Assembly (NCBI RefSeq): GCF_900142725.1
Contig: NZ_FRBW01000001.1
Coordinates: 496,001-560,000, forward strand
DNA length: 64,000 nt
Source of the DNA: Roseibium suaedae
GTDB lineage: Bacteria; Pseudomonadota; Alphaproteobacteria; Rhizobiales; Stappiaceae
Reading direction: 5' to 3'
Made by a program: the position numbers and the translations under genes. Under the pieces are notes generated by a model, which was given only the letters and a program-made list of their open reading frames with translations, had not been told where the DNA came from and searched no databases. Positions 1 through 64,000 of the stretch are shown here, piece after piece. The stretch's first letter is position 1; every line of letters starts with the position of its first letter.

Positions 1-1
1 G

Positions 2-688
2 GCCGCAAGTGAGGTGAGTGCGGACGGTGTGATCATCGTCAATGACGACAATCGGGACCTTCTGAACGGCATTCGTGCTGGCGGCATTCCCGCCGTCCTG
101 ATCAACGGTGAAGATCAGGGCATGCAGGTTGACAGCGTGACCCCCGGGAACCGGTTCGCGGCGCAGCTCGCCACAAGCTGGCTGATCTCGCATGGCCACC
201 GCAAGATCCTTCATATCACCTGGGCTGGGCGAACCACCATTCACCGGCGTCTCGACGGATTTCAGGACGCGTTCCGTGCCAGCGGTTTGCCGCTGTCCGA
301 TGCGCCCGTGCTGCGGGTCGGTGGTTACGAGCCGCGTTTCGGAGAAGAGGCTATCCGCCAGTGGCTGGCTGAACATGGCGGCATGGACGGGGTCACCGCT
401 CTGTTCTGCGCATCGGACAACCTGGCCTTCGGCGCGATCCGGGGACTTGTCGCGGCTGGCCTGAAAGTGCCGGACGATGTGTCTGTCATGGGATTTGACG
501 GTGTCGCACTTGGCGAACTGGTGATGCCGCCCCTGAGCACGGTGAAGGTGCCTTTGGAACAGATGGGCCCTGCGGCACTCAATCTTCTTGAGCAGCGCAT
601 TCTTTCTGCGGACAGCGACCGGGCGGCTCACCGGCTTGAGCTGGGCTGCAGCATCATCGAGCGGTCCAGCGTCGCAAACCTGCCTTAA
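2..688 (+). CDS. LacI-family transcriptional regulator (5' truncated by window edge)
   Basis: This is the C-terminal ligand-binding part of a LacI/GalR repressor. The reading frame is open to the left edge, so the N-terminal helix-turn-helix lies outside the window. Visible family features are the periplasmic-binding-like fold with 'GVIIVNDDN', a hinge-proximal 'HGHRKILHI', the 'ALFCASDNLAFGAIRGL' segment and the typical ending 'DVSVMGFDGV...LSTVKVP'. It lies 95 bp upstream of a GH38 mannosidase on the same strand and probably senses a sugar released by the downstream glycosidases. The effector and operator cannot be read from this fragment. Confidence 0.88.
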   Translation, partial: AASEVSADGVIIVNDDNRDLLNGIRAGGIPAVLINGEDQGMQVDSVTPGNRFAAQLATSWLISHGHRKILHITWAGRTTIHRRLDGFQDAFRASGLPLSDAPVLRVGGYEPRFGEEAIRQWLAEHGGMDGVTALFCASDNLAFGAIRGLVAAGLKVPDDVSVMGFDGVALGELVMPPLSTVKVPLEQMGPAALNLLEQRILSADSDRAAHRLELGCSIIERSSVANLP

Positions 689-783
689 GGCAATGGCGCG
701 AGCGGCCTTGCATAGGTCGTCACCGCGCAATTAATTCAAAATCAAGGGAGAGGCCATCTTCCAGGTGGCCTGCAAAGAAAGAC

Positions 784-3700
784 ATGCAGCGCATCAAGAA
801 GCTTGACCACCTCCTCGCACAATTGCGGGAGCGCATTTTCACGCGCGTTGACGGCGATGTTCCCTTGCGGTTCCGCAGGGCTTTGCCGGAGGAACGTGGC
901 AAGGCCTTGGCCGAAACCCGGGACAAATGGGTCGAGGTGACTGAAGACCTGATCTGGGGCGAGCCGGAGGCTTATTTCTGGTTTGCGGGCATTGCAGAAG
1001 TGCCGCAGGAAGCCGAAGGCTGCCGGCTCTATCTGCGGGTCGAGGCGCAATTCGGCAATGTCATGGGCCGCTCCGATCCCCAGTGCCTGGTCCGCGTCAA
1101 CGGCAAGGTCAGTCAAGGTGTCGATGGCAATCACCGCGAGCTGCTCCTGAGCGAAGAGGCGAAGGCCGGGGACAGGTTCGACATCGCCATTGAAGCCGGG
1201 ACGATTGAAAGTCGGCGCCAGGCCGGGTTCTCTTGTCACCTGCAGATTCATGACCTTCTCGCCGAAACGGTCTTCTATGATCTGGCCGTGCCGCTGGATG
1301 TCGCCCGTCTCTTGCAAGAGGATGATCCGCGCCGGCACTTCCTGTTGAATGCGATTGATGACGCACTGAAGGTGGTCGATTTCCGTGCCGGGGATGCTGC
1401 GCGTTTTGCCGCATCGCTGGAACAGGCCCGTGCGGTTGCAGCTGTGATCTACGAGACGAAGGATTTTGCGGACAAGCCCGTTATCACCGTGACGGGCCAT
1501 ACACATATCGATGTTGCCTGGCTCTGGCGGATCCGCGAAACGCGCCAGAAGATGGCGCGCTCCATGGCGACGGCGCTGAGCCTGATGGATCAGTATCCCG
1601 ACTACATCTTCATGTACAATCAGGGCCTGCTGCTCGACTACCTCAATGAAGACTATCCGGAGCTGTTCGACCGGTTGAAAGCCAAGCATGACGGTGGGCA
1701 ATTCGAGATCGAAGGGGCGCTCTGGCTGGAGCCGGACGCCAATGTCACCAGCGGTGAATCCTTCATCCGCCACATCATGCATGGTGTTGCCTATCATGAG
1801 CAGACCTTTGGTGTGCGGCCGAAGATCATGTGGCTGCCGGACACATTCGGCTATGCGGCGGCGCTGCCGCAGCTGATGCGCCTGTCCGGTATCGAGGTGT
1901 TCGTTACCCACAAGATGAGCTGGAACGACACCAACCGCATGCCGAACGAAACCTTCTGGTGGCAGGGCATCGACGGAACGGAAGTACCGGCCTATTTCCT
2001 GACCTGTCAGCCTTACACTTCGACCAGCATCGGCACGACCTACTGCCCGAACCTCAAGGCGACCCATGTCATGGGGGCCTGGCGCCGGCATGGGCAGCAG
2101 GACCTCAACAAGGATCTCTGGCTGGTCTATGGCCATGGGGATGGCGGTGGCGGCCCGACCCGCGAGATGCTGGAGAATATCCGCCGCATGGAGCGCGGTA
2201 TACCGGGGTGCCCTGCCGTGGTTCACGGGCCGATGGCCCCCTTCTTCAACGGTCTTGTCGGGCGCATGAATGCAGAGCCCGACCGGTTCCCGAAATGGGT
2301 GGGTGAGCTCTATCTCGAGTTCCACCGGGGCACGTTGACCTCTGTTGCCAAGAACAAGCGCAACAACCGCAAGGCCGAGCAGGCGCTGCGGGAGCTCGAG
2401 GCACTTGCCGTTCTGGCGCGTCAGAAGGGGCATGCCTATCCGGCGGAAGAACTGCACCGGCTGTGGCGGATCGTGATGCTGAACCAGTTCCACGACATTC
2501 TGCCGGGCTCGTCCATTGGCCAGGTCTTTGATGACAGTGACCGTGACTATGCGGACTTCTTCTGCGCTGCGGAAAACCTCAGGCGTGATCTGAACCTTGC
2601 AGCTCTTGGTGCCGGAGGGCAGGCCATCTTGAACGTGTTTGGCCGCCCGAGAAGCGGTCTCGTGACGCTCGCCGGGCAAACACCCAAGGTGCTGAAGACG
2701 GGAGACATGTCCGCGACCACCCAGACGGTGCACCGGGCTGATGGTTCAGTCGAGCAGGCAGCTCCAGTCGCCGGGCTCGCGCCCCTCAGCCTGACGCCGG
2801 TCATGGTGAGCGAAGGGCCCGACATCCCAGGCAGTTCCGAGCTGATTGTTTCCGAGACCCGTCTGGAAAACGCAGTGCTTGCGGTTCGTTTTGATGACAA
2901 GGGGCGCATCCTGTCCCTCTTTGACAAGCGCAAGGACCGGGAGGTCCTGATGCGTGGGCGTGTTGGAAACCGTCTTCAGGCCTATCGGGACATGCCTGCG
3001 CAATTTGATGCCTGGGATATCGACGACAGTTTCGAAGATCAGGTTTGGGAAATTGATGATCTTGTGTCTGCTGAGGTCGTGGAGCAAGGGCCGTACCGGG
3101 CAGCGATCCGCTTTGAGTGGCGTTATGAAAGCTCGCGCATCGTGCAGGTCGTGTCCTTGGAAGATGGCTGTGCCGAGGTCGAGATCGATAGTTTCATTGA
3201 CTGGCGTGAGCACAATACCCTGATCAAGGCAGCCTTCCCGGTCGATGTGATGACGGACAAGTCGACGGCCGAGATCCAGTTTGGTCATGTCAGCCGCCCG
3301 ACCCACCGCAACACGTCCTGGGATCAGGCGCGGTTCGAGACGGCCATGCACCGCTGGGTGGATGTGTCCGAACCGGGCTTCGGCCTCGCGCTGCTGAACG
3401 ACTGCAAATACGGTTATGACGTGAAGGGAACGGAGCTGCGCCTGACCATCCTGCGCTCGCCAACCTATCCCTGGCCGGAAGCTGATCAGGGCGAGCACCA
3501 CTTCCGCTATGCCCTTGCCGTACATCACGGGCTTTTCGAGGGCGAGGGCATTCCCGCCAAGGCGGAAGCGTTCAATCATCCCTTGCGGCTTGAAGATGCA
3601 GGGGAAGCTGACACATCGCTTCTGCTGGACTCTCCAGACGCTCTCATAGCCTTGGAAGGCGGTAGCGTCACGGTCGAGAGCGTCAAGCAATCCGAAGACG

Positions 3701-3897
3701 GTTCGGGGGTCGTGATCCGGCTATGGGAAACCCACGGTCAGGAAACGGCGACAGAGCTGCTGCTGCCGGAAGGTGTCAAATCCCTGGCCGAGGTGGATAT
3801 CCTGGAGAGGGAGCCGGTGCGTCTTGAGGCCGCAGCCGGAAAGCTTCCGCTCTCCTTCCGGCCGTTCCAGATCAGAAGCATCCGGATCGAGATTTGA
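784..3897 (+). CDS. alpha-mannosidase, glycoside hydrolase family 38
   Basis: This GH38 retaining alpha-mannosidase has 1037 residues, the usual size for bacterial and class II cytosolic enzymes. The zinc-site signature HTHIDVAWLW begins at residue 239 (His241 and Asp243 are the expected ligands). The nucleophile is Asp353 in WLPDTFG. His451 in YGHGDGGGG and His570 in NQFHDILPGSS are the other expected active-site positions. The N-terminal ~200 residues form the ancillary beta domain of this subgroup, and the last ~350 residues are the beta-sandwich domains. No signal peptide is visible, so it should act in the cytoplasm on imported oligosaccharides. The first in-frame start is this ATG, preceded by a weak AAAGAAAG. 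A GH105 enzyme and an importer downstream suggest a mannose/uronic acid substrate. Confidence 0.95.
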   Translation: MQRIKKLDHLLAQLRERIFTRVDGDVPLRFRRALPEERGKALAETRDKWVEVTEDLIWGEPEAYFWFAGIAEVPQEAEGCRLYLRVEAQFGNVMGRSDPQCLVRVNGKVSQGVDGNHRELLLSEEAKAGDRFDIAIEAGTIESRRQAGFSCHLQIHDLLAETVFYDLAVPLDVARLLQEDDPRRHFLLNAIDDALKVVDFRAGDAARFAASLEQARAVAAVIYETKDFADKPVITVTGHTHIDVAWLWRIRETRQKMARSMATALSLMDQYPDYIFMYNQGLLLDYLNEDYPELFDRLKAKHDGGQFEIEGALWLEPDANVTSGESFIRHIMHGVAYHEQTFGVRPKIMWLPDTFGYAAALPQLMRLSGIEVFVTHKMSWNDTNRMPNETFWWQGIDGTEVPAYFLTCQPYTSTSIGTTYCPNLKATHVMGAWRRHGQQDLNKDLWLVYGHGDGGGGPTREMLENIRRMERGIPGCPAVVHGPMAPFFNGLVGRMNAEPDRFPKWVGELYLEFHRGTLTSVAKNKRNNRKAEQALRELEALAVLARQKGHAYPAEELHRLWRIVMLNQFHDILPGSSIGQVFDDSDRDYADFFCAAENLRRDLNLAALGAGGQAILNVFGRPRSGLVTLAGQTPKVLKTGDMSATTQTVHRADGSVEQAAPVAGLAPLSLTPVMVSEGPDIPGSSELIVSETRLENAVLAVRFDDKGRILSLFDKRKDREVLMRGRVGNRLQAYRDMPAQFDAWDIDDSFEDQVWEIDDLVSAEVVEQGPYRAAIRFEWRYESSRIVQVVSLEDGCAEVEIDSFIDWREHNTLIKAAFPVDVMTDKSTAEIQFGHVSRPTHRNTSWDQARFETAMHRWVDVSEPGFGLALLNDCKYGYDVKGTELRLTILRSPTYPWPEADQGEHHFRYALAVHHGLFEGEGIPAKAEAFNHPLRLEDAGEADTSLLLDSPDALIALEGGSVTVESVKQSEDGSGVVIRLWETHGQETATELLLPEGVKSLAEVDILEREPVRLEAAAGKLPLSFRPFQIRSIRIEI

Positions 3898-4056
3898 GCC
3901 GGTGGTCCGGGGGCGGTTGTCCCCGGCCGGCCCAATCGCGGAAGGCATGCCCGTTGCTGCAAGGCAGCGACGGGCAAGGCCTTTGATTGTCAGTCACCTG
4001 CCGTTGCGAGAGCCTTTGTGATGGCGTGGCACTGAGTGCATTGCCGCATAAATTTC

Positions 4057-4109
4057 ATGAAAAAATTTGCTTCGTAGATTCGCGTAGGCGATGGTTATGA
4101 AAAAATTTT
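4057..4109 (+). promoter_or_regulatory. pair of direct repeats 40 bp apart upstream of the ABC operon
   Basis: ATGAAAAAATTT occurs at 4057-4068 and again at 4097-4108. The 40-bp period is close to four helical turns, so a regulator bound to both copies would sit on one DNA face. The first copy also carries the 10-bp palindrome TTTCATGAAA (4053-4062). The A-tracts may alternatively act as an UP element or a curvature signal. Function is inferred only from position and repetition. Confidence 0.4.
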
Positions 4110-4214
4110 CTAGTTGATTTACGGATTTAGTTCGAGCAATTGTCTAATTAATCTCTGACGAGAGAGCGGATTGTGAAAATATTTTTATAACCTGTTTTCA
4201 TTGTCTGCCGGAGA

Positions 4215-4236
4215 GTTGTGAAAAACATTTCGCAAC
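4215..4236. promoter_or_regulatory. 22-bp imperfect palindrome, candidate operator
   Basis: GTTGTGAAA (4215-4223) and TTTCGCAAC (4228-4236) are complementary at 8 of 9 positions around the spacer AACA. It lies about 77 bp before the start of the binding-protein gene, a position suited to repression. The LacI regulator at the left edge is the obvious candidate ligand, but the centre is not the CG common in LacI-family operators, so another regulator or an RNA hairpin is possible. Confidence 0.4.
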
Positions 4237-4312
4237 TTTTCTGAGAAGGGGGAATGCCGGCGCTTCTGGTCATGAAGCGGGGAGAGCCGGAAAATGGAGG
4301 AGTAGTAGCGAA

Positions 4313-6205
4313 ATGAAAGCAACCAATTTTCTCGCAGCGCTTGCGGTAGGCCTGCTGGCGTCCACGTCGGCTTTCGCCTTCCAGGAATCGCCGATGCTGA
4401 CGGAAATGGTCAAGAAGGGCGAATTGCCGTCCGTCGATGAGCGCCTGCCCGAGCATCCGACCGTGGTCAACGCTGTTGAAGTCGGCCAGTTCGGCGGAAC
4501 CTGGCATCGCGCCTACAAGGGGCCGGGTGACCGTTGGGGTCCGACCAAGCTCATGGAAGAGCGCGTGCTCAAGTGGTCGCAGGATGAGGAAGGCCAGCTC
4601 GGTCTGACCAAGGGCTACATCTCCGACTACAAAGTCAGCGAAGACTCCCGCGAATACACTTTCACCCTGCTGAAGGGCCTGAAGTGGTCCGATGGCGTGC
4701 CGGTCACCACCGAAGACGTCAAGTTCTGGTATGACGACGTTTTCCTCAACACCGATATTCTCTCGGCCATCGACCAGACCCTTGCACCTGGCGGCAAGCC
4801 GATGAAGCTGGAAATCATCGACGAGCAGACCTTCAAGGTCAGTTTCGATGAGCCTTATGTCTATTTCCTGGATATCCTGGCCAAGGACTCCACAGGCAAC
4901 CCGAGCCTGGACCGTCCGAGCTTCCTGTTCCCGAAGCACTACCTGAAGCAGTTCAACAACCACTACGCTTCCGAAGAAGAGCTTGCGGCCGCTGCCAAGA
5001 AGTTCGGCGTCGAGAAGTGGTCCGACATGTGGGGCTCCAAGGGCCCGGCTACGGCCTGGTGGCAGAACCCGGATCTTCCGGTCATCACTGCCTGGAAGAT
5101 TGAAAAGCCGGCTCCGGGCGATGTCGTGACCATGGTCCGCAACCCCTATTACTGGGCCGTGGACCAGGCTGGCAATCAGCTGCCGTACATTGACCGCATC
5201 GCTCACAAGCTGTTCGACAACCAGGAAGCTTTCAACCTGATGATCGTGCAGGGGCAGATCGACATGCAGATGCGCTATGTCGAGCCGCAGGACTTCACCT
5301 TCTACAAGGAAAACGAAGCCAAGGGTGACTACAAGGTCCGCCGCTGGACCCAGGCCCAGACCTGGTCCCTGGTTCCGAACCTGACCGTCAAGGACGAAGG
5401 TCTGCGCGAGCTCTTTGCCCAGGCTGACTTCCGTGAAGCGCTGAGCATCTCCATCGACCGTGAAACCGTCAATGAACTGGTGTTCTCCGGTCTGGCAGAA
5501 GCCCGCTCGGCTTCTCCGGTTAGCGGCTCTCCGAACTTCGATGCGGATCTGGAAACCCATTGGGCAGAATATGATCCGGACAAGGCCAATGAGCTGCTCG
5601 ATGGCCTCGGCCTCGACAAGCGCGATGGGGACGGTTTCCGTCTGCGTCCGGATGGCAAGCGCCTGTCGATCGTGGTTGAAATGCAGCACGAGAATGGTCC
5701 GAAGACCATGGAAGTCGTGGCTGACAACTACCGGGATGTCGGGATCGAACTGCTGCCGCGCTTGATCGACCGCACACAGTGGGACGCAAGCCGCGACAAC
5801 AACGACTTCCAGATGCAGTGGTTCCCGTTCGACCGTCTTTCGGTCGTTGCAGCCGATCCGCGCATCATGATGGGCAACGACACCTATGGTCACCAGTATT
5901 ACATCTGGTACTCGACCAACGGTGCTTCGGGCATGGAGCCGCCGGCTGACCATCCGATCCGCAAGATCTTTGCCGATTGGGACAAGGCAGCCAGCGCGGG
6001 CAACCGCGCAGATGCGGATGCCGCCCTCAACGATCTGATCAAGACCTTCGTGACTGAAGGCTACGTGATCGGTGTCGTAGGCGAAGTGCCGGCCATCTCG
6101 GTTGTGAAGAATGACTTCATGAACTTCCGTGACGGCCTCATCGAAGACGACATCACGCGTGGCATCGGCATCGGTGTCACCCAGCAGATGTGGATGAAGC
6201 AGTAA
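4313..6205 (+). CDS. ABC transporter substrate-binding protein, family 5 (oligosaccharide/peptide type)
   Basis: A periplasmic solute-binding protein of the SBP_bac_5 (DppA/OppA-like) family, 630 residues. The first ~22 residues form a clear Sec signal peptide ending in an Ala-x-Ala-like site (STSAFA). The body shows the family pattern of an early 'YTFTLLKGLKWSDG' strand and 'FREALSISIDRETVNE' helix. Many members of this family in alphaproteobacteria bind oligosaccharides (for example AgpA-type alpha-galactoside binders) rather than peptides. The neighbouring GH38 and GH105 genes make a glycan ligand more likely. A strong GGAGGAG ribosome-binding site precedes the ATG. A hairpin sits between this gene and the permeases. 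Confidence 0.92.
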   Translation: MKATNFLAALAVGLLASTSAFAFQESPMLTEMVKKGELPSVDERLPEHPTVVNAVEVGQFGGTWHRAYKGPGDRWGPTKLMEERVLKWSQDEEGQLGLTKGYISDYKVSEDSREYTFTLLKGLKWSDGVPVTTEDVKFWYDDVFLNTDILSAIDQTLAPGGKPMKLEIIDEQTFKVSFDEPYVYFLDILAKDSTGNPSLDRPSFLFPKHYLKQFNNHYASEEELAAAAKKFGVEKWSDMWGSKGPATAWWQNPDLPVITAWKIEKPAPGDVVTMVRNPYYWAVDQAGNQLPYIDRIAHKLFDNQEAFNLMIVQGQIDMQMRYVEPQDFTFYKENEAKGDYKVRRWTQAQTWSLVPNLTVKDEGLRELFAQADFREALSISIDRETVNELVFSGLAEARSASPVSGSPNFDADLETHWAEYDPDKANELLDGLGLDKRDGDGFRLRPDGKRLSIVVEMQHENGPKTMEVVADNYRDVGIELLPRLIDRTQWDASRDNNDFQMQWFPFDRLSVVAADPRIMMGNDTYGHQYYIWYSTNGASGMEPPADHPIRKIFADWDKAASAGNRADADAALNDLIKTFVTEGYVIGVVGEVPAISVVKNDFMNFRDGLIEDDITRGIGIGVTQQMWMKQ

Positions 6206-6236
6206 CGGCTTCATCCTGAACCTCGTCCCTGAAAAA

Positions 6237-6267
6237 GCCGCCGCTCTCGACGCGTGAGGGCGGCGGC
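6237..6267 (+). other. GC-rich hairpin just after the binding-protein gene
   Basis: GCCGCCGC (6237-6244) pairs with GCGGCGGC (6260-6267). The stem continues through a T-G pair and CTC/GAG, giving about 12 bp around a 7-base loop. No T-run follows, so it is more likely a 3'-end-protecting element that lets binding-protein mRNA accumulate above permease mRNA than a full terminator. Confidence 0.6.
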
Positions 6268-6378
6268 AAGGGGCATTCGTAACTTCTGATAGATCCTGGG
6301 TTTCGTAGATCGGCGGACGGGAAACCGTCCCGCAGGCGGGGAGCGTGTCTGCTTCCGAGCGAAACAGGGGGAGGAAAA

Positions 6379-7365
6379 ATGCTAGGCTTTATTGTCCGGC
6401 GCACATTGTGGGCCATACCCACACTGGCCTTTGTGTCATTCATTTCATTCGTGATCATTCAGCTTCCACCGGGCGACTTCGTGACCGCCTATGTGGCGCA
6501 GCTGCGCAATGGCGGCGAATACGTCACCGAGATCGAAGAAGCGATGATGCGGGCTCAGTACGGTCTGAACGACCCGCTGCTGGTACAATATTGGCGCTGG
6601 ATTTCCGCGATCATCTTCCACGGAGACTTTGGCCGTTCCCTCGAATGGAACGCCCCCGTGAGCGACCTGATCTGGGACCGCCTGGCTCTGACCCTGATCA
6701 TTTCCACCCTCAGCATGGTGTTCACCTGGATCATCGCCATTCCGGTTGGTGTCTATTCGGCGACCCGGCAGTATTCCTTCTTCGACTATATCTTCACGAT
6801 CTTCGGTTTTCTCGGCAAAGGCATTCCGGACTTCCTGCTGGCCCTGATCCTGATGTGGGTCGCCTTCATCTGGATGAACCTTGACGTTGGCGGGCTGATT
6901 TCGCCGCAGTTTGAGGGGAAGCCCTGGGACACTGCCAAGATCATCAACATGCTGTCGCATATCTGGATCCCGCTTGTGGTGCTCGCGACTGGCGGTGCCG
7001 CTGGCCTGATCCGCGTGATGCGCGCCAACATGCTGGATGAACTGCGCAAGCCCTATGTGGAAACCGCCTATGCCCAGGGGTTCTCCGAGCGCACGGTTGT
7101 CTGGCGCTATCCCGTCCGCGTTGCTCTGAACCCGTTCATCTCGACGGTTGGCTGGGCCTTGCCGGCCCTCTTTTCCGGCGACGTGATCACGGCCGTGGTG
7201 CTGAACCTGCCGACGACCGGTCCCCTGCTGCTGCAGGCGCTGAAGATGCAGGACATGTATCTGGCGGGCAGCTTCATCCTCATCCTGAGCGTGTTCACCG
7301 TTATCGGCACGCTTGTTTCCGACATCCTTCTGGCGTGGTCCGACCCGCGCATCCGTTATTCGTGA
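6379..7365 (+). CDS. ABC transporter permease, DppB/OppB type
   Basis: An integral membrane subunit of the family-5 importer. At 328 residues it has the standard N-terminal helix 'VRRTLWAIPTL', about six membrane segments and the binding-protein-dependent transport (EAA-like) loop around 'VETAYAQGFSERTVVWRYPVRVALNP'. A GGGGGAGG ribosome-binding site lies close to the ATG. It is followed after 10 bp by the second permease. It should pair with that permease as the transmembrane heterodimer. Confidence 0.93.
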   Translation: MLGFIVRRTLWAIPTLAFVSFISFVIIQLPPGDFVTAYVAQLRNGGEYVTEIEEAMMRAQYGLNDPLLVQYWRWISAIIFHGDFGRSLEWNAPVSDLIWDRLALTLIISTLSMVFTWIIAIPVGVYSATRQYSFFDYIFTIFGFLGKGIPDFLLALILMWVAFIWMNLDVGGLISPQFEGKPWDTAKIINMLSHIWIPLVVLATGGAAGLIRVMRANMLDELRKPYVETAYAQGFSERTVVWRYPVRVALNPFISTVGWALPALFSGDVITAVVLNLPTTGPLLLQALKMQDMYLAGSFILILSVFTVIGTLVSDILLAWSDPRIRYS

Positions 7366-7375
7366 GGAGGCGACA

Positions 7376-8512
7376 ATGACACTTGAAGCAACTGCCGCCC
7401 CTGTGGAACCGGAAACCGCCAGCCGCGAGGAAGATCTTTACACTGCGAAGCCCTGGACGCTGATCTGGTGGCGCTTCCGCAAGCACAAGCTTGCCGTTGC
7501 CTCTCTGATCTTCATGATCGTCCTCGGCATCATGGCAATCTTTGCGGACTTCATTTCGCCCTACACGCCCTTCAGCTTCAGCAAGCTCAACACCTTCGCG
7601 CCGCCGAGCGTGGTGCGTGTGATCCATGATGGCTCGCTGCACCGGCCGTTCATCTATGCGGTCAAGCGCAAGCGTGACCCTGAAACGGCCCGCGTCCTCT
7701 ACGAGGAAGACAAGACCAAGGTTCTCCCGATCGAGTTCTTCGTGAAGGGGCAGGACTACAAGTTCCTGGGGCTGGTCCCGACCCAGATGCATCTCTTCGG
7801 CGTCAGCGACCGCAAGCAGCAGATCAACCTGCTTGGAACGGACTCCCTTGGCCGCGATCTCTTCACCCGGCTTCTCTATGGAGCTCGTGTGACCTTGTCC
7901 GCAGGTCTCATCGGTGTGGCGTTCTCCTTCGTTCTTGGTCTCGCGCTCGGATCGATCGCCGGCTACTACGGCGGCTGGTGGGACTCCGGCATCCAGCGCC
8001 TGATGGAATTCATCCGCTCGGTTCCCACGATCCCGCTCTGGATGGGTCTTGCGGCAGCCTTGCCGGTCGCCTGGGATCCGCTGTTCGTCTACGTCCTGAT
8101 CACCATCATCCTGTCGCTCATCGGCTGGACCCATCTGGCCCGCGTGGTCCGTGGCCGCTTCCTGTCGCTGCGCACGGAGGATTATGTGCTCGCAAGCCGC
8201 CTGTGCGGCGCATCCGAGTACCGGATCGTGACCAAGCACATGCTTCCGGCCATGACCAGCTACATCATCGCGGCGATGACCCTTGCGGTGCCGGAGATGA
8301 TCCTGGGTGAAACGGCCCTCAGCTTCCTGGGCCTTGGCCTTCGTCCTCCGGTCGTTTCCTGGGGCGTGCTTCTCCAGGACGCGCAGAACCTGCGTTCCAT
8401 TTCATTGGCCCCCTGGCTTCTGAGCCCCGGCATTGCGGTCGTGCTCGTTGTCCTGGCCTTCAATTTTCTCGGCGATGGCCTGCGTGATGCAGCCGATCCC
8501 TACGGCCATTGA
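7376..8512 (+). CDS. ABC transporter permease, DppC/OppC type
   Basis: The second membrane subunit, 378 residues. The chosen ATG is preceded by GAGGAGG at optimal spacing; an upstream in-frame start would run into the previous gene. The protein has an N-terminal cytoplasmic stretch, a first helix 'LAVASLIFMIVLGIMAIFA' followed by a long periplasmic loop of about 110 residues, then the conserved 'LLGTDSLGRDLFTRLLYGAR' entry and the EAA loop 'LASRLCGASEYRIVTKHMLP'. The long loop is typical of the subgroup associated with sugar-type family-5 importers. Confidence 0.93.
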   Translation: MTLEATAAPVEPETASREEDLYTAKPWTLIWWRFRKHKLAVASLIFMIVLGIMAIFADFISPYTPFSFSKLNTFAPPSVVRVIHDGSLHRPFIYAVKRKRDPETARVLYEEDKTKVLPIEFFVKGQDYKFLGLVPTQMHLFGVSDRKQQINLLGTDSLGRDLFTRLLYGARVTLSAGLIGVAFSFVLGLALGSIAGYYGGWWDSGIQRLMEFIRSVPTIPLWMGLAAALPVAWDPLFVYVLITIILSLIGWTHLARVVRGRFLSLRTEDYVLASRLCGASEYRIVTKHMLPAMTSYIIAAMTLAVPEMILGETALSFLGLGLRPPVVSWGVLLQDAQNLRSISLAPWLLSPGIAVVLVVLAFNFLGDGLRDAADPYGH

Positions 8513-8524
8513 CGGGGAGGAAAA

Positions 8525-9562
8525 ATGACCAATACGACAACAAATCTGCCACCTGAACGTCTGCTCGAACTCAAGGACGTCAATGTCCAGTTCGAGCTGC
8601 GCGAAGGAACCGTGCGGGCCGTCAACGGCGTGTCCTACCATGTGAACCGCGGCGAAGTGCTCGGCATCGTTGGCGAGAGCGGGTCGGGCAAGTCCGTGAC
8701 CGTCCGTTCGATCATGCGGCTGCTGCCGAAGAACACGTCGCGTGATGATGGCTCGATCCTGTTTCAGCCGAAGCCGGGTGAGGAAATCCGCATCGACGGA
8801 CTGTCTTCGAAGTCGAAGAAAATCCGCGACCTGCGCGGCGATGCCATCGGCATGATCTTCCAGGAGCCGATGACGGCTCTGTCGCCGGTGCACACGATCG
8901 GCACCCAGATCATGCGGACCATCCTGCTGCACCGGAACTGCAGCAAGAAGGAAGCCCGCGAGCGGGCAATCGAGCTGCTGCGCAAGGTGCAGCTGCCCCG
9001 TCCCGAGCAGTTGGTCGATAACTATCCGCACCAGCTGTCCGGCGGCATGCGTCAGCGCGCGATGATCGCGCTGGCTCTGTCGTGTGATCCGGTTCTTCTG
9101 ATCGCCGATGAGCCGACGACCGCGCTTGACGTGACGACGGAAGCCCAGATCCTGGATCTTCTGCGCGAGTTGCAGGCTGAAACGGGGATGTCGATCATCT
9201 TCATCACCCACAATTTCGGGGTGGTGGCGGATATCGCTGACCGGGTCGCGGTGATGTATCTCGGCCAGGTCGTCGAAACCGGCACCGTGGATGACATCTT
9301 CTACAATCCGCAGCATCCCTATACGCGGGCGCTGCTCCAGTCGGTTCCGCGTCTTGGCCAGAGCCCGGTGCACCGGCTGAAGACGATCCCGGGCATGGTT
9401 CCGGATCCCTTCAATGTGCCCAGGGGCTGCACTTTCAACCCGCGTTGCGAATTCGCTGTTCAAGGAACCTGCAACGTCGAAGTGCCCCCTCTTGTCCGAT
9501 TCTCCGATGATCAGCAGGCCCGCTGCCACCTTGCCGGAAAGCTCCCGCAGGAGGTTGCGTGA
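8525..9562 (+). CDS. ABC transporter ATP-binding protein, DppD/OppD type
   Basis: A cytoplasmic ATPase of the importer, 345 residues. It has Walker A GESGSGKS at about residue 53, Q-loop 'MIFQEPMTALSP', signature LSGGMRQR, Walker B 'LLIADEPTTALD' and the His switch 'FITHNF'. The C-terminal oligopeptide/dipeptide extension carries the cysteine pattern 'GCTFNPRCEFA...C' that binds an Fe-S cluster in characterised relatives. Its stop overlaps the start of the next ATPase gene. Confidence 0.95.
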   Translation: MTNTTTNLPPERLLELKDVNVQFELREGTVRAVNGVSYHVNRGEVLGIVGESGSGKSVTVRSIMRLLPKNTSRDDGSILFQPKPGEEIRIDGLSSKSKKIRDLRGDAIGMIFQEPMTALSPVHTIGTQIMRTILLHRNCSKKEARERAIELLRKVQLPRPEQLVDNYPHQLSGGMRQRAMIALALSCDPVLLIADEPTTALDVTTEAQILDLLRELQAETGMSIIFITHNFGVVADIADRVAVMYLGQVVETGTVDDIFYNPQHPYTRALLQSVPRLGQSPVHRLKTIPGMVPDPFNVPRGCTFNPRCEFAVQGTCNVEVPPLVRFSDDQQARCHLAGKLPQEVA

Positions 9563-10596
9563 TGAGTGACATGACACCTGTTCCCGACGACGTTCTTCTC
9601 TCCGTCAATGGCCTGAAGAAGTATTTCCCGATCAACCACGGCTGGCTTCAGCGTCAGGTGGGTGAGGTCAAGGCTGTCGATGATGTCACCTTTGACATCA
9701 AGAAGGGTGAGACCTTCGGCCTTGTGGGCGAAAGCGGCTCCGGCAAGTCCACCGTCGCCCGTCTGATCCTGCGTGCCTATACGCTGACGGACGGTTCGAT
9801 CCGGTTCCGCCGGGCGGACGACAGCATCACGGAGCTGGGCGGCCTGGACGAAAAGCAGCTGCGCCCAATCCGCAGCGAAATGCAGATGATCTTCCAGGAT
9901 CCCTATTCCTCGCTGGATCCGCGCATGCGTCTTCTCGACCTCATCGGCGAGCCGCTGGTCATCCAGGGCAAGCTGACGAAGGACGAGATTCGCGATCGCG
10001 TGCAGGAGCTTCTGGGTCTGGTTGGCCTGCGTCCGGAATATGTGATGCGCTATCCGCACGCCTTCTCCGGCGGGCAGCGGCAGCGTATCGGTATTGCCCG
10101 CGCACTGGCTCTCAATCCCAGCTTTATTGCAGCCGATGAGGCGGTGTCCGCCCTTGACGTGTCGGTCGCCGCGCAGAACATCAACCTCCTGCAGGACCTG
10201 CAGGAGAAGTTCGGCCTGACCTATATGTTCATCACCCACGATCTGGGCATGGTGGAACATATCTCCGACCGGATCGGGGTCATGTATGTCGGCCGCATGG
10301 TGGAACTGGGCGACACTGCCGAGATCTTCCGCAAGCCGCTGCATCCCTACACGGAAGCGCTTCTGTCGGCTGTTCCCCAGCCGGATCCGCGCCGCCGCAA
10401 GGAAGGTAAGCGCATCATCCTGAAGGGCGAAATTGCCGACCCGGCCAACCCGCCTTCAGGCTGCGCCTTCAACCCGCGCTGCCCCTATGCGACGGACCTG
10501 TGCCGGACGACGATCCCGGCGCTTCGGGAAATCAGCGGCCGTCAGGTCCGCTGCCACCATGCCGAAGAGCTGGATCTGACCGGGGTGGGTGAATGA
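9562..10596 (+). CDS. ABC transporter ATP-binding protein, DppF/OppF type
   Basis: The partner ATPase, 344 residues from the ATG that shares its A with the previous stop codon (TGATG); a GTG one codon earlier is an alternative. It has Walker [10 protein letters not shown], signature FSGGQRQR, Walker B '[12 protein letters not shown]' and His switch 'FITHDL', plus the C-terminal cysteine-containing extension ('[15 protein letters not shown]'). With the DppD-type subunit it forms the nucleotide-binding heterodimer. It overlaps the following gene by four bases (ATGA), which indicates translational coupling. Confidence 0.95.
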
Positions 10597-11822
10597 CCAG
10601 CCCCACGCGTCTTTCAAGTCATCTGGAAGACTTGCGGGCAACTGCGCAGGCTGGATCCCATGCGGATCTGGCCCGCCTGCACATGCCGGTCATCATGCTG
10701 GACGAGGCCGAACCCTATCCGCCTCTGGCGATGGGCTACACGGTCTTTGAGGATGCGGGGCAGTCTCCCTCCTCAAAGTTCCAGGTCGTGCCTCAAGGCG
10801 GCGCCATGGGCGGCCCGGTTATCGAATATGCCATCTGGTACGACTGGGACATCCAGCACATGTACGATCTGGAACATGTCTGGGTCTATCTGGATGCCGG
10901 AGGTCAGCCTGTGCGGGTGGATGCGTCCCGTCATGGCAACCGGATAACGATGGAAGCCAGGGACGGGCGGTTCCAGTCTCGAGAAAACCGGGCCGTGGTC
11001 TATTCGGAAGCCGGCAAGCATGCCCATTGGGCGGACGGCGACGAGATGCGGCGCGAGGCCGGGGCCTATCTTCCGGCCATGTGCGGTGACCTTGCAGCCT
11101 TTGAAGGCGTGCATCTCGGTAACCAGTATTGCGAGAGCGGCAAGGTTACGCCGAAGGCAACCGATCACCGGCTGGCGAAGCTGCAGATGAAGGCGGATGC
11201 CTTCCGGCCGACCTATCGCTTTTATCCGGCAAATGACGAGCTGATCGCTCTTGTTCCTTGGCCCGCGCTGGATACGTGGATCCCGGACCGTGTGAAGCAT
11301 CTGATGGAAGATCTGCGTCACCGGATGCCACAGATCAGGACCATCTTCATCGACGGAACTGAGGACGGTGGAGCAAGCCTGATCTCCGGTCCGGCACTGG
11401 TGCCCGGTGTCCGTGGAATGCTGCAAAGGCTGCGGGGCGCAGGCTACTGGATTGTGCTCCTGGGAGATGAGAGCGCGGCAAGTGCTGCCGGTCTCCTGAA
11501 GGCTGCGGGTCTTCAGGACTTCTTCGATGAGCATCGTCAGATCGGGGCCAGCCCATTTGCCTTTGAAGCTGCCGATCTCGGTGGCCACGCCGGCTCTTCC
11601 GCGCTGCTTCTTGGCGGAACGCAGGACACGGTCAAGTCTGCCAGGGCGCTTGGTCTCCACACCGCAGAACTGGTCTGGACGCGGAATGTGCCGTCTGTCC
11701 CGTCAGACGCGGCTCCCGAACACCGGTTCGAAACCCCTATCGATTTTCTGACCCTGCTGAAATCGCTCGAAGAGCAGATGGCAGGGACGGCCAGAACGCA
11801 AGTTGCAGTGAGGAGCGCATGA
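10593..11822 (+). CDS. unassigned two-domain protein with HAD-like C-terminal half
   Basis: 409 residues, no signal peptide, overlapping both neighbours by four bases, so it belongs to the importer/GH105 operon. Residues ~1-180 form an uncharacterised domain rich in W, Y and H ('YAIWYDWDIQHMYDLEHVWVYLD', 'ENRAVVYSEAGKHAHW'), somewhat like Vps62/DUF946-type folds; I am not certain of that. Residues ~245-400 look like a HAD phosphatase-like Rossmann fold: a 'TIFIDGTEDGG' strand where HAD motif I (DxDGT) would be, a 'YWIVLLGDES' motif II-like strand and a late 'ALLLGGTQDTVKSARALGL' motif IV-like segment. The second catalytic Asp of motif I is not clearly present. A sugar-phosphate or structural role is possible, but I assign none. 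Confidence 0.7.
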   Translation: MTSPTRLSSHLEDLRATAQAGSHADLARLHMPVIMLDEAEPYPPLAMGYTVFEDAGQSPSSKFQVVPQGGAMGGPVIEYAIWYDWDIQHMYDLEHVWVYLDAGGQPVRVDASRHGNRITMEARDGRFQSRENRAVVYSEAGKHAHWADGDEMRREAGAYLPAMCGDLAAFEGVHLGNQYCESGKVTPKATDHRLAKLQMKADAFRPTYRFYPANDELIALVPWPALDTWIPDRVKHLMEDLRHRMPQIRTIFIDGTEDGGASLISGPALVPGVRGMLQRLRGAGYWIVLLGDESAASAAGLLKAAGLQDFFDEHRQIGASPFAFEAADLGGHAGSSALLLGGTQDTVKSARALGLHTAELVWTRNVPSVPSDAAPEHRFETPIDFLTLLKSLEEQMAGTARTQVAVRSA

Positions 11823-14353
11823 GCGCAGTTGCACACAAAACAGCCGAGCGGCAATTGTCCCGTTTCCCGGTCCTGCCGGGAGATACGGTGACGGCCTGGG
11901 CGCTTTCCGGCATTTCGGAGACCTTTTATCCGGGCGAAGTCGCGCTTGCCGAGGATCGGGTCAACTACCGCTTCATCAATGGCTTCGTGGATGTCGGCGA
12001 TTTGCCCTGCCGCGTGGCGGTCTGGAAGGACATTGCCAAGCGCAAGGTGGACCTGGAGACCGATTGGGCGGTCGAAAGCATCAATCTGCCGGGCTTCAAT
12101 CGGCGGCTGGAGTTCTCCGACTTCTGGCACCGTCCGACGCGCCTGAAGCGCTGGTGCAAGACCATTCTGGAACCGGCCAGGGACGGAGATGTCCGCTTCC
12201 GCGTTGCCACCTGTGGCGGCGTTCATATCTGGGTGGATGGCGTGCTCGCCGCCAGGTTCGAGCCCTATTCCCGCAACAAGGAGCAGCAGAGCGACATCAC
12301 GCTGCCGCTCAAGGCATCCGGCAGCGAAGTCATCATGCTGTCCGAGGACATGGCCGAGCGCGATACCAACTGGTACGTGGAACTGACGCTGCTCGGCGAT
12401 CAGGCGGTCACCTCCGCCATTCCGAGTGCGGCAGATTCAGAGGTCATCCGCGAGCTGATGGCACTTGCCCGCGACGTGCGCCCTGTTGGCGAGTTCTGCA
12501 CGGGCAATCCGCTCGTCCTGACCTTTGATGAAGCACCGGTCTCTGCCGTCGAAATCTCCGCGCAGGTTCTGCCAAGCGTTCACCGCCGTGGAACGCCGCC
12601 GATCCTTTCCGCCAAGACTGTGCTGGAAGCCGGTCAGACAAGTGTCGAGATCCACGGGCTGGACGGGATGGCCGAGGCCTATCACCCGCTCAATCTTGTG
12701 TTCAGCGTTGGCGAAACCCGTGTCTTCCGTAAGATTGCCTTCGGCTTGCTCCGCGATGTCCAGCCGGCCAAGGGTGAGGCCTCGCTCGCGGGCCGCAAGC
12801 GGGCCGCCCTGCGTTACTCTGCCGATCATGGCGATCTGCGCATCGGCCGGGCACTGGCCATTCTTGCGTCTGGCGATGGTTGTACCCGGCTTTGCCGCGA
12901 ACTGATCGAATATACGATGGAAGCGGTCGACGAACGCCGCGACTGTTCGGACTTCGTTCTTGTTCCGCTGCTCTGGATCTACGGTGAATACCGGGACCAG
13001 CTTCCTGCGGATCTCGCCGAAACGGTCAAGGCCTCGATCCTGAACTATCGGTACTGGGTGGACGAGCCGGGCAACGACACGATGTGGTTCTGGAGCGAGA
13101 ACCACGTCCTCTGCTTCCATGTTTCCCAGTATCTGGCTGGTCTGATGCTGCCGGGTGAGCGGTTCGAGACTTCCGGCCGTCTGGGCAAGGAGCAGTTCGA
13201 TCTTGCAACGGAGCGTCTGGCGAAGTGGTTCGATTCCGTCGAAAGCCATGGCTTTGCCGAATGGAACTCCGCAGCTTACTACCCGATTGACTTCATTGGT
13301 CTGCTTGCACTCCAGCATTGGGGTGAGGGCGAGATCGCAAGCCGGGCAGACAGGCTCCTGACGCGCCTGTTCAAGATGATCGCGCTTCACACGCTGGCAG
13401 GTGTTCCGGCCGGGTCCATGGGCCGTGCCTATGACAAGGAACTTCGCGCAGGCCCCTGCACCGAGCTTGCGCCGTTCGCAGCAGTGGCCTTCGGCCTCGG
13501 CTGGTTCAATCAGGGCGTTGCTGCCCTGCCCATGTTCTGTGCCGGCAATTATGAGCCGCCTGCGGACCTGACGGCACTTGCGTTGCCGGAAGCAGGGCAA
13601 TCGGTCGAAGCGCATTATGTTCAGGGTTATGGCCATGCAGGCCGGCTTGCACTTTACAAGTCTGCCTCCGTCCAGCTCTCCGCTTCCATCGATGGGGAGC
13701 CGGGTTCCAAGGGGCACCAGCAGCATATTCTGGATGTCCGGTTTGCCGGTCATGCCTTCGCCCGGGCTTGGGTCAATCATCCCGGTGAAGATGATCCCTG
13801 GGGCCATCAGCGCCCGTCCTACTGGGCGGGTAACGGCACCATGCCCCGTGTTGGCCAGTTCGGCGATGCAGCCTTGATGCTGTTCGATATTCCTGAAACC
13901 CACCGGATCGACTTCACCCACGCCTATGCACCGTCGGATGCCTTTGAAGCCACAGAGCTTCATGGCAATTGGCTGCTGCTGCAGTCAGGCAGAGGCTACG
14001 CGGCCCTGACCCCTTGCAAGGCACTGGAGCCGGTCGAAAAGGGGCCGGGCCAGAACCGTGAATACCGGGCAGATGGCCGCAAGGCCGGTTGGGTTGTCCT
14101 CGTTGGCGATCTGCCGGATGGCGGCGGTCTCGAAACCGTTCGGAGCATGCTGGACGGCGTGAAGACGTCTTTCGACCCATCACAAATGACCCTCTCGCTG
14201 GAGCGGCCGGGCCGCCCCGTATTGACCCTGAATTACCTGGATGGGCTCACGGTTGGCGGAAAGCCGCATCCGTTCCCCCATCCTGACCTCGAACCATTGG
14301 TCTCGTTCGGTGCCGCTGCCGTTCTGGGATCCGACGCAACGGATAACTCTTGA
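11819..14353 (+). CDS. large protein without recognised family, six-hairpin plus beta-sandwich architecture (candidate carbohydrate-active enzyme)
   Basis: 844 residues, no signal peptide, start overlapping the upstream stop by four bases. Residues ~100-200 resemble a beta-sandwich carbohydrate-binding module ('VRFRVATCGGVHIWVDGVLAARFEPY'). Residues ~330-600 are helix-rich and aromatic-rich ('MWFWSENHVLCFHVSQYLAG', 'GFAEWNSAAYYPIDFIGLLAL'), like an (alpha/alpha)6 toroid. Residues ~610-840 look like the beta-sandwich found behind such toroids in heparinase II/III and alginate-lyase-like enzymes. It lies next to a GH105 hydrolase, which needs an unsaturated uronyl end of the kind a lyase generates. 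A lyase or hydrolase role is therefore plausible, but no catalytic signature is recognised. Confidence 0.7.
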   Translation: MSAVAHKTAERQLSRFPVLPGDTVTAWALSGISETFYPGEVALAEDRVNYRFINGFVDVGDLPCRVAVWKDIAKRKVDLETDWAVESINLPGFNRRLEFSDFWHRPTRLKRWCKTILEPARDGDVRFRVATCGGVHIWVDGVLAARFEPYSRNKEQQSDITLPLKASGSEVIMLSEDMAERDTNWYVELTLLGDQAVTSAIPSAADSEVIRELMALARDVRPVGEFCTGNPLVLTFDEAPVSAVEISAQVLPSVHRRGTPPILSAKTVLEAGQTSVEIHGLDGMAEAYHPLNLVFSVGETRVFRKIAFGLLRDVQPAKGEASLAGRKRAALRYSADHGDLRIGRALAILASGDGCTRLCRELIEYTMEAVDERRDCSDFVLVPLLWIYGEYRDQLPADLAETVKASILNYRYWVDEPGNDTMWFWSENHVLCFHVSQYLAGLMLPGERFETSGRLGKEQFDLATERLAKWFDSVESHGFAEWNSAAYYPIDFIGLLALQHWGEGEIASRADRLLTRLFKMIALHTLAGVPAGSMGRAYDKELRAGPCTELAPFAAVAFGLGWFNQGVAALPMFCAGNYEPPADLTALALPEAGQSVEAHYVQGYGHAGRLALYKSASVQLSASIDGEPGSKGHQQHILDVRFAGHAFARAWVNHPGEDDPWGHQRPSYWAGNGTMPRVGQFGDAALMLFDIPETHRIDFTHAYAPSDAFEATELHGNWLLLQSGRGYAALTPCKALEPVEKGPGQNREYRADGRKAGWVVLVGDLPDGGGLETVRSMLDGVKTSFDPSQMTLSLERPGRPVLTLNYLDGLTVGGKPHPFPHPDLEPLVSFGAAAVLGSDATDNS

Positions 14354-14364
14354 AAGAACCTGCC

Positions 14365-15480
14365 ATGAAGAGCATCGAAGATATCTCCCGACTGCTATCC
14401 AGCGTTTCCATCGGGCTTGCCCGCCTCAAAGGCATGAATGAAACGGCCCCGCTGGCCAGCGAAGGGTTCTCGCTCCAGTTCGATGAATGGGATTGGGAAG
14501 TCGGCGTCGGCATTTATGGCCTCCTGCGTCATGCGGAAACTTCGGGTGACCGTGAGTTGATCGCGTCGATCGCGGACTGGTACGACTGGCAGATCGGCCG
14601 TGGCTTGCCGCCTCGCCAGGTCAACTCGTCCTCGCCGATGCTGGCGCTGTCGATCCTGATCGATCACGTCAACCGCCCGGACTGGGAGGCGCTTGTTCAG
14701 GATTGGGCAGACTGGCTGGTGAACGATCTTGCCAAGACCGAGGACGGTGGCTTCCAGCACGTGGTCAAGGAGCGCATGAACGACGGTGAACTGTGGGACG
14801 ACACCTTGTTCATGACCTGTCTGTTCCTCGCCCAGGCCGGCAAGCGCTTCGAGCGCAAGGACTGGATCGATGAAGCCGTCTATCAGTTCCTGGTCCACAC
14901 CCGGTATCTGGCCGACCCGGTCACAGGTCTCTGGTACCATGGCTGGAACTTCAACGGCCGCCACAATTTCGCAAAGGCCTTCTGGGGCCGTGGCAATTCC
15001 TGGATCACGGTCGCCATCCCGGAGCTGTTCGGTCTGGTTGGGGATGCGATCGCACCGTCCGATGCACGCTTCCTGACCTGTGTCCTGCAGTCCCAGGTCC
15101 GTGCGCTCAGCGGCCTGCAGCATGACAACGGCATGTTCTCGACCCTGCTCGACGACAAGGACTCGCCGCTGGAAACCTCTGCGACTGCGGGCATTGCCTA
15201 TGGCATTTTGCGCGGCATCGAAGAGGGGATCCTGCCGGAAAGCACGCGTGCTGTTGCCGACAAGGCCTATGACGCGGTTGTCGAGCGGATCGGTGAGGAC
15301 GGCATCGTTCTGGAAGTGTCTGATGGCACGCCGATGGGTCACGACCTCGATTTTTACCGCAAGCTTCCGAATGTCCCGGCTCCCTACGGCCAGGCACTCG
15401 TGATCCTGCTCCTGGTCGAAACCCTCTCCGGGCTTCAGCCGAAGGACGAAGGCAAGCAGAAGAAGGTGGCAAACGCCTGA
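14365..15480 (+). CDS. unsaturated glucuronyl/rhamnogalacturonyl hydrolase, GH105 (YteR/YesR type)
   Basis: 371 residues forming an (alpha/alpha)6 barrel of the GH88/GH105 group, which removes 4,5-unsaturated uronic acid from the non-reducing end of oligosaccharides made by lyases. Diagnostic segments are 'FDEWDWEVGVGIYGLLRHAE', 'ELWDDTLFMTCLFLAQAGK' (the conserved catalytic Asp region), 'YHGWNFNGRHNFAKAFWGRGNSW' and 'LETSATAGIAYGILRGI'. No signal peptide is present. I chose the ATG with AAAGAACC before it; a TTG at 14350 overlapping the upstream stop is the alternative. It is the last gene of the operon, followed by stem-loops. Confidence 0.87.
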   Translation: MKSIEDISRLLSSVSIGLARLKGMNETAPLASEGFSLQFDEWDWEVGVGIYGLLRHAETSGDRELIASIADWYDWQIGRGLPPRQVNSSSPMLALSILIDHVNRPDWEALVQDWADWLVNDLAKTEDGGFQHVVKERMNDGELWDDTLFMTCLFLAQAGKRFERKDWIDEAVYQFLVHTRYLADPVTGLWYHGWNFNGRHNFAKAFWGRGNSWITVAIPELFGLVGDAIAPSDARFLTCVLQSQVRALSGLQHDNGMFSTLLDDKDSPLETSATAGIAYGILRGIEEGILPESTRAVADKAYDAVVERIGEDGIVLEVSDGTPMGHDLDFYRKLPNVPAPYGQALVILLLVETLSGLQPKDEGKQKKVANA

Positions 15481-15517
15481 GGAAGTGGGGCTCCTCCTGC
15501 CCCGGTTCCTTGGGCGG

Positions 15518-15560
15518 GCCGAGCATCGTGCGATTGCGAAACCGCACAAGGATGCTCGGC
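15518..15560 (+). other. long imperfect hairpin downstream of the GH105 gene
   Basis: GCCGAGCATC (15518-15527) pairs perfectly with GATGCTCGGC (15551-15560). Inside it GTGCG pairs with CGCAC, with AAG unpaired on one side. A second smaller stem (GGGGC/GCCCC with GGAA/TTCC outside, 15481-15509) precedes it. The two stems and the terminator that follows form a structured 3' region between convergent genes. Confidence 0.55.
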
Positions 15561-15601
15561 TGTCCTGAACAAGGTCCACTGACCTCCCTTTGCAGCCGAC
15601 T

Positions 15602-15632
15602 GGGTGCGTCCTGACGGGCGCACCCCTTTTTT
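15602..15632 (+). terminator. Rho-independent terminator of the oligosaccharide operon
   Basis: GGGTGCG (15602-15608) pairs with CGCACCC (15619-15625), extended by further pairing toward the loop, and is followed by six Ts (15627-15632). It lies only a few bases from the stop codon of the convergent amidase gene, so it ends the + strand operon. Confidence 0.8.
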
Positions 15633-15637
15633 GTCCG

Positions 15638-17146
15638 TCAGCCTGTGGTCAGGAAGCCGGGCGTTTCACTCAAGGGAGCCGCCTTGCGCAGCGCGGCTAT
15701 ATCCGGACCTGCGAGGGCCAGGCTGCCGGAAGCTGCAATCACCCGCTCCAGTTCTGCTGCAACGGTCAGAACGCCGAGGTCGTCATGTCTGTGGCCAACG
15801 ATCTGCAGGCCGAAGGGCATGCCGTTTGCGTCCTTGCCACAGGGGATCGTGATCGACGGATGACCGGAGAGCGTTGACGCATAGGCCATGCCGAGCCAGT
15901 GATAATAGCTCTTGGTCGGTTTGCCATCGATCTCTGTCGGATAGAGTTCGTGCCAATCCCGCGGACTGATGGTAACGGCTGGCGCCAGGATGAAATCCGC
16001 CGTTTCAAAGAACCTTTGCCAGGCCTGCTGATAGGTGCTGTGCATGACGAGCACCTTGCCCACGTCTTCCGCGCTGTAACTGCGGCCTTCCAGAACGTTC
16101 TGGCGGACATTGTCCCCGACAAGATCCGGCTGTTCGTCCAGGTGTTTCGCGTGATGCCCGAGGAACATCACCGAGCGCAGGACCGAGAAGATCCTGTCCG
16201 CTCCCGTGCAGTCCGGATGGGTTTCTTCCACGCTGGCGAACAGGGGAGACAGTTCCTTGATCGCCATTGCGAAATGGCTGCGGACGATGCTTTCTGTCGG
16301 TGCATAGCCATAGTCATCGGTTACGGCGATGCGGAGCGAAGAGAGATCCCGGCGGGGCAGATTGGCAAAACCTTCCGGTGCCCAGGCGGTCTTACCGCCA
16401 ACGACCGCAGTATAGGGATCCCGGTTGTCCGGCTGAGCCTGGATGGAGAGAAGCAGTCCTGCATCGGCGACCGAGCGTGCCATGGGGCCGCTTGTACCCA
16501 GCGGGAAGAGAGCTGTGGCCCTTGCGCCGCCGGGTACGACGCCAAAGCTTGGCCGGTAGCCGACCACGCCGCAGAACGAGGCAGGATTGCGCAGGGAGCC
16601 GCCGAGGTCGGAGCCAGTTGCCAGAGGCACCATGCCGCTCGCAAGAGCCGCTGCCGACCCGCCGGAGGAACCGGCGCTTGACCGGGTCAGGTCATGGGGA
16701 TTGGCTGTAGCGCCATAGACGCGGTTGACCGTATTGGCACCGGCGCTCCATTCCGGATTGTTGGTCTTGCCCATCGGAATGCCGCCAGCGGCTCTCAGCG
16801 CGGTGACGGAGGCATCATCGGCTGCGGCGATATTGTCCTTGAAGATCAGGGAGCCGAAGGTGGTCGGCAATCCCTTTACGTCCACCATGTCCTTGATGCC
16901 GATGGGCAGACCGTGCAGGGCGCCTAGCGGCTTGCCGCTCATGACGTCGGCTTCGGCGGCCCGGCTTGCCTTGCGCAATCCCTCCAGATCGAGTGCAACC
17001 ATGGCATTGACGGCCGGGTTGACCTCTTCGATGCGGCGAATGCAGGCCTCGGCCAGTTCGACGGGAGAAAGCGCCTTGCGGGCAATCAGGCTGCGGGCTT
17101 CGACAGCGCCGAGATCGGCAGGGTCGGTGGATTTCGAAATGCTCAA
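15638..17146 (-). CDS. amidase (amidase-signature family)
   Basis: A 502-residue amidase-signature hydrolase that cleaves carboxamides to acid plus ammonia. The Ser-cisSer-Lys triad is readable: Lys85 in GIKDMVD, Ser160 in SAGSSGGSAA and Ser184 in GSDLGGSLRNP. The frame is open upstream, but the most credible start is the TTG at 17146 with AGGGGAC just before it; N-terminal homology begins about there. It follows hpaI after 130 bp containing a 9-bp stem-loop, so it may be the last gene of the hpa operon. An arylacetamide such as a hydroxyphenylacetamide would feed the pathway, but that substrate is an inference from context. Confidence 0.88.
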   Translation of the reverse strand: MSISKSTDPADLGAVEARSLIARKALSPVELAEACIRRIEEVNPAVNAMVALDLEGLRKASRAAEADVMSGKPLGALHGLPIGIKDMVDVKGLPTTFGSLIFKDNIAAADDASVTALRAAGGIPMGKTNNPEWSAGANTVNRVYGATANPHDLTRSSAGSSGGSAAALASGMVPLATGSDLGGSLRNPASFCGVVGYRPSFGVVPGGARATALFPLGTSGPMARSVADAGLLLSIQAQPDNRDPYTAVVGGKTAWAPEGFANLPRRDLSSLRIAVTDDYGYAPTESIVRSHFAMAIKELSPLFASVEETHPDCTGADRIFSVLRSVMFLGHHAKHLDEQPDLVGDNVRQNVLEGRSYSAEDVGKVLVMHSTYQQAWQRFFETADFILAPAVTISPRDWHELYPTEIDGKPTKSYYHWLGMAYASTLSGHPSITIPCGKDANGMPFGLQIVGHRHDDLGVLTVAAELERVIAASGSLALAGPDIAALRKAAPLSETPGFLTTG

Positions 17147-17276
17147 GATGGTCCCCTGGTTCTGGTGATTTTTCTCGAGAATAGGGGCTGGGCCAGAACT
17201 GGCAATGTCATTTCTGCGCCAATCCGTCCTGTCCAGGCCATGGTCCGGACAGGACGTCAGATTGACCGGAAGGGCG

Positions 17277-18047
17277 TCAGCTCTTCTTGTAGCTGGCAGC
17301 AGCGGTGCGCAGGGCACCGACAAAGGCCAGCACGTCGATGGCAACGCCAACGAAGTTCGCACCGGCTTCCTTACAGGCGGCGATATAGGCCGGATCAGTT
17401 GAGAGAACGCCAGCGGTTTTGCCCGCTGCCCGGATGCGGCGCAGGGCACCGGTCACGGCGTCCAGCACTTCCGGCGCGGAGGGATTGCCAAGGTGGCCCA
17501 TGTCCGCCGCAAGGTCGGATGGACCGATGAAGACACCGTCGATCCCCTCAATGGCGAGGATATCATCCAGCGCGTCCAGCCCCGCCCGGGACTCGACCTG
17601 AAGGATCAGGCAGATTTCTGCATCTGCCGTGGTCAGATAGTCGGGCACGCTGTTATATTTGGAGGCACGGGCGAGAGCTGCGCCAACGCCGCGGAAGCCG
17701 TTTGGCGGATAGCGGGTTGCCTTGAGCGTGCGCTCGGCCTGCGCCTTGCTTTCGATCATCGGGATCAGCAGGCTTTGGGCGCCGATGTCCAGCGCCTGCT
17801 TGATCGTTGCCGGGTTGTCGTCCACCAGCCGCATGATCGGCAGGGATGGGCTGGCGAGCACGGCGGCCAGCTGGCCGGACAGGGAGCGGATGTCGTTGGG
17901 AGCATGTTCGCCGTCGATCAGCAGCCAGTCGAAGCCTGCCGTTGCCACCATTTCGGTGGCATAAGGGTCGGCCATGCTGACCCAGCAGCCATGGAGAACC
18001 TCTCCTGCGGCCAGACGATGCTTCAGTTCGTTGCGGGGGGCGGGCAT
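17277..18047 (-). CDS. hpaI: 4-hydroxy-2-oxo-heptane-1,7-dioate aldolase
   Basis: A class II HpcH/HpaI aldolase, 256 residues, that cleaves 4-hydroxy-2-oxoheptanedioate to pyruvate and succinate semialdehyde, the last step of homoprotocatechuate meta-cleavage. Family features are 'GCWVSMADPYATEMVATAGFDWLLIDGEHAPND' (metal-site region), 'LLIPMIESKAQAE', 'RGVGAALARASKYN' and the late 'GVFIGPSDLAADMG'. It starts nine bases after the hydratase stop, in the standard hpaGHI order. Confidence 0.95.
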   Translation of the reverse strand: MPAPRNELKHRLAAGEVLHGCWVSMADPYATEMVATAGFDWLLIDGEHAPNDIRSLSGQLAAVLASPSLPIMRLVDDNPATIKQALDIGAQSLLIPMIESKAQAERTLKATRYPPNGFRGVGAALARASKYNSVPDYLTTADAEICLILQVESRAGLDALDDILAIEGIDGVFIGPSDLAADMGHLGNPSAPEVLDAVTGALRRIRAAGKTAGVLSTDPAYIAACKEAGANFVGVAIDVLAFVGALRTAAASYKKS

Positions 18048-18056
18048 GTCATGTCC

Positions 18057-18857
18057 TCATGCAAAATGAATGGAAACCTGGCCGAAGGGGCCGAAGTCTG
18101 CGTGAAAAGAGCTGCCGGAAGGGGCTTCCAGCGGACGGATGAAGGATCCGGACAGGACGATATCACCAGCGGAGAGCCCGGCGCCATAGTTTGCGAGCCG
18201 ATGTGCCAGCCAGACGATGCCCTCAACCGGATCGTTCAGGACCCCTGCACCCAGACCGGTTTCCTCGACAATTCCGTCACGCTTGACGATGGCTCCGACC
18301 CAGCGCAGATCGAAGGCATCGACCGTGTGGGTTTCCTTGCCCAGGACAATTCCCGCATTGGCAGCATTGTCCGATACGGTGTCCTGGATGACACGTGCCT
18401 TGCCGGTTTCCGGATCGGCTCGCAGGATCCGCGTGTCGAGAATTTCAAGGCTCGGCTCCACATGGCTGGTCGCGGCTATCACATTTTCACGGCTGACATT
18501 GGGACCTTTCAGGTCGTGCTTCAGCACGAAGGCGATCTCCGCTTCGATACGCGGCTGAATGAAGCGGCCTGCAGGCACGGTGTCACCGCTCTGGAACAGC
18601 ATGTCATCGAGCAGCACGCCGCTGTCCGGTGTGGTGATGTTAAGGGCCTGCTGCATGGCGCGGCTGGTGAGGCCAATCTTCCAGCCGATGACCTTTGCCC
18701 CTGCCTCCTTTTTCATCCGGATCAGTTCGTCCTGAACGGCATAAGCATTGTCCAGCGTCATGCCGGAATAAGCGAGGCTCAGGAGGCCGCATTGCTTGCC
18801 GGTCAGTTCTGCCTGATGGAGTGCCTGAGCTGCAGCTTTGATCTCTGCCGGGGTCAT
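18057..18857 (-). CDS. hpaH: 2-oxo-hept-3-ene-1,7-dioate hydratase
   Basis: 266 residues of the fumarylacetoacetase-like hydratase/4-oxalocrotonate decarboxylase group. It adds water to 2-oxohept-3-enedioate to give the aldolase substrate. Recognised by 'GWKIGLTSRAMQQALNITTPDSGVLLDDM', 'FIQPRIEAEIAFVLKHDL' (metal-binding Glu pair) and 'LRWVGAIVKRDGIVEETGLGAGVLNDP'. Its ATG overlaps the hpaG stop by four bases, indicating coupled translation. Confidence 0.94.
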   Translation of the reverse strand: MTPAEIKAAAQALHQAELTGKQCGLLSLAYSGMTLDNAYAVQDELIRMKKEAGAKVIGWKIGLTSRAMQQALNITTPDSGVLLDDMLFQSGDTVPAGRFIQPRIEAEIAFVLKHDLKGPNVSRENVIAATSHVEPSLEILDTRILRADPETGKARVIQDTVSDNAANAGIVLGKETHTVDAFDLRWVGAIVKRDGIVEETGLGAGVLNDPVEGIVWLAHRLANYGAGLSAGDIVLSGSFIRPLEAPSGSSFHADFGPFGQVSIHFA

Positions 18858-19705
18858 TCGTCCACCACTCCGTTCCGCAGGGTTCCGATGCCTTCCGCCG
18901 ACACTTCGATCACATCGCCGGGCTTCAGCCAGACTGGCGGATCAAACCGGGCGCCGGCCCCGGTCGGCGTGCCCGTGACGATGATGTCGCCCGGCACAAG
19001 GGTGGTGAAGGTGGAGATATAGGCAATCTGCCGCGCGATCGGGAACAGCATGCGGCTGGTTCGGTCCTGCTGGCGCAAGTCACCATTCACCCGGGTCTCC
19101 AGACCGACATCGGCAAGCTGGGCCGGGGCGGTGAAGGGCACGAGCGAAGGGCCGATGGAGCCGGACCCGTCCCAGTTCTTGCCCTGGGTGACGTTGAATT
19201 TCGCATGGCGCACCCAGTCGCGGATCGTGCCTTCATTGCACAGGGTTAGACCGGCGATATGGCTCAGCGCGTCTTCTTCGGGAATGCGCCGTCCTCCGGT
19301 TCCGATCACGATGGCGATCTCGCCTTCATAGTCGAGCTGGGGGCTTTCCGGCGGGCGGGACAAGGGCACGCCATGACCGACGAAGGAACGGGGAAAGCGG
19401 ATGAAGAGCGACATGTTGGGCGGGGCTTCCTGCCCGTCCTTGTACTCTGCATTGCGGTCCGGAAAATTCACGCCGACGCAGATGATCTTTTCCGGGTCCG
19501 GCACCGGGATCTCATAGGTGAAGCTGCCCTCCGGATGGGTGACGGCCTTACCTTGTCCTGCTTTGGCCAGCGTGCGCAATTCGCCCGCTTCGATCACATT
19601 GCGCAGGGTCTTCCACTGCGGAAACTCCGGGGAGAGGGCGATCATGCCGCCGTTTGCCACGAGACCGTAGAACTGCTCGCCATTCGAGCGGAAAGTCGCA
19701 AACAT
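18854..19705 (-). CDS. hpaG: fumarylacetoacetate hydrolase-family isomerase/decarboxylase
   Basis: 283 residues of the FAH fold. In this operon position it should perform the 5-oxopent-3-ene-1,2,5-tricarboxylate decarboxylase and/or 2-hydroxyhepta-2,4-diene-1,7-dioate isomerase reactions. The core motif 'KIICVGVNFPDRNAEY', the metal ligand region 'LDYEGEIAIVIG' and 'PGDIIVTGTPTGAG' are present. In E. coli HpaG is a tandem-domain protein of about 430 residues; this single-domain version is common in other proteobacteria, so one active site may serve both steps or one step may be supplied elsewhere. Its ATG overlaps the upstream decarboxylase stop by one base. Confidence 0.85.
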   Translation of the reverse strand: MFATFRSNGEQFYGLVANGGMIALSPEFPQWKTLRNVIEAGELRTLAKAGQGKAVTHPEGSFTYEIPVPDPEKIICVGVNFPDRNAEYKDGQEAPPNMSLFIRFPRSFVGHGVPLSRPPESPQLDYEGEIAIVIGTGGRRIPEEDALSHIAGLTLCNEGTIRDWVRHAKFNVTQGKNWDGSGSIGPSLVPFTAPAQLADVGLETRVNGDLRQQDRTSRMLFPIARQIAYISTFTTLVPGDIIVTGTPTGAGARFDPPVWLKPGDVIEVSAEGIGTLRNGVVDE

Positions 19706-21114
19706 CAGGAAGCTCCTGCAAATTCTGAAATGACGGCTCCGGCGGTTTCGACATCCTCCCGGGTGGCGTCGAACTGGCCTGCCTGGAAGCGGACGGCAAT
19801 GCGGCCGCCCGTGTGGGTCTGGGTCAGATAGATCCGGCCATCATCATTGATGGCATTGACGAAGGCGATATGGGCGTCGTCATCCCATCCCTTGCGGCGG
19901 AAGGTGAAAAGCGAGAGCACCGGTTCGGTGACGATCTCGAAGCGCCCATCCTCCCGCAGCCTTTCAGCCAGCGCGCAGGACCAGGCCACGTGATTGCGGA
20001 TCCGTTGGCGCAGGCCTTCGAGACCATAGCTGCGGATCAGGAACCAGATCTTCAGGGCGCGGAACCGGCGCCCGAGCGGAACCGACCATTCGGAATAATT
20101 GATGATGCCGTCCGCGCCGTGGGTCTTCAGGAATTCCGGCCGGATCGCGAGGGTTCTGACCAGGCTGTCCGGATCCTTCAAAAACTGCAGGGAGCAGTCG
20201 AACTGAGCGCCCAGCCACTTGTGCGGATTGAACACGATGGAATCCGCGTCCTCCACTCCGTCCCAGAGCGTGCGGAACTCAGGGCAGATCATGGCGGAGC
20301 CTGCCCAGGCTGCATCCACATGGGAATAGAGACCATGGGCACGGGCAACCGCGAGAACCTTCTTCAGGTCATCACAGGCGCCTGTGCTGGTGCCGCCGGT
20401 GCAGGCGATCACTCCGGCAGGCACATGACCGGCGGCCTTGTCCGCCTCGATCGCGGCAGCGAGCGCTTCCGGATCCATGGAACGCAAGGGGCCTTTTGTC
20501 GGGATGCGCACCAGGTTGTCCGAGCCGATGCCGGAGATCCAGATGGCCCGGTCAATCGAGGTGTGCACCTCTCCGGAACAGTAGATCCGGAGCAGCTTTT
20601 GTCCGCTCAGTCCCGCCGTGTTGCCGGTCCAGTTCAGCGCCCTCTCGCGCATGACCAGAACGGCGGCGAGGGTCGCCGAGGAGGCGCTGTCCTGAATGAC
20701 GCCCTGGAAACTGTCCGGCAGGCCCAGTGCCTGGCGCAGCCAGTCGGCCATCACCGTTTCGACTTCCGTTGCCGCAGGCGAAGTCTGCCAGAGCATGCAT
20801 TGGGCAGCGAGCGTCGTGACCAGGAATTCAGCCAGCATGGATGGGGGCGCGGCATTGGCCGGGAAATAGGCGAAGAAACGCGGGTGCTGCCAATGGGTCA
20901 TGCCGGGCATGACCAGCGTTTCGAAGTCCGAGAAGATGGCTTCCATATCCGTGCCGGATTCCGGCGGGGTAGCGGGAAGTGCCGCAGCAATCGAGCCGGG
21001 AGCGGTCTGCGCGCGCACGGGCTTGTCCCGCAAGCCGCCGTGATAGTTTGCCGCCCAGTCGGATATACGTGCGCCCCAGCGGGCAAACTCGCTCCAGTTC
21101 AAGCCATCCTCCAT
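19705..21114 (-). CDS. PLP-dependent aromatic amino acid decarboxylase (group II)
   Basis: 469 residues of the DOPA/tyrosine/tryptophan decarboxylase family, which turn aromatic L-amino acids into amines. The family N-terminus, the 'MTHWQHPRFFAYFPANAAPPSMLAEFL' block, the 'WQTSPAATEVETVMADWL' block, the PLP-stacking region 'HVDAAWAGSAMICPEF' and the PLP lysine Lys299 in NPHKWLG are all in place. It lies between hpaD and hpaG and its stop overlaps the hpaG start, so it is translated as part of the homoprotocatechuate operon. Canonical hpa operons do not carry such an enzyme. Dopamine or tyramine formation on the way to (di)hydroxyphenylacetate is a reasonable inference; the substrate is not readable from sequence. 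Confidence 0.9.
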   Translation of the reverse strand: MEDGLNWSEFARWGARISDWAANYHGGLRDKPVRAQTAPGSIAAALPATPPESGTDMEAIFSDFETLVMPGMTHWQHPRFFAYFPANAAPPSMLAEFLVTTLAAQCMLWQTSPAATEVETVMADWLRQALGLPDSFQGVIQDSASSATLAAVLVMRERALNWTGNTAGLSGQKLLRIYCSGEVHTSIDRAIWISGIGSDNLVRIPTKGPLRSMDPEALAAAIEADKAAGHVPAGVIACTGGTSTGACDDLKKVLAVARAHGLYSHVDAAWAGSAMICPEFRTLWDGVEDADSIVFNPHKWLGAQFDCSLQFLKDPDSLVRTLAIRPEFLKTHGADGIINYSEWSVPLGRRFRALKIWFLIRSYGLEGLRQRIRNHVAWSCALAERLREDGRFEIVTEPVLSLFTFRRKGWDDDAHIAFVNAINDDGRIYLTQTHTGGRIAVRFQAGQFDATREDVETAGAVISEFAGAS

Positions 21115-21191
21115 ACATGCTTGAGGAGACCGGAGAGCCGGTCCCCTGTCAGGTGAGCTGCGGCTGAGAGATCAGCCGCGCCGAGAATGCC

Positions 21192-22172
21192 TCACGGGGC
21201 AATGATCGGGGAAGCGGCAAGATCGCTCTGCCGGGGTTCTGCTCCATGAAAGCGGGAACCGTGCTCGAACCAGCTGCGCGGGGCAGGGGCCCCCCAGAGC
21301 GTCTGGCGCTGCGGGTCCTTCAGGTCCCACCGGATAGCTTCCAGATCGGGATCGACCGTCTGGTAGTCCGAGCAATAGATCTCGATGCGATGCCCATCCG
21401 GATCGAGCACATAGAGGAAGAAGGCATTGGAGATGCCGTGACGGCCTGGGCCGCGCTCGATGTTGCCGACCCAGCCCGTTGTCGCCATCAGGTCCAGAAG
21501 GTCGATGATGTTCAGCGGCGTCGGCACCCAGAAGGCCGTGTGGTGCAGGCGGGGGCCGAGGCCGTTGGTGAAGGCAATGTCATGAACGCCGCCCTTGCGG
21601 TGGGTCCATGCGGCCCAGAGACGGCCGGTTTCCTCATCTTCGGTATATTCCGTCACCCGGAAGCCGAGCTCGTTGTAGAAGGCAACCGAAGCATCGACAT
21701 CTGGCGAGAAGCAGTTGAAGTGGTCGATGCGCAGCGGCTTCACACCCTTGTAAAGCGCGTATTTCTGATGGATCGGCTCCAGCCGGTCCATCTTCGCGTA
21801 GAATTCCAGCGGCACGCCATGGGGATCGCGGGTTATGAAGGTGCGGCCCTGATAGGCGCGCTCGACCCAGTCGACCGGCAGACCCTTGTCTTTGAAAAAG
21901 GCCGCAGCCTTGTCGAGATGGTCCTCGTCGAACACCTTGAAGCCCAGATCCCGCGCTTCCGCCTTGCCGGATTTCTTCAGGATAATGCAATGGTGCCCGC
22001 GTTCCTCCATCGCGCGCAGCCAGATCGTGTCGGATGTCTCGTCCGTGACCTGAAGGCCAAGGGTGTCGACATAAAAGGCCCGGCTCCTGGCAAGATCCGT
22101 CACGGCCAGCTCCACATGGCTGAGCCGGACGATATTGAAGGCGGGGTAAAGATTGGGGGCGGGTATCGGCAT
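21192..22172 (-). CDS. hpaD: 3,4-dihydroxyphenylacetate 2,3-dioxygenase (extradiol, type I)
   Basis: 326 residues with two vicinal-oxygen-chelate modules. It opens the homoprotocatechuate ring to 5-carboxymethyl-2-hydroxymuconate semialdehyde. The expected 2-His-1-carboxylate ligands lie in 'LRIDHFNCFSPD' (His near residue 151), 'PRLHHTAFWV' and 'GHRIEIYCSDY'. The sequence resembles the iron- or manganese-dependent HPCD enzymes of Gram-positive and alphaproteobacterial origin rather than the type III HpaD of E. coli. It sits 30 bp after hpaE. Confidence 0.93.
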   Translation of the reverse strand: MPIPAPNLYPAFNIVRLSHVELAVTDLARSRAFYVDTLGLQVTDETSDTIWLRAMEERGHHCIILKKSGKAEARDLGFKVFDEDHLDKAAAFFKDKGLPVDWVERAYQGRTFITRDPHGVPLEFYAKMDRLEPIHQKYALYKGVKPLRIDHFNCFSPDVDASVAFYNELGFRVTEYTEDEETGRLWAAWTHRKGGVHDIAFTNGLGPRLHHTAFWVPTPLNIIDLLDLMATTGWVGNIERGPGRHGISNAFFLYVLDPDGHRIEIYCSDYQTVDPDLEAIRWDLKDPQRQTLWGAPAPRSWFEHGSRFHGAEPRQSDLAASPIIAP

Positions 22173-22202
22173 AGGTTTTCCTCCCGGCGGATCTCTCCGC
22201 CC

Positions 22203-23714
22203 TTATGCTCCGAGCCGCTGGATCTTGTGCTGACCCAGCGCAAAGGCGATGTTCTTTTGTTCCATGTAAAACTCGAACGACCAGTCTCCCCCGTCGCGTC
22301 CGATGCCTGAGGCCTTCACGCCGCCAAACGGCGTTGGAAGGTGGCGGACGTTTTCCGAATTCACCCAGATCATCCCGGCTTCCAGTGCATTGGAGAAGCG
22401 CAGGGCCCGGGTCAGGTCATTGGTCCACAGATAGCCGGCAAGGCCGTATTGCACGTCATTGGCAATTGTCAGCGCATCGGCTTCATCCTTGAAACGGATG
22501 GAGGTCAGAACCGGGCCGAAGATTTCCTCCTGGGCGATGCGCATCGAAGTGTTCGCCCCGGTGAAAAGGGTCGGCTGAACGAACCAGCCTTCGTTGCCCT
22601 TGCGCCCGCCGCCGACGGCGATCCTGGCGCCATCCGTTTCGGCAATGGCGAAATAGGAGCAGACCTTGTCGAAATGGGTCTTGTGGATCAGCGGCCCGAT
22701 TTCCGTTGCCGGGTCCAGCGGATGTCCCACCTTCAGGTTCTTCACCCGTTCGACCAGCTTGGCTTCGAACGCGTCGGCAATACTGTCCTGCACCAGCAGT
22801 CTGGACGAGGAGGTGCAGCGCTCGCCGTTGAGGGAGTAGATCATGAAAACGGCCGCATCGAGTGCCCGGTCAAGATCTGCATCCTCGAACACGACGACAG
22901 GGTTCTTTCCGCCAAGCTCGAAGTGCACGCGCTTCAACGTGTCCGCACCCTGCTTCATGATCATGGAGCCGGTCTTGCTTTCGCCGACAAAGGCGATGGC
23001 CTTGATGTCCGGATGTTCGGTCAAGGCCTTGCCGGCTTCTTCGCCAAAGCCGTTGACCAGGTTCCAGACGCCTGCGGGTAATCCGGCGTCATGGGCGATC
23101 TCTGCCAGGATCCGCGCCGTCAGCGGACTGAACTCTGCCGGCTTGTGGACGATGGTGCAGCCCGCGGCAAGCGCCGGCGCGATCTTCCAGGTCGACAGCA
23201 TGAAAGGCGTGTTCCAGGGCGTGATGATACCGACCGGGCCAATTGGCACGCGGGTGGTCACGTTCATGTGCTGCGGTGCCGGCAGGGACTGGCCATCCCG
23301 AGCGGAGGGAGCCTTGTCTGCGAAGAAGCGGAAGTTTTCCGCTCCGCGAAGGGCGGCTTTCGACATGAAGCGGTAGGCCTGGCCGGTGTCCCAGCATTCG
23401 CAAAGGGCAATCTCTTCCGCCCGCTCCTCGATCAGGTCGGCGATCTTGTGCAGGATCGCCTTACGCTTGGCGCCGCTCATGGCAGCCCATTCCGGGAAGG
23501 CAGCCTTGGCAGCCTTTGCGGCGGCATCAATGTCGTCTGCGCCGCTGCGGCTGACCGTGGCAATCAGGCTTTCATCGACCGGCGAGCGGGTCTCGAAATG
23601 AGCGCCGGACCGGGCTGCACAGGTTTCGCCGTTGATCAGGTTCTGAAGTCCTTCCGGTCGGTAACGGCCGAGATGGGCTTCAAGCTTGGCAAGTTGGGTC
23701 GTGAGGTCCGTCAC
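22203..23714 (-). CDS. hpaE: 5-carboxymethyl-2-hydroxymuconate semialdehyde dehydrogenase
   Basis: A 503-residue NAD-dependent aldehyde dehydrogenase acting on the ring-cleavage product. It shows 'ITPWNTPFMLSTWKIAPALAAG', 'HFELGGKNPVVVFEDADLD' (catalytic Glu) and 'SLNGERCTSSSRLLVQ' (catalytic Cys). The frame is open upstream, but the GTG start at 23714 overlaps the hpaF stop in a GTGA arrangement and fits homologue N-termini, so I prefer it. Confidence 0.93.
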   Translation of the reverse strand: MTDLTTQLAKLEAHLGRYRPEGLQNLINGETCAARSGAHFETRSPVDESLIATVSRSGADDIDAAAKAAKAAFPEWAAMSGAKRKAILHKIADLIEERAEEIALCECWDTGQAYRFMSKAALRGAENFRFFADKAPSARDGQSLPAPQHMNVTTRVPIGPVGIITPWNTPFMLSTWKIAPALAAGCTIVHKPAEFSPLTARILAEIAHDAGLPAGVWNLVNGFGEEAGKALTEHPDIKAIAFVGESKTGSMIMKQGADTLKRVHFELGGKNPVVVFEDADLDRALDAAVFMIYSLNGERCTSSSRLLVQDSIADAFEAKLVERVKNLKVGHPLDPATEIGPLIHKTHFDKVCSYFAIAETDGARIAVGGGRKGNEGWFVQPTLFTGANTSMRIAQEEIFGPVLTSIRFKDEADALTIANDVQYGLAGYLWTNDLTRALRFSNALEAGMIWVNSENVRHLPTPFGGVKASGIGRDGGDWSFEFYMEQKNIAFALGQHKIQRLGA

Positions 23715-24103
23715 TGGGCGTCTCCCGGCAGGTAACTGCGGATGGAGCTGGCCTTGGGGCTGAGCTCCGGGTTGATGTCGCGCATTTCCATGGAGAGCAT
23801 GAAGGAGGAGGTTTCCATCACCTCTGCGCAATAGGCTTCCATGGCTGCGAAAATGGTCTGGGTGGCCGCCTTTTTTGCCTCATCCGTCCGGCCTGCCCGC
23901 AGGCGGACCGAGAGATCCAGAAAGGCATGATCCGGGTTGCCGTCGGCCATCACCACATGGGTACAGGCCGTTGCCCGGATGCGGATGCCTGCCAGCGGGA
24001 ACAGGCCCGTCTCCACGGCGGCATCTCGGATGGTGCGGCACAGTCCGGCGATATCCAGCCGGCTTTCCAGGTTCGGCGAATAGTCGATATGAAAGTGGGG
24101 CAT
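23711..24103 (-). CDS. hpaF: 5-carboxymethyl-2-hydroxymuconate delta-isomerase
   Basis: 130 residues of the CHMI family (HpaF/HpcD), a small tautomerase-like enzyme that isomerises the dehydrogenase product. It starts Met-Pro, giving the N-terminal catalytic Pro after Met removal. The sequence 'PHFHIDYSPNLE' and the Arg-rich 'GIRIRATACTHVVMADG' are typical. It is the first gene of the operon, with a GGAGGAGAC ribosome-binding site and the hpaR-hpaF control region directly upstream. Confidence 0.93.
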   Translation of the reverse strand: MPHFHIDYSPNLESRLDIAGLCRTIRDAAVETGLFPLAGIRIRATACTHVVMADGNPDHAFLDLSVRLRAGRTDEAKKAATQTIFAAMEAYCAEVMETSSFMLSMEMRDINPELSPKASSIRSYLPGDAQ

Positions 24104-24130
24104 GGCGTCTCCTCCTGACGCTTATATTAG

Positions 24131-24166
24131 TTGCTTTATCAAGTAATTTAGTTGTTGTGTCAACAA
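24131..24166. promoter_or_regulatory. two dyads between hpaF and hpaR, candidate HpaR operators
   Basis: TTGTTG (24152-24157) and CAACAA (24161-24166) form a perfect 6-bp inverted repeat with spacer TGT. TTGCTT (24131-24136) and AAGTAA (24141-24146) form a second one with one mismatch. Both lie in the AT-rich 116-bp region shared by the divergent operon and regulator, where a MarR-family dimer would repress both. The ligand in known HpaR systems is the aromatic substrate. Confidence 0.6.
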
Positions 24167-24219
24167 TCGTTTTTGCCGCGGCTCTTGAGTTCCTGCCGGT
24201 TTACGCTCATAGGAAAGGA

Positions 24220-24690
24220 ATGACGAACCGTAACAAACCGTTGGAAGCTGCGGCTTCCGGGCCTGTCTTGCGCAAGACCTCACGCTCCTTGCCGATTGCG
24301 CTCCTACGGGCGCGGGAAACCGTCATGGGGCCGATCCGGGTCATGCTGGCGGCCAGCAAGCTCAATGAGCAGAAGTGGCGCGTGCTCCGGGTACTGGAAG
24401 AGCATGGCGACATGGAGCAGACCGGCATCGCCGATGCCGCTTGCCTTCTCCTTTCAAGCCTGACCCGCATTCTCTACGCCATGGAAGCCGAGGGCATGAT
24501 CACCCGGCAGACCGATCAGGCTGACCGGCGCAAGTCCATTGTCTCCATCACCGAGGCCGGGCGGGAGCTGATCCGCGCCCATGCGGGCGAGAGCAATGCG
24601 ATCATGACCCGGCTGGAGACAGAGTTTGGCCGCGAGAAGCTGGATACGCTGCTTGATCTGCTGGAAGACCTGCGCAAGGTTCAGCTATAG
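24220..24690 (+). CDS. hpaR: MarR-family repressor of the homoprotocatechuate operon
   Basis: 156 residues with a winged helix-turn-helix: 'RSLPIALLRARETVMGPIRVMLAASKLNEQKWRVLRVLEEHG' followed by 'ADAACLLLSSLTRILYAMEAEGMITRQTDQADRRKSIVSIT', the wing of MarR proteins (here HpaR-like). The frame extends further upstream, but the ATG with AGGAAAGGA immediately before it fits the family N-terminus. It is divergent from hpaF and presumably binds the two dyads between them. Confidence 0.92.
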   Translation: MTNRNKPLEAAASGPVLRKTSRSLPIALLRARETVMGPIRVMLAASKLNEQKWRVLRVLEEHGDMEQTGIADAACLLLSSLTRILYAMEAEGMITRQTDQADRRKSIVSITEAGRELIRAHAGESNAIMTRLETEFGREKLDTLLDLLEDLRKVQL

Positions 24691-24840
24691 GGTTTCGGCC
24701 TTTGTTTCAGCCGATCCTGACGCCTGCAATTTTGGTGGGTGAAAATCTGCCGAAGCCGATCTAGTCTGGATCAAGCGCCTGCGTCGCGGAAGCCGTTTCG
24801 AATGGCTCACTGCAGGTCAGTCCAGTCCTAGAGGTTCTTC

Positions 24841-26193
24841 ATGTCTCATCTGCCCAACTCTCTCGAAGCGCGGGATGTCGCCTATCAGCTTCATGCCTAT
24901 ACGGATGCCCGCCGCCACGAGGAAACCGGTCCGCTCGTGATCGAAAAGGGCGAAGGGATCTATGTCGAGGACAACAGCGGCAAGCGCTATATCGAGGCCA
25001 TGGCGGGCCTCTGGAGCGTCGCGGTGGGATTTGGCGAGAAGCGGCTGGTTGAGGCTGCAACGCGCCAGATGGAGAAGCTGCCCTTCTATCACACCTTCAG
25101 CCACAAGACCCACGGCCCCTCGGTGGAACTGGCGGAAAAGCTGGTGTCCATGGCGCCGGTTCCCATGTCCAAGGTCTACTTCACCAACTCAGGATCAGAG
25201 GCCAATGACACGGCCCTGAAACTGATCTGGTACCGGTCCAACGCGCTGGGCCAGCCGGAGCGCAAGAAGATCATTTCCCGCATGCGCGGCTATCACGGCG
25301 TGACTGTTGCCACCGCCAGCCTGACCGGCCTGCCGAACAACCACCGTTCCTTCGATCTGCCGCTGCCGCGCATCCTCCACACGACGAGCCCGCATTACCG
25401 GACCATGAAAAAGGACGGCGAGGACGAGGCCGCCTTTGCCAAGCGCTGTGCGCAGGATCTGGAAGATCTCATTCTTGCGGAAGGTCCTGAAACGATTGCC
25501 GCCTTCTTTGCGGAACCGGTCATGGGGGCCGGTGGGGTGATCGTGCCGCCGGAGGGCTATTGGGAAGCCGTGCAGCCGGTGCTGAAGAAATACGGCATCC
25601 TGTTCGTCGCCGATGAAGTAATCTGCGGCTTTGGCCGGACCGGCGAAATGTTCGGCACCACCACCTTCAACCTTGAGCCGGACATGATCACCCTGTCCAA
25701 GGCGATTTCCTCCTCCTATCTGCCTATTTCCGCGCTGATGGTGAATGAGGCCGTCTACGGCCCGGTTGCCGACGAAAGCCACAAAATCGGCGTCTGGGGG
25801 CATGGCTATACGGCCAGCGGACATCCGGTTGCGGCAGCTGTTGCGCTCGAAAACATCAAGATCATCGAGGAACGGGATCTGGTCGGCCATGTGAAGGCGA
25901 TCAGCCCGCTGTTCCAGAAGCGCCTCAAGGATCTTGCGGCCAGCCCGCTGGTGATTGAAACCCGTGGCATCGGACTGATCGGCGCTGCAGAGCTGACCCA
26001 TGGCGCGTTCCTCGACAAGCCGGGCGCACTTGGGGCGCTGGCCAATGGCGCGTTCCATGCCCGTGGGCTGATTTCGCGCAACATGGGGGATTCCATGGCC
26101 TTCTGTCCGCCGCTGATCATCAGCGAAGCCCAGATCAATGATCTGTTCGATCTGGCTGAGGCCGGTATCGAAGACGTCTCCAAGGGTCTTTGA
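24841..26193 (+). CDS. class III aminotransferase (omega-amino acid or amine:pyruvate type)
   Basis: 450 residues of PLP fold type I. The PLP lysine is Lys287 in 'ITLSKAISSSYLPISAL'; 'ADEVICGFGRTGEMFG' carries the pyridine-nitrogen Asp and 'YHGVTVATASLTG' contacts the cofactor. The family uses pyruvate or 2-oxoglutarate to remove an amino group from omega-amino acids, polyamines or aryl-alkylamines. It lies 150 bp after hpaR on the same strand. Because an aromatic decarboxylase is in the divergent operon, tyramine/dopamine deamination is conceivable, but a beta-alanine or GABA-type substrate is equally compatible. Confidence 0.88.
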   Translation: MSHLPNSLEARDVAYQLHAYTDARRHEETGPLVIEKGEGIYVEDNSGKRYIEAMAGLWSVAVGFGEKRLVEAATRQMEKLPFYHTFSHKTHGPSVELAEKLVSMAPVPMSKVYFTNSGSEANDTALKLIWYRSNALGQPERKKIISRMRGYHGVTVATASLTGLPNNHRSFDLPLPRILHTTSPHYRTMKKDGEDEAAFAKRCAQDLEDLILAEGPETIAAFFAEPVMGAGGVIVPPEGYWEAVQPVLKKYGILFVADEVICGFGRTGEMFGTTTFNLEPDMITLSKAISSSYLPISALMVNEAVYGPVADESHKIGVWGHGYTASGHPVAAAVALENIKIIEERDLVGHVKAISPLFQKRLKDLAASPLVIETRGIGLIGAAELTHGAFLDKPGALGALANGAFHARGLISRNMGDSMAFCPPLIISEAQINDLFDLAEAGIEDVSKGL

Positions 26194-26207
26194 AGGGAGC
26201 GCACATC

Positions 26208-27290
26208 ATGTGGTCTGTGGTCGGAACCATCAGCGGAACCTCGGCGGACGGCATTGATCTGGCCGAGATCGTGACGGATGGCGTAGCCGTCGAGCGGTTC
26301 GGTCCGGGCGGAACCACGCCCTATCAGCCGGAGACACGCAGGGCAGTGCTTGAGGCAATCGCGGCAGGTCCCAGGGACCGCAGCGCCTGGCCGGCACTGG
26401 CGCGAGCGGTGACGGATGATCATGCTGTCGCGCTGGAGGCGTTTCTTGCCGCCAATGATCTGGCTCCGGATGCGGTGGTCTTTCACGGCCAGACCGTCTG
26501 GCATGACCCCTCCATCGGCGAGACCGTGCAGCTTGGGGAGCCGCAGCGTCTGGCGGACCGTCTCGGTCTGCCTGTGATCGGCGATGTGCGCAAGGCGGAT
26601 ATGGCCGAAGGCGGGCAGGGGGCGCCGCTCGTGCCTGTCTATCATCAGGCCCTTGCCCGCGACCTCGCCCAGCCCCTGTGCTTCCTCAACATCGGCGGCG
26701 TGTCCAACCTGACTTATCTCGACGGCGAAGATATTCTTGCCTTCGACATCGGTCCGGGTAACGCTCTGCTGGATGACTGGATCCGCCGACATGATGCAGG
26801 CGAGTTCGACGACGATGGGGCTTTTTCCGCAAAAGGCACTGTGCAGGCCGAGCGGCTGCATCAGGCCTTGTCGCATCCGTTCTTTGTCGCGCCCGGCCCG
26901 AAATCCCTTGATCGCAATGCCTTTTCCATGGCCGTGGCAGAAGGGCTGTCCCTCGAAGATGGCGCTGCCACTCTGGTTGCCCTGACTGCGGAAACCATTG
27001 GTCTGTCGGAAAAGCTTCTGCCCAAGATTCCGGCGCTCTGGATTGTCTGCGGTGGTGGCCGGCTCAACCCGACCCTGATGGCGGCCTTGGCCTCGGCGCT
27101 GGCGGGAGGGGTTCGTCCGAGTGAGGACTTTCACATCGATGGCAACGCGCTGGAAGCTCAGGCGATGGCCTTCCTGGGTGCCCGCTTCCAGGCGGGGCTG
27201 CCCACCTCTTTTCCCAGCACCACAGGAGCCGCGAGACCTGTCTGCGGCGGCAAACTTTTTTTGCCGCAGTCCCAGCGCCGGATCGCGTGA
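26208..27290 (+). CDS. anmK: anhydro-N-acetylmuramic acid kinase
   Basis: 360 residues of the AnmK family. The enzyme opens and phosphorylates 1,6-anhydro-MurNAc during recycling of cell-wall muropeptides. Family motifs are 'GTISGTSADGIDLAEI' (phosphate-binding loop region), 'VFHGQTVWHDP', 'GDVRKADMAEGGQGAPLVP' (catalytic Asp) and 'LNIGGVSNLTYL'. I chose the ATG with AAGGGAG before it; a TTG at 26190 overlapping the previous gene is less likely. It overlaps or closely follows the aminotransferase without obvious functional link. Confidence 0.93.
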   Translation: MWSVVGTISGTSADGIDLAEIVTDGVAVERFGPGGTTPYQPETRRAVLEAIAAGPRDRSAWPALARAVTDDHAVALEAFLAANDLAPDAVVFHGQTVWHDPSIGETVQLGEPQRLADRLGLPVIGDVRKADMAEGGQGAPLVPVYHQALARDLAQPLCFLNIGGVSNLTYLDGEDILAFDIGPGNALLDDWIRRHDAGEFDDDGAFSAKGTVQAERLHQALSHPFFVAPGPKSLDRNAFSMAVAEGLSLEDGAATLVALTAETIGLSEKLLPKIPALWIVCGGGRLNPTLMAALASALAGGVRPSEDFHIDGNALEAQAMAFLGARFQAGLPTSFPSTTGAARPVCGGKLFLPQSQRRIA

Positions 27291-27335
27291 CGAAGAAGCT
27301 GATTTGTCAGCGGAAATGGGATATGAGCTTTGGCC

Positions 27336-27953
27336 ATGAATGGCTCCGAAATCTACCACCGTTTGATCGGCCTCATCGAGGACCGTGTCCTGAAGCCTGG
27401 CGACCGCTTGCGTGAGGCGGATCTTGCCGATGAATTCGGCGTGTCCAGAACGCCGATCCGGGAGGGTCTGAAGCGGCTTGAAGCGCAGGGGCTGGCCGTT
27501 CACGAGCCGAACCGGGGCATGGTGATCCCGACCCTTGATCATGGACAGATCAACGAGGTCTATTTCATGCGGGAGGTTCTGGAGGGGACTGCGGCTGGCC
27601 TTGCCGCCAAACATGCCTCAAAACCAGAAGTGGAGATCCTGCAGGATCTGGTCGAGGCCGACCGCAAGCGGATCACCGACGAGGACAGCCTGGTCAAATC
27701 CAACCGGGAATTCCATCGCCGCCTGTGCCTAGCCTCGCACAACCGCTATCTGGTCGATCAGATCGATCATCTGCGCTTGTCGCTGATCCTGATGGCCGGA
27801 ACGACGCTGGATACGCCCGAGCGCCGCGAGATCGCCGTCGAGGAACATGCGGCCATTGTTTCGGCCATTGCCGCTGGAGACAGCGTGGCGGCCGATGCCG
27901 CTGCGCGGCGCCACATCGCCCACGCCCACAAGACCCGGCTGCAGCAGGTCTGA
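27336..27953 (+). CDS. GntR-family regulator, FCD subfamily
   Basis: 205 residues: an N-terminal winged helix ('KPGDRLREADLADEFGVSRTPIREGLKRLEAQGLAVHEPNRG') and a C-terminal helical FCD domain with the metal-binding Asp/His pattern ('KSNREFHRRLCLASHN', 'EEHAAIVSAIAAGD', 'AARRHIAHAHKT'). A TTG two codons upstream is an alternative start. It follows anmK after about 45 bp and may control this small + strand cluster; the effector is not readable. Confidence 0.9.
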   Translation: MNGSEIYHRLIGLIEDRVLKPGDRLREADLADEFGVSRTPIREGLKRLEAQGLAVHEPNRGMVIPTLDHGQINEVYFMREVLEGTAAGLAAKHASKPEVEILQDLVEADRKRITDEDSLVKSNREFHRRLCLASHNRYLVDQIDHLRLSLILMAGTTLDTPERREIAVEEHAAIVSAIAAGDSVAADAAARRHIAHAHKTRLQQV

Positions 27954-27965
27954 CTGCCGTCAGGC

Positions 27966-28373
27966 CTAGCCGGCGAAATTCCGCATCAGGAAGAAATAGC
28001 TGATGTTCAGCAACCCGCCGATCACCAGAACGGCGAAGGTCAGGATCATGCCATAGGTGCGCATGGTCAGGGATTCCGGGTCGCGGCCAACGCCGAGCGC
28101 ATGCAGGACGCGGCCTGTAACCAGCGCGATGCCAAGACCATGGGTCGCCCAGACCGGCACGATCTGCAATTCCGTGCAGAGCATCAGAAAAAGTGCCAGC
28201 GGCACATATTCCGCGAAGTTGCCATGGACGCGCTGCTGGCGGAGCAGCTGCTCATTGCCCTTGTCGCCGATGCTGATCCAGAACTTGCGTCTGAGCGCGA
28301 TGACGCGCCCAGCCAGATAAACGTAGATCAGGGCAAGGATGCCTGCGTAAAGCGGGGTCACGATATACGGCAT
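27966..28373 (-). CDS. MAPEG-family membrane protein
   Basis: 135 residues with about four hydrophobic helices and the MAPEG (membrane-associated eicosanoid/glutathione metabolism) pattern: 'ALRRKFWISIGDKGNEQLLRQQRVHGNFAEYVPLALFLMLCTE' and 'GRVLHALGV'. Bacterial members are often annotated as putative inner-membrane glutathione S-transferase-like proteins; no substrate is known here. Its stop is convergent with the GntR gene, only 12 bp away, and it has no functional link to its neighbours. Confidence 0.88.
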   Translation of the reverse strand: MPYIVTPLYAGILALIYVYLAGRVIALRRKFWISIGDKGNEQLLRQQRVHGNFAEYVPLALFLMLCTELQIVPVWATHGLGIALVTGRVLHALGVGRDPESLTMRTYGMILTFAVLVIGGLLNISYFFLMRNFAG

Positions 28374-28465
28374 TATCCCTGCTGCTCCTCAGTATGTGAA
28401 AGCTTGATAGTCCGACCCGGAAGGGGCCTCTTTGTGCCGGATCATGGACCGGAAAATCTGCCGCG

Positions 28466-29188
28466 TCATCCTTTGCGGCTGCCTGCCGTCTGAGGCCACA
28501 GGGCTTCATAGACGGCGAGCGAGAAACCGATGTGCTCCCGCATCAGCGACTGTGCCTTGGGAATGTCCCGCGCAAGGGCCGCATTCATCAGTTCGGTGTG
28601 ATGGGCGATCCCGAGGGTCTGTTCGAAGATCCGGCGGAGATCCGGGCCGTCCGTTTCTTCCAGCCGTTCGATCACGTCCTGACTGTGCAGCATGAAGAAG
28701 TGATGTCTGCGCTGCTGGTCTGCAGTCTGCTGGGCGAGGTGGCCGAGCCAGGGCGCATCCGCTCCCCGGGTCAGGGCGCGGTGAAAGGCATCGTGCCGTT
28801 CTTCCCAGACAAGGCTTTCCGGTGTTGGGGCGCCGGGTGTGTTGGGGGATACCTGCTCCAGCAAGTGATGGGCCGCAATCAGGGTTGCTTCCCATTCATC
28901 TCCCCCGCGGGTCATGGCGCGGGCCAGCAACGTTGTCTCGACAGCCTCGCGGGCAACCTGCAGGTCCCTCAGCCCTTCGAGCGACACGGTGGCAACCCGG
29001 TATCCCTTGTTGGCCTCAAAGCGCACAAGATGCTCGCTCTCAAGCCGGGGCAGAGCCTCCCTAAGCGGCGTCCAGCCAAAGCCAAAGCGGGCCTTGAGGC
29101 CTGAAATGGCGAGGGAGGAGCCGGGGGCAAGCTCGCACTCCAGAATGGCCTTGCGCAGGGTCGAGTAGGCGGAACTGGTCTGTGACAT
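28466..29188 (-). CDS. GntR-family regulator (FCD), divergent from the kynurenine operon
   Basis: 240 residues: winged helix 'SSAYSTLRKAILECELAPGSSLAISGLKARFGFGWTPLREALPRLESEHLVRFEANKGYRVATVS' then an FCD ligand domain with 'EERHDAFHRALTRGAD' and the late 'HTELMNAALARD'. It is divergent from kynU, and the region between them holds two near-identical AT-rich palindromes. It is therefore probably the local regulator of tryptophan/kynurenine breakdown and of the linked importer. The HTH is somewhat unusual (FGFGWTPLREAL rather than the common VSRTPVREAL). Confidence 0.9.
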   Translation of the reverse strand: MSQTSSAYSTLRKAILECELAPGSSLAISGLKARFGFGWTPLREALPRLESEHLVRFEANKGYRVATVSLEGLRDLQVAREAVETTLLARAMTRGGDEWEATLIAAHHLLEQVSPNTPGAPTPESLVWEERHDAFHRALTRGADAPWLGHLAQQTADQQRRHHFFMLHSQDVIERLEETDGPDLRRIFEQTLGIAHHTELMNAALARDIPKAQSLMREHIGFSLAVYEALWPQTAGSRKG

Positions 29189-29206
29189 TCGATCGGCAGG
29201 CTTTCA

Positions 29207-29238
29207 ATTATATCTAATGACCAAGATTATATATAATC
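29207..29238. promoter_or_regulatory. tandem AT-rich palindromes, candidate GntR operators
   Basis: GATTATATATAATC (29225-29238) is a perfect 14-bp palindrome. ATTATATCTAAT (29207-29218) matches its 12-bp core at 11 of 12 positions and starts exactly 19 bp earlier. They sit about 20-50 bp before the GntR start codon and 130-160 bp before kynU. Their size and symmetry suit an FCD-type GntR dimer and imply autoregulation. Part of the AT-rich sequence may also serve as a -10 element. Confidence 0.6.
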
Positions 29239-29367
29239 CTTGTGGGATGGAATTTCCATTGCTAGTCTGGGCTGGAAAGTTGAGGCCTCAAGCAATCGAC
29301 TGGCCTTTTGAGATCAGCCTGCCAGTTTCTGGCAGAAAGGAAACCCATTATCCAGGGAGTTTCATCC

Positions 29368-30582
29368 GTGGTTCACGCACTTGATGCCGCAGATGTCCTA
29401 GCGACGAAGCGCGAGGCTTTTGATCTGCCGGAAGGTGTTATCTATCTGGACGGCAATTCGCTCGGCGTCCTGCCGGCTCATGTTCCGTCGCGGATGGCCG
29501 AGGTCATCAAGGACCAATGGGGCACGAGCCTCGTTCGTGGCTGGAACGATCACGATTGGATTGATCTGCCCCAGCGTGTCGGTGCCCGGATCGGCCGCCT
29601 GATCGGGGCGGCGCCCGGTTCCGTCGTTGCCGGTGACAGCACCTCCATCAATGTCTTCAAGGTGCTGTCTGCTGCCCTGACCATGCGTTCGGACCGCAAG
29701 GTCATCCTGTCGGATAATGGCAATTTCCCGACAGATCTCTATGTCGCGAGCGGTCTGGCAAAGCTTCTGGATGCCGGTCACGAGCTGCGTATCGTTGATC
29801 CGGACAAGGTGGAAGCTAATCTTGGTGACGACATTGCGGTGATGATGATCACCGAGGTCGACTACAAGACCGGCCGCCGTCACGACATGAAGGCCCTGAC
29901 CGCCAAGGCACATCAACATGGCGTCATCGCGATCTGGGATCTGGCACATTCCGCAGGCGCGGTTCCGGTGGATCTCGATGGGGCGAAGGCCGATTTCGCA
30001 GTCGGCTGTGGCTATAAATATCTCAACGGTGGCCCGGGTGCTCCGGCGTTCCTTTATGTCGCCGAGCGTCACCATGGTGCCTTGAACCCGGCGCTGACCG
30101 GCTGGATGGGCCACGAGGCACCCTTTGCCTTTGATCTCGACTACCGTCCGGCAACCGGCATCGACCGCATGCGGGTTGGTACGCCGCCGATCCTGTCTCT
30201 GAGCGCCCTGGATGCAGCGCTTGACGTCTTCGATGACGTCGACATGGACACCGTGCATCGCAAATCGGTTTCGCTCTGCGATCTTTTCATCAAGGAAGTG
30301 GAGAGCCGTTGTCCGGAACTGGAACTGGTGACCCCACGGGATCCCTCTGTGCGCGGCAGTCACGTCTCCTTCCGTTTCGAAGAAGGTTACGCGCTGATGC
30401 AGGCCTTGATTGCGGAAGGGGTGATCGGTGATTTCCGCGCGCCGGATATTGCCCGTTTCGGTTTCACGCCGCTTTACCTGTCTCATGCGGACGTGGTCCG
30501 CGCCGCGGAAATTCTCGAAGGTATCCTGCGCAACAAGACCTGGATGCAGGATGAATTCAAGAAGAAGCAGAAGGTGACTTGA
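29368..30582 (+). CDS. kynU: kynureninase
   Basis: 404 residues of PLP fold type I. It cleaves L-kynurenine to anthranilate and alanine. Recognised by '[18 protein letters not shown]', '[39 protein letters not shown]' (PLP Lys in [10 protein letters not shown]) and '[15 protein letters not shown]'. The frame opens further upstream, but the GTG at 29368 has AGGGAG nine bases before it and matches the expected length. It is the first gene of kynU-kynA-kynB. Confidence 0.95.
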
Positions 30583-30583
30583 A

Positions 30584-31429
30584 ATGGCTGATGTGGTGAA
30601 GCCGTTCGATCCGGCGCAAGACGGTGCGCAAATGACCTTCGATCAGCGCATGTCCTATGGAGACTATCTCTCCCTGGACAAGGTGCTGGATGCTCAGGCG
30701 CCTCTCTCTCAGGCACATGACGAGCTGCTTTTCATTGTGCAGCACCAGACCTCCGAACTCTGGATGAAACTGGCCCTGCATGAGATGACGGCTGCCAAGG
30801 CCGCCATCGCTGCGGGCAACCTGCCGCCGGCGTTCAAGATGTTGAGCCGGACGGCCCGGATCTTCGAACAGCTGAATTCCGCCTGGGATGTGCTGCGGAC
30901 CATGACGCCAAGCGACTACACTACGTTCCGCGAAGCGCTGGGCCAATCCTCCGGGTTCCAGTCCTATCAGTACCGGGCAATCGAGTTCCTGGCGGGCAAC
31001 AAGAATGCCGCCATGCTGCGTCCGCATGCTCATGTGCCGAAGGTCCACGACTGGCTGGTCAGCCTGAAGAACCAGACCAGCCTCTATGACGAGGCGATTG
31101 CATTGATGTCCCGTTCGGGTCTCGAGATCGATGCCTCGGTTCTCTCGCGTGACCACTCCGAGCCCTATCAGCCGAATGACAGCGTGCGGAATGCCTGGCT
31201 GGCTGTCTACCGTGATCCAAATGCACATTGGCCGCTCTATGAACTGGCCGAGAAGCTTGTAGACTTCGAGGACTATTTCCGCCGCTGGCGCTTCAACCAT
31301 GTCACCACGGTGGAGCGGGTCATCGGCTTCAAGCGGGGCACTGGCGGCACCAGTGGGGTAACCTATCTCCGGCGGATGCTGGATGTGGTGCTCTTCCCCG
31401 AACTCTGGGACCTGAGGGCAGACCTTTGA
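30584..31429 (+). CDS. kynA: tryptophan 2,3-dioxygenase
   Basis: 281 residues, haem-dependent, oxidising L-tryptophan to N-formylkynurenine. The diagnostic segments '[16 protein letters not shown]', '[22 protein letters not shown]' (distal His region), '[17 protein letters not shown]' and the proximal-haem '[30 protein letters not shown]' are present. Its ATG is one base after the kynU stop, and its stop overlaps the kynB start. Confidence 0.97.
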
Positions 31430-32082
31430 GCACTCTGATCGACATCACCCCGCCCGTCCGCGCCGGCATGGCGTTCTTCCCCGGTGATGCGCCCTGCGAG
31501 GTCACCCAGACCTTTTCGATCGGCCCGGGCTGTCCGGTGAATGTGACGGAGATTTCCTTCTCTACCCATTGTGGTGCCCATGCGGATGCGCCACTGCACT
31601 ATGATGAAAACGGTGCCTCCATCGATCAGCTGGACCTGAATGACTTCATTGGTCCGGCCCGCGTGATCGACGCCAGAGGCAAGGGGCCTTTGTGCCTGCC
31701 TGAGGAGATCGCCGGACAGTTGCAGGGCGTGCCCGAGCGTGTTCTGCTGCGGCTGGAGGAAAAGCTTGATCCGATGGTCTGGCCGGAAGGCTTCCGTTCA
31801 CTTGCGCCCGAGACGATTGAGCTTCTGGTTGCATCAGGCGTGCGCCTTGTCGGGGTGGATGTGCCGTCGGTTGATCCTGAGACTTCCAAGGACCTGCCTT
31901 CGCACATGGCCGCAAGACGCGCAGACTTGCGGATTCTTGAGAATCTGGTACTCGCGGGCGTCAAACCCGGTGACTATGAACTCATAGCCCTGCCGTTGCT
32001 GCTGGAAGGGCTCGATGCGGCTCCTGTCAGAGCGGTCTTGAGACCCCTTGCTCCAGCAGGAGGCGGCAGTCCGGGAAAATAA
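31426..32082 (+). CDS. kynB: kynurenine formamidase (cyclase family)
   Basis: 218 residues; hydrolyses N-formylkynurenine to kynurenine and formate, linking KynA to KynU. The metal-binding HxGxHxDxPxH motif is complete (His48, His52, Asp54, His58). The TTG start overlaps the kynA stop (TTGA), indicating coupled translation. It is followed after 35 bp by an ABC importer, so uptake and catabolism are probably one transcription unit. Confidence 0.95.
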
Positions 32083-32117
32083 GAAGAAAGGCCGGGGGAC
32101 GGCCGCAAGGAGCATAA

Positions 32118-32888
32118 ATGCTGGAACTCGACCAGCTCGTGATGGACTTCAGCGGCTTCAGGGCCGTGAATGGATGTTCCTTCAACGTCGAGCAGGGCAG
32201 TATCACGGCCTTGATCGGCCCGAATGGGGCCGGAAAGACCACACTTTTCAATCTGATCGCCGGAGCCTTGAAGCCAACCGGCGGTACGATCCGCTTCCTC
32301 GGCGAGGATGTGACGGGTGCGTCCAGTGACGTGCTGTTCCACAAGGGGCTGGTGCGCACGTTCCAGATTCCGCACGAATTTCACCGTCTCACGGTGCTGG
32401 AAAACCTGATGATGGTGCCGCCGGGCCAGCCTGGCGAGAATCTCTTTTCCAACTGGCTTTCCTGGGGCAGCGTCAAGCGCCACGAGGCGGAGGTGGAACG
32501 CAAGGCGTGGGAGACGCTGGAGTTCCTGGAACTGACCCATGTGGCGGGCCAGCGGGCAGGCGAGCTCTCCGGCGGGCAGAAGAAGCTGCTGGAACTCGGC
32601 CGTACCATGATGACCGATGCGAAGCTGGTGCTGCTCGATGAACCGGCTGCCGGCGTCAACCGCACCCTTTTGCGCAAGCTGGAAGAAAAGATCCTGATCC
32701 TGAACCGGGAGCGCGGATACACGTTCATCCTGATTGAGCACGACATGGAAATGATCGAGAAGCTCTGTCATCCGGTGGTCTGCATGGCCGAGGGGCGGGT
32801 GCTGATCCAGGGAGATTTCCAGACCGTGCGCTCCGATGCCCGTGTGCTGGAAGCCTATCTCGGCGAAACGGCAGGAGATGCGGCATGA
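32118..32888 (+). CDS. livG: branched-chain-type amino acid ABC transporter ATPase, LivG
   Basis: 256 residues. Walker A GPNGAGKTT at residues 34-42, signature LSGGQKK, Walker B 'LVLLDEPAAGVN' and the LivG-type 'FILIEHDMEMI' His switch. A GCAAGGAGC ribosome-binding site precedes the ATG. It overlaps livF by four bases. The HAAT family imports branched-chain and other hydrophobic amino acids; because it follows kynB, tryptophan or kynurenine is a plausible cargo. Confidence 0.93.
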   Translation: MLELDQLVMDFSGFRAVNGCSFNVEQGSITALIGPNGAGKTTLFNLIAGALKPTGGTIRFLGEDVTGASSDVLFHKGLVRTFQIPHEFHRLTVLENLMMVPPGQPGENLFSNWLSWGSVKRHEAEVERKAWETLEFLELTHVAGQRAGELSGGQKKLLELGRTMMTDAKLVLLDEPAAGVNRTLLRKLEEKILILNRERGYTFILIEHDMEMIEKLCHPVVCMAEGRVLIQGDFQTVRSDARVLEAYLGETAGDAA

Positions 32889-33592
32889 CCCCGTTGCTTT
32901 CCATGAAGAATGTGCGCGGCGGCTATGGGGATGCGGATATCCTCCATGGCGTCTCGATTGACGTTGCCAGTGACGAGATTGTCGTGATCGTTGGCCCCAA
33001 CGGGGCAGGCAAATCCACGGCGATGAAGTCGGTCTTCGGCCTTTTGACCCTGCGTGGCGGCTCGATCCTTTTTGACGGTGACGAGATCCTCAACTGGGCG
33101 CCGAACCGGATCGTCCAGCGGGGCATCTGCTATGTGCCGCAGGTCGACAACATCTTTCGGGAGATGTCGATCCACGAGAATCTGGAGATGGGCGCCTTCC
33201 TGAAGAAGGGCGATCTGTCTGCTGCCTATGACCGGGTCTATGAGTTGTTCCCCGATCTGAAGGAGCGCCGCAAGACGATGGCAGGCAGCCTGTCCGGCGG
33301 TCAGCGCCAGATGGTGGCCATGGGCCGCGCGCTGATGCTCGACCCGAAGCTGCTGCTGCTGGATGAGCCGACGGCAGGCCTGTCGCCGAAGTACATGGAG
33401 CAGATCTTCCAGATCTGCCGCGATGTGCGGGCAACGGGCGTTGCGATCCTGCTCGTCGAGCAGCACGCGAAACAGGCACTGGCATTTGCCGACCGCGGCT
33501 ATGTTCTGGCGGCAGGCCAGAACCGGCACGAAGGCACGGGCGCCGAACTTCTGGCTGACCGTGAAGTCGCCGAAATGTTCCTCGGCGGATGA
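32885..33592 (+). CDS. livF: branched-chain-type amino acid ABC transporter ATPase, LivF
   Basis: 235 residues. Walker A GPNGAGKST at residues 37-45, signature LSGGQRQ, Walker B 'LLLLDEPTAGLSP' and 'ILLVEQHAKQAL', which is the LivF form. It pairs with LivG as the second nucleotide-binding subunit and is followed by livH after nine bases. Confidence 0.93.
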   Translation: MTPLLSMKNVRGGYGDADILHGVSIDVASDEIVVIVGPNGAGKSTAMKSVFGLLTLRGGSILFDGDEILNWAPNRIVQRGICYVPQVDNIFREMSIHENLEMGAFLKKGDLSAAYDRVYELFPDLKERRKTMAGSLSGGQRQMVAMGRALMLDPKLLLLDEPTAGLSPKYMEQIFQICRDVRATGVAILLVEQHAKQALAFADRGYVLAAGQNRHEGTGAELLADREVAEMFLGG

Positions 33593-33601
33593 GGACCGGA
33601 C

Positions 33602-34474
33602 ATGACCTTCCTTGAACTTGTGAATTTCTACATTATTCCGGGGCTTGTGCTCGGGTCCATCTATGCCCTCGGTGCTGTTGGCATCACGCTGGTCTTTGCC
33701 ATCCTGCGCTATGCGCATCTGGCACAGGGCGATCTGGCAACCCTCGGGGCCTTTGTCGCGCTGGCCGTGGTGACCGGTCTGGGGATCCCGCCGCTTGCGG
33801 CCCTGCCCGTGGCGATGATCTTCACGGCGGCGGTCGCCGTCGGCATCGACAAGGTGTTCTACGAGCACCTGCGCGAGCGGCCGAAGATCGTGACGGTGAT
33901 GGCTTCCTTGGGCATCGCGCTGATGATCCGCTCGGTCGTGCAGGTCATCTGGGGCGTGGATGCGGAAAGCTATGTGCGCGGTATCGTCCGTCCGCAGACC
34001 TACTTTGGCCTGCGGATAAAGGATCGTGAGATCTACACCGTGCTCTTCATGCTGTTCCTCGTGGGCGGCCTGATGCTGTTCCTGGCCCGGTCCAAGTGGG
34101 GCAAGGCCATGCGCGCCATGTCCGACAATCCAAATCTGGCTCTGCTCTCCGGCATCGACAACCGCAAGGTCGTGATGCTCACCTGGATCATCGCTGGCGG
34201 TCTTTGTGCGGCCTCCGGCGTGTTCCTCGGCATCAACACCGAGATCAAGTCCATGATGGGTTGGAACATGCTGCTGCCGATGTTCGCCGCCGCCATTCTG
34301 GGCGGGGTTGGCCGGGTCGAGGGTGCGGTTCTGGGCGGTCTTGTGGTCGGTGTTGCGGAAGAACTGTCGGTTCTGGTGCTGCCGAGCGAATACAAGGCGG
34401 CCATGGCCTTCGTCATCCTGTTGTTCATGCTGCTGGTGCGCCCGACGGGTCTGCTGCGCGGCAAGGTTCTTTAA
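33602..34474 (+). CDS. livH: branched-chain-type amino acid ABC transporter permease, LivH
   Basis: 290 residues with about eight membrane helices and the LivH signature: 'GLVLGSIYALGAVGITLVFAILRYAHLAQGDLATLGAF' at the N-terminus, 'RAMSDNPNLALLSGIDNRKV' as the coupling region and a glycine-rich 'AAAILGGVGRVEGAVLGGLVVGVAEEL' near the end. It forms the channel with LivM. Confidence 0.93.
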   Translation: MTFLELVNFYIIPGLVLGSIYALGAVGITLVFAILRYAHLAQGDLATLGAFVALAVVTGLGIPPLAALPVAMIFTAAVAVGIDKVFYEHLRERPKIVTVMASLGIALMIRSVVQVIWGVDAESYVRGIVRPQTYFGLRIKDREIYTVLFMLFLVGGLMLFLARSKWGKAMRAMSDNPNLALLSGIDNRKVVMLTWIIAGGLCAASGVFLGINTEIKSMMGWNMLLPMFAAAILGGVGRVEGAVLGGLVVGVAEELSVLVLPSEYKAAMAFVILLFMLLVRPTGLLRGKVL

Positions 34475-34486
34475 GGAGGCACGGCG

Positions 34487-35455
34487 ATGGAACTGATCGG
34501 TCTTGCCAACTACGCCCTGTTCATGGGCATCTTCATCGGCATCTATGCGCTGCTGGCGCTGGGGCTGAACATACAATGGGGCTTTGCAGGCCTCTTCAAT
34601 GCCGGGATCGCCGGCTTCTTCGCGGTCGGTGCCTATACCTCCGCGATCCTGACCTCTCCCTATGCGGAAGGCCGCCTCGGCGGTTTCGAGATGCCGTTCT
34701 TCGTCGGTTGGGCCGGAGCCATGGTTGCGGCCGGTCTGATTGCCTGGCCGATTGGCAAGATCTGCCTGCGCTTCCGCTCGGATTATCTTGCCATCGCCAC
34801 CATCGGCGTTGCGGAAATCATCCGGCTCGTGGTCAAGTCCGAAGAGACGCTGACCAACAGCGCCCGCGGCATCACCAACATCCCGCGCCCCTTCGGCGAT
34901 CTGCCCTATGTGCAGTCCCAGGCGGCCTATCTGTCGATTGTCCTTCTGTGCCTGGGCCTGTGCTATTTCCTGGTTCAGCGTCAGTTCAATGCGCCCTGGG
35001 GCCGCATGATGCGGGCGATCCGCGACAATGAACTTGCCGCACGCGCCATGGGCAAGAACATCGAGGGGCGCCGTCTCGAAGCCTTCATGTTCGGGGCTGC
35101 ATTGATGGGGCTTGGCGGAGCGCTATTTGCCCATTTCAACCGGTCGATCACGCCGGAGGCCATTGACCCGATGGTTGCGACCTTCCTTGTCTGGATCATG
35201 CTGATCCTGGGCGGGCAGGGGAACAACAAGGGCGCCATCCTCGGGGCTGCGGTTGTATGGATCATCTGGTCCATGTCCGAGATTGCAACCGACCAGCTTC
35301 CGGCCGAGTATGCGATCAAGGCGAAATACATCCGCCTGTTCCTGATCGGCCTGATGCTGCAGCTGGTGCTGCGGTTCCGTCCGGAAGGCATTCTGCCGGA
35401 ACCGACCCGGGGCGAGAGCCGGCCGGCCCAGGTGTCGGCACAGGAAAAAGATTGA
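34487..35455 (+). CDS. livM: branched-chain-type amino acid ABC transporter permease, LivM
   Basis: 322 residues, about eight to nine membrane helices. Family marks are 'ALLALGLNIQWGFAGLFNAGIAGFFAVGAYTSA', 'RFRSDYLAIATIGVAEIIRL' and the coupling helix 'RAIRDNELAARAMGKNIEGRRLEAF'. It begins 12 bp after livH with a GGAGG ribosome-binding site. Confidence 0.93.
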   Translation: MELIGLANYALFMGIFIGIYALLALGLNIQWGFAGLFNAGIAGFFAVGAYTSAILTSPYAEGRLGGFEMPFFVGWAGAMVAAGLIAWPIGKICLRFRSDYLAIATIGVAEIIRLVVKSEETLTNSARGITNIPRPFGDLPYVQSQAAYLSIVLLCLGLCYFLVQRQFNAPWGRMMRAIRDNELAARAMGKNIEGRRLEAFMFGAALMGLGGALFAHFNRSITPEAIDPMVATFLVWIMLILGGQGNNKGAILGAAVVWIIWSMSEIATDQLPAEYAIKAKYIRLFLIGLMLQLVLRFRPEGILPEPTRGESRPAQVSAQEKD

Positions 35456-35543
35456 GGGTCCCGCTGGCGCAGCCAAATGCGCCAGACGGTCAACGGCAAA
35501 GAGTTTCCCGGGCATCCGCCCGGTGATGAGTGGAGGTAGTTTT

Positions 35544-36752
35544 ATGAAGTCCAAGTTCTTCGCGCTGGCGCTGGCAGGTGGCCTGCTCGCTGCAACGGCT
35601 CTGGCCGGCGCTCCGGCCCATGCTGACGTCAAGATCGGCCTGCTTGGCGGTGTCTCCGGCCCGATCGCGGCCATGGCCCCGGCCATGATCGACGCAGCTC
35701 AGCTTGCCTTCCAGCAAGTCAACGAGCAGGGCGGTGTTCTGGATGGCCAGAAGATCGTCGGTGCAGTCGGCGACAGCGCCTGCAGCCCGCAGGGTGGCAC
35801 GGATGCGGCCACCAAGGCTGTGAACATCGAAGGCGTCACCGCCATCGTTGGCCCGCATTGCTCGGGCGCTGTTCTGGCTGCTGCTGGTTCCGTGACCATT
35901 CCGGCAGGCGTTACCGTCGTGACCCCGTCCGGCACTTCGCCGGAAATCACCGGTCTTGCTGACAATGACACCGTGTTCCGCACCGTTCCGTCTGACGACT
36001 TCCAGGGCCGCGCTCTTGCCCGTACCCTGAAGGCAGAAGGCTATTCGAAGGTTGCCGTCGCCTATATCAACAACGACTACGGCACCGGTCTTGCCAATGC
36101 TTTCAAGTCCGAGTTTGAAGCACAGGGCGGCGAAATCGCAGGCTTTGCAGCCCATGAAGACGGCAAGGCCTCTTACCGTTCGAACCTGGCCGACCTGGCT
36201 TCTGGTGGCGCAGACACGCTGGTGATCTTCGACTACGGCGATGGCACCGGTCTCACCCTGCTGCGTCAGGCTCTGGAAAACGGCTTCTTCGAAAAGTTCA
36301 TCGGCGGCGATGGCATGAAGTCCGACGCTCCGATTAAGGAACTCGGCGCTGAAAACCTCACCACCTTCTACGCCTCCTCTCCGGTTGGCGAGAAGTCCGA
36401 TGCCCTGAACGTCTTCAACGAAGCCTTCAAGGCCGCTGGCGGCGATCCGGATGCGATCTTCGTCACCACCTCCTATGACGCTGCCTTCCTGCTGGCTCTG
36501 GCCGTGGAAAAGGCTGGCGGCGACAAGGCGGGCATTCCGGCAGCTCTGCGGGCCGTGTCCAGCGGTGAAGGCGAAGCCATCCTGCCGGGCGAGTGGAAGA
36601 AGGCCAAGGAGCTGATCGCAGCTGGCAAAGCCATCGACTACAAGGGCGCTGCTGGCGACCTGAACTTCGATCAGGCCGGTGACGTTCCGGGCGCCTATTC
36701 CCTGTTCAAGGTTGGCGCAAACGGCTTTGAAGTCGTGTCCGAGATGAAGTGA
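35544..36752 (+). CDS. branched-chain-type amino acid ABC transporter substrate-binding protein (LivK-like)
   Basis: 402 residues with a Sec signal peptide (hydrophobic core FALALAGGLLAATALAG, cleavage near APAHA-D). The mature part is a type I periplasmic-binding fold: 'KIGLLGGVSGPIAAMAPAMIDAAQLAFQQVNEQGG', 'GDSACSPQGGTDAATKAVN' and 'VTPSGTSPEITGL', which holds the amino-acid alpha-group contacts. The ATG at 35544 is used because TGGAGG lies just upstream; the frame's earlier ATGs lack a site. It ends the operon ahead of a strong terminator. The ligand could be tryptophan, kynurenine or branched-chain amino acids. Confidence 0.92.
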   Translation: MKSKFFALALAGGLLAATALAGAPAHADVKIGLLGGVSGPIAAMAPAMIDAAQLAFQQVNEQGGVLDGQKIVGAVGDSACSPQGGTDAATKAVNIEGVTAIVGPHCSGAVLAAAGSVTIPAGVTVVTPSGTSPEITGLADNDTVFRTVPSDDFQGRALARTLKAEGYSKVAVAYINNDYGTGLANAFKSEFEAQGGEIAGFAAHEDGKASYRSNLADLASGGADTLVIFDYGDGTGLTLLRQALENGFFEKFIGGDGMKSDAPIKELGAENLTTFYASSPVGEKSDALNVFNEAFKAAGGDPDAIFVTTSYDAAFLLALAVEKAGGDKAGIPAALRAVSSGEGEAILPGEWKKAKELIAAGKAIDYKGAAGDLNFDQAGDVPGAYSLFKVGANGFEVVSEMK

Positions 36753-36780
36753 TCAGGATCATCCTTGTCCTGAAACGCGA

Positions 36781-36809
36781 AACCGGCGGCCATTGGCCGC
36801 CGGTTTTTT
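36781..36809 (+). terminator. Rho-independent terminator of the kyn-liv operon
   Basis: A perfect 11-bp stem, AACCGGCGGCC (36781-36791) with GGCCGCCGGTT (36795-36805), loop ATT, ending in six Ts (36804-36809). It lies about 30 bp after the binding-protein stop codon. Confidence 0.92.
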
Positions 36810-36846
36810 GTTGAGAGGAAGCGTATTTAAAGATCGGCTCCGCGCT

Positions 36847-36914
36847 GTCCCGGCCTTGAGCCGGGACCTGATTTGGAAGCAGCACCGTTTGCCGGGAATT
36901 AAATGAGATCCCGG
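36847..36914. repeat. palindromic intergenic repeat (two inverted repeats)
   Basis: GTCCCGGC (36847-36854) and GCCGGGAC (36860-36867) form an 8-bp stem with loop CTTGA. CCGGGA (36892-36897) and TCCCGG (36909-36914) form a second. The composition resembles short palindromic elements scattered between genes in many alphaproteobacteria, but only this copy is visible in the window. It directly follows the hemP stop on the - strand and could help end that transcript. Confidence 0.5.
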
Positions 36915-36922
36915 ATCTTCGC

Positions 36923-37123
36923 TCACTTGGTCAGGATCAGCTTGCCCAGCTTGGTGATCGTCAATCGGTAAGTCTCGGCATTGTGCTGGATCTTTAGCTC
37001 GCGCGTGCCCTTGAACAGCGATTTGGTATCGAGAACCAGGTCTTTCGGGCCATCTTGCTGGGACGAACGGGGCCGGTTCAGGGACAGGGTAAGCTTGTCA
37101 CGCCGTACGTTGGACATCTGCAT
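36923..37123 (-). CDS. hemP: hemin uptake protein HemP
   Basis: 66 residues with the conserved HemP ending: 'LFKGTRELKIQHNAETYRLTITKLGKLILTK'. HemP/HmuP proteins are small basic proteins linked to haem-iron uptake; in Bradyrhizobium HmuP is a co-activator of haem transport genes together with Irr. Here it is alone, without hmuRSTUV nearby. Its upstream DNA contains an Irr-like box and two RirA-like boxes, consistent with iron-responsive expression. Confidence 0.92.
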   Translation of the reverse strand: MQMSNVRRDKLTLSLNRPRSSQQDGPKDLVLDTKSLFKGTRELKIQHNAETYRLTITKLGKLILTK

Positions 37124-37145
37124 TTTTCGAGCCTTCAGTCGCTAG

Positions 37146-37162
37146 TTTTGAACGATTCAAAA
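37146..37162. promoter_or_regulatory. Irr/ICE-like palindrome upstream of hemP
   Basis: TTTTGAA-CGA-TTCAAAA is a perfect 17-bp palindrome (7-bp arms, 3-bp centre) lying 23 bp before the hemP start. It matches the architecture of the alphaproteobacterial iron control element (TTTAGAA-N3-TTCTAAA) bound by the haem-responsive regulator Irr at 12 of 14 arm positions. Confidence 0.65.
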
Positions 37163-37164
37163 TA

Positions 37165-37179
37165 TGAGTAAGAAACTCA
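37165..37179. promoter_or_regulatory. RirA (IRO) box 1
   Basis: TGAGT-AAGAA-ACTCA has perfect 5-bp arms and satisfies the IRO consensus TGA-N9-TCA described for rhizobial RirA targets. The rirA gene itself is about 330 bp away. It lies next to the Irr-like box, so the two regulators could act on the same promoters. Confidence 0.65.
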
Positions 37180-37189
37180 ACATTTATTG

Positions 37190-37219
37190 TTGACACTGAT
37201 ACTCAAGTTTAAGTATGAA
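37190..37219 (+). promoter_or_regulatory. sigma-70 promoter overlapping RirA (IRO) box 2
   Basis: A consensus -35 TTGACA (37190-37195) is followed after 18 bp by TATGAA (37214-37219), a 4/6 match to the -10. The second TGA-N9-TCA box occupies 37191-37205 and so covers the -35, which would let an iron-loaded Rrf2 protein block transcription. Transcription would start near 37226 and run into the small RNA region. Confidence 0.55.
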
Positions 37220-37225
37220 GGCAAT

Positions 37226-37431
37226 GCCTGATCTGCAGCGGTTCGGAAATCGCGTCCTTCGGATCCCTGCAGCGGGCTAGCCCAGTGCTAGAATGTCCGG
37301 CAAGCCAACCGCCCTCTCCTCTCCCTCAGCGGTCAGCCAGCCAGGTCATTTCACAGGGCACGCGACGTGGTCGCGTCAAACACCACGACAGTAACAAAAA
37401 GCCCCGGTGCCATAGGCGCCGGGGCTTTTTT
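37226..37431 (+). ncRNA. candidate iron-responsive small RNA
   Basis: About 205 nt lie between the promoter above and a strong terminator, with no coding signal. Features are a hairpin ACGCGAC-GTG-GTCGCGT (37360-37376), a 16-base stretch of only C and T (37312-37327) that could pair with Shine-Dalgarno sequences, and the terminator stem (37401-37425). rirA has its own separate hairpin on the other strand, so this terminator needs a + strand transcript to explain it. The 5' end is estimated from the promoter. It might instead be a short leader or decayed gene. Confidence 0.5.
37401..37431 (+). terminator. Rho-independent terminator of the candidate small RNA
   Basis: GCCCCGGTGCC (37401-37411) pairs with GGCGCCGGGGC (37415-37425), one G-T pair, loop ATA, then six Ts (37426-37431). 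Five As precede the stem, so it may also work in the - direction as a second stop for rirA. Confidence 0.85.
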
Positions 37432-37463
37432 GATGATCAGATCACGGAAATCAAAACGCACGA

Positions 37464-37496
37464 AACCACCGGCTGGCCTGACCCGGGCCGGTGGTT
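37464..37496 (-). terminator. probable rirA terminator hairpin
   Basis: AACCACCGGC (37464-37473) and GCCGGTGGTT (37487-37496) form a perfect 10-bp stem just after the rirA stop codon. On the - strand the stem runs into TTTCGTGCGTTTTGATTT, a T-rich though interrupted tail. Confidence 0.6.
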
Positions 37497-37509
37497 CCGT
37501 GCAAATACG

Positions 37510-37971
37510 TCAGCTGGCGGCTGCGACCGGGAACTTCTCTTCGATCTTCAGAAGATGACGAAGGGACGGGCGGTCCTCGGAGAGGTCGCCAATGGTCTTG
37601 GTGTCCAGCACGTCCATGAAGGCTTCCAGCGCTTCATGAAGAATGCCGTTGAAGCCGCAGGACATGATCAGCGGGCAGTCTGTGCGGCCCGAGTCGAAAC
37701 ACTCTGCCAGAAGGAAGCTTTCTTCCGCAGCGCGGACGACTTCACCCACGGTGATCGTCTCTGCGGGGCGGGCAAGCATCACACCGCCGTTCCGGCCACG
37801 AATGGTCTTGATCAGATTTGCATCGACCAGAACCTTCATGATCTTGAACAGGTGGGTTTCAGACATGTCGAAGCTGGCTGCGATATCCGCAACTTTGCTA
37901 GGACGCTCCGGGTTCGCGGCGCAGTACATCAGCGCACGAACCGCGTAATTGGTTTGTTGAGTCAGGCGCAT
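37510..37971 (-). CDS. rirA: Rrf2-family iron regulator RirA
   Basis: 153 residues from the ATG that gives 'MRLTQQTNYAVRALMYCAAN'. The Rrf2 winged helix includes 'MSETHLFKIMKVLVDANLIKTIRGRNGGVMLARPA', and the Fe-S cluster cysteines lie in 'AECFDSGRTDCPLIMSC' (spacing C-x7-C-x5-C), as in rhizobial RirA. RirA senses Fe-S status and represses iron uptake when iron is replete. NsrR is the nearest alternative, but the start motif, the 'SFLLAECF' context and the neighbouring hemP/IRO boxes favour RirA. Confidence 0.88.
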   Translation of the reverse strand: MRLTQQTNYAVRALMYCAANPERPSKVADIAASFDMSETHLFKIMKVLVDANLIKTIRGRNGGVMLARPAETITVGEVVRAAEESFLLAECFDSGRTDCPLIMSCGFNGILHEALEAFMDVLDTKTIGDLSEDRPSLRHLLKIEEKFPVAAAS

Positions 37972-38081
37972 GGTTCTAGATATGCGGTCTCTGGTCCCCC
38001 GCGTCAACGGGAATATGTGAGTTTTATAATCTGGTTTTCACGGGGGACGAAGCGTCAAACGGCAATTAGGTCATGATTCCG

Positions 38082-39692
38082 CTAGGGTAGATCCTGATAG
38101 GCGAAGTAATCAAAGTCCGCCGGCCAGGCCTGTCCTGTCAGGTCCATGGCATGCATGCCGACAAAGGCACCGGTAAAATTGCCATGTTCGCCGCGTCCCG
38201 CCTCATCCGACAGGATCGTGGCATCAAAGACGGGACCAATGCGATTCCAGTCATGTCCCTCGACTGCATACCAGAACCGCAGGGCTTGCCCCTGGGTTTC
38301 AACCTTCATCCGCACAGGGCCGCTGGAGCTCAGAGGCAGGGGGGCGTCCAGCGGGAAGGTGAGATCGCCGGAGGGGAAGCGGCCGTGGCAGGCCATCATG
38401 GTCAGGCACTTGCCGATCTTCTCGTCCCAGGTCACCGCCAGATAGAAGAACTGGAACCGGCCATAATAGGCGATCAGCCCGGCTGTGTGCTGGAAGGTCT
38501 CGGGATCGCAATCGACGCTGGTCTCAGCCCGGTAGTGGTAGTTGGTTTGACGGCGGGCGACGAGTGCCTGCTCGAAATAGCTGCCGAGGGATTCGCGACC
38601 GTACAGCCGCAGATGCCCCTTGCGGGCGGTGGTGGAAAAGAGCCGGTCCGGCTCGGGAGAGCGCAGCCACTGGAAGGCCGGGGGTAAGGCGTCGCCGTCA
38701 AACTCCTGCCGCACAGGCTCCGCCGGAAAGGGGTGCGGCGGTAGTGCCGGACCCATGACGGTCCCTTGCGGCTCAAGTGGCTTTCCTTCAAGCCGCAGCC
38801 AGCCATCTTCGCCCCACACGCATTTCTGGATCGCAGTTTCCCGGCCCATCTGGCAGCGGTTCAGACCGGGGACCGGCCTGCCCATGAGATGGACCAGATA
38901 GGTTTCGCCGGTCTGGGTCTCGACGATGTCGCCGTGGCCCGCCCGCTGGATCGGATTGTCTGGGAAGGTCAGCGACGAGACCACATGCTTGTCCGGATGC
39001 AGTTCATAGGGACCTGTCAGCCGTTTGGAGCGGGCCAGGGTGACCGCATGCCGGTAGCCTGTGCCGCCTTCTGCTGTCAGCAGGTAGTAGTAGCCGTTGC
39101 GCTTGTAGAGATGTGGCCCTTCCACCAGGCCCCGTTCCGTGCCCTTGAAGATGTTCCGCACCGGGCCGGTGAGACGCTTTTGAACCGGGTCATATTCCTG
39201 CAGCAGGATACCGGCGAAGGCCGTCGGGGTCTTGCGCTGGTCCCAGACCATGTTGACGAACCACTTGCGGCCGTCGTCGTCATGAAAAAGTGAAGGGTCG
39301 AAGCCGGAGGAATTCACCCGCACCGGATCGGACCAGGGGCCTTCAATGCTCGGCGCGGTCACGATGTAATTATGCGTGTCCTTGAAGTTGCCCTCGTTGC
39401 GCTTCACGTCCGTGTAGACCAGCCAGAACAGGCCGTCAGAATGGGTAAGGCAGGGGGCCCAGATGCCGCAATTGTCCGGATTGCCGCGCATGTCGAGCTG
39501 GCTTGCCCGATTGAGGGGGCGTGCCGCCAGCTGCCAGTTGGCAAGGTCTTTCGAATGGTGGATCTGAACGCCGGGGAACCACTCGAAGGTGGAGGTCGCG
39601 ATGTAATAGTCGTCGCCGACCCGGCAGATAGATGGGTCCGGATTGAAGCCGGGCAGAATCGGATTCTGAATCGCTTGAGGTGCGTTACTCAT
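38082..39692 (-). CDS. glycoside hydrolase family 43 (beta-xylosidase/arabinofuranosidase)
   Basis: 536 residues: an N-terminal five-bladed beta-propeller and a C-terminal beta-sandwich (from ~residue 330, 'EPVRQEFDGDALPPAFQWLRSPEPD'), the layout of GH43 XynB-type beta-xylosidases. The catalytic base Asp19 is in NPDPSIC; the pKa-modulating Asp is in 'SGFDPSLFHDD'; the general acid Glu is in 'RGLVEGPHLYKRNGYYYL'. No signal peptide, so it acts on imported xylo-oligosaccharides. The LacI gene upstream on the same strand is the likely regulator. Confidence 0.92.
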   Translation of the reverse strand: MSNAPQAIQNPILPGFNPDPSICRVGDDYYIATSTFEWFPGVQIHHSKDLANWQLAARPLNRASQLDMRGNPDNCGIWAPCLTHSDGLFWLVYTDVKRNEGNFKDTHNYIVTAPSIEGPWSDPVRVNSSGFDPSLFHDDDGRKWFVNMVWDQRKTPTAFAGILLQEYDPVQKRLTGPVRNIFKGTERGLVEGPHLYKRNGYYYLLTAEGGTGYRHAVTLARSKRLTGPYELHPDKHVVSSLTFPDNPIQRAGHGDIVETQTGETYLVHLMGRPVPGLNRCQMGRETAIQKCVWGEDGWLRLEGKPLEPQGTVMGPALPPHPFPAEPVRQEFDGDALPPAFQWLRSPEPDRLFSTTARKGHLRLYGRESLGSYFEQALVARRQTNYHYRAETSVDCDPETFQHTAGLIAYYGRFQFFYLAVTWDEKIGKCLTMMACHGRFPSGDLTFPLDAPLPLSSSGPVRMKVETQGQALRFWYAVEGHDWNRIGPVFDATILSDEAGRGEHGNFTGAFVGMHAMDLTGQAWPADFDYFAYQDLP

Positions 39693-39771
39693 TTCTGGTC
39701 AGTTCCTCCCGTCTGGGCATTCGCCCTTGTCATCTCTACAGCTTTTGCTGGCTGGTCTCCCTGCCAGCAGC

Positions 39772-40809
39772 TTAGGCGAGATCCGGAAGATTGTCCTTCA
39801 GAAAGATGTCGATGCCGATCCGCTCCTGGCCTTCGACGATCGGTGCGCCGTCGCAAAGGGCCTTGAGAACACGGATGGCGCTGCGCACTTCATGGCCCGG
39901 ATCCTGGGCAATCAGGGCGTCCATGGTGCCGTTCTGGAGGGCTGCACGGGTGTAGGGGGTGAGTTCGTGACCGATGAAGGTCAGGCCTGCGCCCCTTCGG
40001 GTTTCTTCAAGCGCTGCGATCAGTCCGCGATTGCCCGCGCCGATGTTGTAGAGCCCGGCAAGGTCCGGGTGTTCCGCCAGAAGCTTCAGGGCAATATCGT
40101 GGTTCTTGCCATTGTCGTCCCGGCCTTCGCGGACTTTCAGAAGCTCAAGATGCGGGAACTCGTTGTCGATCACCTGGGTGCAGCCGGCATAGCGGTCCGC
40201 ATGGTCGCGCAGGCCGAGGGACCCGGCAATGAAGGCGATCTTGGCGGGCTCCTTGGGCAGGAAACGGCCGAGCAGGCGCCCGGCGACGCGGCCCGCAGCC
40301 ATATTGTCTATGCCGACGAAATGGCGACGGGAAGAAGCCGGATGGTCGGAGACCAGGGTGACCACATGCACGCCCCGGTCCTGCAGCCGGTCGATGGCGG
40401 CGCGTACTTCCGGAAAGGAGGGCGCGACCACGGCAACGCCGTCGCAGACCGACTTGTCCAGAATGGCCAGGGTTCCCGTGACACGGTGGGCATCAAAGGC
40501 GTCGATGGGCTCGATGTGGACGCTTACGCGTTCGCGCATCAGCGTTGCGGCAAAGTCCCGCGCCTCCCGGCTCAGGTCTTCCATGAAGGCATTCGGGCCG
40601 TTGGGAATGAGAAAATGCAGGCGGTAGCTTCGTCTTTTGGCGAGGCCTGCGGCAAAGGCGTCCGGCTCGTAGTTGAGGTCGCGGACGGCGGCCTGAACCC
40701 GGTCGATTGTGACCTTGCGCACACCTGGCCGGCCATTCAGCACCCGGTCCACGGTGGCAAGGCTGACGCCTGCCTTGCTGGCTACATCATGAATGGTGAC
40801 CCTGCGCAT
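39772..40809 (-). CDS. LacI-family transcriptional regulator
   Basis: 345 residues with a complete LacI helix-turn-helix and hinge ('TIHDVASKAGVSLATVDRVLNGRPGVRKVTIDRV') and a type I periplasmic-binding-like sensor domain ('RSYRLHFLIPNGPNAFMEDL', 'GLYNIGAGNRGLIAALEE', 'GTMDALIAQDPGHEV'). The sensor is closer to the CUT2 sugar-binding subgroup. GGGAGG precedes the ATG. It is followed on the same strand by the GH43 gene, so it probably regulates xyloside use. A dyad overlaps its leader. Confidence 0.92.
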   Translation of the reverse strand: MRRVTIHDVASKAGVSLATVDRVLNGRPGVRKVTIDRVQAAVRDLNYEPDAFAAGLAKRRSYRLHFLIPNGPNAFMEDLSREARDFAATLMRERVSVHIEPIDAFDAHRVTGTLAILDKSVCDGVAVVAPSFPEVRAAIDRLQDRGVHVVTLVSDHPASSRRHFVGIDNMAAGRVAGRLLGRFLPKEPAKIAFIAGSLGLRDHADRYAGCTQVIDNEFPHLELLKVREGRDDNGKNHDIALKLLAEHPDLAGLYNIGAGNRGLIAALEETRRGAGLTFIGHELTPYTRAALQNGTMDALIAQDPGHEVRSAIRVLKALCDGAPIVEGQERIGIDIFLKDNLPDLA

Positions 40810-40818
40810 TTAGCCTCC

Positions 40819-40846
40819 CTTTTGGCAGGCAGTATAGCGCCAAAAG
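40819..40846. promoter_or_regulatory. dyad in the leader of the LacI gene
   Basis: CTTTTGGC (40819-40826) and GCCAAAAG (40839-40846) are perfect 8-bp inverted repeats separated by 12 bp, directly before the ribosome-binding site of the LacI gene. It could be an autoregulatory operator or an RNA hairpin limiting translation. Confidence 0.4.
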
Positions 40847-40907
40847 AGGAGCGGTCATCATCTTGTGTGCGGAGCAGCAAACTTTATGTCTGAAATAATT
40901 CGCGCGA

Positions 40908-42086
40908 TCAGACCGCCTGTCCGGCTGCCCAGCCGGATGACCAGGCCCACTGGAAATTGAACCCACCAAGATGCCCCGTAACATCAACGACTTCGCCAAT
41001 GAAAAAGAGACCCGGAACGGATTTGGTTTCCAGGGTCTTGGAAGAAAGCTCATCCGTGTCGACACCGCCAAGCGCGACTTCTGCGGTGCGATATCCTTCC
41101 GTGCCCGCAGGCAGCACCTGCCAACCGTTCACGTGATCTGCCGCATGACGCAGTTTCTTGTCGGACTGGTCCGCAAGACGGCCGGCGAGACCGAACTCTT
41201 TGGAGAATTCCTCGGCCACACGTGAAGGCAGCACCTGGGTGAGGGCAGTCTTGAGGTCCTGGCGTGGGGACTGGGTGCGGGCCTGCCGGAGCACCTCAAA
41301 GGCGTCGGTTGCCGGATTGAGGTCGATGGTGAGCGGCTTGCCCTCCTGCCAGTAGGAGGAAATCTGCAGGATCGAGGGTCCGGAAAGCCCCCGATGCGTA
41401 AAGAGCAGGCCTTCCCGGAACCGGGTCTTGCCGAAGGTCACGAGGGCGTCGATGGAGACGCCCGCGAGCCGCTGGCAAAGGTCCTTGTTGGCATCGGAGA
41501 ATGTCAGGGGGACGAGACCTGCCCGGGGCGGGACAATCTTCAGGCCGAACCTGCGGGCCACGTCATATCCGAAGCCGGTTGCACCCATCTTCGGGATGGA
41601 AGGGCCGCCTGTCGCGATGACCAGCGACTGGGCGGACATGGGGCCGCCGCTGGTGGCAAGGTGAAACCGGTCGCCGGTCTTCTCGATGCTTGTAACGCTT
41701 GTCTCCAGCTGCAGCTTGCCGCCAGCGTTTTCCAACTCGCGCAGTAGCATGGCGATGATGTCCTGGGCGCTGTCATCGCAAAAGAGCTGGCCAAGTGTCT
41801 TTTCGTGCCAGGGGATCCGGTGACGGTCCACCATCGCCAGAAATTCATGCTGGGTGTAGCGCTTGAGCGCGGACACGCAGAACCTCGGGTTCTGGGAAAG
41901 ATAATTGGCGGGCGTGGCGTGGAGATTGGTGAAGTTGCACCGGCCCCCGCCTGAAATCCGGATCTTTTCGGCAGGCTTGCGGGCATGGTCGAGCACCAGC
42001 ACGTTCCGGCCGCGCTTGGCGGCTTCAATGGCACACATGAGGCCGGCGGCCCCGGCGCCGATGATCAGGACATCAAGATTTCGCAT
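40908..42086 (-). CDS. HI0933/BaiN-family flavoprotein (NAD(P)/FAD-dependent oxidoreductase)
   Basis: 392 residues. The N-terminal dinucleotide fold 'DVLIIGAGAAGLMCAIEAAKRGRNVLVLDHA', 'KIRISGGGRCNFTN' and the C-terminal 'GLFFIGEVVDVTGHLGGFNFQWAWSSGWAAGQAV' define the YhiN/HI0933 family. Its biochemical role is largely unassigned; a distant relative, BaiN, reduces a bile-acid intermediate. The window carries a second member near its right end. It has no evident operon partner. Confidence 0.9.
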   Translation of the reverse strand: MRNLDVLIIGAGAAGLMCAIEAAKRGRNVLVLDHARKPAEKIRISGGGRCNFTNLHATPANYLSQNPRFCVSALKRYTQHEFLAMVDRHRIPWHEKTLGQLFCDDSAQDIIAMLLRELENAGGKLQLETSVTSIEKTGDRFHLATSGGPMSAQSLVIATGGPSIPKMGATGFGYDVARRFGLKIVPPRAGLVPLTFSDANKDLCQRLAGVSIDALVTFGKTRFREGLLFTHRGLSGPSILQISSYWQEGKPLTIDLNPATDAFEVLRQARTQSPRQDLKTALTQVLPSRVAEEFSKEFGLAGRLADQSDKKLRHAADHVNGWQVLPAGTEGYRTAEVALGGVDTDELSSKTLETKSVPGLFFIGEVVDVTGHLGGFNFQWAWSSGWAAGQAV

Positions 42087-42172
42087 GCTGCTGCTTATAG
42101 GGCCTGATGAAAAAGGCCGCGACAGCTTTTCTTTGCTGCGCGGCCTTGAAGGGTCCGGTCGTGTGCCGGGGA

Positions 42173-43636
42173 TCAGAAAGCGGCTTCGACGCTGCCCATT
42201 TCGACATAGACACTCTTGATCTGGCTGTAGTGCTCAATCGCCGCATGGCCGTTTTCCCGGCCGATGCCGGACTGCTTGTTGCCGCCGAACGGCATTTCGA
42301 CCGGTGTCAGATTGTAGGTGTTGATCCAGCAGGTGCCTGCCTGCAGTTTGCCGATGACCCGGTGGGCGCGCTGAATGTCCCTGGTAAAGACGCCGGCGGC
42401 CAGTCCGAAGGTGGTGTCATTGGCGCGGGGAATGACGTCGTCTTCGCTCTCGAAGGACAGAACGCACATCACCGGGCCGAAGATTTCTTCCCGGGCAATG
42501 CGCATGTCATCTGTGACATCGGCAAAGACGGTCGGCTCGACAAAGAGCCCATCCTGGAAGTCCGGCACCTTCGCGGCCTGGCCACCACAGATGAGGCGGG
42601 CGCCTTCGCCCTTGCCGAGCGAGATATAGTGCAGAACCTTGTCGTATTGAGACAGGGAAACCAGCGGGCCGATGTTCGTCGCCTCGTCCAGCGGATCCCC
42701 AAGCCGCGCATTTGCCGTACGCTCTGCCAGCCGATCCAGGAACCGGTCCCGGATGCCGCTCTGGACGAAGACACGGGTTCCGTTGGAGCAGATCTGGCCG
42801 CTGGAATAGAAATTGGCGTTGATCGCAGCGGAGACGGCGCTTTCCAGATCCGCATCATCGAAAATGATCAGGGGAGACTTGCCGCCTAGCTCCATGGTGG
42901 TCTTTTTCAGATGCGCGCCTGCAAGGGCTGCGACCTTCGTTCCCGTCGGAACCGACCCAGTCAGAGAGACCTTGGCAATGGACGGATGGGTCACGAGCTT
43001 CGCGCCCACATCGCCAAAGCCCTGGATGACGTTGAAGACCCCGTCCGGCAGCCCTGCTTCCGTCAGGATCTCGGCCAGCTTCAGTGCGGACAGAGGCGTG
43101 ATCTCGGAGGGCTTGAAGACCATGGCATTGCCGCAGGCAAGGGCAGGGGCGGCCTTCCAGGCGGCGATCTGGATCGGATAGTTCCAGGCGCCGATGCCTG
43201 CGCACACGCCCAGCGGCTCGCGGCGGGTGTAGGCGAAGGAGCCGCCAAGGTCGATGTACTCGCCGGTCAGGGAGGAGGCGAGGGCGCCGAAATAATCAAG
43301 GCACTCCGCGCCGGAAGCCGCATCCGCAACGAGGGTCTCCTGCAACGGCTTGCCCGTATCGAGAGTTTCCAGAACAGAGAGTTCGTGGTTGCGCTCGCGC
43401 AGCATCCGCGCTGCCCGGCGCAGAACGCTGGCCCGTTCAGACGGTGCCTTGGCCGCCCAGATCTTCTGGCCCTCGACGGCAGAGGCGATTGCTGCCGCGA
43501 TGATGGCATCATCCGCGCTTCTCAACGTGGCAATGGCTTCACCTGTCGCCGGATAGATCGAGGGAAAGGGTTCTCCAGCTTCGCTTTCCACATAACGGCC
43601 GCCGATATAATGGGAGGCGGTGGGTTGTGCGCGCAT
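42173..43636 (-). CDS. betB: betaine aldehyde dehydrogenase
   Basis: 487 residues, NAD-dependent, oxidising betaine aldehyde to the osmoprotectant glycine betaine. It shows '[30 protein letters not shown]', '[18 protein letters not shown]' (catalytic Glu) and '[15 protein letters not shown]' (catalytic Cys). It follows betA on the - strand in the order betI-betA-betB. The N-terminus reads [13 protein letters not shown]. Confidence 0.96.
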
Positions 43637-43690
43637 GTCTGTCTCTCTTGTCTGTTCTTGCCCCGGGTTCCCGGTGCAGCTTCACGGCGT

Positions 43691-45349
43691 TCAGCGTTGA
43701 CGGGTTGCCCAGTCCGGATGGATCCAGGGCTGCGCATTGGATCTTGGCAGCATTCCTTTGCCCAGAATGTGATCGGCGGCCTTTTCACCGACCATGATCG
43801 ACGGGGCGTTCAGGTTGCCATTCGTGATTTGCGGGAAAATCGAGCTGTCCGCAACCCTGAGGCCTTCCACGCCGATCACGCGGCACTCCGGATCGACCAC
43901 CGCGAGCGGGTCGTTTGCCGCGCCCATCTTGCAGGTGCCGCAGGGATGATAGGCGCTTTCGACATGCTCCTTGATGAAGTCATCGAGTTCCGCATCGGAC
44001 TGGACCGCTGACCCTGGCTGGATCTCCTTGCCCCTATAAGGCGTGAAAGCATCCTGGCCGAAGATCTCGCGGGTCAGACGGATGGCCGTGCGGAAATCCG
44101 CCCAGTCGTCTTCATGGGACATGTAGTTGAAGAGGATCGACGGTTTCTCGCGCGGATCAGCTGACGTCAGCTCAACCCGTCCCCGGGATTTCGACCGCAT
44201 CGGGCCCACATGGGCCTGGAAACCATGGCCTTCTGCCGCTGCCTTGCCGTCGTAGCGCACGGCAAAGGGCAGGAAATGGTACTGGATGTCCGGATACTGG
44301 ACACCTGCTCCGGACCGGATGAAGGCACAGCTTTCAAAATGGTTCGACGCACCGAGGCCGCGACCCTGCAGCAGCCATTGCAGGCCGATGAGGCCCTTGG
44401 AAATCAGGTTCCAGTGCTTGTAGAGCGTGATCGGCTGCAGGCAGGCCTGCTGGATGTAGAGCTCCAGGTGGTCCTGGAGATTCTGGCCGACGCCCGGTCT
44501 GTCTGCCAGCACGTCGATCCCGTGGGCATGAAGATGCGCTGCCGGGCCAATGCCGGACTGCAGCAGCAGTTTGGGCGAATTGATGGAGGATGCCGCCAGA
44601 ATGACCTCGCGGCCAGCGCGTACGCTCTGGATCTCGCCGCCGATCTCATATTCCAGGCCGCTTGCCTTGTTGCCCTCAAAGAGGACACGGCGGGCCAGGG
44701 CTCCCTTGATGAGCTGCAGGTTGGGACGTTTGAGGGCAGGTTTCAGATAGGCATTGGCAGCAGACCAGCGGCGGCCCTTATAGACCGTCATCTCCATGTC
44801 GCCGAAGCCTTCCTGCCGGGAGCCGTTATAGTCTTCGGTCAGGCCATAGCCGGCTTGGCTCCCGGCAGTTTTGAAGGCATCGAACAGCGGGTTCCACTTG
44901 GTGCCGCGGGTGACATGCAAGGGGCCGGAGGTTCCGCGCCACCCGGCTTCGCCGCCGTGGCTTGTTTCCATTCGCTGGAAATAGGGCAGCACATCCTGAT
45001 AGGACCAGCCGGAGGCGCCCATGTCCTGCCAGGTGTCGTAATCGAGCGCATGTCCGCGCACATAGACCATACCGTTGATGGATGAAGACCCGCCGATCAC
45101 CTTGCCTCTCGGGGTCGCAAGCTTGCGCCCGCCGAGGTGCGGTTCGGCTTCGCTTTCAAAGCCCCAGTCATAGCGGGACATGTTCATCGGATAGGACAGG
45201 GCCGCAGGCATCTGGATGAACGGACCCGCGTCCGTGCCACCAAATTCCAGCAGCAGCACCCGGATGGACGGGTTCTCGGACAAGCGATAGGCGAGGGCGC
45301 ATCCGGCAGATCCGGCGCCCACGATGATATAATCGTAGATATCTGTCAT
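43691..45349 (-). CDS. betA: choline dehydrogenase
   Basis: 552 residues of the FAD-dependent GMC oxidoreductase family, oxidising choline to betaine aldehyde at the membrane. FAD motif '[22 protein letters not shown]', GMC signature '[22 protein letters not shown]' and the active-site '[13 protein letters not shown]' are present. Its ATG overlaps the betI stop by four bases. Confidence 0.97.
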
Positions 45350-45975
45350 TGGCTTTTGGGACTGCCGGTTGCGCCGGCTGCTGCGTCCTTTCCGGCATGA
45401 AGCCTGATTTGTGTTTCAACATAGTCCTCGACCATGGCGATGGCGGTTTCCCGGTCGCTCGGGCCGTCGGACAGCGCCTGGCGGATCCAGACGCCGTCGA
45501 TCATGGAGGCAGTGCCTTCCGCAGCAATCAAGGCCAGTTCGCGCGGCATGAAGGCGCGCAGGTTGTAGGTCAGATTGCTGCGCAGCCGTGCGGAATAGAT
45601 CGTCAACACCCGTTGGCTGCTCCGGGTTGTGCGGGCCTGGGTATAGAAAGCCAGCCAGGCCGCGATGACCGACGGGCGGAACTGGGCGGGAGAGAAATTG
45701 CCGTCAATGATTGCGGAGATCCGCTCTCTTGGTGTTTTTGCCTTTGCCAGCCGCTGGCGGATGCCGTCGCTGAGGTCTCGCAGAAGCTGACCCATGGTGG
45801 CGGCAAGAAGCTGGTCCTTGGAGCCGAAATAGTGATGCGCGAGGGCAGGGGAGACGCCGGCTTTCTTTGCAATCTGTGCAACGGTCACGTCACAGAAGCC
45901 CTTCTCGTGGATTGCGTCCACGGTGGCTTCTATAAGGCTCTTCCGCCTGATGACTTCCATTCCGACTTTGGGCAT
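45346..45975 (-). CDS. betI: choline-responsive TetR-family repressor BetI
   Basis: 209 residues from the ATG giving '[18 protein letters not shown]', the classic BetI N-terminus (the frame extends further up but without homology). The HTH is '[27 protein letters not shown]'. The ligand domain carries '[29 protein letters not shown]'. It represses the bet genes unless choline is present. A strong candidate operator lies 33 bp upstream of the start. Confidence 0.96.
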
Positions 45976-46007
45976 GCCGAACTCCAGATAACCCGGGCAA
46001 TTTATTT

Positions 46008-46027
46008 TTGATTGATCAGTCAATCAA
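46008..46027. promoter_or_regulatory. BetI operator
   Basis: A perfect 20-bp inverted repeat: arms TTGATTGA (46008-46015) and TCAATCAA (46020-46027) around TCAG. Sequence, length and position match BetI sites known upstream of bet operons. It lies in the 244-bp region between betI and choX and may control both directions. Confidence 0.88.
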
Positions 46028-46118
46028 TAAAAAACTTGAAATCCTTGTCCTAAAATGTTTGCCTTAGCGCGAAATCGACGGCTGAAACCGCTTCGGGGTG
46101 GTCAGAGCTGGTTGCATT

Positions 46119-46136
46119 CCCATGTTCTGACATGGG
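46119..46136. promoter_or_regulatory. second dyad in the betI-choX region
   Basis: CCCATGT (46119-46125) and ACATGGG (46130-46136) are perfect 7-bp arms around TCTG, about 85 bp before the choX start. It is unrelated in sequence to the BetI site, so it may bind another regulator or form a leader hairpin. Confidence 0.35.
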
Positions 46137-46219
46137 TCGAGGCGGCCACTTGTCTAGCGTCCCCGGCATGTTGACGCCATAGCCGTGCACTGGAATTTAT
46201 GAAAACAGGAGGATCTTCC

Positions 46220-47158
46220 ATGAACCTTGTTGCCAAGCTGGCCACTGGGGTTGCGATGACTTTTGCCCTGACTGCAGGTGCCCATGCCGCTGAGCCGGAA
46301 AGCTGCCAGACTGTGCGGTTCTCGGATGTGGGCTGGACCGACATCACCGCGACAACGGCCGCGACAACTGTGGTTCTGGAAGCCCTCGGCTACAAGACCG
46401 AAACGACTGTCCTTGCTGTGCCGATCACCTATGCTTCGCTGAAGAACGGTCAGATCGACGTGTTCCTCGGCAACTGGATGCCCACGATGGAAGGCGATAT
46501 CGCTGCATTCCGCGAGGAGGGCAGTGTCGAGACCGTGCGTGCCAACCTGCATGGCGCGAAATATACGCTGGCTGTGCCGAAATACACCTATGACAAGGGT
46601 CTGAAGACTTTTGCCGATATTGCCAAGTTCAAGGATGATCTGGACGGCAAGATCTATGCGATTGAGCCGGGCAATGACGGTAACCGGTTGATCCTCGATA
46701 TGGTCGACAAGGATACCTTCGGCCTCAAGGGGTTCGACGTTGTGGAGTCTTCCGAGCAGGGCATGCTGGCCCAGGTTGCGCGCAGCGAAAAGCGCAACAA
46801 GGACATCGTCTTCCTCGGCTGGGAGCCGCATCCGATGAACGCCAATTTCGAGATGGCTTATCTGGATGGTGGCGATGATGTCTTCGGTCCGGACTATGGC
46901 GGGGCCACTGTCTATACCAACGTTCGCAAGGGCTACGTCGCCGAGTGCCCGAATGTCGGCAAGCTGCTGCAGAACCTCGAGTTCACCCTGCCGATGGAAA
47001 ACGAGATCATGGGTGCTATCCTGAACGACGGCAAGGACGGCAAGGATGCCGCCCGCGAATGGCTGAAGAAGCACCCGGACGTCTATGGTGTCTGGCTTGA
47101 TGGCGTGACCACGTTCGATGGCTCTGCAGGTCTCGATGCGGTGAAGAAGGCCCTCTGA
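46220..47158 (+). CDS. choX: choline ABC transporter substrate-binding protein
   Basis: 312 residues of the OpuAC/ProX-like family. A Sec signal peptide (KLATGVAMTFALTAGAHA) precedes a mature chain with 'VRFSDVGWTDITATTAATTVVLEALGYKT', 'DVFLGNWMPTMEGD' and 'DIVFLGWEPHPMNANF'; these carry the Trp/Asp residues that make the choline-binding aromatic cage in S. meliloti ChoX. The ATG has CAGGAGG directly upstream; the earlier in-frame ATG at 46199 overlaps that site and is unlikely. Confidence 0.94.
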   Translation: MNLVAKLATGVAMTFALTAGAHAAEPESCQTVRFSDVGWTDITATTAATTVVLEALGYKTETTVLAVPITYASLKNGQIDVFLGNWMPTMEGDIAAFREEGSVETVRANLHGAKYTLAVPKYTYDKGLKTFADIAKFKDDLDGKIYAIEPGNDGNRLILDMVDKDTFGLKGFDVVESSEQGMLAQVARSEKRNKDIVFLGWEPHPMNANFEMAYLDGGDDVFGPDYGGATVYTNVRKGYVAECPNVGKLLQNLEFTLPMENEIMGAILNDGKDGKDAAREWLKKHPDVYGVWLDGVTTFDGSAGLDAVKKAL

Positions 47159-47193
47159 CTTCGGGACATTATCCTGAAATCATGCATTTGAAG

Positions 47194-47220
47194 TGCCGCG
47201 CCGGTCTGTCCGGTGCGGCA
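47194..47220 (+). other. hairpin between choX and choW
   Basis: TGCCGC-G-CCGG (47194-47204) pairs with CCGG-T-GCGGCA (47210-47220), one G-T pair, loop TCTGT. No T-run follows, so it probably protects the choX 3' end and lowers expression of the membrane genes. Confidence 0.6.
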
Positions 47221-47275
47221 GTCCCGGTGATCCCAGGCAAGGGGAAATCCGGAAATATTCCTGGAGATCCGAGTT

Positions 47276-48124
47276 TTGGACTGGCTGATTGATCACAAGA
47301 TCCCCATTGGAGCCTGGGCAAAGGCCCTGGTGGATTGGCTGACAGACAACGCCTATTGGGTGTTCGACGGCATATCCGTCGCTCTTGAAAGCATGATCGA
47401 TGGCATCTTGTATCTCCTGCAGGCGCCCCATCCGCTCGTGATCGTCGCGCTGGCCACCGGTCTTGCCTATCTTGTCCGGCGCAGCCTGTCCTTTCCTGCC
47501 TTTGTCGCTGTTGCACTGCTTCTGATCATCAATCAGGGCTACTGGACCGAGACAACGGAAACGCTGGCCCTGGTCATCGCTTCCACATTCGTCTGTGTCT
47601 TGATCGGCGTGCCGATCGGTGTGGCCGCCGCTCACCGCCCCAGGCTCTATCTCGTCATGCGCCCGATCCTGGACATGATGCAGACCATCCCGACTTTCGT
47701 GTATCTGATCCCGGCGCTCATTCTCTTCGGTCTCGGCATGGTGCCGGGTCTTGTCGCGACGGTGATCTTCGCCATTCCCGCGCCGATCCGTCTGACCCAG
47801 CTTGGTGTTTCCACGACTCCGACCCATCTTCTGGAAGCCGGGCAGGCCTTCGGGGCGACCAAGTCCCAGATCCTCTGGAAAATCGAGCTGCCCTATGCGC
47901 TGCCGCAGATCATGGCAGGCCTGACCCAGACCATCATGCTGTCCCTTTCCATGGTGGTGATCGCCGGTATGGTTGGCGCGCCGGGTCTTGGCACGGAGAT
48001 CGTCCGTGCGTTGGGCCGGGCTGATATCGCCAAGGGCTTTGAAGTGGGCGTCGCCATCGTCCTGATTGCCATTATCCTGGACCGCTTTTTCCAGACCCGG
48101 GACGGTAAGGGAGCGCAGGGATGA
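47276..48124 (+). CDS. choW: choline ABC transporter permease
   Basis: 282 residues, about six membrane helices after an amphipathic N-terminus. The permease loop 'HLLEAGQAFGATKSQILWKIELPYALPQIMAGL' and 'LDMMQTIPTFVYLIPALILFGLGMVPGLVAT' are typical of ProW/ChoW. The TTG start fits the homologous N-terminus 'MDWLIDHKIPIG', with GGAG upstream. It overlaps choV by four bases. Confidence 0.93.
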   Translation: MDWLIDHKIPIGAWAKALVDWLTDNAYWVFDGISVALESMIDGILYLLQAPHPLVIVALATGLAYLVRRSLSFPAFVAVALLLIINQGYWTETTETLALVIASTFVCVLIGVPIGVAAAHRPRLYLVMRPILDMMQTIPTFVYLIPALILFGLGMVPGLVATVIFAIPAPIRLTQLGVSTTPTHLLEAGQAFGATKSQILWKIELPYALPQIMAGLTQTIMLSLSMVVIAGMVGAPGLGTEIVRALGRADIAKGFEVGVAIVLIAIILDRFFQTRDGKGAQG

Positions 48125-49149
48125 CCAGACCGATCGTAAGCCTGAAGTATGTCGATATTGTCTTTGGCGACAAGCCCGCTTCCGCTCTGCCCCTGATCGA
48201 CAAGGGTGCGACCCGTGAGGAGATCCAGGCGCAGACTGGCCAGACCCTTGGGGTGGCGGGAGCGAATTTCGATATCAACGAGGGCGAGGTCATCGTTCTC
48301 ATGGGCCTGTCCGGATCAGGCAAGTCCACCTTGCTGCGCGCCGTCAACGGTCTCAATCCGGTCATTCGCGGTGCAGTCGAAGTGGGGGACGGGGACAGCG
48401 TGATCAATCCGGCCGATTGCTCTGCCGAGGAGCTGAAGGCCCTCCGCCGCCGCCGCATCGCCATGGTGTTCCAGCAATTTGCCCTGCTGCCCTGGCGCAC
48501 AGTTGCCGAAAATGTCGGTTTCGGTCTGGAGCTTGCCGGCGTCCGGGAACGGGAGCGGCGTGCAAGGGTCGAGGATCAGCTGAAGCTTGTCGGCCTGGAC
48601 GGCTGGGGAGGAAAATATGTTCACGAGCTCTCCGGCGGCATGCAGCAGCGCGTGGGACTTGCCCGGGCCTTTGCCACTGAGGCTCCTATCCTGTTGATGG
48701 ATGAGCCTTTCTCAGCGCTTGACCCGTTGATCCGCGACCGTCTTCAGGACGAGCTTCTGGACCTGCAGAAAAGCCTCAACCGGACCATCATTTTCGTCAG
48801 CCACGATCTGGACGAAGCCGCCAAGATCGGTTCGCGCATTGCGATCATGGAAGGCGGGCGGGTGATCCAGCTCGGCACGCCGCAGGAAATCGTGCGCAGG
48901 CCTGCAACGCCTTATGTCGCGGATTTCGTTGGGCACATGAACCCGCTGAACGTGCTGCGCGCCAAGGATGTCATGGCAGATCTTGCAGGCATGCCTGTGC
49001 CGTCAGATGCCGCAACTTGTGCGCCGGATGCGCCCTTGCGCCAGGTCATCCGGCAGAAGCAGGACATGTGTGGCGATATCTTCGTCATGGGAACTGCAGG
49101 GCCGGTGGGCCGCATCACGGAAGCTGACATTCTCTCCTGCCTCTCCTGA
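48121..49149 (+). CDS. choV: choline ABC transporter ATPase
   Basis: 342 residues of the ProV/ChoV quaternary-amine group, with the characteristic N-terminal stretch before Walker A ('[27 protein letters not shown]'), Walker [10 protein letters not shown], '[14 protein letters not shown]' Q-loop, signature [10 protein letters not shown], Walker B '[13 protein letters not shown]' and 'FVSHDLDEA'. The ~70-residue tail contains a short CBS-like end. It completes choXWV, which supplies BetA and BetB with choline. Confidence 0.95.
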
Positions 49150-49299
49150 CAGGGCGAATGAATGGGCCGGGCGGTCTCGGCTGGTTGGTCAGGAAGTGCT
49201 TGAGTTTCCGTCTCCGGCTCTTACCATCTGGGTCAGAGTGCGTTCGCCGCTCGGTTCACTTCTTTCCGCTTCCCCGCCTGATCAAGGAATTTGCCGCAG

Positions 49300-50022
49300 G
49301 TGACTGAAGATCCGTTCCGCCATCATCCTGCCCTGCGCGGCAAGATCGTTCCTGCTGACCAGTCGACCTACAGGACACGCGATTTCAGTGATCTGGATGA
49401 AAGGCTGAAGCAAAACGGCCTGCCGCAAATCATGCGGCGCAGCGATGAGAACCGGGAAGCCTCCCGCCGTGCCACGCTCGCCGGGCGGGAAGGGCAGGAC
49501 ATGTGGGTCTTTGCCTACGGGTCGCTGATGTGGGAACCGGCGTTTCATTTTTCAGAAGTGCGCCGGGCGCATCTGGACGGATATCACCGCCGCTTCTGCC
49601 TTCGGTCCGAATATGGCCGGGGAACGCCGGGGTGCCCAGGCCTGATGGCAGGTCTCGACAAGGGCGGATCCTGTGATGGCCTCGTGTTCCGCATTCCGGC
49701 GGAAATCGCCGAAGAAGAGAGCCATTTTGTCTGGCGCAGGGAAATGCTCTTCTTTTCCTACGTGCCCGAGTTCCTGCCTGTTGGAACAAGGCAGGGCCCG
49801 GTTGAAGCCCTGTCCTTTGTGGTCAATCCGGACAATCCGTTGCTGCTGCCGCCGATGAGCCTGGAGGAAACAGCCCGCATCATTGCACGGGCAGAAGGGC
49901 ATCTGGGGCCGAACATCGACTATGTCGAGAAACTGGCCGATGCCTTCGAGCTGTTGGGCATCGAGGATCCGGAGCTGTTCGCGCTGAGAGCAAAGGCGCG
50001 GGCCTACAAGTCCGCGCCATAA
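49300..50022 (+). CDS. ChaC-like gamma-glutamylcyclotransferase
   Basis: 240 residues. The ChaC fold is marked by 'DMWVFAYGSLMWEPAFHF' (substrate loop), 'HRRFCLRSEYGRGTPGCPGLMAGLDKGGSCDGLVFRIP' and a Glu-rich helix. Family members release 5-oxoproline from glutathione or other gamma-glutamyl compounds. The GTG start is chosen because AAGGAA lies 11 bases before it; a TTG three codons upstream is almost on top of that site. The ~60-residue N-terminal extension before the fold is longer than usual. It follows choV after 150 bp and is not clearly part of that operon. Confidence 0.87.
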   Translation: MTEDPFRHHPALRGKIVPADQSTYRTRDFSDLDERLKQNGLPQIMRRSDENREASRRATLAGREGQDMWVFAYGSLMWEPAFHFSEVRRAHLDGYHRRFCLRSEYGRGTPGCPGLMAGLDKGGSCDGLVFRIPAEIAEEESHFVWRREMLFFSYVPEFLPVGTRQGPVEALSFVVNPDNPLLLPPMSLEETARIIARAEGHLGPNIDYVEKLADAFELLGIEDPELFALRAKARAYKSAP

Positions 50023-50095
50023 GCGGGTTCGGGGCGATGCGGCTTCCGGTTTGCCGCCCGGCAAACTCTTGAAAACAAGAGATGTGACCCGAGGG

Positions 50096-50596
50096 TCAGC
50101 GCTTCAGGCTGGACAGGAAGCTCAGCATGTCGCGATCCGACTTGCCGTTGCTTGAGGCAATCTCGGCCATGCTCTGGTCAACACTCGCAGGAGGCATGCC
50201 TGCATCCGAGAGCTTTGCAGTCAGCTCGGCAGGTTCCAGTCCGTAAAGCGGAGCGATGACCGAGACTTGTGCAGCCTGGACCTTGCGCATGATCCCCACC
50301 AGCGGGTTGCCGCCGCCGCCTTCACCTTCGCTCGGCATGAAGAAGATGGCGGAAGCTGCGAGCGAGACCACCAGGGCAATCAGCATCGGCAGGCGCTTGA
50401 AGTAGGAAACGAAAGGTCGCCAGTTTTTCCAGACATGCAGAACGAATGGCAGGATCAGCACCATGCTGAGCCACTCGTGCATGCCGTGAAAGGCAGATGG
50501 GCCGACGTGGAAGAAAAGGGCGATGCCCGAGATCAGGGAGACCAGAAACAGGCCGGTGGTGAAGGGGGTGGCATATTTGGAAAAGAGTTTTGACAT
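50096..50596 (-). CDS. DUF4405-like membrane protein
   Basis: 166 residues. The first ~90 contain three membrane helices with histidines ('HVGPSAFHGMHEWLSMVLILPFVLHVWKNW'), a pattern of cytochrome b561-like DUF4405 proteins in which such histidines may bind haem. The C-terminal ~70 residues are soluble and end in a short helical repeat-like region ('EPAELTAKLSDAGMPPASVDQSMAEIASSNGKSDRDML'). Function is unknown; a redox or sensing role is only a guess. Confidence 0.75.
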   Translation of the reverse strand: MSKLFSKYATPFTTGLFLVSLISGIALFFHVGPSAFHGMHEWLSMVLILPFVLHVWKNWRPFVSYFKRLPMLIALVVSLAASAIFFMPSEGEGGGGNPLVGIMRKVQAAQVSVIAPLYGLEPAELTAKLSDAGMPPASVDQSMAEIASSNGKSDRDMLSFLSSLKR

Positions 50597-50744
50597 GGCT
50601 TGCGTCTCTGTTGCGTTCGGTTTCCCGGATATGCAGCAGTCCGTTGTGCATGTCTTCCGTAAAAGCCCATAAGTTACAAACTATTACACTTTGGCTCTGC
50701 TTGGTTACGATTGAGCTGCATCTGACGTCCAGTTCAAATGAAAC

Positions 50745-50794
50745 AGGCTACGCCCTCGCGGGCGAAGCCTGAATACATGAAATTTACTTTCATG
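50745..50794 (-). terminator. stem-loops between the iron alcohol dehydrogenase and the DUF4405 gene
   Basis: Two dyads lie side by side: AGGCT-A-CGCCC (50745-50755) with GGGCG-A-AGCCT (50760-50770, one A-A mismatch), and CATGAAA (50776-50782) with TTTCATG (50788-50794). They follow the alcohol dehydrogenase stop on the - strand. The outer one runs into GTTTCATTTG, so termination is likely though not textbook. Confidence 0.5.
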
Positions 50795-50810
50795 TTTCTG
50801 AAGTGAAGCC

Positions 50811-51974
50811 TCAGACTTCGCCGCTCATCGCCTTGTCGAAGATCGTGAGCGCGCCGTCCTTGGTCAGTTCGACCGGATTGCCGCCTGCGGTCGGGTCGAC
50901 GATGGCCATCTCCGCGATCAGGTCGCGCTTGGCATCATCCACGTTCAGGCCGGAAAGCGTGTGCGGTACGCCGAGGTCTTCCCGCAGCTTGAGCACGGCT
51001 TCAAGGACACCCTGATAGCCGTTTTTGAAACCCAGGAAGCCGGCAAGACGTTCGAACTTCTGCTCGATGGCGGGCTTATTGAACTGCAGCACATAGGGCA
51101 TGAAGACTGCGTTGGTCATGCCATGATGCGTGTCATAGAGCGCGCCGACCGGGTGGGACAGGGAGTGGATGGCGCCAAGACCCTTCTGGAAGGCGACAGC
51201 GCCCATGGCCGCCGCGCTCATCAGATGGCCGCGGGCTTCCAGATCGGAACCGTCAGCAACGACCTTCGGCAGGTTTTCAAACACCAGCCGCATGCCTTCC
51301 AGCGCAATACCTTCCGACATCGGGTGATAGAAGGGCGAGGAATAGGCTTCCAGGCAATGGGCCAGCGCATCCATACCGGTGCCGACGGTGATGATCCGGG
51401 GCATCTTGGAGGTGAGTTCCGGGTCACAGATCACCACGGCAGGCAGCATCTTCGGATGGAAGATCACCTTCTTGGTATGGGTCGCGGAATTGGTGACCAC
51501 ACCGGCGCGGCCGACTTCCGAGCCCGTGCCTGCCGTGGTCGGAACGGCGACGATGGGGGCAATGCCTGCCGGATCGGCGCGGGTCCACCAGTCACCGATG
51601 TCCTCGAAGTCCCAGATTGGCCGTGACTGACCTGACATGAAGGCAATCAGCTTGCCGGCATCAAGACCGGAGCCGCCGCCAAAGGCGATCACACCGTCAT
51701 GACCACCGGCCTTGTAGGCAGCAACACCAGCCTCGACATTCTTGTCGATCGGGTTCGGCTTCACATCGGAGAAAACGGCAGCGTCCAGACCGGCGGCCTT
51801 CAGGCTGGCGATCGCGTCGGCGACCATCGGCAGGGAGGCAAGGCCGGGGTCGGTGACGAGCAGCGGCTTCTTCATGCCTGCGGCCTTGACGGCGTCGGGC
51901 AGTTCCTTGATCCGGCCAACGCCGAAACGGACGGAAGTGGGATAGGACCAGTTGACGGAGGGAAGGGTGGTCAT
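50811..51974 (-). CDS. iron-containing alcohol dehydrogenase (group III)
   Basis: 387 residues. NAD-binding 'DGVIAFGGGSGLDAGKLIAF' and metal-binding 'MDALAHCLEAYSSPFYHPMSEGIALEG' and 'LGAIHSLSHPVGALYDTHHG' (Asp/His ligands) are intact. It oxidises an alcohol to an aldehyde in the cytoplasm. I chose the ATG for 'MTTLPSVNWSYPTSVRFG' and not the upstream open frame, which covers a repeat. It is the last gene of the RpiR-linked operon; paired with the aldehyde dehydrogenase before it, it should convert a primary alcohol to a carboxylate. Confidence 0.93.
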   Translation of the reverse strand: MTTLPSVNWSYPTSVRFGVGRIKELPDAVKAAGMKKPLLVTDPGLASLPMVADAIASLKAAGLDAAVFSDVKPNPIDKNVEAGVAAYKAGGHDGVIAFGGGSGLDAGKLIAFMSGQSRPIWDFEDIGDWWTRADPAGIAPIVAVPTTAGTGSEVGRAGVVTNSATHTKKVIFHPKMLPAVVICDPELTSKMPRIITVGTGMDALAHCLEAYSSPFYHPMSEGIALEGMRLVFENLPKVVADGSDLEARGHLMSAAAMGAVAFQKGLGAIHSLSHPVGALYDTHHGMTNAVFMPYVLQFNKPAIEQKFERLAGFLGFKNGYQGVLEAVLKLREDLGVPHTLSGLNVDDAKRDLIAEMAIVDPTAGGNPVELTKDGALTIFDKAMSGEV

Positions 51975-52054
51975 GGCGGTTCTCTTAATCAGCCAAGAGG
52001 GAAACGGTAAGGACCGGATGGTGTCCGGTGCAGGTTTGGGGGCTGCGGATTGCT

Positions 52055-52152
52055 CCCCTCTCCCCATTGGGGAGAGGGGCTGGGGGTGAGGGGAAGAGCC
52101 TCAATTTGTTGAATTCCCCCTCACCCCGGCCCTCTCCCCCTGGGGGAGAGGG
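52055..52152. repeat. composite palindromic intergenic repeat (~100 bp)
   Basis: CCCCTCTCCCC-ATT-GGGGAGAGGGG (52055-52079) and CCCTCTCCCCC-T-GGGGGAGAGGG (52130-52152) are two perfect hairpins. The segments between them (52080-52093 and 52116-52129) are nearly complementary, giving a cruciform-like mosaic. Such C/G-biased CTCTCCCC...GGTGAGGGG units are widespread between genes in proteobacteria. It separates the aldehyde and alcohol dehydrogenase genes. Confidence 0.8.
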
Positions 52153-52174
52153 AGCCAACCGCAGCGCCTTTTCG

Positions 52175-53563
52175 TCAGTGTTCCACGCGGAAGTGGAAGG
52201 ACTTCGGACGGGTCAGGTTGTGGAAGCCGATTTCGGAAAGAGCTGCGCCCTTGCCCGTGTCCTTCACGCCTGTCCAGACAAGAGCCGGATCCAGATAGTC
52301 ACAGCGGTTCATGAAGACCGTGCCGGTCTCGATCTGGTCAGCGATGCCGGCGGCCGCATCGACGTCCTCGGTCCACAGCGACGCGGTCAGGCCATAGGGG
52401 CTGTCGTTCATCAGCTGAAGCGCTTCCGCATCGTCCTTCACCTTCATGATGCCGACGACCGGACCGAAGCTTTCCTCGCGCATGACGGACATCTGGTGGT
52501 CGACATTGGTCAGGACTTGCGGCGCAAGGTAGGGTGTGCCTTCCTTGTTGGCCTCGAAGCTGGATACATCGATATGGGCCTTCGCGCCCTTGCGCAGGGC
52601 TTCCTCGGTCTGCTCGCGCACCCAGGCGGCAAAGCGGGCCTGAGCCATCGGCCCGAGGGTGGTGGCTTCATCCAGCGGATTGCCCAGCTTGTATTGGCTG
52701 GTCAGGTCCACGAAACCGTCGACGAACCGGTCATAGAGGCTCTCGTGCACATAGACGCGCTCGATGCCGCAGCAGCACTGGCCGGAATTGTAGAAGGCGC
52801 CATCGACCAGATTGCCGACAGCGTAATCGAGATCCGCGTCCGCGCGCACATAGGCCGGATCCTTGCCGCCGAGCTCCAGGCCCAGGGTGGCGAAGGTGCC
52901 TGCCAGAGCCTTTTCGATGGCCCGGCCGCCGGCAACGGAGCCGGTGAAGTTGACATGGTCGATCAGGCCGGAGCCGAGCAGCTTCTCGGTGCCGCCGTGC
53001 GTGAGAACGATGTTCTGGAACACGCCCTTCGGCAGACCGGCGGCTTCAAAAGCCTTGGCGAGGCGCTCGCCGACCAGCAGCGTCTGGGCAGCATGCTTCA
53101 GGATGATGACGTTGCCTGCCATCAGTGCCGGCATGATCGTGTTGATCGCCGTCATGAACGGGTAGTTCCAGGGCGCGATCACCATGACGATGCCGAGCGG
53201 CACACGCTTCAGATAGCGCTTGAAACCCGGCTTGTCGGTGCGCTCGATATCCGCAAGCGCTTCCGCGGCAATGTTGGCGCAATAGGTGGTGCGCTCGATG
53301 GTGCCACCCAGTTCGCCGCCGTAGCGGACCGGACGGCCCATCTGCCAAGCCAGCTCCGTGACGACTTCGTCATTCATGGCCTTCAGTGCGTCGAGCGCCT
53401 TCAGGCAACATGCAATGCGGTCTTCCAGGGGAACAGCGGCCCAGGACGCCTGGGCAGTCCGGGCGGTGGTGACCACCCGGCTGACGGCGGCCTCATCCAG
53501 AGCGGGCCGCTCGGCATAGATGCTGCCGTCCACCGGGGATATGAGCTTGATCGTTTCAGACAT
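52175..53563 (-). CDS. NAD-dependent aldehyde dehydrogenase
   Basis: 462 residues. Cofactor-binding 'IAPWNYPFMTAINTIMPALMAGNVIILKHA', catalytic Glu in 'LGLELGGKDPAYVRADADLD' and the Cys region 'FYNSGQCCCGIERVYVHE' (three consecutive Cys) are present. It is closest in style to the succinate-semialdehyde/gamma-glutamyl-aminobutyraldehyde type. It lies between the glutamine-synthetase-like ligase and the iron alcohol dehydrogenase, which suggests oxidation of a gamma-glutamylated aldehyde. Confidence 0.92.
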   Translation of the reverse strand: MSETIKLISPVDGSIYAERPALDEAAVSRVVTTARTAQASWAAVPLEDRIACCLKALDALKAMNDEVVTELAWQMGRPVRYGGELGGTIERTTYCANIAAEALADIERTDKPGFKRYLKRVPLGIVMVIAPWNYPFMTAINTIMPALMAGNVIILKHAAQTLLVGERLAKAFEAAGLPKGVFQNIVLTHGGTEKLLGSGLIDHVNFTGSVAGGRAIEKALAGTFATLGLELGGKDPAYVRADADLDYAVGNLVDGAFYNSGQCCCGIERVYVHESLYDRFVDGFVDLTSQYKLGNPLDEATTLGPMAQARFAAWVREQTEEALRKGAKAHIDVSSFEANKEGTPYLAPQVLTNVDHQMSVMREESFGPVVGIMKVKDDAEALQLMNDSPYGLTASLWTEDVDAAAGIADQIETGTVFMNRCDYLDPALVWTGVKDTGKGAALSEIGFHNLTRPKSFHFRVEH

Positions 53564-53664
53564 GTTTCACCTCAAGAGGCCATGCCTTGCGGCAGGGCCA
53601 GGCTGCTTAAAGGGATCTGCGGCGGCAAATGCCGTTCCGCAAACCGGCAAGGGCTCCGGCTGGC

Positions 53665-55032
53665 TTAGGCCCGCTCGAAGCCGCGTGCAATCTCATAATC
53701 GGTCACCGCGCGGTCGAACTCGTCGATCTCCCACTCGGCTGCACGGCCATAGTGGTCGACCACTGCATCCGAAAACGCCTCGCGCAGCATTTTCGACCCG
53801 AGCAGGGTCTCGCGTGCATCGCGCAGGGTGCCAGGCACTTCCGGTGCCTTGCCTGCCGAATAGACATCGCCGGAGGACGGGGCCGCCAGCTCCAGCTTTT
53901 CCTCGATGCCCTTGAGCCCGGCTGCAATCTGAACAGCCAGAGCCAGATAAGGGTTCAGGTCCGAGCCACCGATGCGGCATTCCATTCGCACGCCCTTGGA
54001 GCCTTCACCGCACAGGCGGAAGCCGGCGGTGCGGTTGTCGATGGACCAGACCGTCTTCGTTGGCGCGAAGGTGCCCTTCTGGAAGCGCTTGTAGCTGTTG
54101 ATGTAAGGCGCCAGGAAATAGGTGTAGTCCGGCGCATATTTGATCAGGCCGGCCGTATACTGGCGCATCAGTTCCGACATGCCGTATTGGGCGGAAGGAT
54201 CGAAGAAGGCATTCTCGCCCTTGGCATTCCAGAGCGACTGGTGCACATGGGCCGAGCTGCCGACCTTGTCTGAGCGCCATTTGGCGAGGAAGGTCGCAGA
54301 CCGGCCCTTCTGCCAGGCAATCTCCTTCACCGCGTGCTTTGCGATGGTGTGATAGTCGGCCGTATCAAGGGCTGCCGCATAGCGGATGTTCAGCTCTTCC
54401 TGACCGGTTTCGGCTTCGCCCTTGGTGTTCTCGACGGGAATCCCGGCATTGAAGAGATGATTGCGCACCGGACGCATCACGTCTTCTTCCCGGCCGGTCT
54501 GCAGGATGTTGTAGTCCTGATTATAGGCGGAATAGGGATCCAGATCGCGGAAGCCGCTCTTGCGGATCTCGTCATAGGTGCCGCCGAAGATGAAGAACTC
54601 CAGCTCCGTTGCCATCATGGCGGTGAGGCCGAGCGCATCAAGCCGGGCAATCTGCTTCTTCAGCATGGCGCGGGGCGAATGGGGCACCGGCTCGTGGGTG
54701 TGGTGGTCCAGCACGTCGCACATCACCATGGCGGTGGCTTCCAGCCAGGGCACATAGCGCAGGGTGCTGAGGTCCGGCTTCATGACATAGTCGCCATAGC
54801 CGGCGGTCCAGCTCGTCGAGGCATAACCCTCAACGGTGTACATCTCGAGGTCGGTTGCCAGCAGATAGTTGCAACAATGGGTCTCTTCCCAGGCGCTGTT
54901 CAGGAAATGCTGGGCATGAAAGCGTTTGCCCATCAGACGACCCTGCATGTCGGTGATGCAGGCGATCACGGTATCGATCTCGCCGCCGGAGACAGCGGAC
55001 TTGAGGGCGTCGAGGGTCAGGTTGCCGGCCAT
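53665..55032 (-). CDS. glutamine synthetase-like gamma-glutamyl-amine ligase
   Basis: 455 residues of the GlnA fold (beta-grasp N-domain, catalytic C-domain). 'MMATELEFFIFGG' has the first metal-binding Glu residues; 'VENTKGEAETGQEELNIRYAAALDTAD' and 'GSSAHVHQSLWNAKGENAFFD' are the catalytic loops; 'RMECRIGGSDLNPYLALAVQIAAGLKGIEE' is the C-terminal metal region. These differ from housekeeping GlnA and match the PuuA/GlnA4/IpuC group, which ATP-dependently joins glutamate to an amine. The adenylylation site of GlnA is not evident. In this operon it should cap an amine substrate brought in by the TRAP system. Confidence 0.88.
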   Translation of the reverse strand: MAGNLTLDALKSAVSGGEIDTVIACITDMQGRLMGKRFHAQHFLNSAWEETHCCNYLLATDLEMYTVEGYASTSWTAGYGDYVMKPDLSTLRYVPWLEATAMVMCDVLDHHTHEPVPHSPRAMLKKQIARLDALGLTAMMATELEFFIFGGTYDEIRKSGFRDLDPYSAYNQDYNILQTGREEDVMRPVRNHLFNAGIPVENTKGEAETGQEELNIRYAAALDTADYHTIAKHAVKEIAWQKGRSATFLAKWRSDKVGSSAHVHQSLWNAKGENAFFDPSAQYGMSELMRQYTAGLIKYAPDYTYFLAPYINSYKRFQKGTFAPTKTVWSIDNRTAGFRLCGEGSKGVRMECRIGGSDLNPYLALAVQIAAGLKGIEEKLELAAPSSGDVYSAGKAPEVPGTLRDARETLLGSKMLREAFSDAVVDHYGRAAEWEIDEFDRAVTDYEIARGFERA

Positions 55033-55073
55033 TTTGGTCGTGGTCCATTCAAACAGGGGTCATCGCGGTCTGT

Positions 55074-55102
55074 GCCGGTCCGGAGGCAGGCCCCGGACCG
55101 GC
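55074..55102 (-). other. hairpin just after the TRAP binding-protein gene
   Basis: GCCGGTCCGG (55074-55083) and CCGGACCGGC (55093-55102) form a perfect 10-bp stem with a 9-base loop, 17 bp past the dctP stop on the - strand. No T-run follows in that direction. It probably protects binding-protein mRNA, as with the other two binding-protein genes in the window. Confidence 0.6.
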
Positions 55103-55118
55103 GTTTCGCTCACGCAGC

Positions 55119-56168
55119 TCAGCCGTAGCGGTACGGACGTCCAGCCTTGGCCATGTCGGCGTTGTACTTCTTGAAGATCTCGACGACCTTCGCCTTGGTC
55201 GGGGATTCAGCTGCAATCTCGTCCCAGAATTTTACGGCTGCTTCTTCGACCTTTGCCCATTCTGCGTCCGGAATGGTGGTCAGTTCCAACTTGCCGCCGC
55301 CAACACGCAAGGAGGCTTCGCCGCCCCAGTACCACCACTGGCGGTGCAGGTGAGACGAATTCATGGCGAGCTGCAGCAGGGACTTCAGGTGATCCGGCAC
55401 TTCATTCCAGCGTTCCATGTTGGCAAAGAAGTGGCCGATCCATGCGCCGGAGATGTTGTTGGTCAGGAAGTACTTGGTCACATTGGCCCAGCCCACCGTG
55501 TAGTCTTCGGTGATGCCCGACCAGGCCATGCCGTCCAGTTCACCGGTCTGAACAGCCACTTCCGCGTCTTCATAGGGAATGGTGACCGGAATGACGCCGA
55601 ACTGGGTCAGGAAGCGTCCAGCTGTCGGGAAGGTGTAGAGGCGCAGGCCCTTCAGGTCTTCCAGCGACCGGATCGGCTTGGTGGTGTTGAAGTGGCACGG
55701 ATCCCAGGAGCCTGCGGAAATGTGCTTCACGCCGACCTTTTCGTATTCTTCCGCCCAGATCTCGTTCAGGCCGTACTGGTTGAACAGCACCGGCACATCC
55801 AGGGAATAGCGGGAAGCGAAGGGGAAGTAGCCGCCGAACACGGTCACTTCGGTCGGAGAGGCCATGGAGTCATCGTCGGACTGCACGGCGTCGATCGTGC
55901 CGTTCTGCATGGCGCGGAACAGTTCGGCGGTCGGGACGAGCTGGTCGGCGGTGTAGAGCTCGATGACCATTTCGCCATTGGCGGCCTTGTTGAAGGCATC
56001 GATGGCGGGCTTGACGACATGTTCGGCCAGAGCCGGACCTGCATAGGTCTGCAGGCGCCACTTGATCGGGGCCTGTGCCTTGACTGCGGGGGCAGCAAGG
56101 GTTGCTGCACCTGCGGCGGCGATCGTGCCGGCACCGGCCTTCTTCAGAAAATCGCGTCTATTCGTCAT
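55119..56168 (-). CDS. TRAP transporter substrate-binding protein (DctP family)
   Basis: 349 residues with a twin-arginine signal: 'NRRDFLKKAGAGTIAAAGAATLAAPAVKA' starting at residue 3. The mature chain shows the DctP pattern 'IKWRLQTYAGPALAEHVVKPAIDAFNKAANGEMVIELYTADQL', 'DLKGLRLYTFPTAGRFLTQFGVIPVTIPYEDAEVAVQTGELDGM' (the conserved Arg for a carboxylate would be in this region) and a C-terminal helix typical of the Tat-exported dimeric subgroup. It delivers a small substrate to DctQM; a carboxylate or zwitterion is usual for the family. Confidence 0.92.
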   Translation of the reverse strand: MTNRRDFLKKAGAGTIAAAGAATLAAPAVKAQAPIKWRLQTYAGPALAEHVVKPAIDAFNKAANGEMVIELYTADQLVPTAELFRAMQNGTIDAVQSDDDSMASPTEVTVFGGYFPFASRYSLDVPVLFNQYGLNEIWAEEYEKVGVKHISAGSWDPCHFNTTKPIRSLEDLKGLRLYTFPTAGRFLTQFGVIPVTIPYEDAEVAVQTGELDGMAWSGITEDYTVGWANVTKYFLTNNISGAWIGHFFANMERWNEVPDHLKSLLQLAMNSSHLHRQWWYWGGEASLRVGGGKLELTTIPDAEWAKVEEAAVKFWDEIAAESPTKAKVVEIFKKYNADMAKAGRPYRYG

Positions 56169-56282
56169 TTCAGTGTACTCCCCTTTGAGTGATCCACTTT
56201 CAGGCCCGCCGTGCCTTTTGGCGCTTGTTTTCGGCGGCCCCTTTCAATTCACGAACTCCCAAATCTCCTGCAGACAGGCACA

Positions 56283-57623
56283 TTACCGGTTGTAGACATA
56301 GTCTGGCAGCCAGAGTGCGATCTGCGGGAACACCATGACAATTGCCAGGGCGAGTATCATCACCAGAACGAACGGCGTGATAGAGCCGTAAATGTCGCGC
56401 ATGGTGATTTCCTTCGGGGCCATGGCCCGCATCAGGAACAGGTTGTAGCCGAACGGCGGCGTCATGTAGGCGATCTGCGTCGTGATCGTGTAGAGCACGC
56501 CGTACCAGATCAAGACTTCGCCGCGTGGCAGGCCGAGGTCCAGGGTCCCGACCAGCGGCACATAGAGCGGCGCAACGATGACCAGCATCGCGGTGTCGTC
56601 CAGAAACGTGCCCATGATCAGGAACGAGACCTGCATCAGGATGAGAATGGTCCAGGGACCGAGGCCGAGCTTCTCGGTGAAGACGCTTTCGATGGCCTTC
56701 ACGGCGCCGAGCCCGTCGAAGACAGCGCCAAAGCACAGGGCGGCCAGGATGATCCACATGAACATGCAGGAGATGCCGAGGGTCTGCTTCAGGCAGACGA
56801 TCAGGATCGGCATGGTCAGGCGTCGTTTGGCAAGGGCTGCCAGAAGCGCTGCCAGCGCACCGATGGCGGAGCTTTCGACAAGGCTGGTCCAGCCGTTGAC
56901 GAAAGGCACCATCATGGTGGCGAAGATGATCACCGGCAGGAGGCCGGACAAGAGCAGCTTGTACTTCTCATCCTTGTAGGTCTCGCGCTCCTCCCTGGAG
57001 AGGGCCGGACCGAGCTCCGGCTGAAGCTTGCAGCGGATCGCAATGTAGATGACGAAAAGGGCCGCCATCATCAGCCCAGGCAGCACTCCGGCAAGCCAGA
57101 GCTGGCCGACAGGCGCACGGGCGATCATCGCATAGAGCACGAGCACGACAGAGGGCGGCACTAGAATGCCAAGCGAGGACCCTGCCTGGATCACGCCGGA
57201 TACCATCTTCTTGTCATAGCCACGCTTGAGAAGTTCCGGCAGGGCGATGGTTGCGCCAATGGCCATGCCGGCGACCGACAGGCCGTTCATGGCCGAGATC
57301 AGCACCATCAGGAAGATCGTGCCGATGGCAAGCCCGCCGCTGAGCGGTCCCATCCAGACGTGGAACATTTTGTAGAGGTCGTCGGCGATCTTGGTTTCCG
57401 ACAGCAGGTAGCCCATGAAGATGAACATGGGCAAGGTCAGCAGCGGATACCATTTCATCAGCTTGATGGCGGCCGAGAACGGCAGTTCCGATCCGCCCGT
57501 CCCCCACAGGAGCAGGGCGGCGAGCGCGGCAACGCCGCCGATGGCGCCGAAGACGCGCTGCCCGGTGAGCAGCATCAGCATCATCGACGAGAACATGAGA
57601 AGAGCGATCATCTCATAGGACAT
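56283..57623 (-). CDS. TRAP transporter large permease subunit (DctM family)
   Basis: 446 residues, about 12 membrane helices of the ion-transporter superfamily. Diagnostic stretches are 'PLLTLPMFIFMGYLLSETKIADDLYKMFHVWMGPLSGGLAIGTIFLMVLISAMNGLS' and 'VIQAGSSLGILVPPSVVLVLYAMIARAPVGQLW'. The ATG starts at MSYEM and overlaps the dctQ stop by one base. It uses a Na+ gradient with DctQ to move the substrate released by DctP. Confidence 0.93.
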   Translation of the reverse strand: MSYEMIALLMFSSMMLMLLTGQRVFGAIGGVAALAALLLWGTGGSELPFSAAIKLMKWYPLLTLPMFIFMGYLLSETKIADDLYKMFHVWMGPLSGGLAIGTIFLMVLISAMNGLSVAGMAIGATIALPELLKRGYDKKMVSGVIQAGSSLGILVPPSVVLVLYAMIARAPVGQLWLAGVLPGLMMAALFVIYIAIRCKLQPELGPALSREERETYKDEKYKLLLSGLLPVIIFATMMVPFVNGWTSLVESSAIGALAALLAALAKRRLTMPILIVCLKQTLGISCMFMWIILAALCFGAVFDGLGAVKAIESVFTEKLGLGPWTILILMQVSFLIMGTFLDDTAMLVIVAPLYVPLVGTLDLGLPRGEVLIWYGVLYTITTQIAYMTPPFGYNLFLMRAMAPKEITMRDIYGSITPFVLVMILALAIVMVFPQIALWLPDYVYNR

Positions 57624-58219
57624 CAGATCTCTTCTCCCTGGATGCGGGCAATATCCTTGATGAGCTCCGCAACAGCCTGCATCAGCATCAGAACAAAACC
57701 GAAGATCATCACGAGCTTGATCGGCCACAGATAGGGCCGCCAGGCTGTGGGGCTGCGTTCCAGATGGCCCATGACCTCCGACGCGCCATCAACACCACCG
57801 GTCAGGAAGCCGACGAAAAGGTCCTTGTAGAAGACGAAGGGCTCCTTGCCGAAATAACCGAGCGAGTAGGCGGTGGAGCTGAATGCGCCATAGACCAGGA
57901 TGCAGAGATAGAAGATCAGCACGAAGACGGTGAAGGCGTCGAACCAGGCCTTCTTCTTGTGCGACCATTCCGCATAGAAAAGATCCATGCGCACATTCGA
58001 GCCCATCTGGATCGAGTAGGGGCCGCCAAGCACGTAATAGGCGACCATGGCGAACTGGGCCATTTCCAGCGTCCAGAGGGACGGGTGGAAGAATGTCTTG
58101 GAGATGGACGACCACAAGAGGATCCCGGCCATCACAAAGACCCCCCAGATCATGACCAGGCCGAGGCCCTTGTTGAACCGGTCGACACCCCGGACATAGG
58201 CGCAGGCGAGACTACGCAT
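57623..58219 (-). CDS. TRAP transporter small permease subunit (DctQ family)
   Basis: 198 residues with four hydrophobic helices ('GLVMIWGVFVMAGILLWSSI', 'FAMVAYYVLGGPYSIQMGSNVRMDLFYAEW', 'FDAFTVFVLIFYLCILVYGAF', 'WPIKLVMIFGFVLMLMQAVAEL'). The 'SNVRMDLFY' motif is typical. The ATG at 58219 has GGGAGGTG upstream and overlaps the amidohydrolase gene by eight bases; an ATG at 58240 is an alternative. It is slightly longer than most DctQ proteins because of a 30-residue loop before the last helix. Confidence 0.9.
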   Translation of the reverse strand: MRSLACAYVRGVDRFNKGLGLVMIWGVFVMAGILLWSSISKTFFHPSLWTLEMAQFAMVAYYVLGGPYSIQMGSNVRMDLFYAEWSHKKKAWFDAFTVFVLIFYLCILVYGAFSSTAYSLGYFGKEPFVFYKDLFVGFLTGGVDGASEVMGHLERSPTAWRPYLWPIKLVMIFGFVLMLMQAVAELIKDIARIQGEEI

Positions 58220-59003
58220 TCGCACCTCCCGCCGTCGCAAGGGCCTGCATGAGGATCGGCGCCAGGCGTTCAGCCCATTTCAGCTCGGCTTCGGGAGAGG
58301 CAACCTCGTCATTGCGGATTTCGATCATCAGGGACTTCAGTCCCAGGTCCTGTCCGTGCCGCATGAGCGTGTAATAGACGCCATCGGCCGGAGAGTAGGG
58401 CTCGTTGTCGCCTACGGTCAGATGCCCGTCAGCCTTGAGCGCTGCCAGAGCAGGTCCAGCAAGAGAGGTGTCCGCGTCATAGATCAGGCCGATTTCCCAG
58501 GGGCGGGAAACCCCTTTGTAGACCGGCGTATAGGTATGGATGGACACGACGGCTGTTGCCACGCCTTCTGCGAGCCGTTGTGCGATCACGGCATCAATGG
58601 TGCTGTGAAACGGGGTGTGCGAGAGGGCGATACGCTCAGCGCGCTGGGTGTCGTCAAGGTTCTGGTTGCCAGGAATGCCGGTAAGTTCGCTGACGGGCGG
58701 AATGAGATCCGGTGCCAGGGTGTCCCGGTTGCAGTCGATGATCAGCCGCGAAACGCAGGAATGCACCAGAGGCGAGTCCATCAGTTTCGATAGGGCAATG
58801 GCGACGCCAAGGGCGCCGGGATCCCAGGCAATGTGCGCCTTTAGATCGGCTTCGCTCAGTCCGAGCGTCCCATAGGCAGGCGGCAGATGGTTGCTTGCGT
58901 GGTCGCAGACCAGCACAAACGGACCCTTTCCCTGCCCATTCACGACCTCGACGGGCGGTAGAACCGCCACGCCTGGCGCGGAGTCCGACGCCTGGAGTGT
59001 CAT
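58212..59003 (-). CDS. FGase-family amidohydrolase (N-formylglutamate amidohydrolase-like)
   Basis: 263 residues of the N-formylglutamate amidohydrolase family: 'FVLVCDHASNHLPPAYGTLGL', 'HIAWDPGALGVAIALSKLMDSPLVHSCVSRLIIDCNR' and 'GVATAVVSIHTYTPVYKGVSRPWEIGLIYD' (metal His and Glu region). Known members hydrolyse the amide of N-formylglutamate in histidine catabolism, yet no hut gene is nearby. It is instead the first gene of the TRAP/GS-like/dehydrogenase operon. I infer that it removes glutamate from a gamma-glutamyl intermediate, or acts on another N-acyl amino acid. GAGGGGAA precedes the ATG. Confidence 0.82.
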   Translation of the reverse strand: MTLQASDSAPGVAVLPPVEVVNGQGKGPFVLVCDHASNHLPPAYGTLGLSEADLKAHIAWDPGALGVAIALSKLMDSPLVHSCVSRLIIDCNRDTLAPDLIPPVSELTGIPGNQNLDDTQRAERIALSHTPFHSTIDAVIAQRLAEGVATAVVSIHTYTPVYKGVSRPWEIGLIYDADTSLAGPALAALKADGHLTVGDNEPYSPADGVYYTLMRHGQDLGLKSLMIEIRNDEVASPEAELKWAERLAPILMQALATAGGANA

Positions 59004-59042
59004 TTGCTATTCCCCTCGTCCGGTTTCCTGATCGTTAACTGT

Positions 59043-59097
59043 TGTATTTTTTGTTACAGAATTGTCAGAACGATCAAACCTTGTATGATTTGATACA
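59043..59097. promoter_or_regulatory. two TGTA-N8-TACA dyads, candidate RpiR operators
   Basis: TGTA-N8-TACA occurs at 59043-59058 and 59082-59097, 39 bp apart start to start. The second extends to TGTAT/ATACA around GATTTG. Both lie in the 198-bp space between the divergent RpiR gene and the amidohydrolase operon. The first sits about 40 bp from the amidohydrolase start. Confidence 0.55.
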
Positions 59098-59201
59098 CAG
59101 TTTGCGGCGAAGTCAAACACAAATCCTGAGCAGTGATCCCCGGATCCTGACGCAGGGGGTGGAAGGCTGGAGCCGCAGGGGCAGCGCGCTGGAGACCTGG
59201 T

Positions 59202-60092
59202 ATGGATCGGCCCTTGATCGAAGAAATCCACGACCGGATCGATGAATTTACATCGACGGAACGCAAGGCTGCCTATGCGCTTCTGGCCAATTATCCGGTG
59301 CAAGGGCTGGATACTGTTGCCAATTTTGCAAGGGCGGCGGGGGTCAGTTCGCCGACTATCCTGCGCTTTGTCGCAAGGCTCGGCTTTCCCGGATTTGCCG
59401 ATTTTCAGGCCCGGCTGCGCAAGGAACTGGCCAGCCAGCTGAACACGCCACTTGCCCGTAGTTCCGAACTGCCGCAGGCGCAGCCGGACAACATGGATCC
59501 TCTGGTTGCCCAGATGGTGGACAATGTGCGCGAAACCTTTGCACATTTGCCAAGGGGGGAGCTGGAGGGCGTGATCCGGCTTTTGGCGGACGAGAAGCGG
59601 ACCATTCACCTGATCGGCGGGCGTTTCACCGATGCGCTGGCCCGATATACGGCAGCGCATCTGCGCATTGTCAGGCCCAATGTCATCCATGTGGCGGGGC
59701 AGCAGGGAAACTGGTTCGACCAGCTTCTGGGGGTCGGTCCGAAAGACGTCATCGTGGTCTTCGACATCCGCCGGTATCAGACGGAGATCATCCGCTTTGC
59801 GGAGACGGCAGCGGCTCAAGGGGCCAGTGTCGTTCTGGTCACCGACAGCTGGATGTCGCCGGTCGGGCGATTTGCAAGCTTCGTCTTACCAGCCCGCGTG
59901 GCGGTTCCCTCGCCCTGGGATTCCTCGACGGCCCTGATGTCGATCGCAGAAGTGCTGATTGCGGGCGTTACAGCTGCCAATCCGGAACGCAGCCAGAAGC
60001 GCATGCAGGCGCTTGAAGACCTGCGCAATGGTCATGACCCTTCCAAGGGGCTGGAAACCGAAGAAGGTCCAGATCTGGAAAACAGGCAATAA
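59202..60092 (+). CDS. RpiR/MurR-family transcriptional regulator
   Basis: 296 residues: an N-terminal HTH of the HTH_6 type ('LIEEIHDRIDEFTSTERKAAYALLANYPVQGLDTVANFARAAGVSSPTILRFVARLGFPGFADFQARLRKEL') and a SIS domain (residues ~120-260) whose fold normally binds a phosphosugar ('KRTIHLIGGRFTDALARYTAAHL', 'DVIVVFDIRRYQTEIIRFAETAAAQGASVVLVTDS'). RpiR proteins with this SIS variant often sit next to amine or amino acid catabolic operons. It is divergent from the FGase-TRAP-GS operon and its likely regulator. Confidence 0.9.
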   Translation: MDRPLIEEIHDRIDEFTSTERKAAYALLANYPVQGLDTVANFARAAGVSSPTILRFVARLGFPGFADFQARLRKELASQLNTPLARSSELPQAQPDNMDPLVAQMVDNVRETFAHLPRGELEGVIRLLADEKRTIHLIGGRFTDALARYTAAHLRIVRPNVIHVAGQQGNWFDQLLGVGPKDVIVVFDIRRYQTEIIRFAETAAAQGASVVLVTDSWMSPVGRFASFVLPARVAVPSPWDSSTALMSIAEVLIAGVTAANPERSQKRMQALEDLRNGHDPSKGLETEEGPDLENRQ

Positions 60093-60095
60093 AAA

Positions 60096-60120
60096 ACGCC
60101 GCCGGAGACCGGCGGCGTTC
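60096..60120 (-). terminator. terminator of cspA (and weakly of the RpiR gene)
   Basis: AACGCCGCCGG (60096-60106) and CCGGCGGCGTT (60110-60120) form a perfect 11-bp stem, loop AGA. On the - strand it is followed by a run of Ts (complement of the As at 60092-60097), fitting the end of cspA. On the + strand the tail CTTGAAATTC is weak. Confidence 0.8.
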
Positions 60121-60156
60121 TTGAAATTCTGTCAGCCGCCTGATGGCGGCATAGCC

Positions 60157-60369
60157 TTAAGCGAGTTCCAGCTGAGCTGCCTGCTTGCCACGGCCACGAC
60201 GATCATCTTCAGCAACGAAAGTTACCTTTGCACCTTCTTCCGGAGCGCCGAGACCAGCCTGCTCGAAAGCGGTGATGTGCACGAACACGTCCTTGCCGCC
60301 GTTTTCGGGAGTGATGAAGCCGAAGCCGCGGTCATAGTTGAAGAACTTGATGGTGCCGTTCTCACGCAT
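60157..60369 (-). CDS. cspA: cold shock protein (CspA family)
   Basis: 70 residues, one cold-shock domain. RNA-binding motifs RNP1 (DRGFGFITP) and RNP2 (DVFVHITAF) are intact; the chain starts MRENGTIKFFNYDRG. These proteins bind single-stranded RNA and keep it unfolded. A long untranslated region upstream is typical of regulated csp genes. Confidence 0.95.
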   Translation of the reverse strand: MRENGTIKFFNYDRGFGFITPENGGKDVFVHITAFEQAGLGAPEEGAKVTFVAEDDRRGRGKQAAQLELA

Positions 60370-60688
60370 GAGAGAAACCTTTCCGTTGTTTTAAGTGCAG
60401 GACGCAGCGAACCCGCCCTCTGCACAGTTGCGAACAGTCAGCTAGAAACGGAAAAGTCTCGACATTCAGAGCAGGCAGTGGGGCTGCCTGCCGAAACCAA
60501 TCTTAACCGGGTCTATTTCATGTCCCGTCCGGCCGTGGAGCCGATGAACGCCAAGGTAGGGTGTCGTGCCGCCCATTACAAGGGATAGTTTTGTAACGCG
60601 AAGAGCCGGATTTATTGCCTTTTTCGCGGGTTTTCAGGACCTTGGCAGCCCTTTCCCGACATATAAATCCGCCTGGATGTCACGTTAA
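60370..60688. other. intergenic region: cspA leader and upstream DNA
   Basis: No credible gene. The part next to cspA (about 60370-60600) should be its long 5' leader: it contains several potential stems and is GC-balanced, but I cannot place the promoter. The rest carries no recognised element until the EcfG-type promoter that begins at 60689. Confidence 0.5.
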
Positions 60689-60713
60689 GGAACCTTCGTT
60701 CCGTCAAACCGTT
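60689..60713 (+). promoter_or_regulatory. EcfG-type general stress response promoter
   Basis: GGAAC (60689-60693), 16 bp, CGTT (60710-60713) fits the EcfG consensus GGAAC-N16/17-CGTT used in the alphaproteobacterial general stress response. It drives the BA14K-like gene with an expected start near 60720 and a leader of about 100 nt. A TGTGA-N6-TCACA dyad falls on the predicted start. Confidence 0.7.
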
Positions 60714-60717
60714 CCTT

Positions 60718-60733
60718 TGTGACGGGGGTCACA
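60718..60733. promoter_or_regulatory. perfect CRP/FNR-type dyad TGTGA-N6-TCACA
   Basis: TGTGA (60718-60722) and TCACA (60729-60733) with six bases between them is the exact canonical CRP half-site arrangement; the arms extend to TGTGAC/GTCACA. Placed at the predicted start of the EcfG promoter, it would more likely block than activate transcription. A hairpin in the mRNA leader is the alternative. Confidence 0.55.
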
Positions 60734-60822
60734 TCCCGCAGCGGCACATGCGGATAGTCTTTTCTCATCAGAAACGCGATGCCGCTGCTTCAGGGCATCC
60801 CTGATCAGAAAGGACCAAGGCA

Positions 60823-61185
60823 ATGTTCAATAAGATCACATTGACTGCCGCTTCCGCCATCTGCGCAGCGGTCATGACCGTATCAGCCGGCACAGGCTCT
60901 GCCGAAGCCCGTAACCGTGGCTGGGAAACCGGTGCCGCCGCTGCTGGCGGATTTGTCGCCGGCGCCATCATTGGCTCTGCCGCCAGCCAGCCGCGCTACT
61001 ATGCGCCGCCGCCCCCGCCGCCGGTCTACTACGCTCCGCGCCGTCCGGCTCCGGTCTATTACGGCTACCGTCCGGCTCCCTGGACCCCGGCCTGGTATGA
61101 ATACTGCTCTGCACGGTATCGTTCGTTCAATCCGCGCACCGGCTATTTCGTGACCTATTCCGGTCAGCCGCGCTTCTGCCAGTAA
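60823..61185 (+). CDS. exported BA14K-like protein
   Basis: 120 residues. Signal peptide (KITLTAASAICAAVMTVSAGTGSAEA), a glycine/alanine-rich hydrophobic segment ('GAAAAGGFVAGAIIGSAAS'), a Pro/Tyr repeat region ('YYAPPPPPPVYYAPRRPAPVYYGYRPAPW') and a C-terminal 'YCSARYRSFNPRTGYFVTYSGQPRFC' block with two Cys that matches the BA14K immunoreactive-protein family of Rhizobiales. Cell-envelope location is likely; biochemical function is unknown. An EcfG promoter places it in the general stress response. Confidence 0.85.
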   Translation: MFNKITLTAASAICAAVMTVSAGTGSAEARNRGWETGAAAAGGFVAGAIIGSAASQPRYYAPPPPPPVYYAPRRPAPVYYGYRPAPWTPAWYEYCSARYRSFNPRTGYFVTYSGQPRFCQ

Positions 61186-61214
61186 CGGGCGGACGATTGC
61201 AGATCTGGATTTGA

Positions 61215-61249
61215 AAAAGCTCCCGGGTGGCCTGCCACCCGGGGCTTTT
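61215..61249. terminator. bidirectional terminator between convergent genes
   Basis: A 15-bp stem with one bulged T: 61215-61230 (starting AAAAGC) against 61235-61249 (ending GCTTTT), loop CCTG. A-rich and T-rich ends on both sides let it end the BA14K-like gene and the convergent YaiI gene. Confidence 0.85.
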
Positions 61250-61266
61250 CATTTTAAGCTGCCTGA

Positions 61267-61725
61267 TCAGATGCCAGATTGCCGCTTGGCGGCGCGCATG
61301 ATGGTCTCGAGCTGGTTCAGGAAACGCGACCGGTCGGCCTTGGTGAAGGCCGGGCCGCTTTCACGGATCTCGCCGATTTCCCGCAGGTGTGTGTTGAGAT
61401 TACGGATCGCCAGCCGCATTCCCATCGCATCCTCGCGAAAGGGCTTGCCGTTGGGCGAAATGACCAGCGCGCCCGTGCTGACGCAGCGCGAGGCTAGGGG
61501 CACATCGGCGGTAACGACGACATCGCCGGTCTTGGCCCGTTCCGCGATCCAGTCATCCGCCACATCAGGCCCCTCAGGAACCACCACCCGTTCGACCAGA
61601 TCGCTGTCGGGCATCCGCATCCAGCTGTTGGACACGATCTTGACCTCGACCTTGTGCCGTTCGGCCACCCGCACGGCTTCTTCTTTCACGGGGCAGGCAT
61701 CTGCATCGACATAGAGAATGGTCAT
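61267..61725 (-). CDS. YaiI/YqxD-family protein (DUF188)
   Basis: 152 residues with the family N-terminus 'ILYVDADACPVKEEAVRVAERHKVEV' and 'VVTADVPLASRCVSTGALVISPNGKPF', a PIN-like arrangement of acidic residues (VDADACP; DDWIAE; TADVPLA). A nuclease activity has been suggested for the fold but not shown here. It follows the flavoprotein gene by three bases, so the two are probably co-transcribed. Confidence 0.9.
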   Translation of the reverse strand: MTILYVDADACPVKEEAVRVAERHKVEVKIVSNSWMRMPDSDLVERVVVPEGPDVADDWIAERAKTGDVVVTADVPLASRCVSTGALVISPNGKPFREDAMGMRLAIRNLNTHLREIGEIRESGPAFTKADRSRFLNQLETIMRAAKRQSGI

Positions 61726-61728
61726 GGC

Positions 61729-62940
61729 CTATCCCTTGTGCTGGCTCAGGTAGCGGTCGATCCCGCGGGCCGCGCCAAGTCCGGTGGCAAAGCACGCCTG
61801 CAGCAGATAGCCTCCTGTCGGAGCTTCCCAGTTCAGCATCTCTCCGGCGGCAAAGACGCCGGGAAGGGCTTTCAGCATCAAGCCATCGTCCAGCTGATCG
61901 AGGCAAATGCCGCCTGCGGAGGAGATAGCCCGATCCATGTCATAGGTGGCATGGGTCGTGAGCTTCAGGTCCTTGATCCGCTCGGCGAGGCCCTGCGCGG
62001 TATCCGGCAATGGACCGGGCTCGCGAAGGAGGGCCGTCTCCGCCGGGTTCAAGCCAGCCGCCTTGCGCAGGAAGGTGCTGATGGACTGCTTGCGGCGGGG
62101 AGCGCCGAGCTTGCGCGTGAGTTGATCAAGGCTCAGGTCGGGACGAAGGTCGAGGGAGAAGTCCGCCGAGCCATTCGTCTCGATCAGGCTCCTGAGATCC
62201 GCGCTGAAAGCGTAGACTAGGCCTCCTTCAAGACCGGTGGACGAAATCACTGCTTCTCCCATTGCGCTTTGACCGTTGACGGTCATGCGCAGTCGCTTGA
62301 GCGGAGTTCCGGCAAAACGCTCGGTCAGAAGCGGGCTCCAGCCGATGCGAAAGCCGCAATTGGCTGGGCGCAACGGACTGATCGCTATGCCTTTGTCTTC
62401 AAGAGCGGAGGTCCAGCCACCGTCAGAACCAAGCCGGGGCCAGCTGGCGCCGCCAAGTGTCAGAAGAACGGCATCGGCCTCGATTGTCTTGCCCTGTTCC
62501 TCAGGCGTATCGAATGTCGCGCTGCCGTTCTCGGCAAATCCGGTCCAGGTTGTCCGGCTCAGGAAGGTCACGCCAGGCTGGTCCAGGCGCTGGAGCAGTG
62601 CCCGCAGCAGCGGAGAGGCTTTCATGGCAATCGGAAAGACGCGTCCGCTCGAGCCGACAAAGGTTTCTTGCCCGAGATCCTGGCACCAGGCTCTGAGGTC
62701 TTCGGGCGGAAAAGCTTTCAGATAAGCCTCCAGGAAGCCTGCTGCCTCCCGGTAGCGTGCCAGAAAGATGTCTGGCTGCTCACTGTGCGTAAGATTGAGG
62801 CCGCCACGCCCTGCCATCAGGAACTTTCGAGCCGGAGAAGGCATTCTGTCTGCAAGGGTGACTTGATAGGATAGTGAAGACAGATGATCGGCAGCCATCA
62901 AGCCAGCAGGACCCGCGCCAATAATAAGTACTTTTAACAT
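61729..62940 (-). CDS. HI0933-like flavoprotein (TIGR03862 group)
   Basis: 403 residues, FAD dinucleotide fold 'KVLIIGAGPAGLMAADHLSSLSYQVTLADR', 'ARKFLMAGRGGLNLTHSE' and the C-terminal 'GVFAAGEMLNWEAPTGGYLLQACFATGLGAARGI'. It is related to the other flavoprotein at 40.9-42.1 kb but belongs to the TIGR03862 subgroup. The substrate is unknown. Confidence 0.9.
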   Translation of the reverse strand: MLKVLIIGAGPAGLMAADHLSSLSYQVTLADRMPSPARKFLMAGRGGLNLTHSEQPDIFLARYREAAGFLEAYLKAFPPEDLRAWCQDLGQETFVGSSGRVFPIAMKASPLLRALLQRLDQPGVTFLSRTTWTGFAENGSATFDTPEEQGKTIEADAVLLTLGGASWPRLGSDGGWTSALEDKGIAISPLRPANCGFRIGWSPLLTERFAGTPLKRLRMTVNGQSAMGEAVISSTGLEGGLVYAFSADLRSLIETNGSADFSLDLRPDLSLDQLTRKLGAPRRKQSISTFLRKAAGLNPAETALLREPGPLPDTAQGLAERIKDLKLTTHATYDMDRAISSAGGICLDQLDDGLMLKALPGVFAAGEMLNWEAPTGGYLLQACFATGLGAARGIDRYLSQHKG

Positions 62941-63218
62941 GGTTTCCTTCTGGGTGTATTCATTGTTTGGGGCAAGTTATTTGTTATGATTGGTTGTCAG
63001 TGGAGATGGTTGCTAAAAATCAATACTTTTAGTCGGTTTGGTTGTATGAATTGTTAGGAAACTCGTGAAATATAAGGGGTACGCAGCCGCCGATAGCAGC
63101 ATGAAAGGGGCAAGACAAGAGGCGATCTGCATGAATGCAAGGGCTTCGCAAAGCCGGACCCGAGGCCATGGAGGGGCTGTCTGGATCTGGCGCGCAGAGG
63201 GAAGAAGTGGAGGAGACG

Positions 63219-64000
63219 ATGGTCAAAAGTCTGAGCCAGATTCTTGTCGTTGACGCCGACCCCAAGGTGTTGAGTGCGTTCGAGCGTATCTTCTCCGACC
63301 AATACCGTGTTGCCACCTTCGACGAGCCCAACAAGGCACTCCCCTGGATCAAGGAAAATCCTGGTGTTGCAGTCATTGTTTCTGCAATCAACCTGTCCGG
63401 CATGGGGGGCGTTTCCTTCCTCAGTGCCTGTGAAGCTGCTGCACCTTATGCCGCCCGAATTCTGCTGACTGCCGAAAAATCGGTTGATCTGGTCAAGCAG
63501 GCTGTCAACAACGGCCATATCTTCATGCTTCTGACCAAACCCTGCTCACAAGCCGAACTGACCGCCGCTGTCCATGCTGGAATGACACAGCATAACCGGC
63601 TTCTGCAAGAACGCACTGTTTTGGAGCGCACTCTTTCCGGTTCGGTTAAACTTCTGATTGAAATGCTGTCGCTGTTTCATTCCGAAGCCTTCCGCCGAAC
63701 GTCGGTCATGCGCCCTCAGGCCATGCGGATCGCCCAGCGTATGGGCGTGAAAAAGACCTGGGAACTGGACATGGCCGTGATGTTCTCACCCCTGGGTGAA
63801 GCCTTGCTGCCGAAGGAGATCCTGGCCAGATACAGGACTGCGAAACCCCTGACCGATCAGCAGCGTGAAATCCTGGCGCGCGCGCCGGCGCAGACACGCG
63901 ATCTTTTGAAGAACATTCCCCAGCTCGACCGTGTGGCAGAGTGCCTTTATCTGTCCAGCCGGGGGTTCGACGGTTCAGGCTTCCCTGTTGATGGCCCGGT
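63219..64000 (+). CDS. response regulator-like protein with degenerate receiver and HD-GYP-type domain (3' truncated)
   Basis: At least 260 residues, open to the right edge. An ATG follows GGAGGAG. Residues ~5-120 form a CheY-like receiver: the acidic pair is Asp12/Asp14 (VVDADP) and the conserved Lys is in 'MLLTKPC', but the phospho-acceptor position in 'VIVSAINLSGMGG' is Ala56. Residues ~140-260 resemble the HD-GYP output of RpfG-like proteins ('LDMAVMFSPLGEALLP', 'AQTRDLLKNIPQLDRVAECLYLSSRGFDGSGFP'), yet the HD pair is Ser190-Pro191 and GYP reads GFP. Phosphorylation and phosphodiesterase activity are both unlikely; a binding or scaffold role is inferred. Confidence 0.8.
   Translation, partial: MVKSLSQILVVDADPKVLSAFERIFSDQYRVATFDEPNKALPWIKENPGVAVIVSAINLSGMGGVSFLSACEAAAPYAARILLTAEKSVDLVKQAVNNGHIFMLLTKPCSQAELTAAVHAGMTQHNRLLQERTVLERTLSGSVKLLIEMLSLFHSEAFRRTSVMRPQAMRIAQRMGVKKTWELDMAVMFSPLGEALLPKEILARYRTAKPLTDQQREILARAPAQTRDLLKNIPQLDRVAECLYLSSRGFDGSGFPVDGP

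Follow-up and report, generated by a model that had tools for sequence, protein, structure and literature searches.

Two described systems, the enterobacterial small RNA RyhB and the heme-receptor leaders that carry the HmuP-responsive element (HPRE), reportedly defined by Amarelle in 2019, come close to the candidate RNA that we describe here between hemP and rirA of Roseibium suaedae. In Escherichia coli, RyhB represses nuoA by pairing with its ribosome-binding site, as compensatory mutations demonstrated in the accessible part of that account (PMC6497325). The hemP-rirA RNA shares with RyhB an iron-repressor operator over its promoter, here predicted from RirA-type rather than Fur boxes, and complementarity to the ribosome-binding site of an iron-enzyme message, again nuoA; it differs in having no Rfam match, an HPRE hairpin and two loops that are predicted to pair. 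Our best reading of these features is that the RNA would be unrelated to RyhB by descent and RyhB-like in role.

HPREs are repeats of AGCCAGC through which HmuP of Ensifer meliloti probably activates heme-receptor expression post-transcriptionally, and ChuP of Chromobacterium violaceum has been proposed to act as HmuP does, according to the available sections of two reports (PMC9131926, PMC11442138); accounts of HemP/HmuP differ between transcriptional and post-transcriptional action, as the second of these sets out in its accessible text (PMC11442138). With the HmuP-dependent leaders of shmR, chuR and vbuA, as described in the available part of PMC9131926, the hemP-rirA RNA has in common the AGCCAGC direct repeat, adjacency to hemP and a promoter with an iron box, and it differs from them in having a terminator in place of the receptor gene, a CU loop and a second loop, loop A. 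RusT of Caulobacter crescentus is, like the RNA proposed here, an alphaproteobacterial small RNA induced by iron starvation, an induction that for the hemP-rirA RNA is predicted from its boxes; in the accessible text (PMC11005374) RusT lies at lolA-xth, is controlled by NtrYX and has mostly membrane proteins and transporters as targets, whereas the present RNA sits at hemP-rirA. Among the matches listed in the literature that we searched, mostly non-subscription, neither an RNA between hemP and rirA nor a stand-alone HPRE RNA was found, and RusT, through partly accessible text, was the one iron-responsive alphaproteobacterial small RNA met within that scope. We consider it fairly probable that the locus encodes a stand-alone iron-starvation RNA, RyhB-like and controlled by RirA, that targets nuoA, is tuned by HemP and arose from an orphaned leader.

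Putative iron operators and promoter at the hemP-rirA locus

The window, the 64,000-nucleotide stretch of R. suaedae DNA that was analysed, carries hemP on the minus strand at 36923-37123 (HemP/HmuP family, PF10636, E 1.5e-13) and rirA, also on the minus strand, at 37510-37971 (NCBIfam equivalog NF008886, 194.5 bits against a cut-off of 193); these profile matches agree with the identities that an initial annotation had given both genes. The small RNA gene is placed between them on the plus strand at 37226-37431, with predicted ends, divergent from hemP and convergent with rirA, whose 3' end has a stem-loop on the minus strand at 37461-37504, a feature also annotated before and present in the sequence. 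A DNA search of 87 genomes of the family (NCBI places Roseibium in the Stappiaceae, Hyphomicrobiales) matched 63 of them at E<=0.01, some through short terminator-like pieces alone, and we analysed 51 loci: 45 from genus g1 (mostly Roseibium/Labrenzia), five from g4 (Pannonibacter type) and one from g5, while g6 denotes Pseudovibrio. The hemP-rirA locus carries the element in all 45 Roseibium genomes, in the five Pannonibacter-type genomes and in the g5 genome. hemP was present in 50 of the 51 loci, as was rirA (L028 stops at a contig end, and L016 is without rirA inside 3.2 kb, yet its 8-kb record has the gene), and the orientation of hemP, RNA and rirA is that of the window in 49/49 loci with both genes. 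Conservation of the element is far beyond chance: in the alignment of the 51 loci the conserved block begins at the -35 and extends to about 37346, with similarity declining in the direction of rirA.

The initial annotation had read between the two genes an Irr-like box, two RirA-like boxes, a promoter, a C/T-only stretch, a terminator and the rirA stem-loop, and all of these are present in the sequence at the positions given here. The Irr/ICE-like box, TTTTGAACGATTCAAAA, is a perfect 7+3+7 palindrome at 37146-37162 that agrees at 12 of 14 positions with what we take to be the ICE consensus. It looks convincing in the window, but Irr control as annotated does not look general, the box rising above shuffled sequences (p<=0.05) in only 23 of the 51 loci.

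Of the two IRO/RirA-type boxes, box 1, TGAGTAAGAAACTCA (TGAGT-N5-ACTCA), lies at 37165-37179, and box 2, TGACACTGATACTCA (TGA-N9-TCA), at 37191-37205, where it covers the -35 of a plus-strand promoter at 37190-37219 (-35 TTGACA at 37190-37195, -10 TATGAA at 37214-37219, 18-nt spacer) with a predicted start site. This pair of TGA-N9-TCA boxes is kept in 36/51 loci, the TTGAC of the -35 in 51/51, the perfect TGAGT-N5-ACTCA in 26/51, and a TTGCG-type palindrome was found in 4/51. In the g4 and g5 loci a palindrome with other arms replaces box 1, of the form TTGCG(A/G)-N5-(T/C)CGCAA in four of six. Palindromes of the TTGCGA/TCGCAA type stand in place of TGAGT-N5-ACTCA at L046, L048-L050, L052 and L053 (g4, g5), arms of this type also occur beside hemP in other families (L179, L204, L208, L218, L254), and perhaps they are another kind of iron operator or reflect a change in RirA specificity.

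In the whole 5.1-Mb genome TGAGT-N5-ACTCA occurs at five sites, box 1 among them, and the backwards pattern gave one match per strand. Four of the five are at evident iron-acquisition genes (hemP with the RNA, two TonB receptors at one site each, one of them a heme receptor, and an NRPS condensation protein with a chorismate-binding enzyme opposite), and the fifth lies beside an ECF sigma gene, with a FecR-like gene adjacent, as judged by eye, and a 449-aa protein without a Pfam family on the other side. The RirA box of R. leguminosarum fhuA is TGACTAAAATAATCAT in the accessible part of PMC10510648, with which box 2 may be compared as TGACACTGATACTCAA. Control of the RNA promoter by RirA, as the initial annotation had proposed, is supported by the IRO boxes at the promoter, their retention in relatives and genome sites that are mostly at iron-acquisition genes, and it is from these that RirA binding and expression of the RNA are predicted. 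A generic scan of 36700-38100 listed no promoters and no terminators; the promoter is unlisted because its -10 breaks the rule of that scan that the second hexamer has T at position 6.

Structure and extent of the predicted RNA

The region 37226-37431 has a predicted fold of -96.4 kcal/mol (z = -6.9, 200 shuffles). Hairpin 1 (37226-37277, plus strand) is predicted to present loop A, with the loop AAUCGCGUCC at 37248-37257. The core of hairpin 2 (37309-37332, plus strand) consists of CCGC, a 16-nt CU loop (loop B) and GCGG; it holds the invariant TCTCCTCTCCCTC at 37315-37327, and the C/T-only stretch is confirmed at 37312-37327. Three elements do not vary across the 48 distinct sequences: TCGCGTCCT, AGCCA (twice) and TCTCCTCTCCCTC. 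The consensus fold comprises three helices with 21 pairs, of which 12 have compensatory changes (helix 1 alone has both-sided changes in six of nine pairs), with 96.0% of cells paired; 500 shuffles included none that equalled it by any of five measures. In slid controls of the consensus fold, 24-46% of cells were paired, a comparison that leans toward structure because the structure was derived from the same alignment. The consensus pairs include 129 G-U cells against four A-C cells, and the plus strand is therefore the RNA. Stems and boxes alike are largely kept in relatives that retain hemP and rirA, and the stems covary.

This pattern bears on the idea that the conserved block encodes a short peptide, or a dual-function RNA, for which a 21-codon frame beginning at 37216 is available. 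The ATG of that frame overlaps the -10, and variation in the block tracks base pairing, with length changes between the loops, so that we find a peptide scarcely credible.

In two Roseibium species (L012, L013) the stretch from hairpin 2 to the terminator contains another hairpin loop that again carries AATCGCGTCC and looks like a duplicate of the pairing loop. No Rfam family reached its gathering score in the window; the two best of 17 weaker matches, Spot_42 and sraL, coincide with or lie close to terminator hairpins and were dismissed as chance, and RyhB was absent among the 17, leaving the RNA without a place in the RyhB sequence family.

An intrinsic terminator of the RNA at 37400-37432 (plus strand; stem 37400-37426 plus a T-run) was found by a dedicated scoring scan, not by the generic one. 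The strong terminator of the initial annotation thus holds for the window but is strong in only 16 of the 51 loci, the window included, as compared with 1/51 when shuffled. By a crude rule, 23/49 loci have, no more than 140 nt from the rirA stop, a hairpin with AAAA before it that could terminate the RNA and rirA transcripts alike. RNA length probably varies, because strong terminators occur in 16/51 loci and this shared-type hairpin near rirA in 23/49. The interval between hairpin 2 and rirA ranges from 63 to 540 nt. Its longest plus-strand frame reaches 50 aa in 9/49 loci, resemblance between such frames is confined to L025, L027, L035 and L042, loci with dispersed repeats in common, and no widely conserved frame was found there in the 49 loci. 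By eye, L027, L035, L042 and L044 were seen to carry dispersed palindromic GGATTGCCGGATCAAGTCCGGCAATGACG-like repeats between the RNA and rirA.

The convergent layout in all 49 loci with both genes and the possible dual-use hairpin near the rirA stop in 23 of them are what would be expected if overlapping 3' ends controlled rirA through antisense or convergent transcription. Conservation is instead found at the far 5' end, away from rirA, and the 3' part is the one that varies, over the 63-540 nt given above, and we regard such control as very improbable.

Complementarity of loop A to nuoA and further candidate targets

Within hairpin 1, the pairing stretch UCGCGUCCUU at 37250-37259 (plus strand) is complementary over 10 nt to the ribosome-binding site of nuoA, AAGGACGCGA. 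The initial annotation had assigned the masking of ribosome-binding sites to the C/T stretch, which is present, but the best-supported pairing loop is that at 37250-37259 instead; loop A and the CU-rich loop B both look like ribosome-site binders. An untargeted scan of six Roseibium genomes for AGGACGCGA-N0-14-ATG returned 89 rows and met nuoA in all six genomes, with an identical 17-mer at the nuoA start in five and one base fewer before the ATG in the sixth. NuoA was then sought in the 87 family genomes and found in 85, and all 85 starts were read. Exact AAGGACGCGA stands at the nuoA start in 41/44 g1, 5/5 g4, 0/1 g5 (where the site is AAGGACGCGT, one change), 2/16 g6, 0/3 g2, 0/3 g3 and 0/13 g7 genomes. 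The G-U-tolerant pattern A[AG]GGACGCG[AG] raises these counts to 44/44 in g1, 5/5 in g4, 0/1 in g5 and 3/16 in g6, with 0/19 in g2, g3 and g7. G016, G019 and G027 are the g6 genomes that match loop A at the nuoA start, and most of g6 does not. The RyhB-like role put forward at the outset therefore gains a candidate target, the ribosome-binding site of nuoA being complementary in 44/44 Roseibium genomes, although the contrast among genera may amount to one or few evolutionary events.

The predicted duplex of loop A with nuoA of its own genome reaches -17.8 kcal/mol, as against a best of -15.1 and a mean of -10.0 for 45 gene starts of the window. For the window's loop A against nuoA, genus means are -17.8 in g1 and g4, -15.9 in g5, -14.7 in g6, -12.7 in g2, -11.1 in g3 and -12.1 in g7. 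Among 48 nuoA starts (g1, g4 and g5, aligned on GGACGC), AGGACGCG is invariant save for one A-to-G change; the next base is conserved at 0.96, positions +10 to +15 at 0.71-0.88 and an upstream TGC at 0.94, and two steps further upstream conservation has dropped to 0.44. With the upstream TGC 94% conserved, part of the nuoA leader may be kept for another reason, and the specific signal comes to about 5 nt (CGCGA) because AAGGA is ordinary ribosome-binding sequence. Pseudovibrio leaders (L064, L065) contain a loop A-like sequence while nuoA there has no good match, and an older function of loop A is therefore possible.

The other loop A matches at gene starts are mixed. Assessment covered the DNA of 70 of the 89 rows, with part of the open frames profile-scanned, and yielded nine different genes whose start is plausible and whose product has Pfam support: iron-linked are nuoA, CcmF, a 4Fe-4S protein and perhaps BolA, and not clearly so YkuD, NMT1_2, BPD_transp_2, a thiazole kinase and an FMN oxidoreductase. 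Eight candidates (L361, L363, L371, L379, L380, L388, L482, L484) were set aside for a Pfam match deep inside the profile or far from the start. Own-genome patterns requiring T after CGCGA were likewise dropped, the gene starts that they found being those of a methyltransferase, a glutaminase and a permease, which are not clearly iron genes.

A target search with the C/T stretch, as the initial annotation had advised, returned a glutaminase and a permease in the own genome and a suggestive result in relatives. The loop B scan of six relatives gave 25 rows (23 sites), 15 of them with a frame of at least 50 aa and 12 with Pfam support. Seven of these 12 were judged iron-linked (a desaturase, two IlvD/Edd, a 2Fe-2S protein, cytochrome c', NapE and HupH), an iron content that we in part presume. 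Compared with one of 26 Pfam-annotated window genes (30 scanned), this gives a Fisher p of 0.0004; p is 0.0017 when a glyoxalase/dioxygenase gene is counted in the control (2/26), 0.008 when NapE and HupH are left out (5/12) and 0.014 with the two own-genome matches added (5/14). The loop B result is suggestive only, because genes were classed post hoc in a small sample with a local control.

The HPRE hairpin, its likely origin and a proposed mode of action

The second hairpin is, by its motifs, a split HPRE: AGCCAAC at 37303-37309, the first copy in the window, and AGCCAGC at 37335-37341, both on the plus strand, form a direct repeat beside hemP of the kind exemplified in the available part of PMC9131926. 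AGCCA of the first half and AGCCAG of the second are invariant in the 48 sequences. No receptor gene lies directly downstream, where rirA is convergent with a terminator between. The initial annotation had not noticed this, and the element reads as a HemP/HmuP-responsive leader without its gene. From the HPRE motif we infer that the RNA is probably bound by HemP, the product of the divergent gene, and adjusted by it in response to heme.

Outside the family such leaders commonly have a gene. A hemP search of the order detected the gene in 159 of 397 genomes, and we read 70 hemP loci (the 30 best-scoring of that search and 40 chosen to spread over families), counting AGCCAGC up to 420 nt from the N-terminal end of the hemP match. 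Outside the family, 51 of 68 loci have the motif on the strand divergent from hemP, and four of 68 have it on the other. By eye, many of these outside loci have TTGAC and promoter-like sequence before AGCCAGC and a long open frame after it. The four divergent frames that were profile-tested, three outside the family and one inside (L209, from G004), are all TonB receptors: a TonB plug domain was identified in L192 and L209, and the best matches of L209, L226 and L238, which are partial proteins, are TonB heme/hemoglobin receptor families, below full-length cut-offs. Inside the family, a homologous leader precedes a heme receptor in G004 (g3) and another gene in genus g7. The leader of Pseudovibrio (L145, L168) precedes a 147-aa gene without a Pfam family and then an ExbB-like gene, called by eye without a Pfam match, in the order hemP, leader, 147-aa gene, exbB and, further on, rirA. 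In Roseibium and Pannonibacter-type genomes nothing but the RNA separates hemP from rirA. The simplest history is that the coding gene was lost, because leader plus gene is the common state outside, and the RNA appears to derive from what was once the 5' leader of a gene of heme-receptor type, a direction of change that we infer.

The same leaders would suit an RNA that still acts in cis, as a leader or attenuator with terminator read-through into a downstream gene, or as the relic of a lost operon, since homologues precede protein genes in Pseudovibrio and g7 and a heme receptor in G004. The next gene is the convergent rirA in Roseibium and Pannonibacter-type loci, however, the few plus-strand frames that reach 50 aa resemble one another only in the four repeat-sharing loci, and a relic would not stay so conserved in 51 loci; we judge cis action or a relic to be quite improbable.

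An HPRE hairpin with a CCCTCCCTC loop was also seen right after the hemP stop codon, not divergent, in a metagenome-assembled genome of Rhizobium sp. Q54 (L142, 3663-3704). The origin in a hemP 3' untranslated region that it suggested was dropped, the layout at the sampled hemP loci being divergent. A pattern scan gave 49 loci, 39 in Stappiaceae and ten not, and of those ten only L142 adjoins hemP. A covariance search of the 397 genomes of the order gave 20 matches, 17 of them inside the family; its misses mean little because only eight candidates per genome were scored, and the three matches outside the family (L067, L070, L072) have no hemP within the locus and were rejected as chance.

CsrB titrates CsrA, and known sponges of this kind usually have several protein sites. 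If the hemP-rirA RNA shared with CsrB/GlmY-type RNAs the titration of a small regulatory protein, its HPRE would draw off HemP, receptor leaders would be activated only by HemP in excess, and the loops would be structural. The invariance of the AGCCA halves and the position of the RNA gene, divergent to hemP, are consistent with titration, as is the genome's own heme receptor, 0.8 Mb away, whose leader combines an IRO palindrome with an HPRE pair. A HemP sponge would, however, have no need of an invariant 13-nt CU loop or of loop A, and the RNA has a single protein-binding element, where several are usual in known sponges, together with loops that are likely to base-pair. AGCCAGC occurs in the 450 nt upstream of only four of the 30 Roseibium receptor genes examined. 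Moreover, 11 of 45 Roseibium genomes (G033, G034, G038, G046, G049, G059, G064, G065, G066, G068, G071) lack a TonB-hemin receptor at E<=1e-60, and all 11 keep the RNA; HemP may therefore serve something besides heme uptake there. Titration as the main function strikes us as unlikely.

We favor, on the sequence features described, a base-pairing RNA under RirA. In iron-replete cells, RirA with its iron-sulfur cluster would sit on both boxes, the second over the -35, and shut off the RNA promoter and hemP together; when iron is poor, the cluster would be lost and both divergent promoters released, so that hemP and the RNA would be made together. Through its two single-stranded loops the RNA would then pair with messages that encode iron-consuming proteins, at their ribosome-binding sites. 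Loop A would pair with nuoA at AAGGACGCGA and block translation of the first subunit of complex I, so that this large iron-sulfur enzyme would not be made and iron would be spared, and the RNA probably also blocks other iron-enzyme messages. HemP on the HPRE hairpin, with its CU loop, may set the activity of the RNA according to heme. More tentatively, and as a possibility to which we give less than even weight, a cis leader that lost its gene may have become a heme-gated counterpart of RyhB acting in trans, with HemP as its dedicated partner, able to open or mask the loops that pair.

If the proposal is right, a RyhB-like RNA under a different regulator would have arrived independently at nuoA, and a leader RNA would have become a small RNA in its own right, through stages that sister genera still display. 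If the heme-gated reading also holds, heme supply would be coupled to the shut-down of complex I and other iron enzymes. The locus would also offer a test system for HemP/HmuP as RNA-binding heme sensors.
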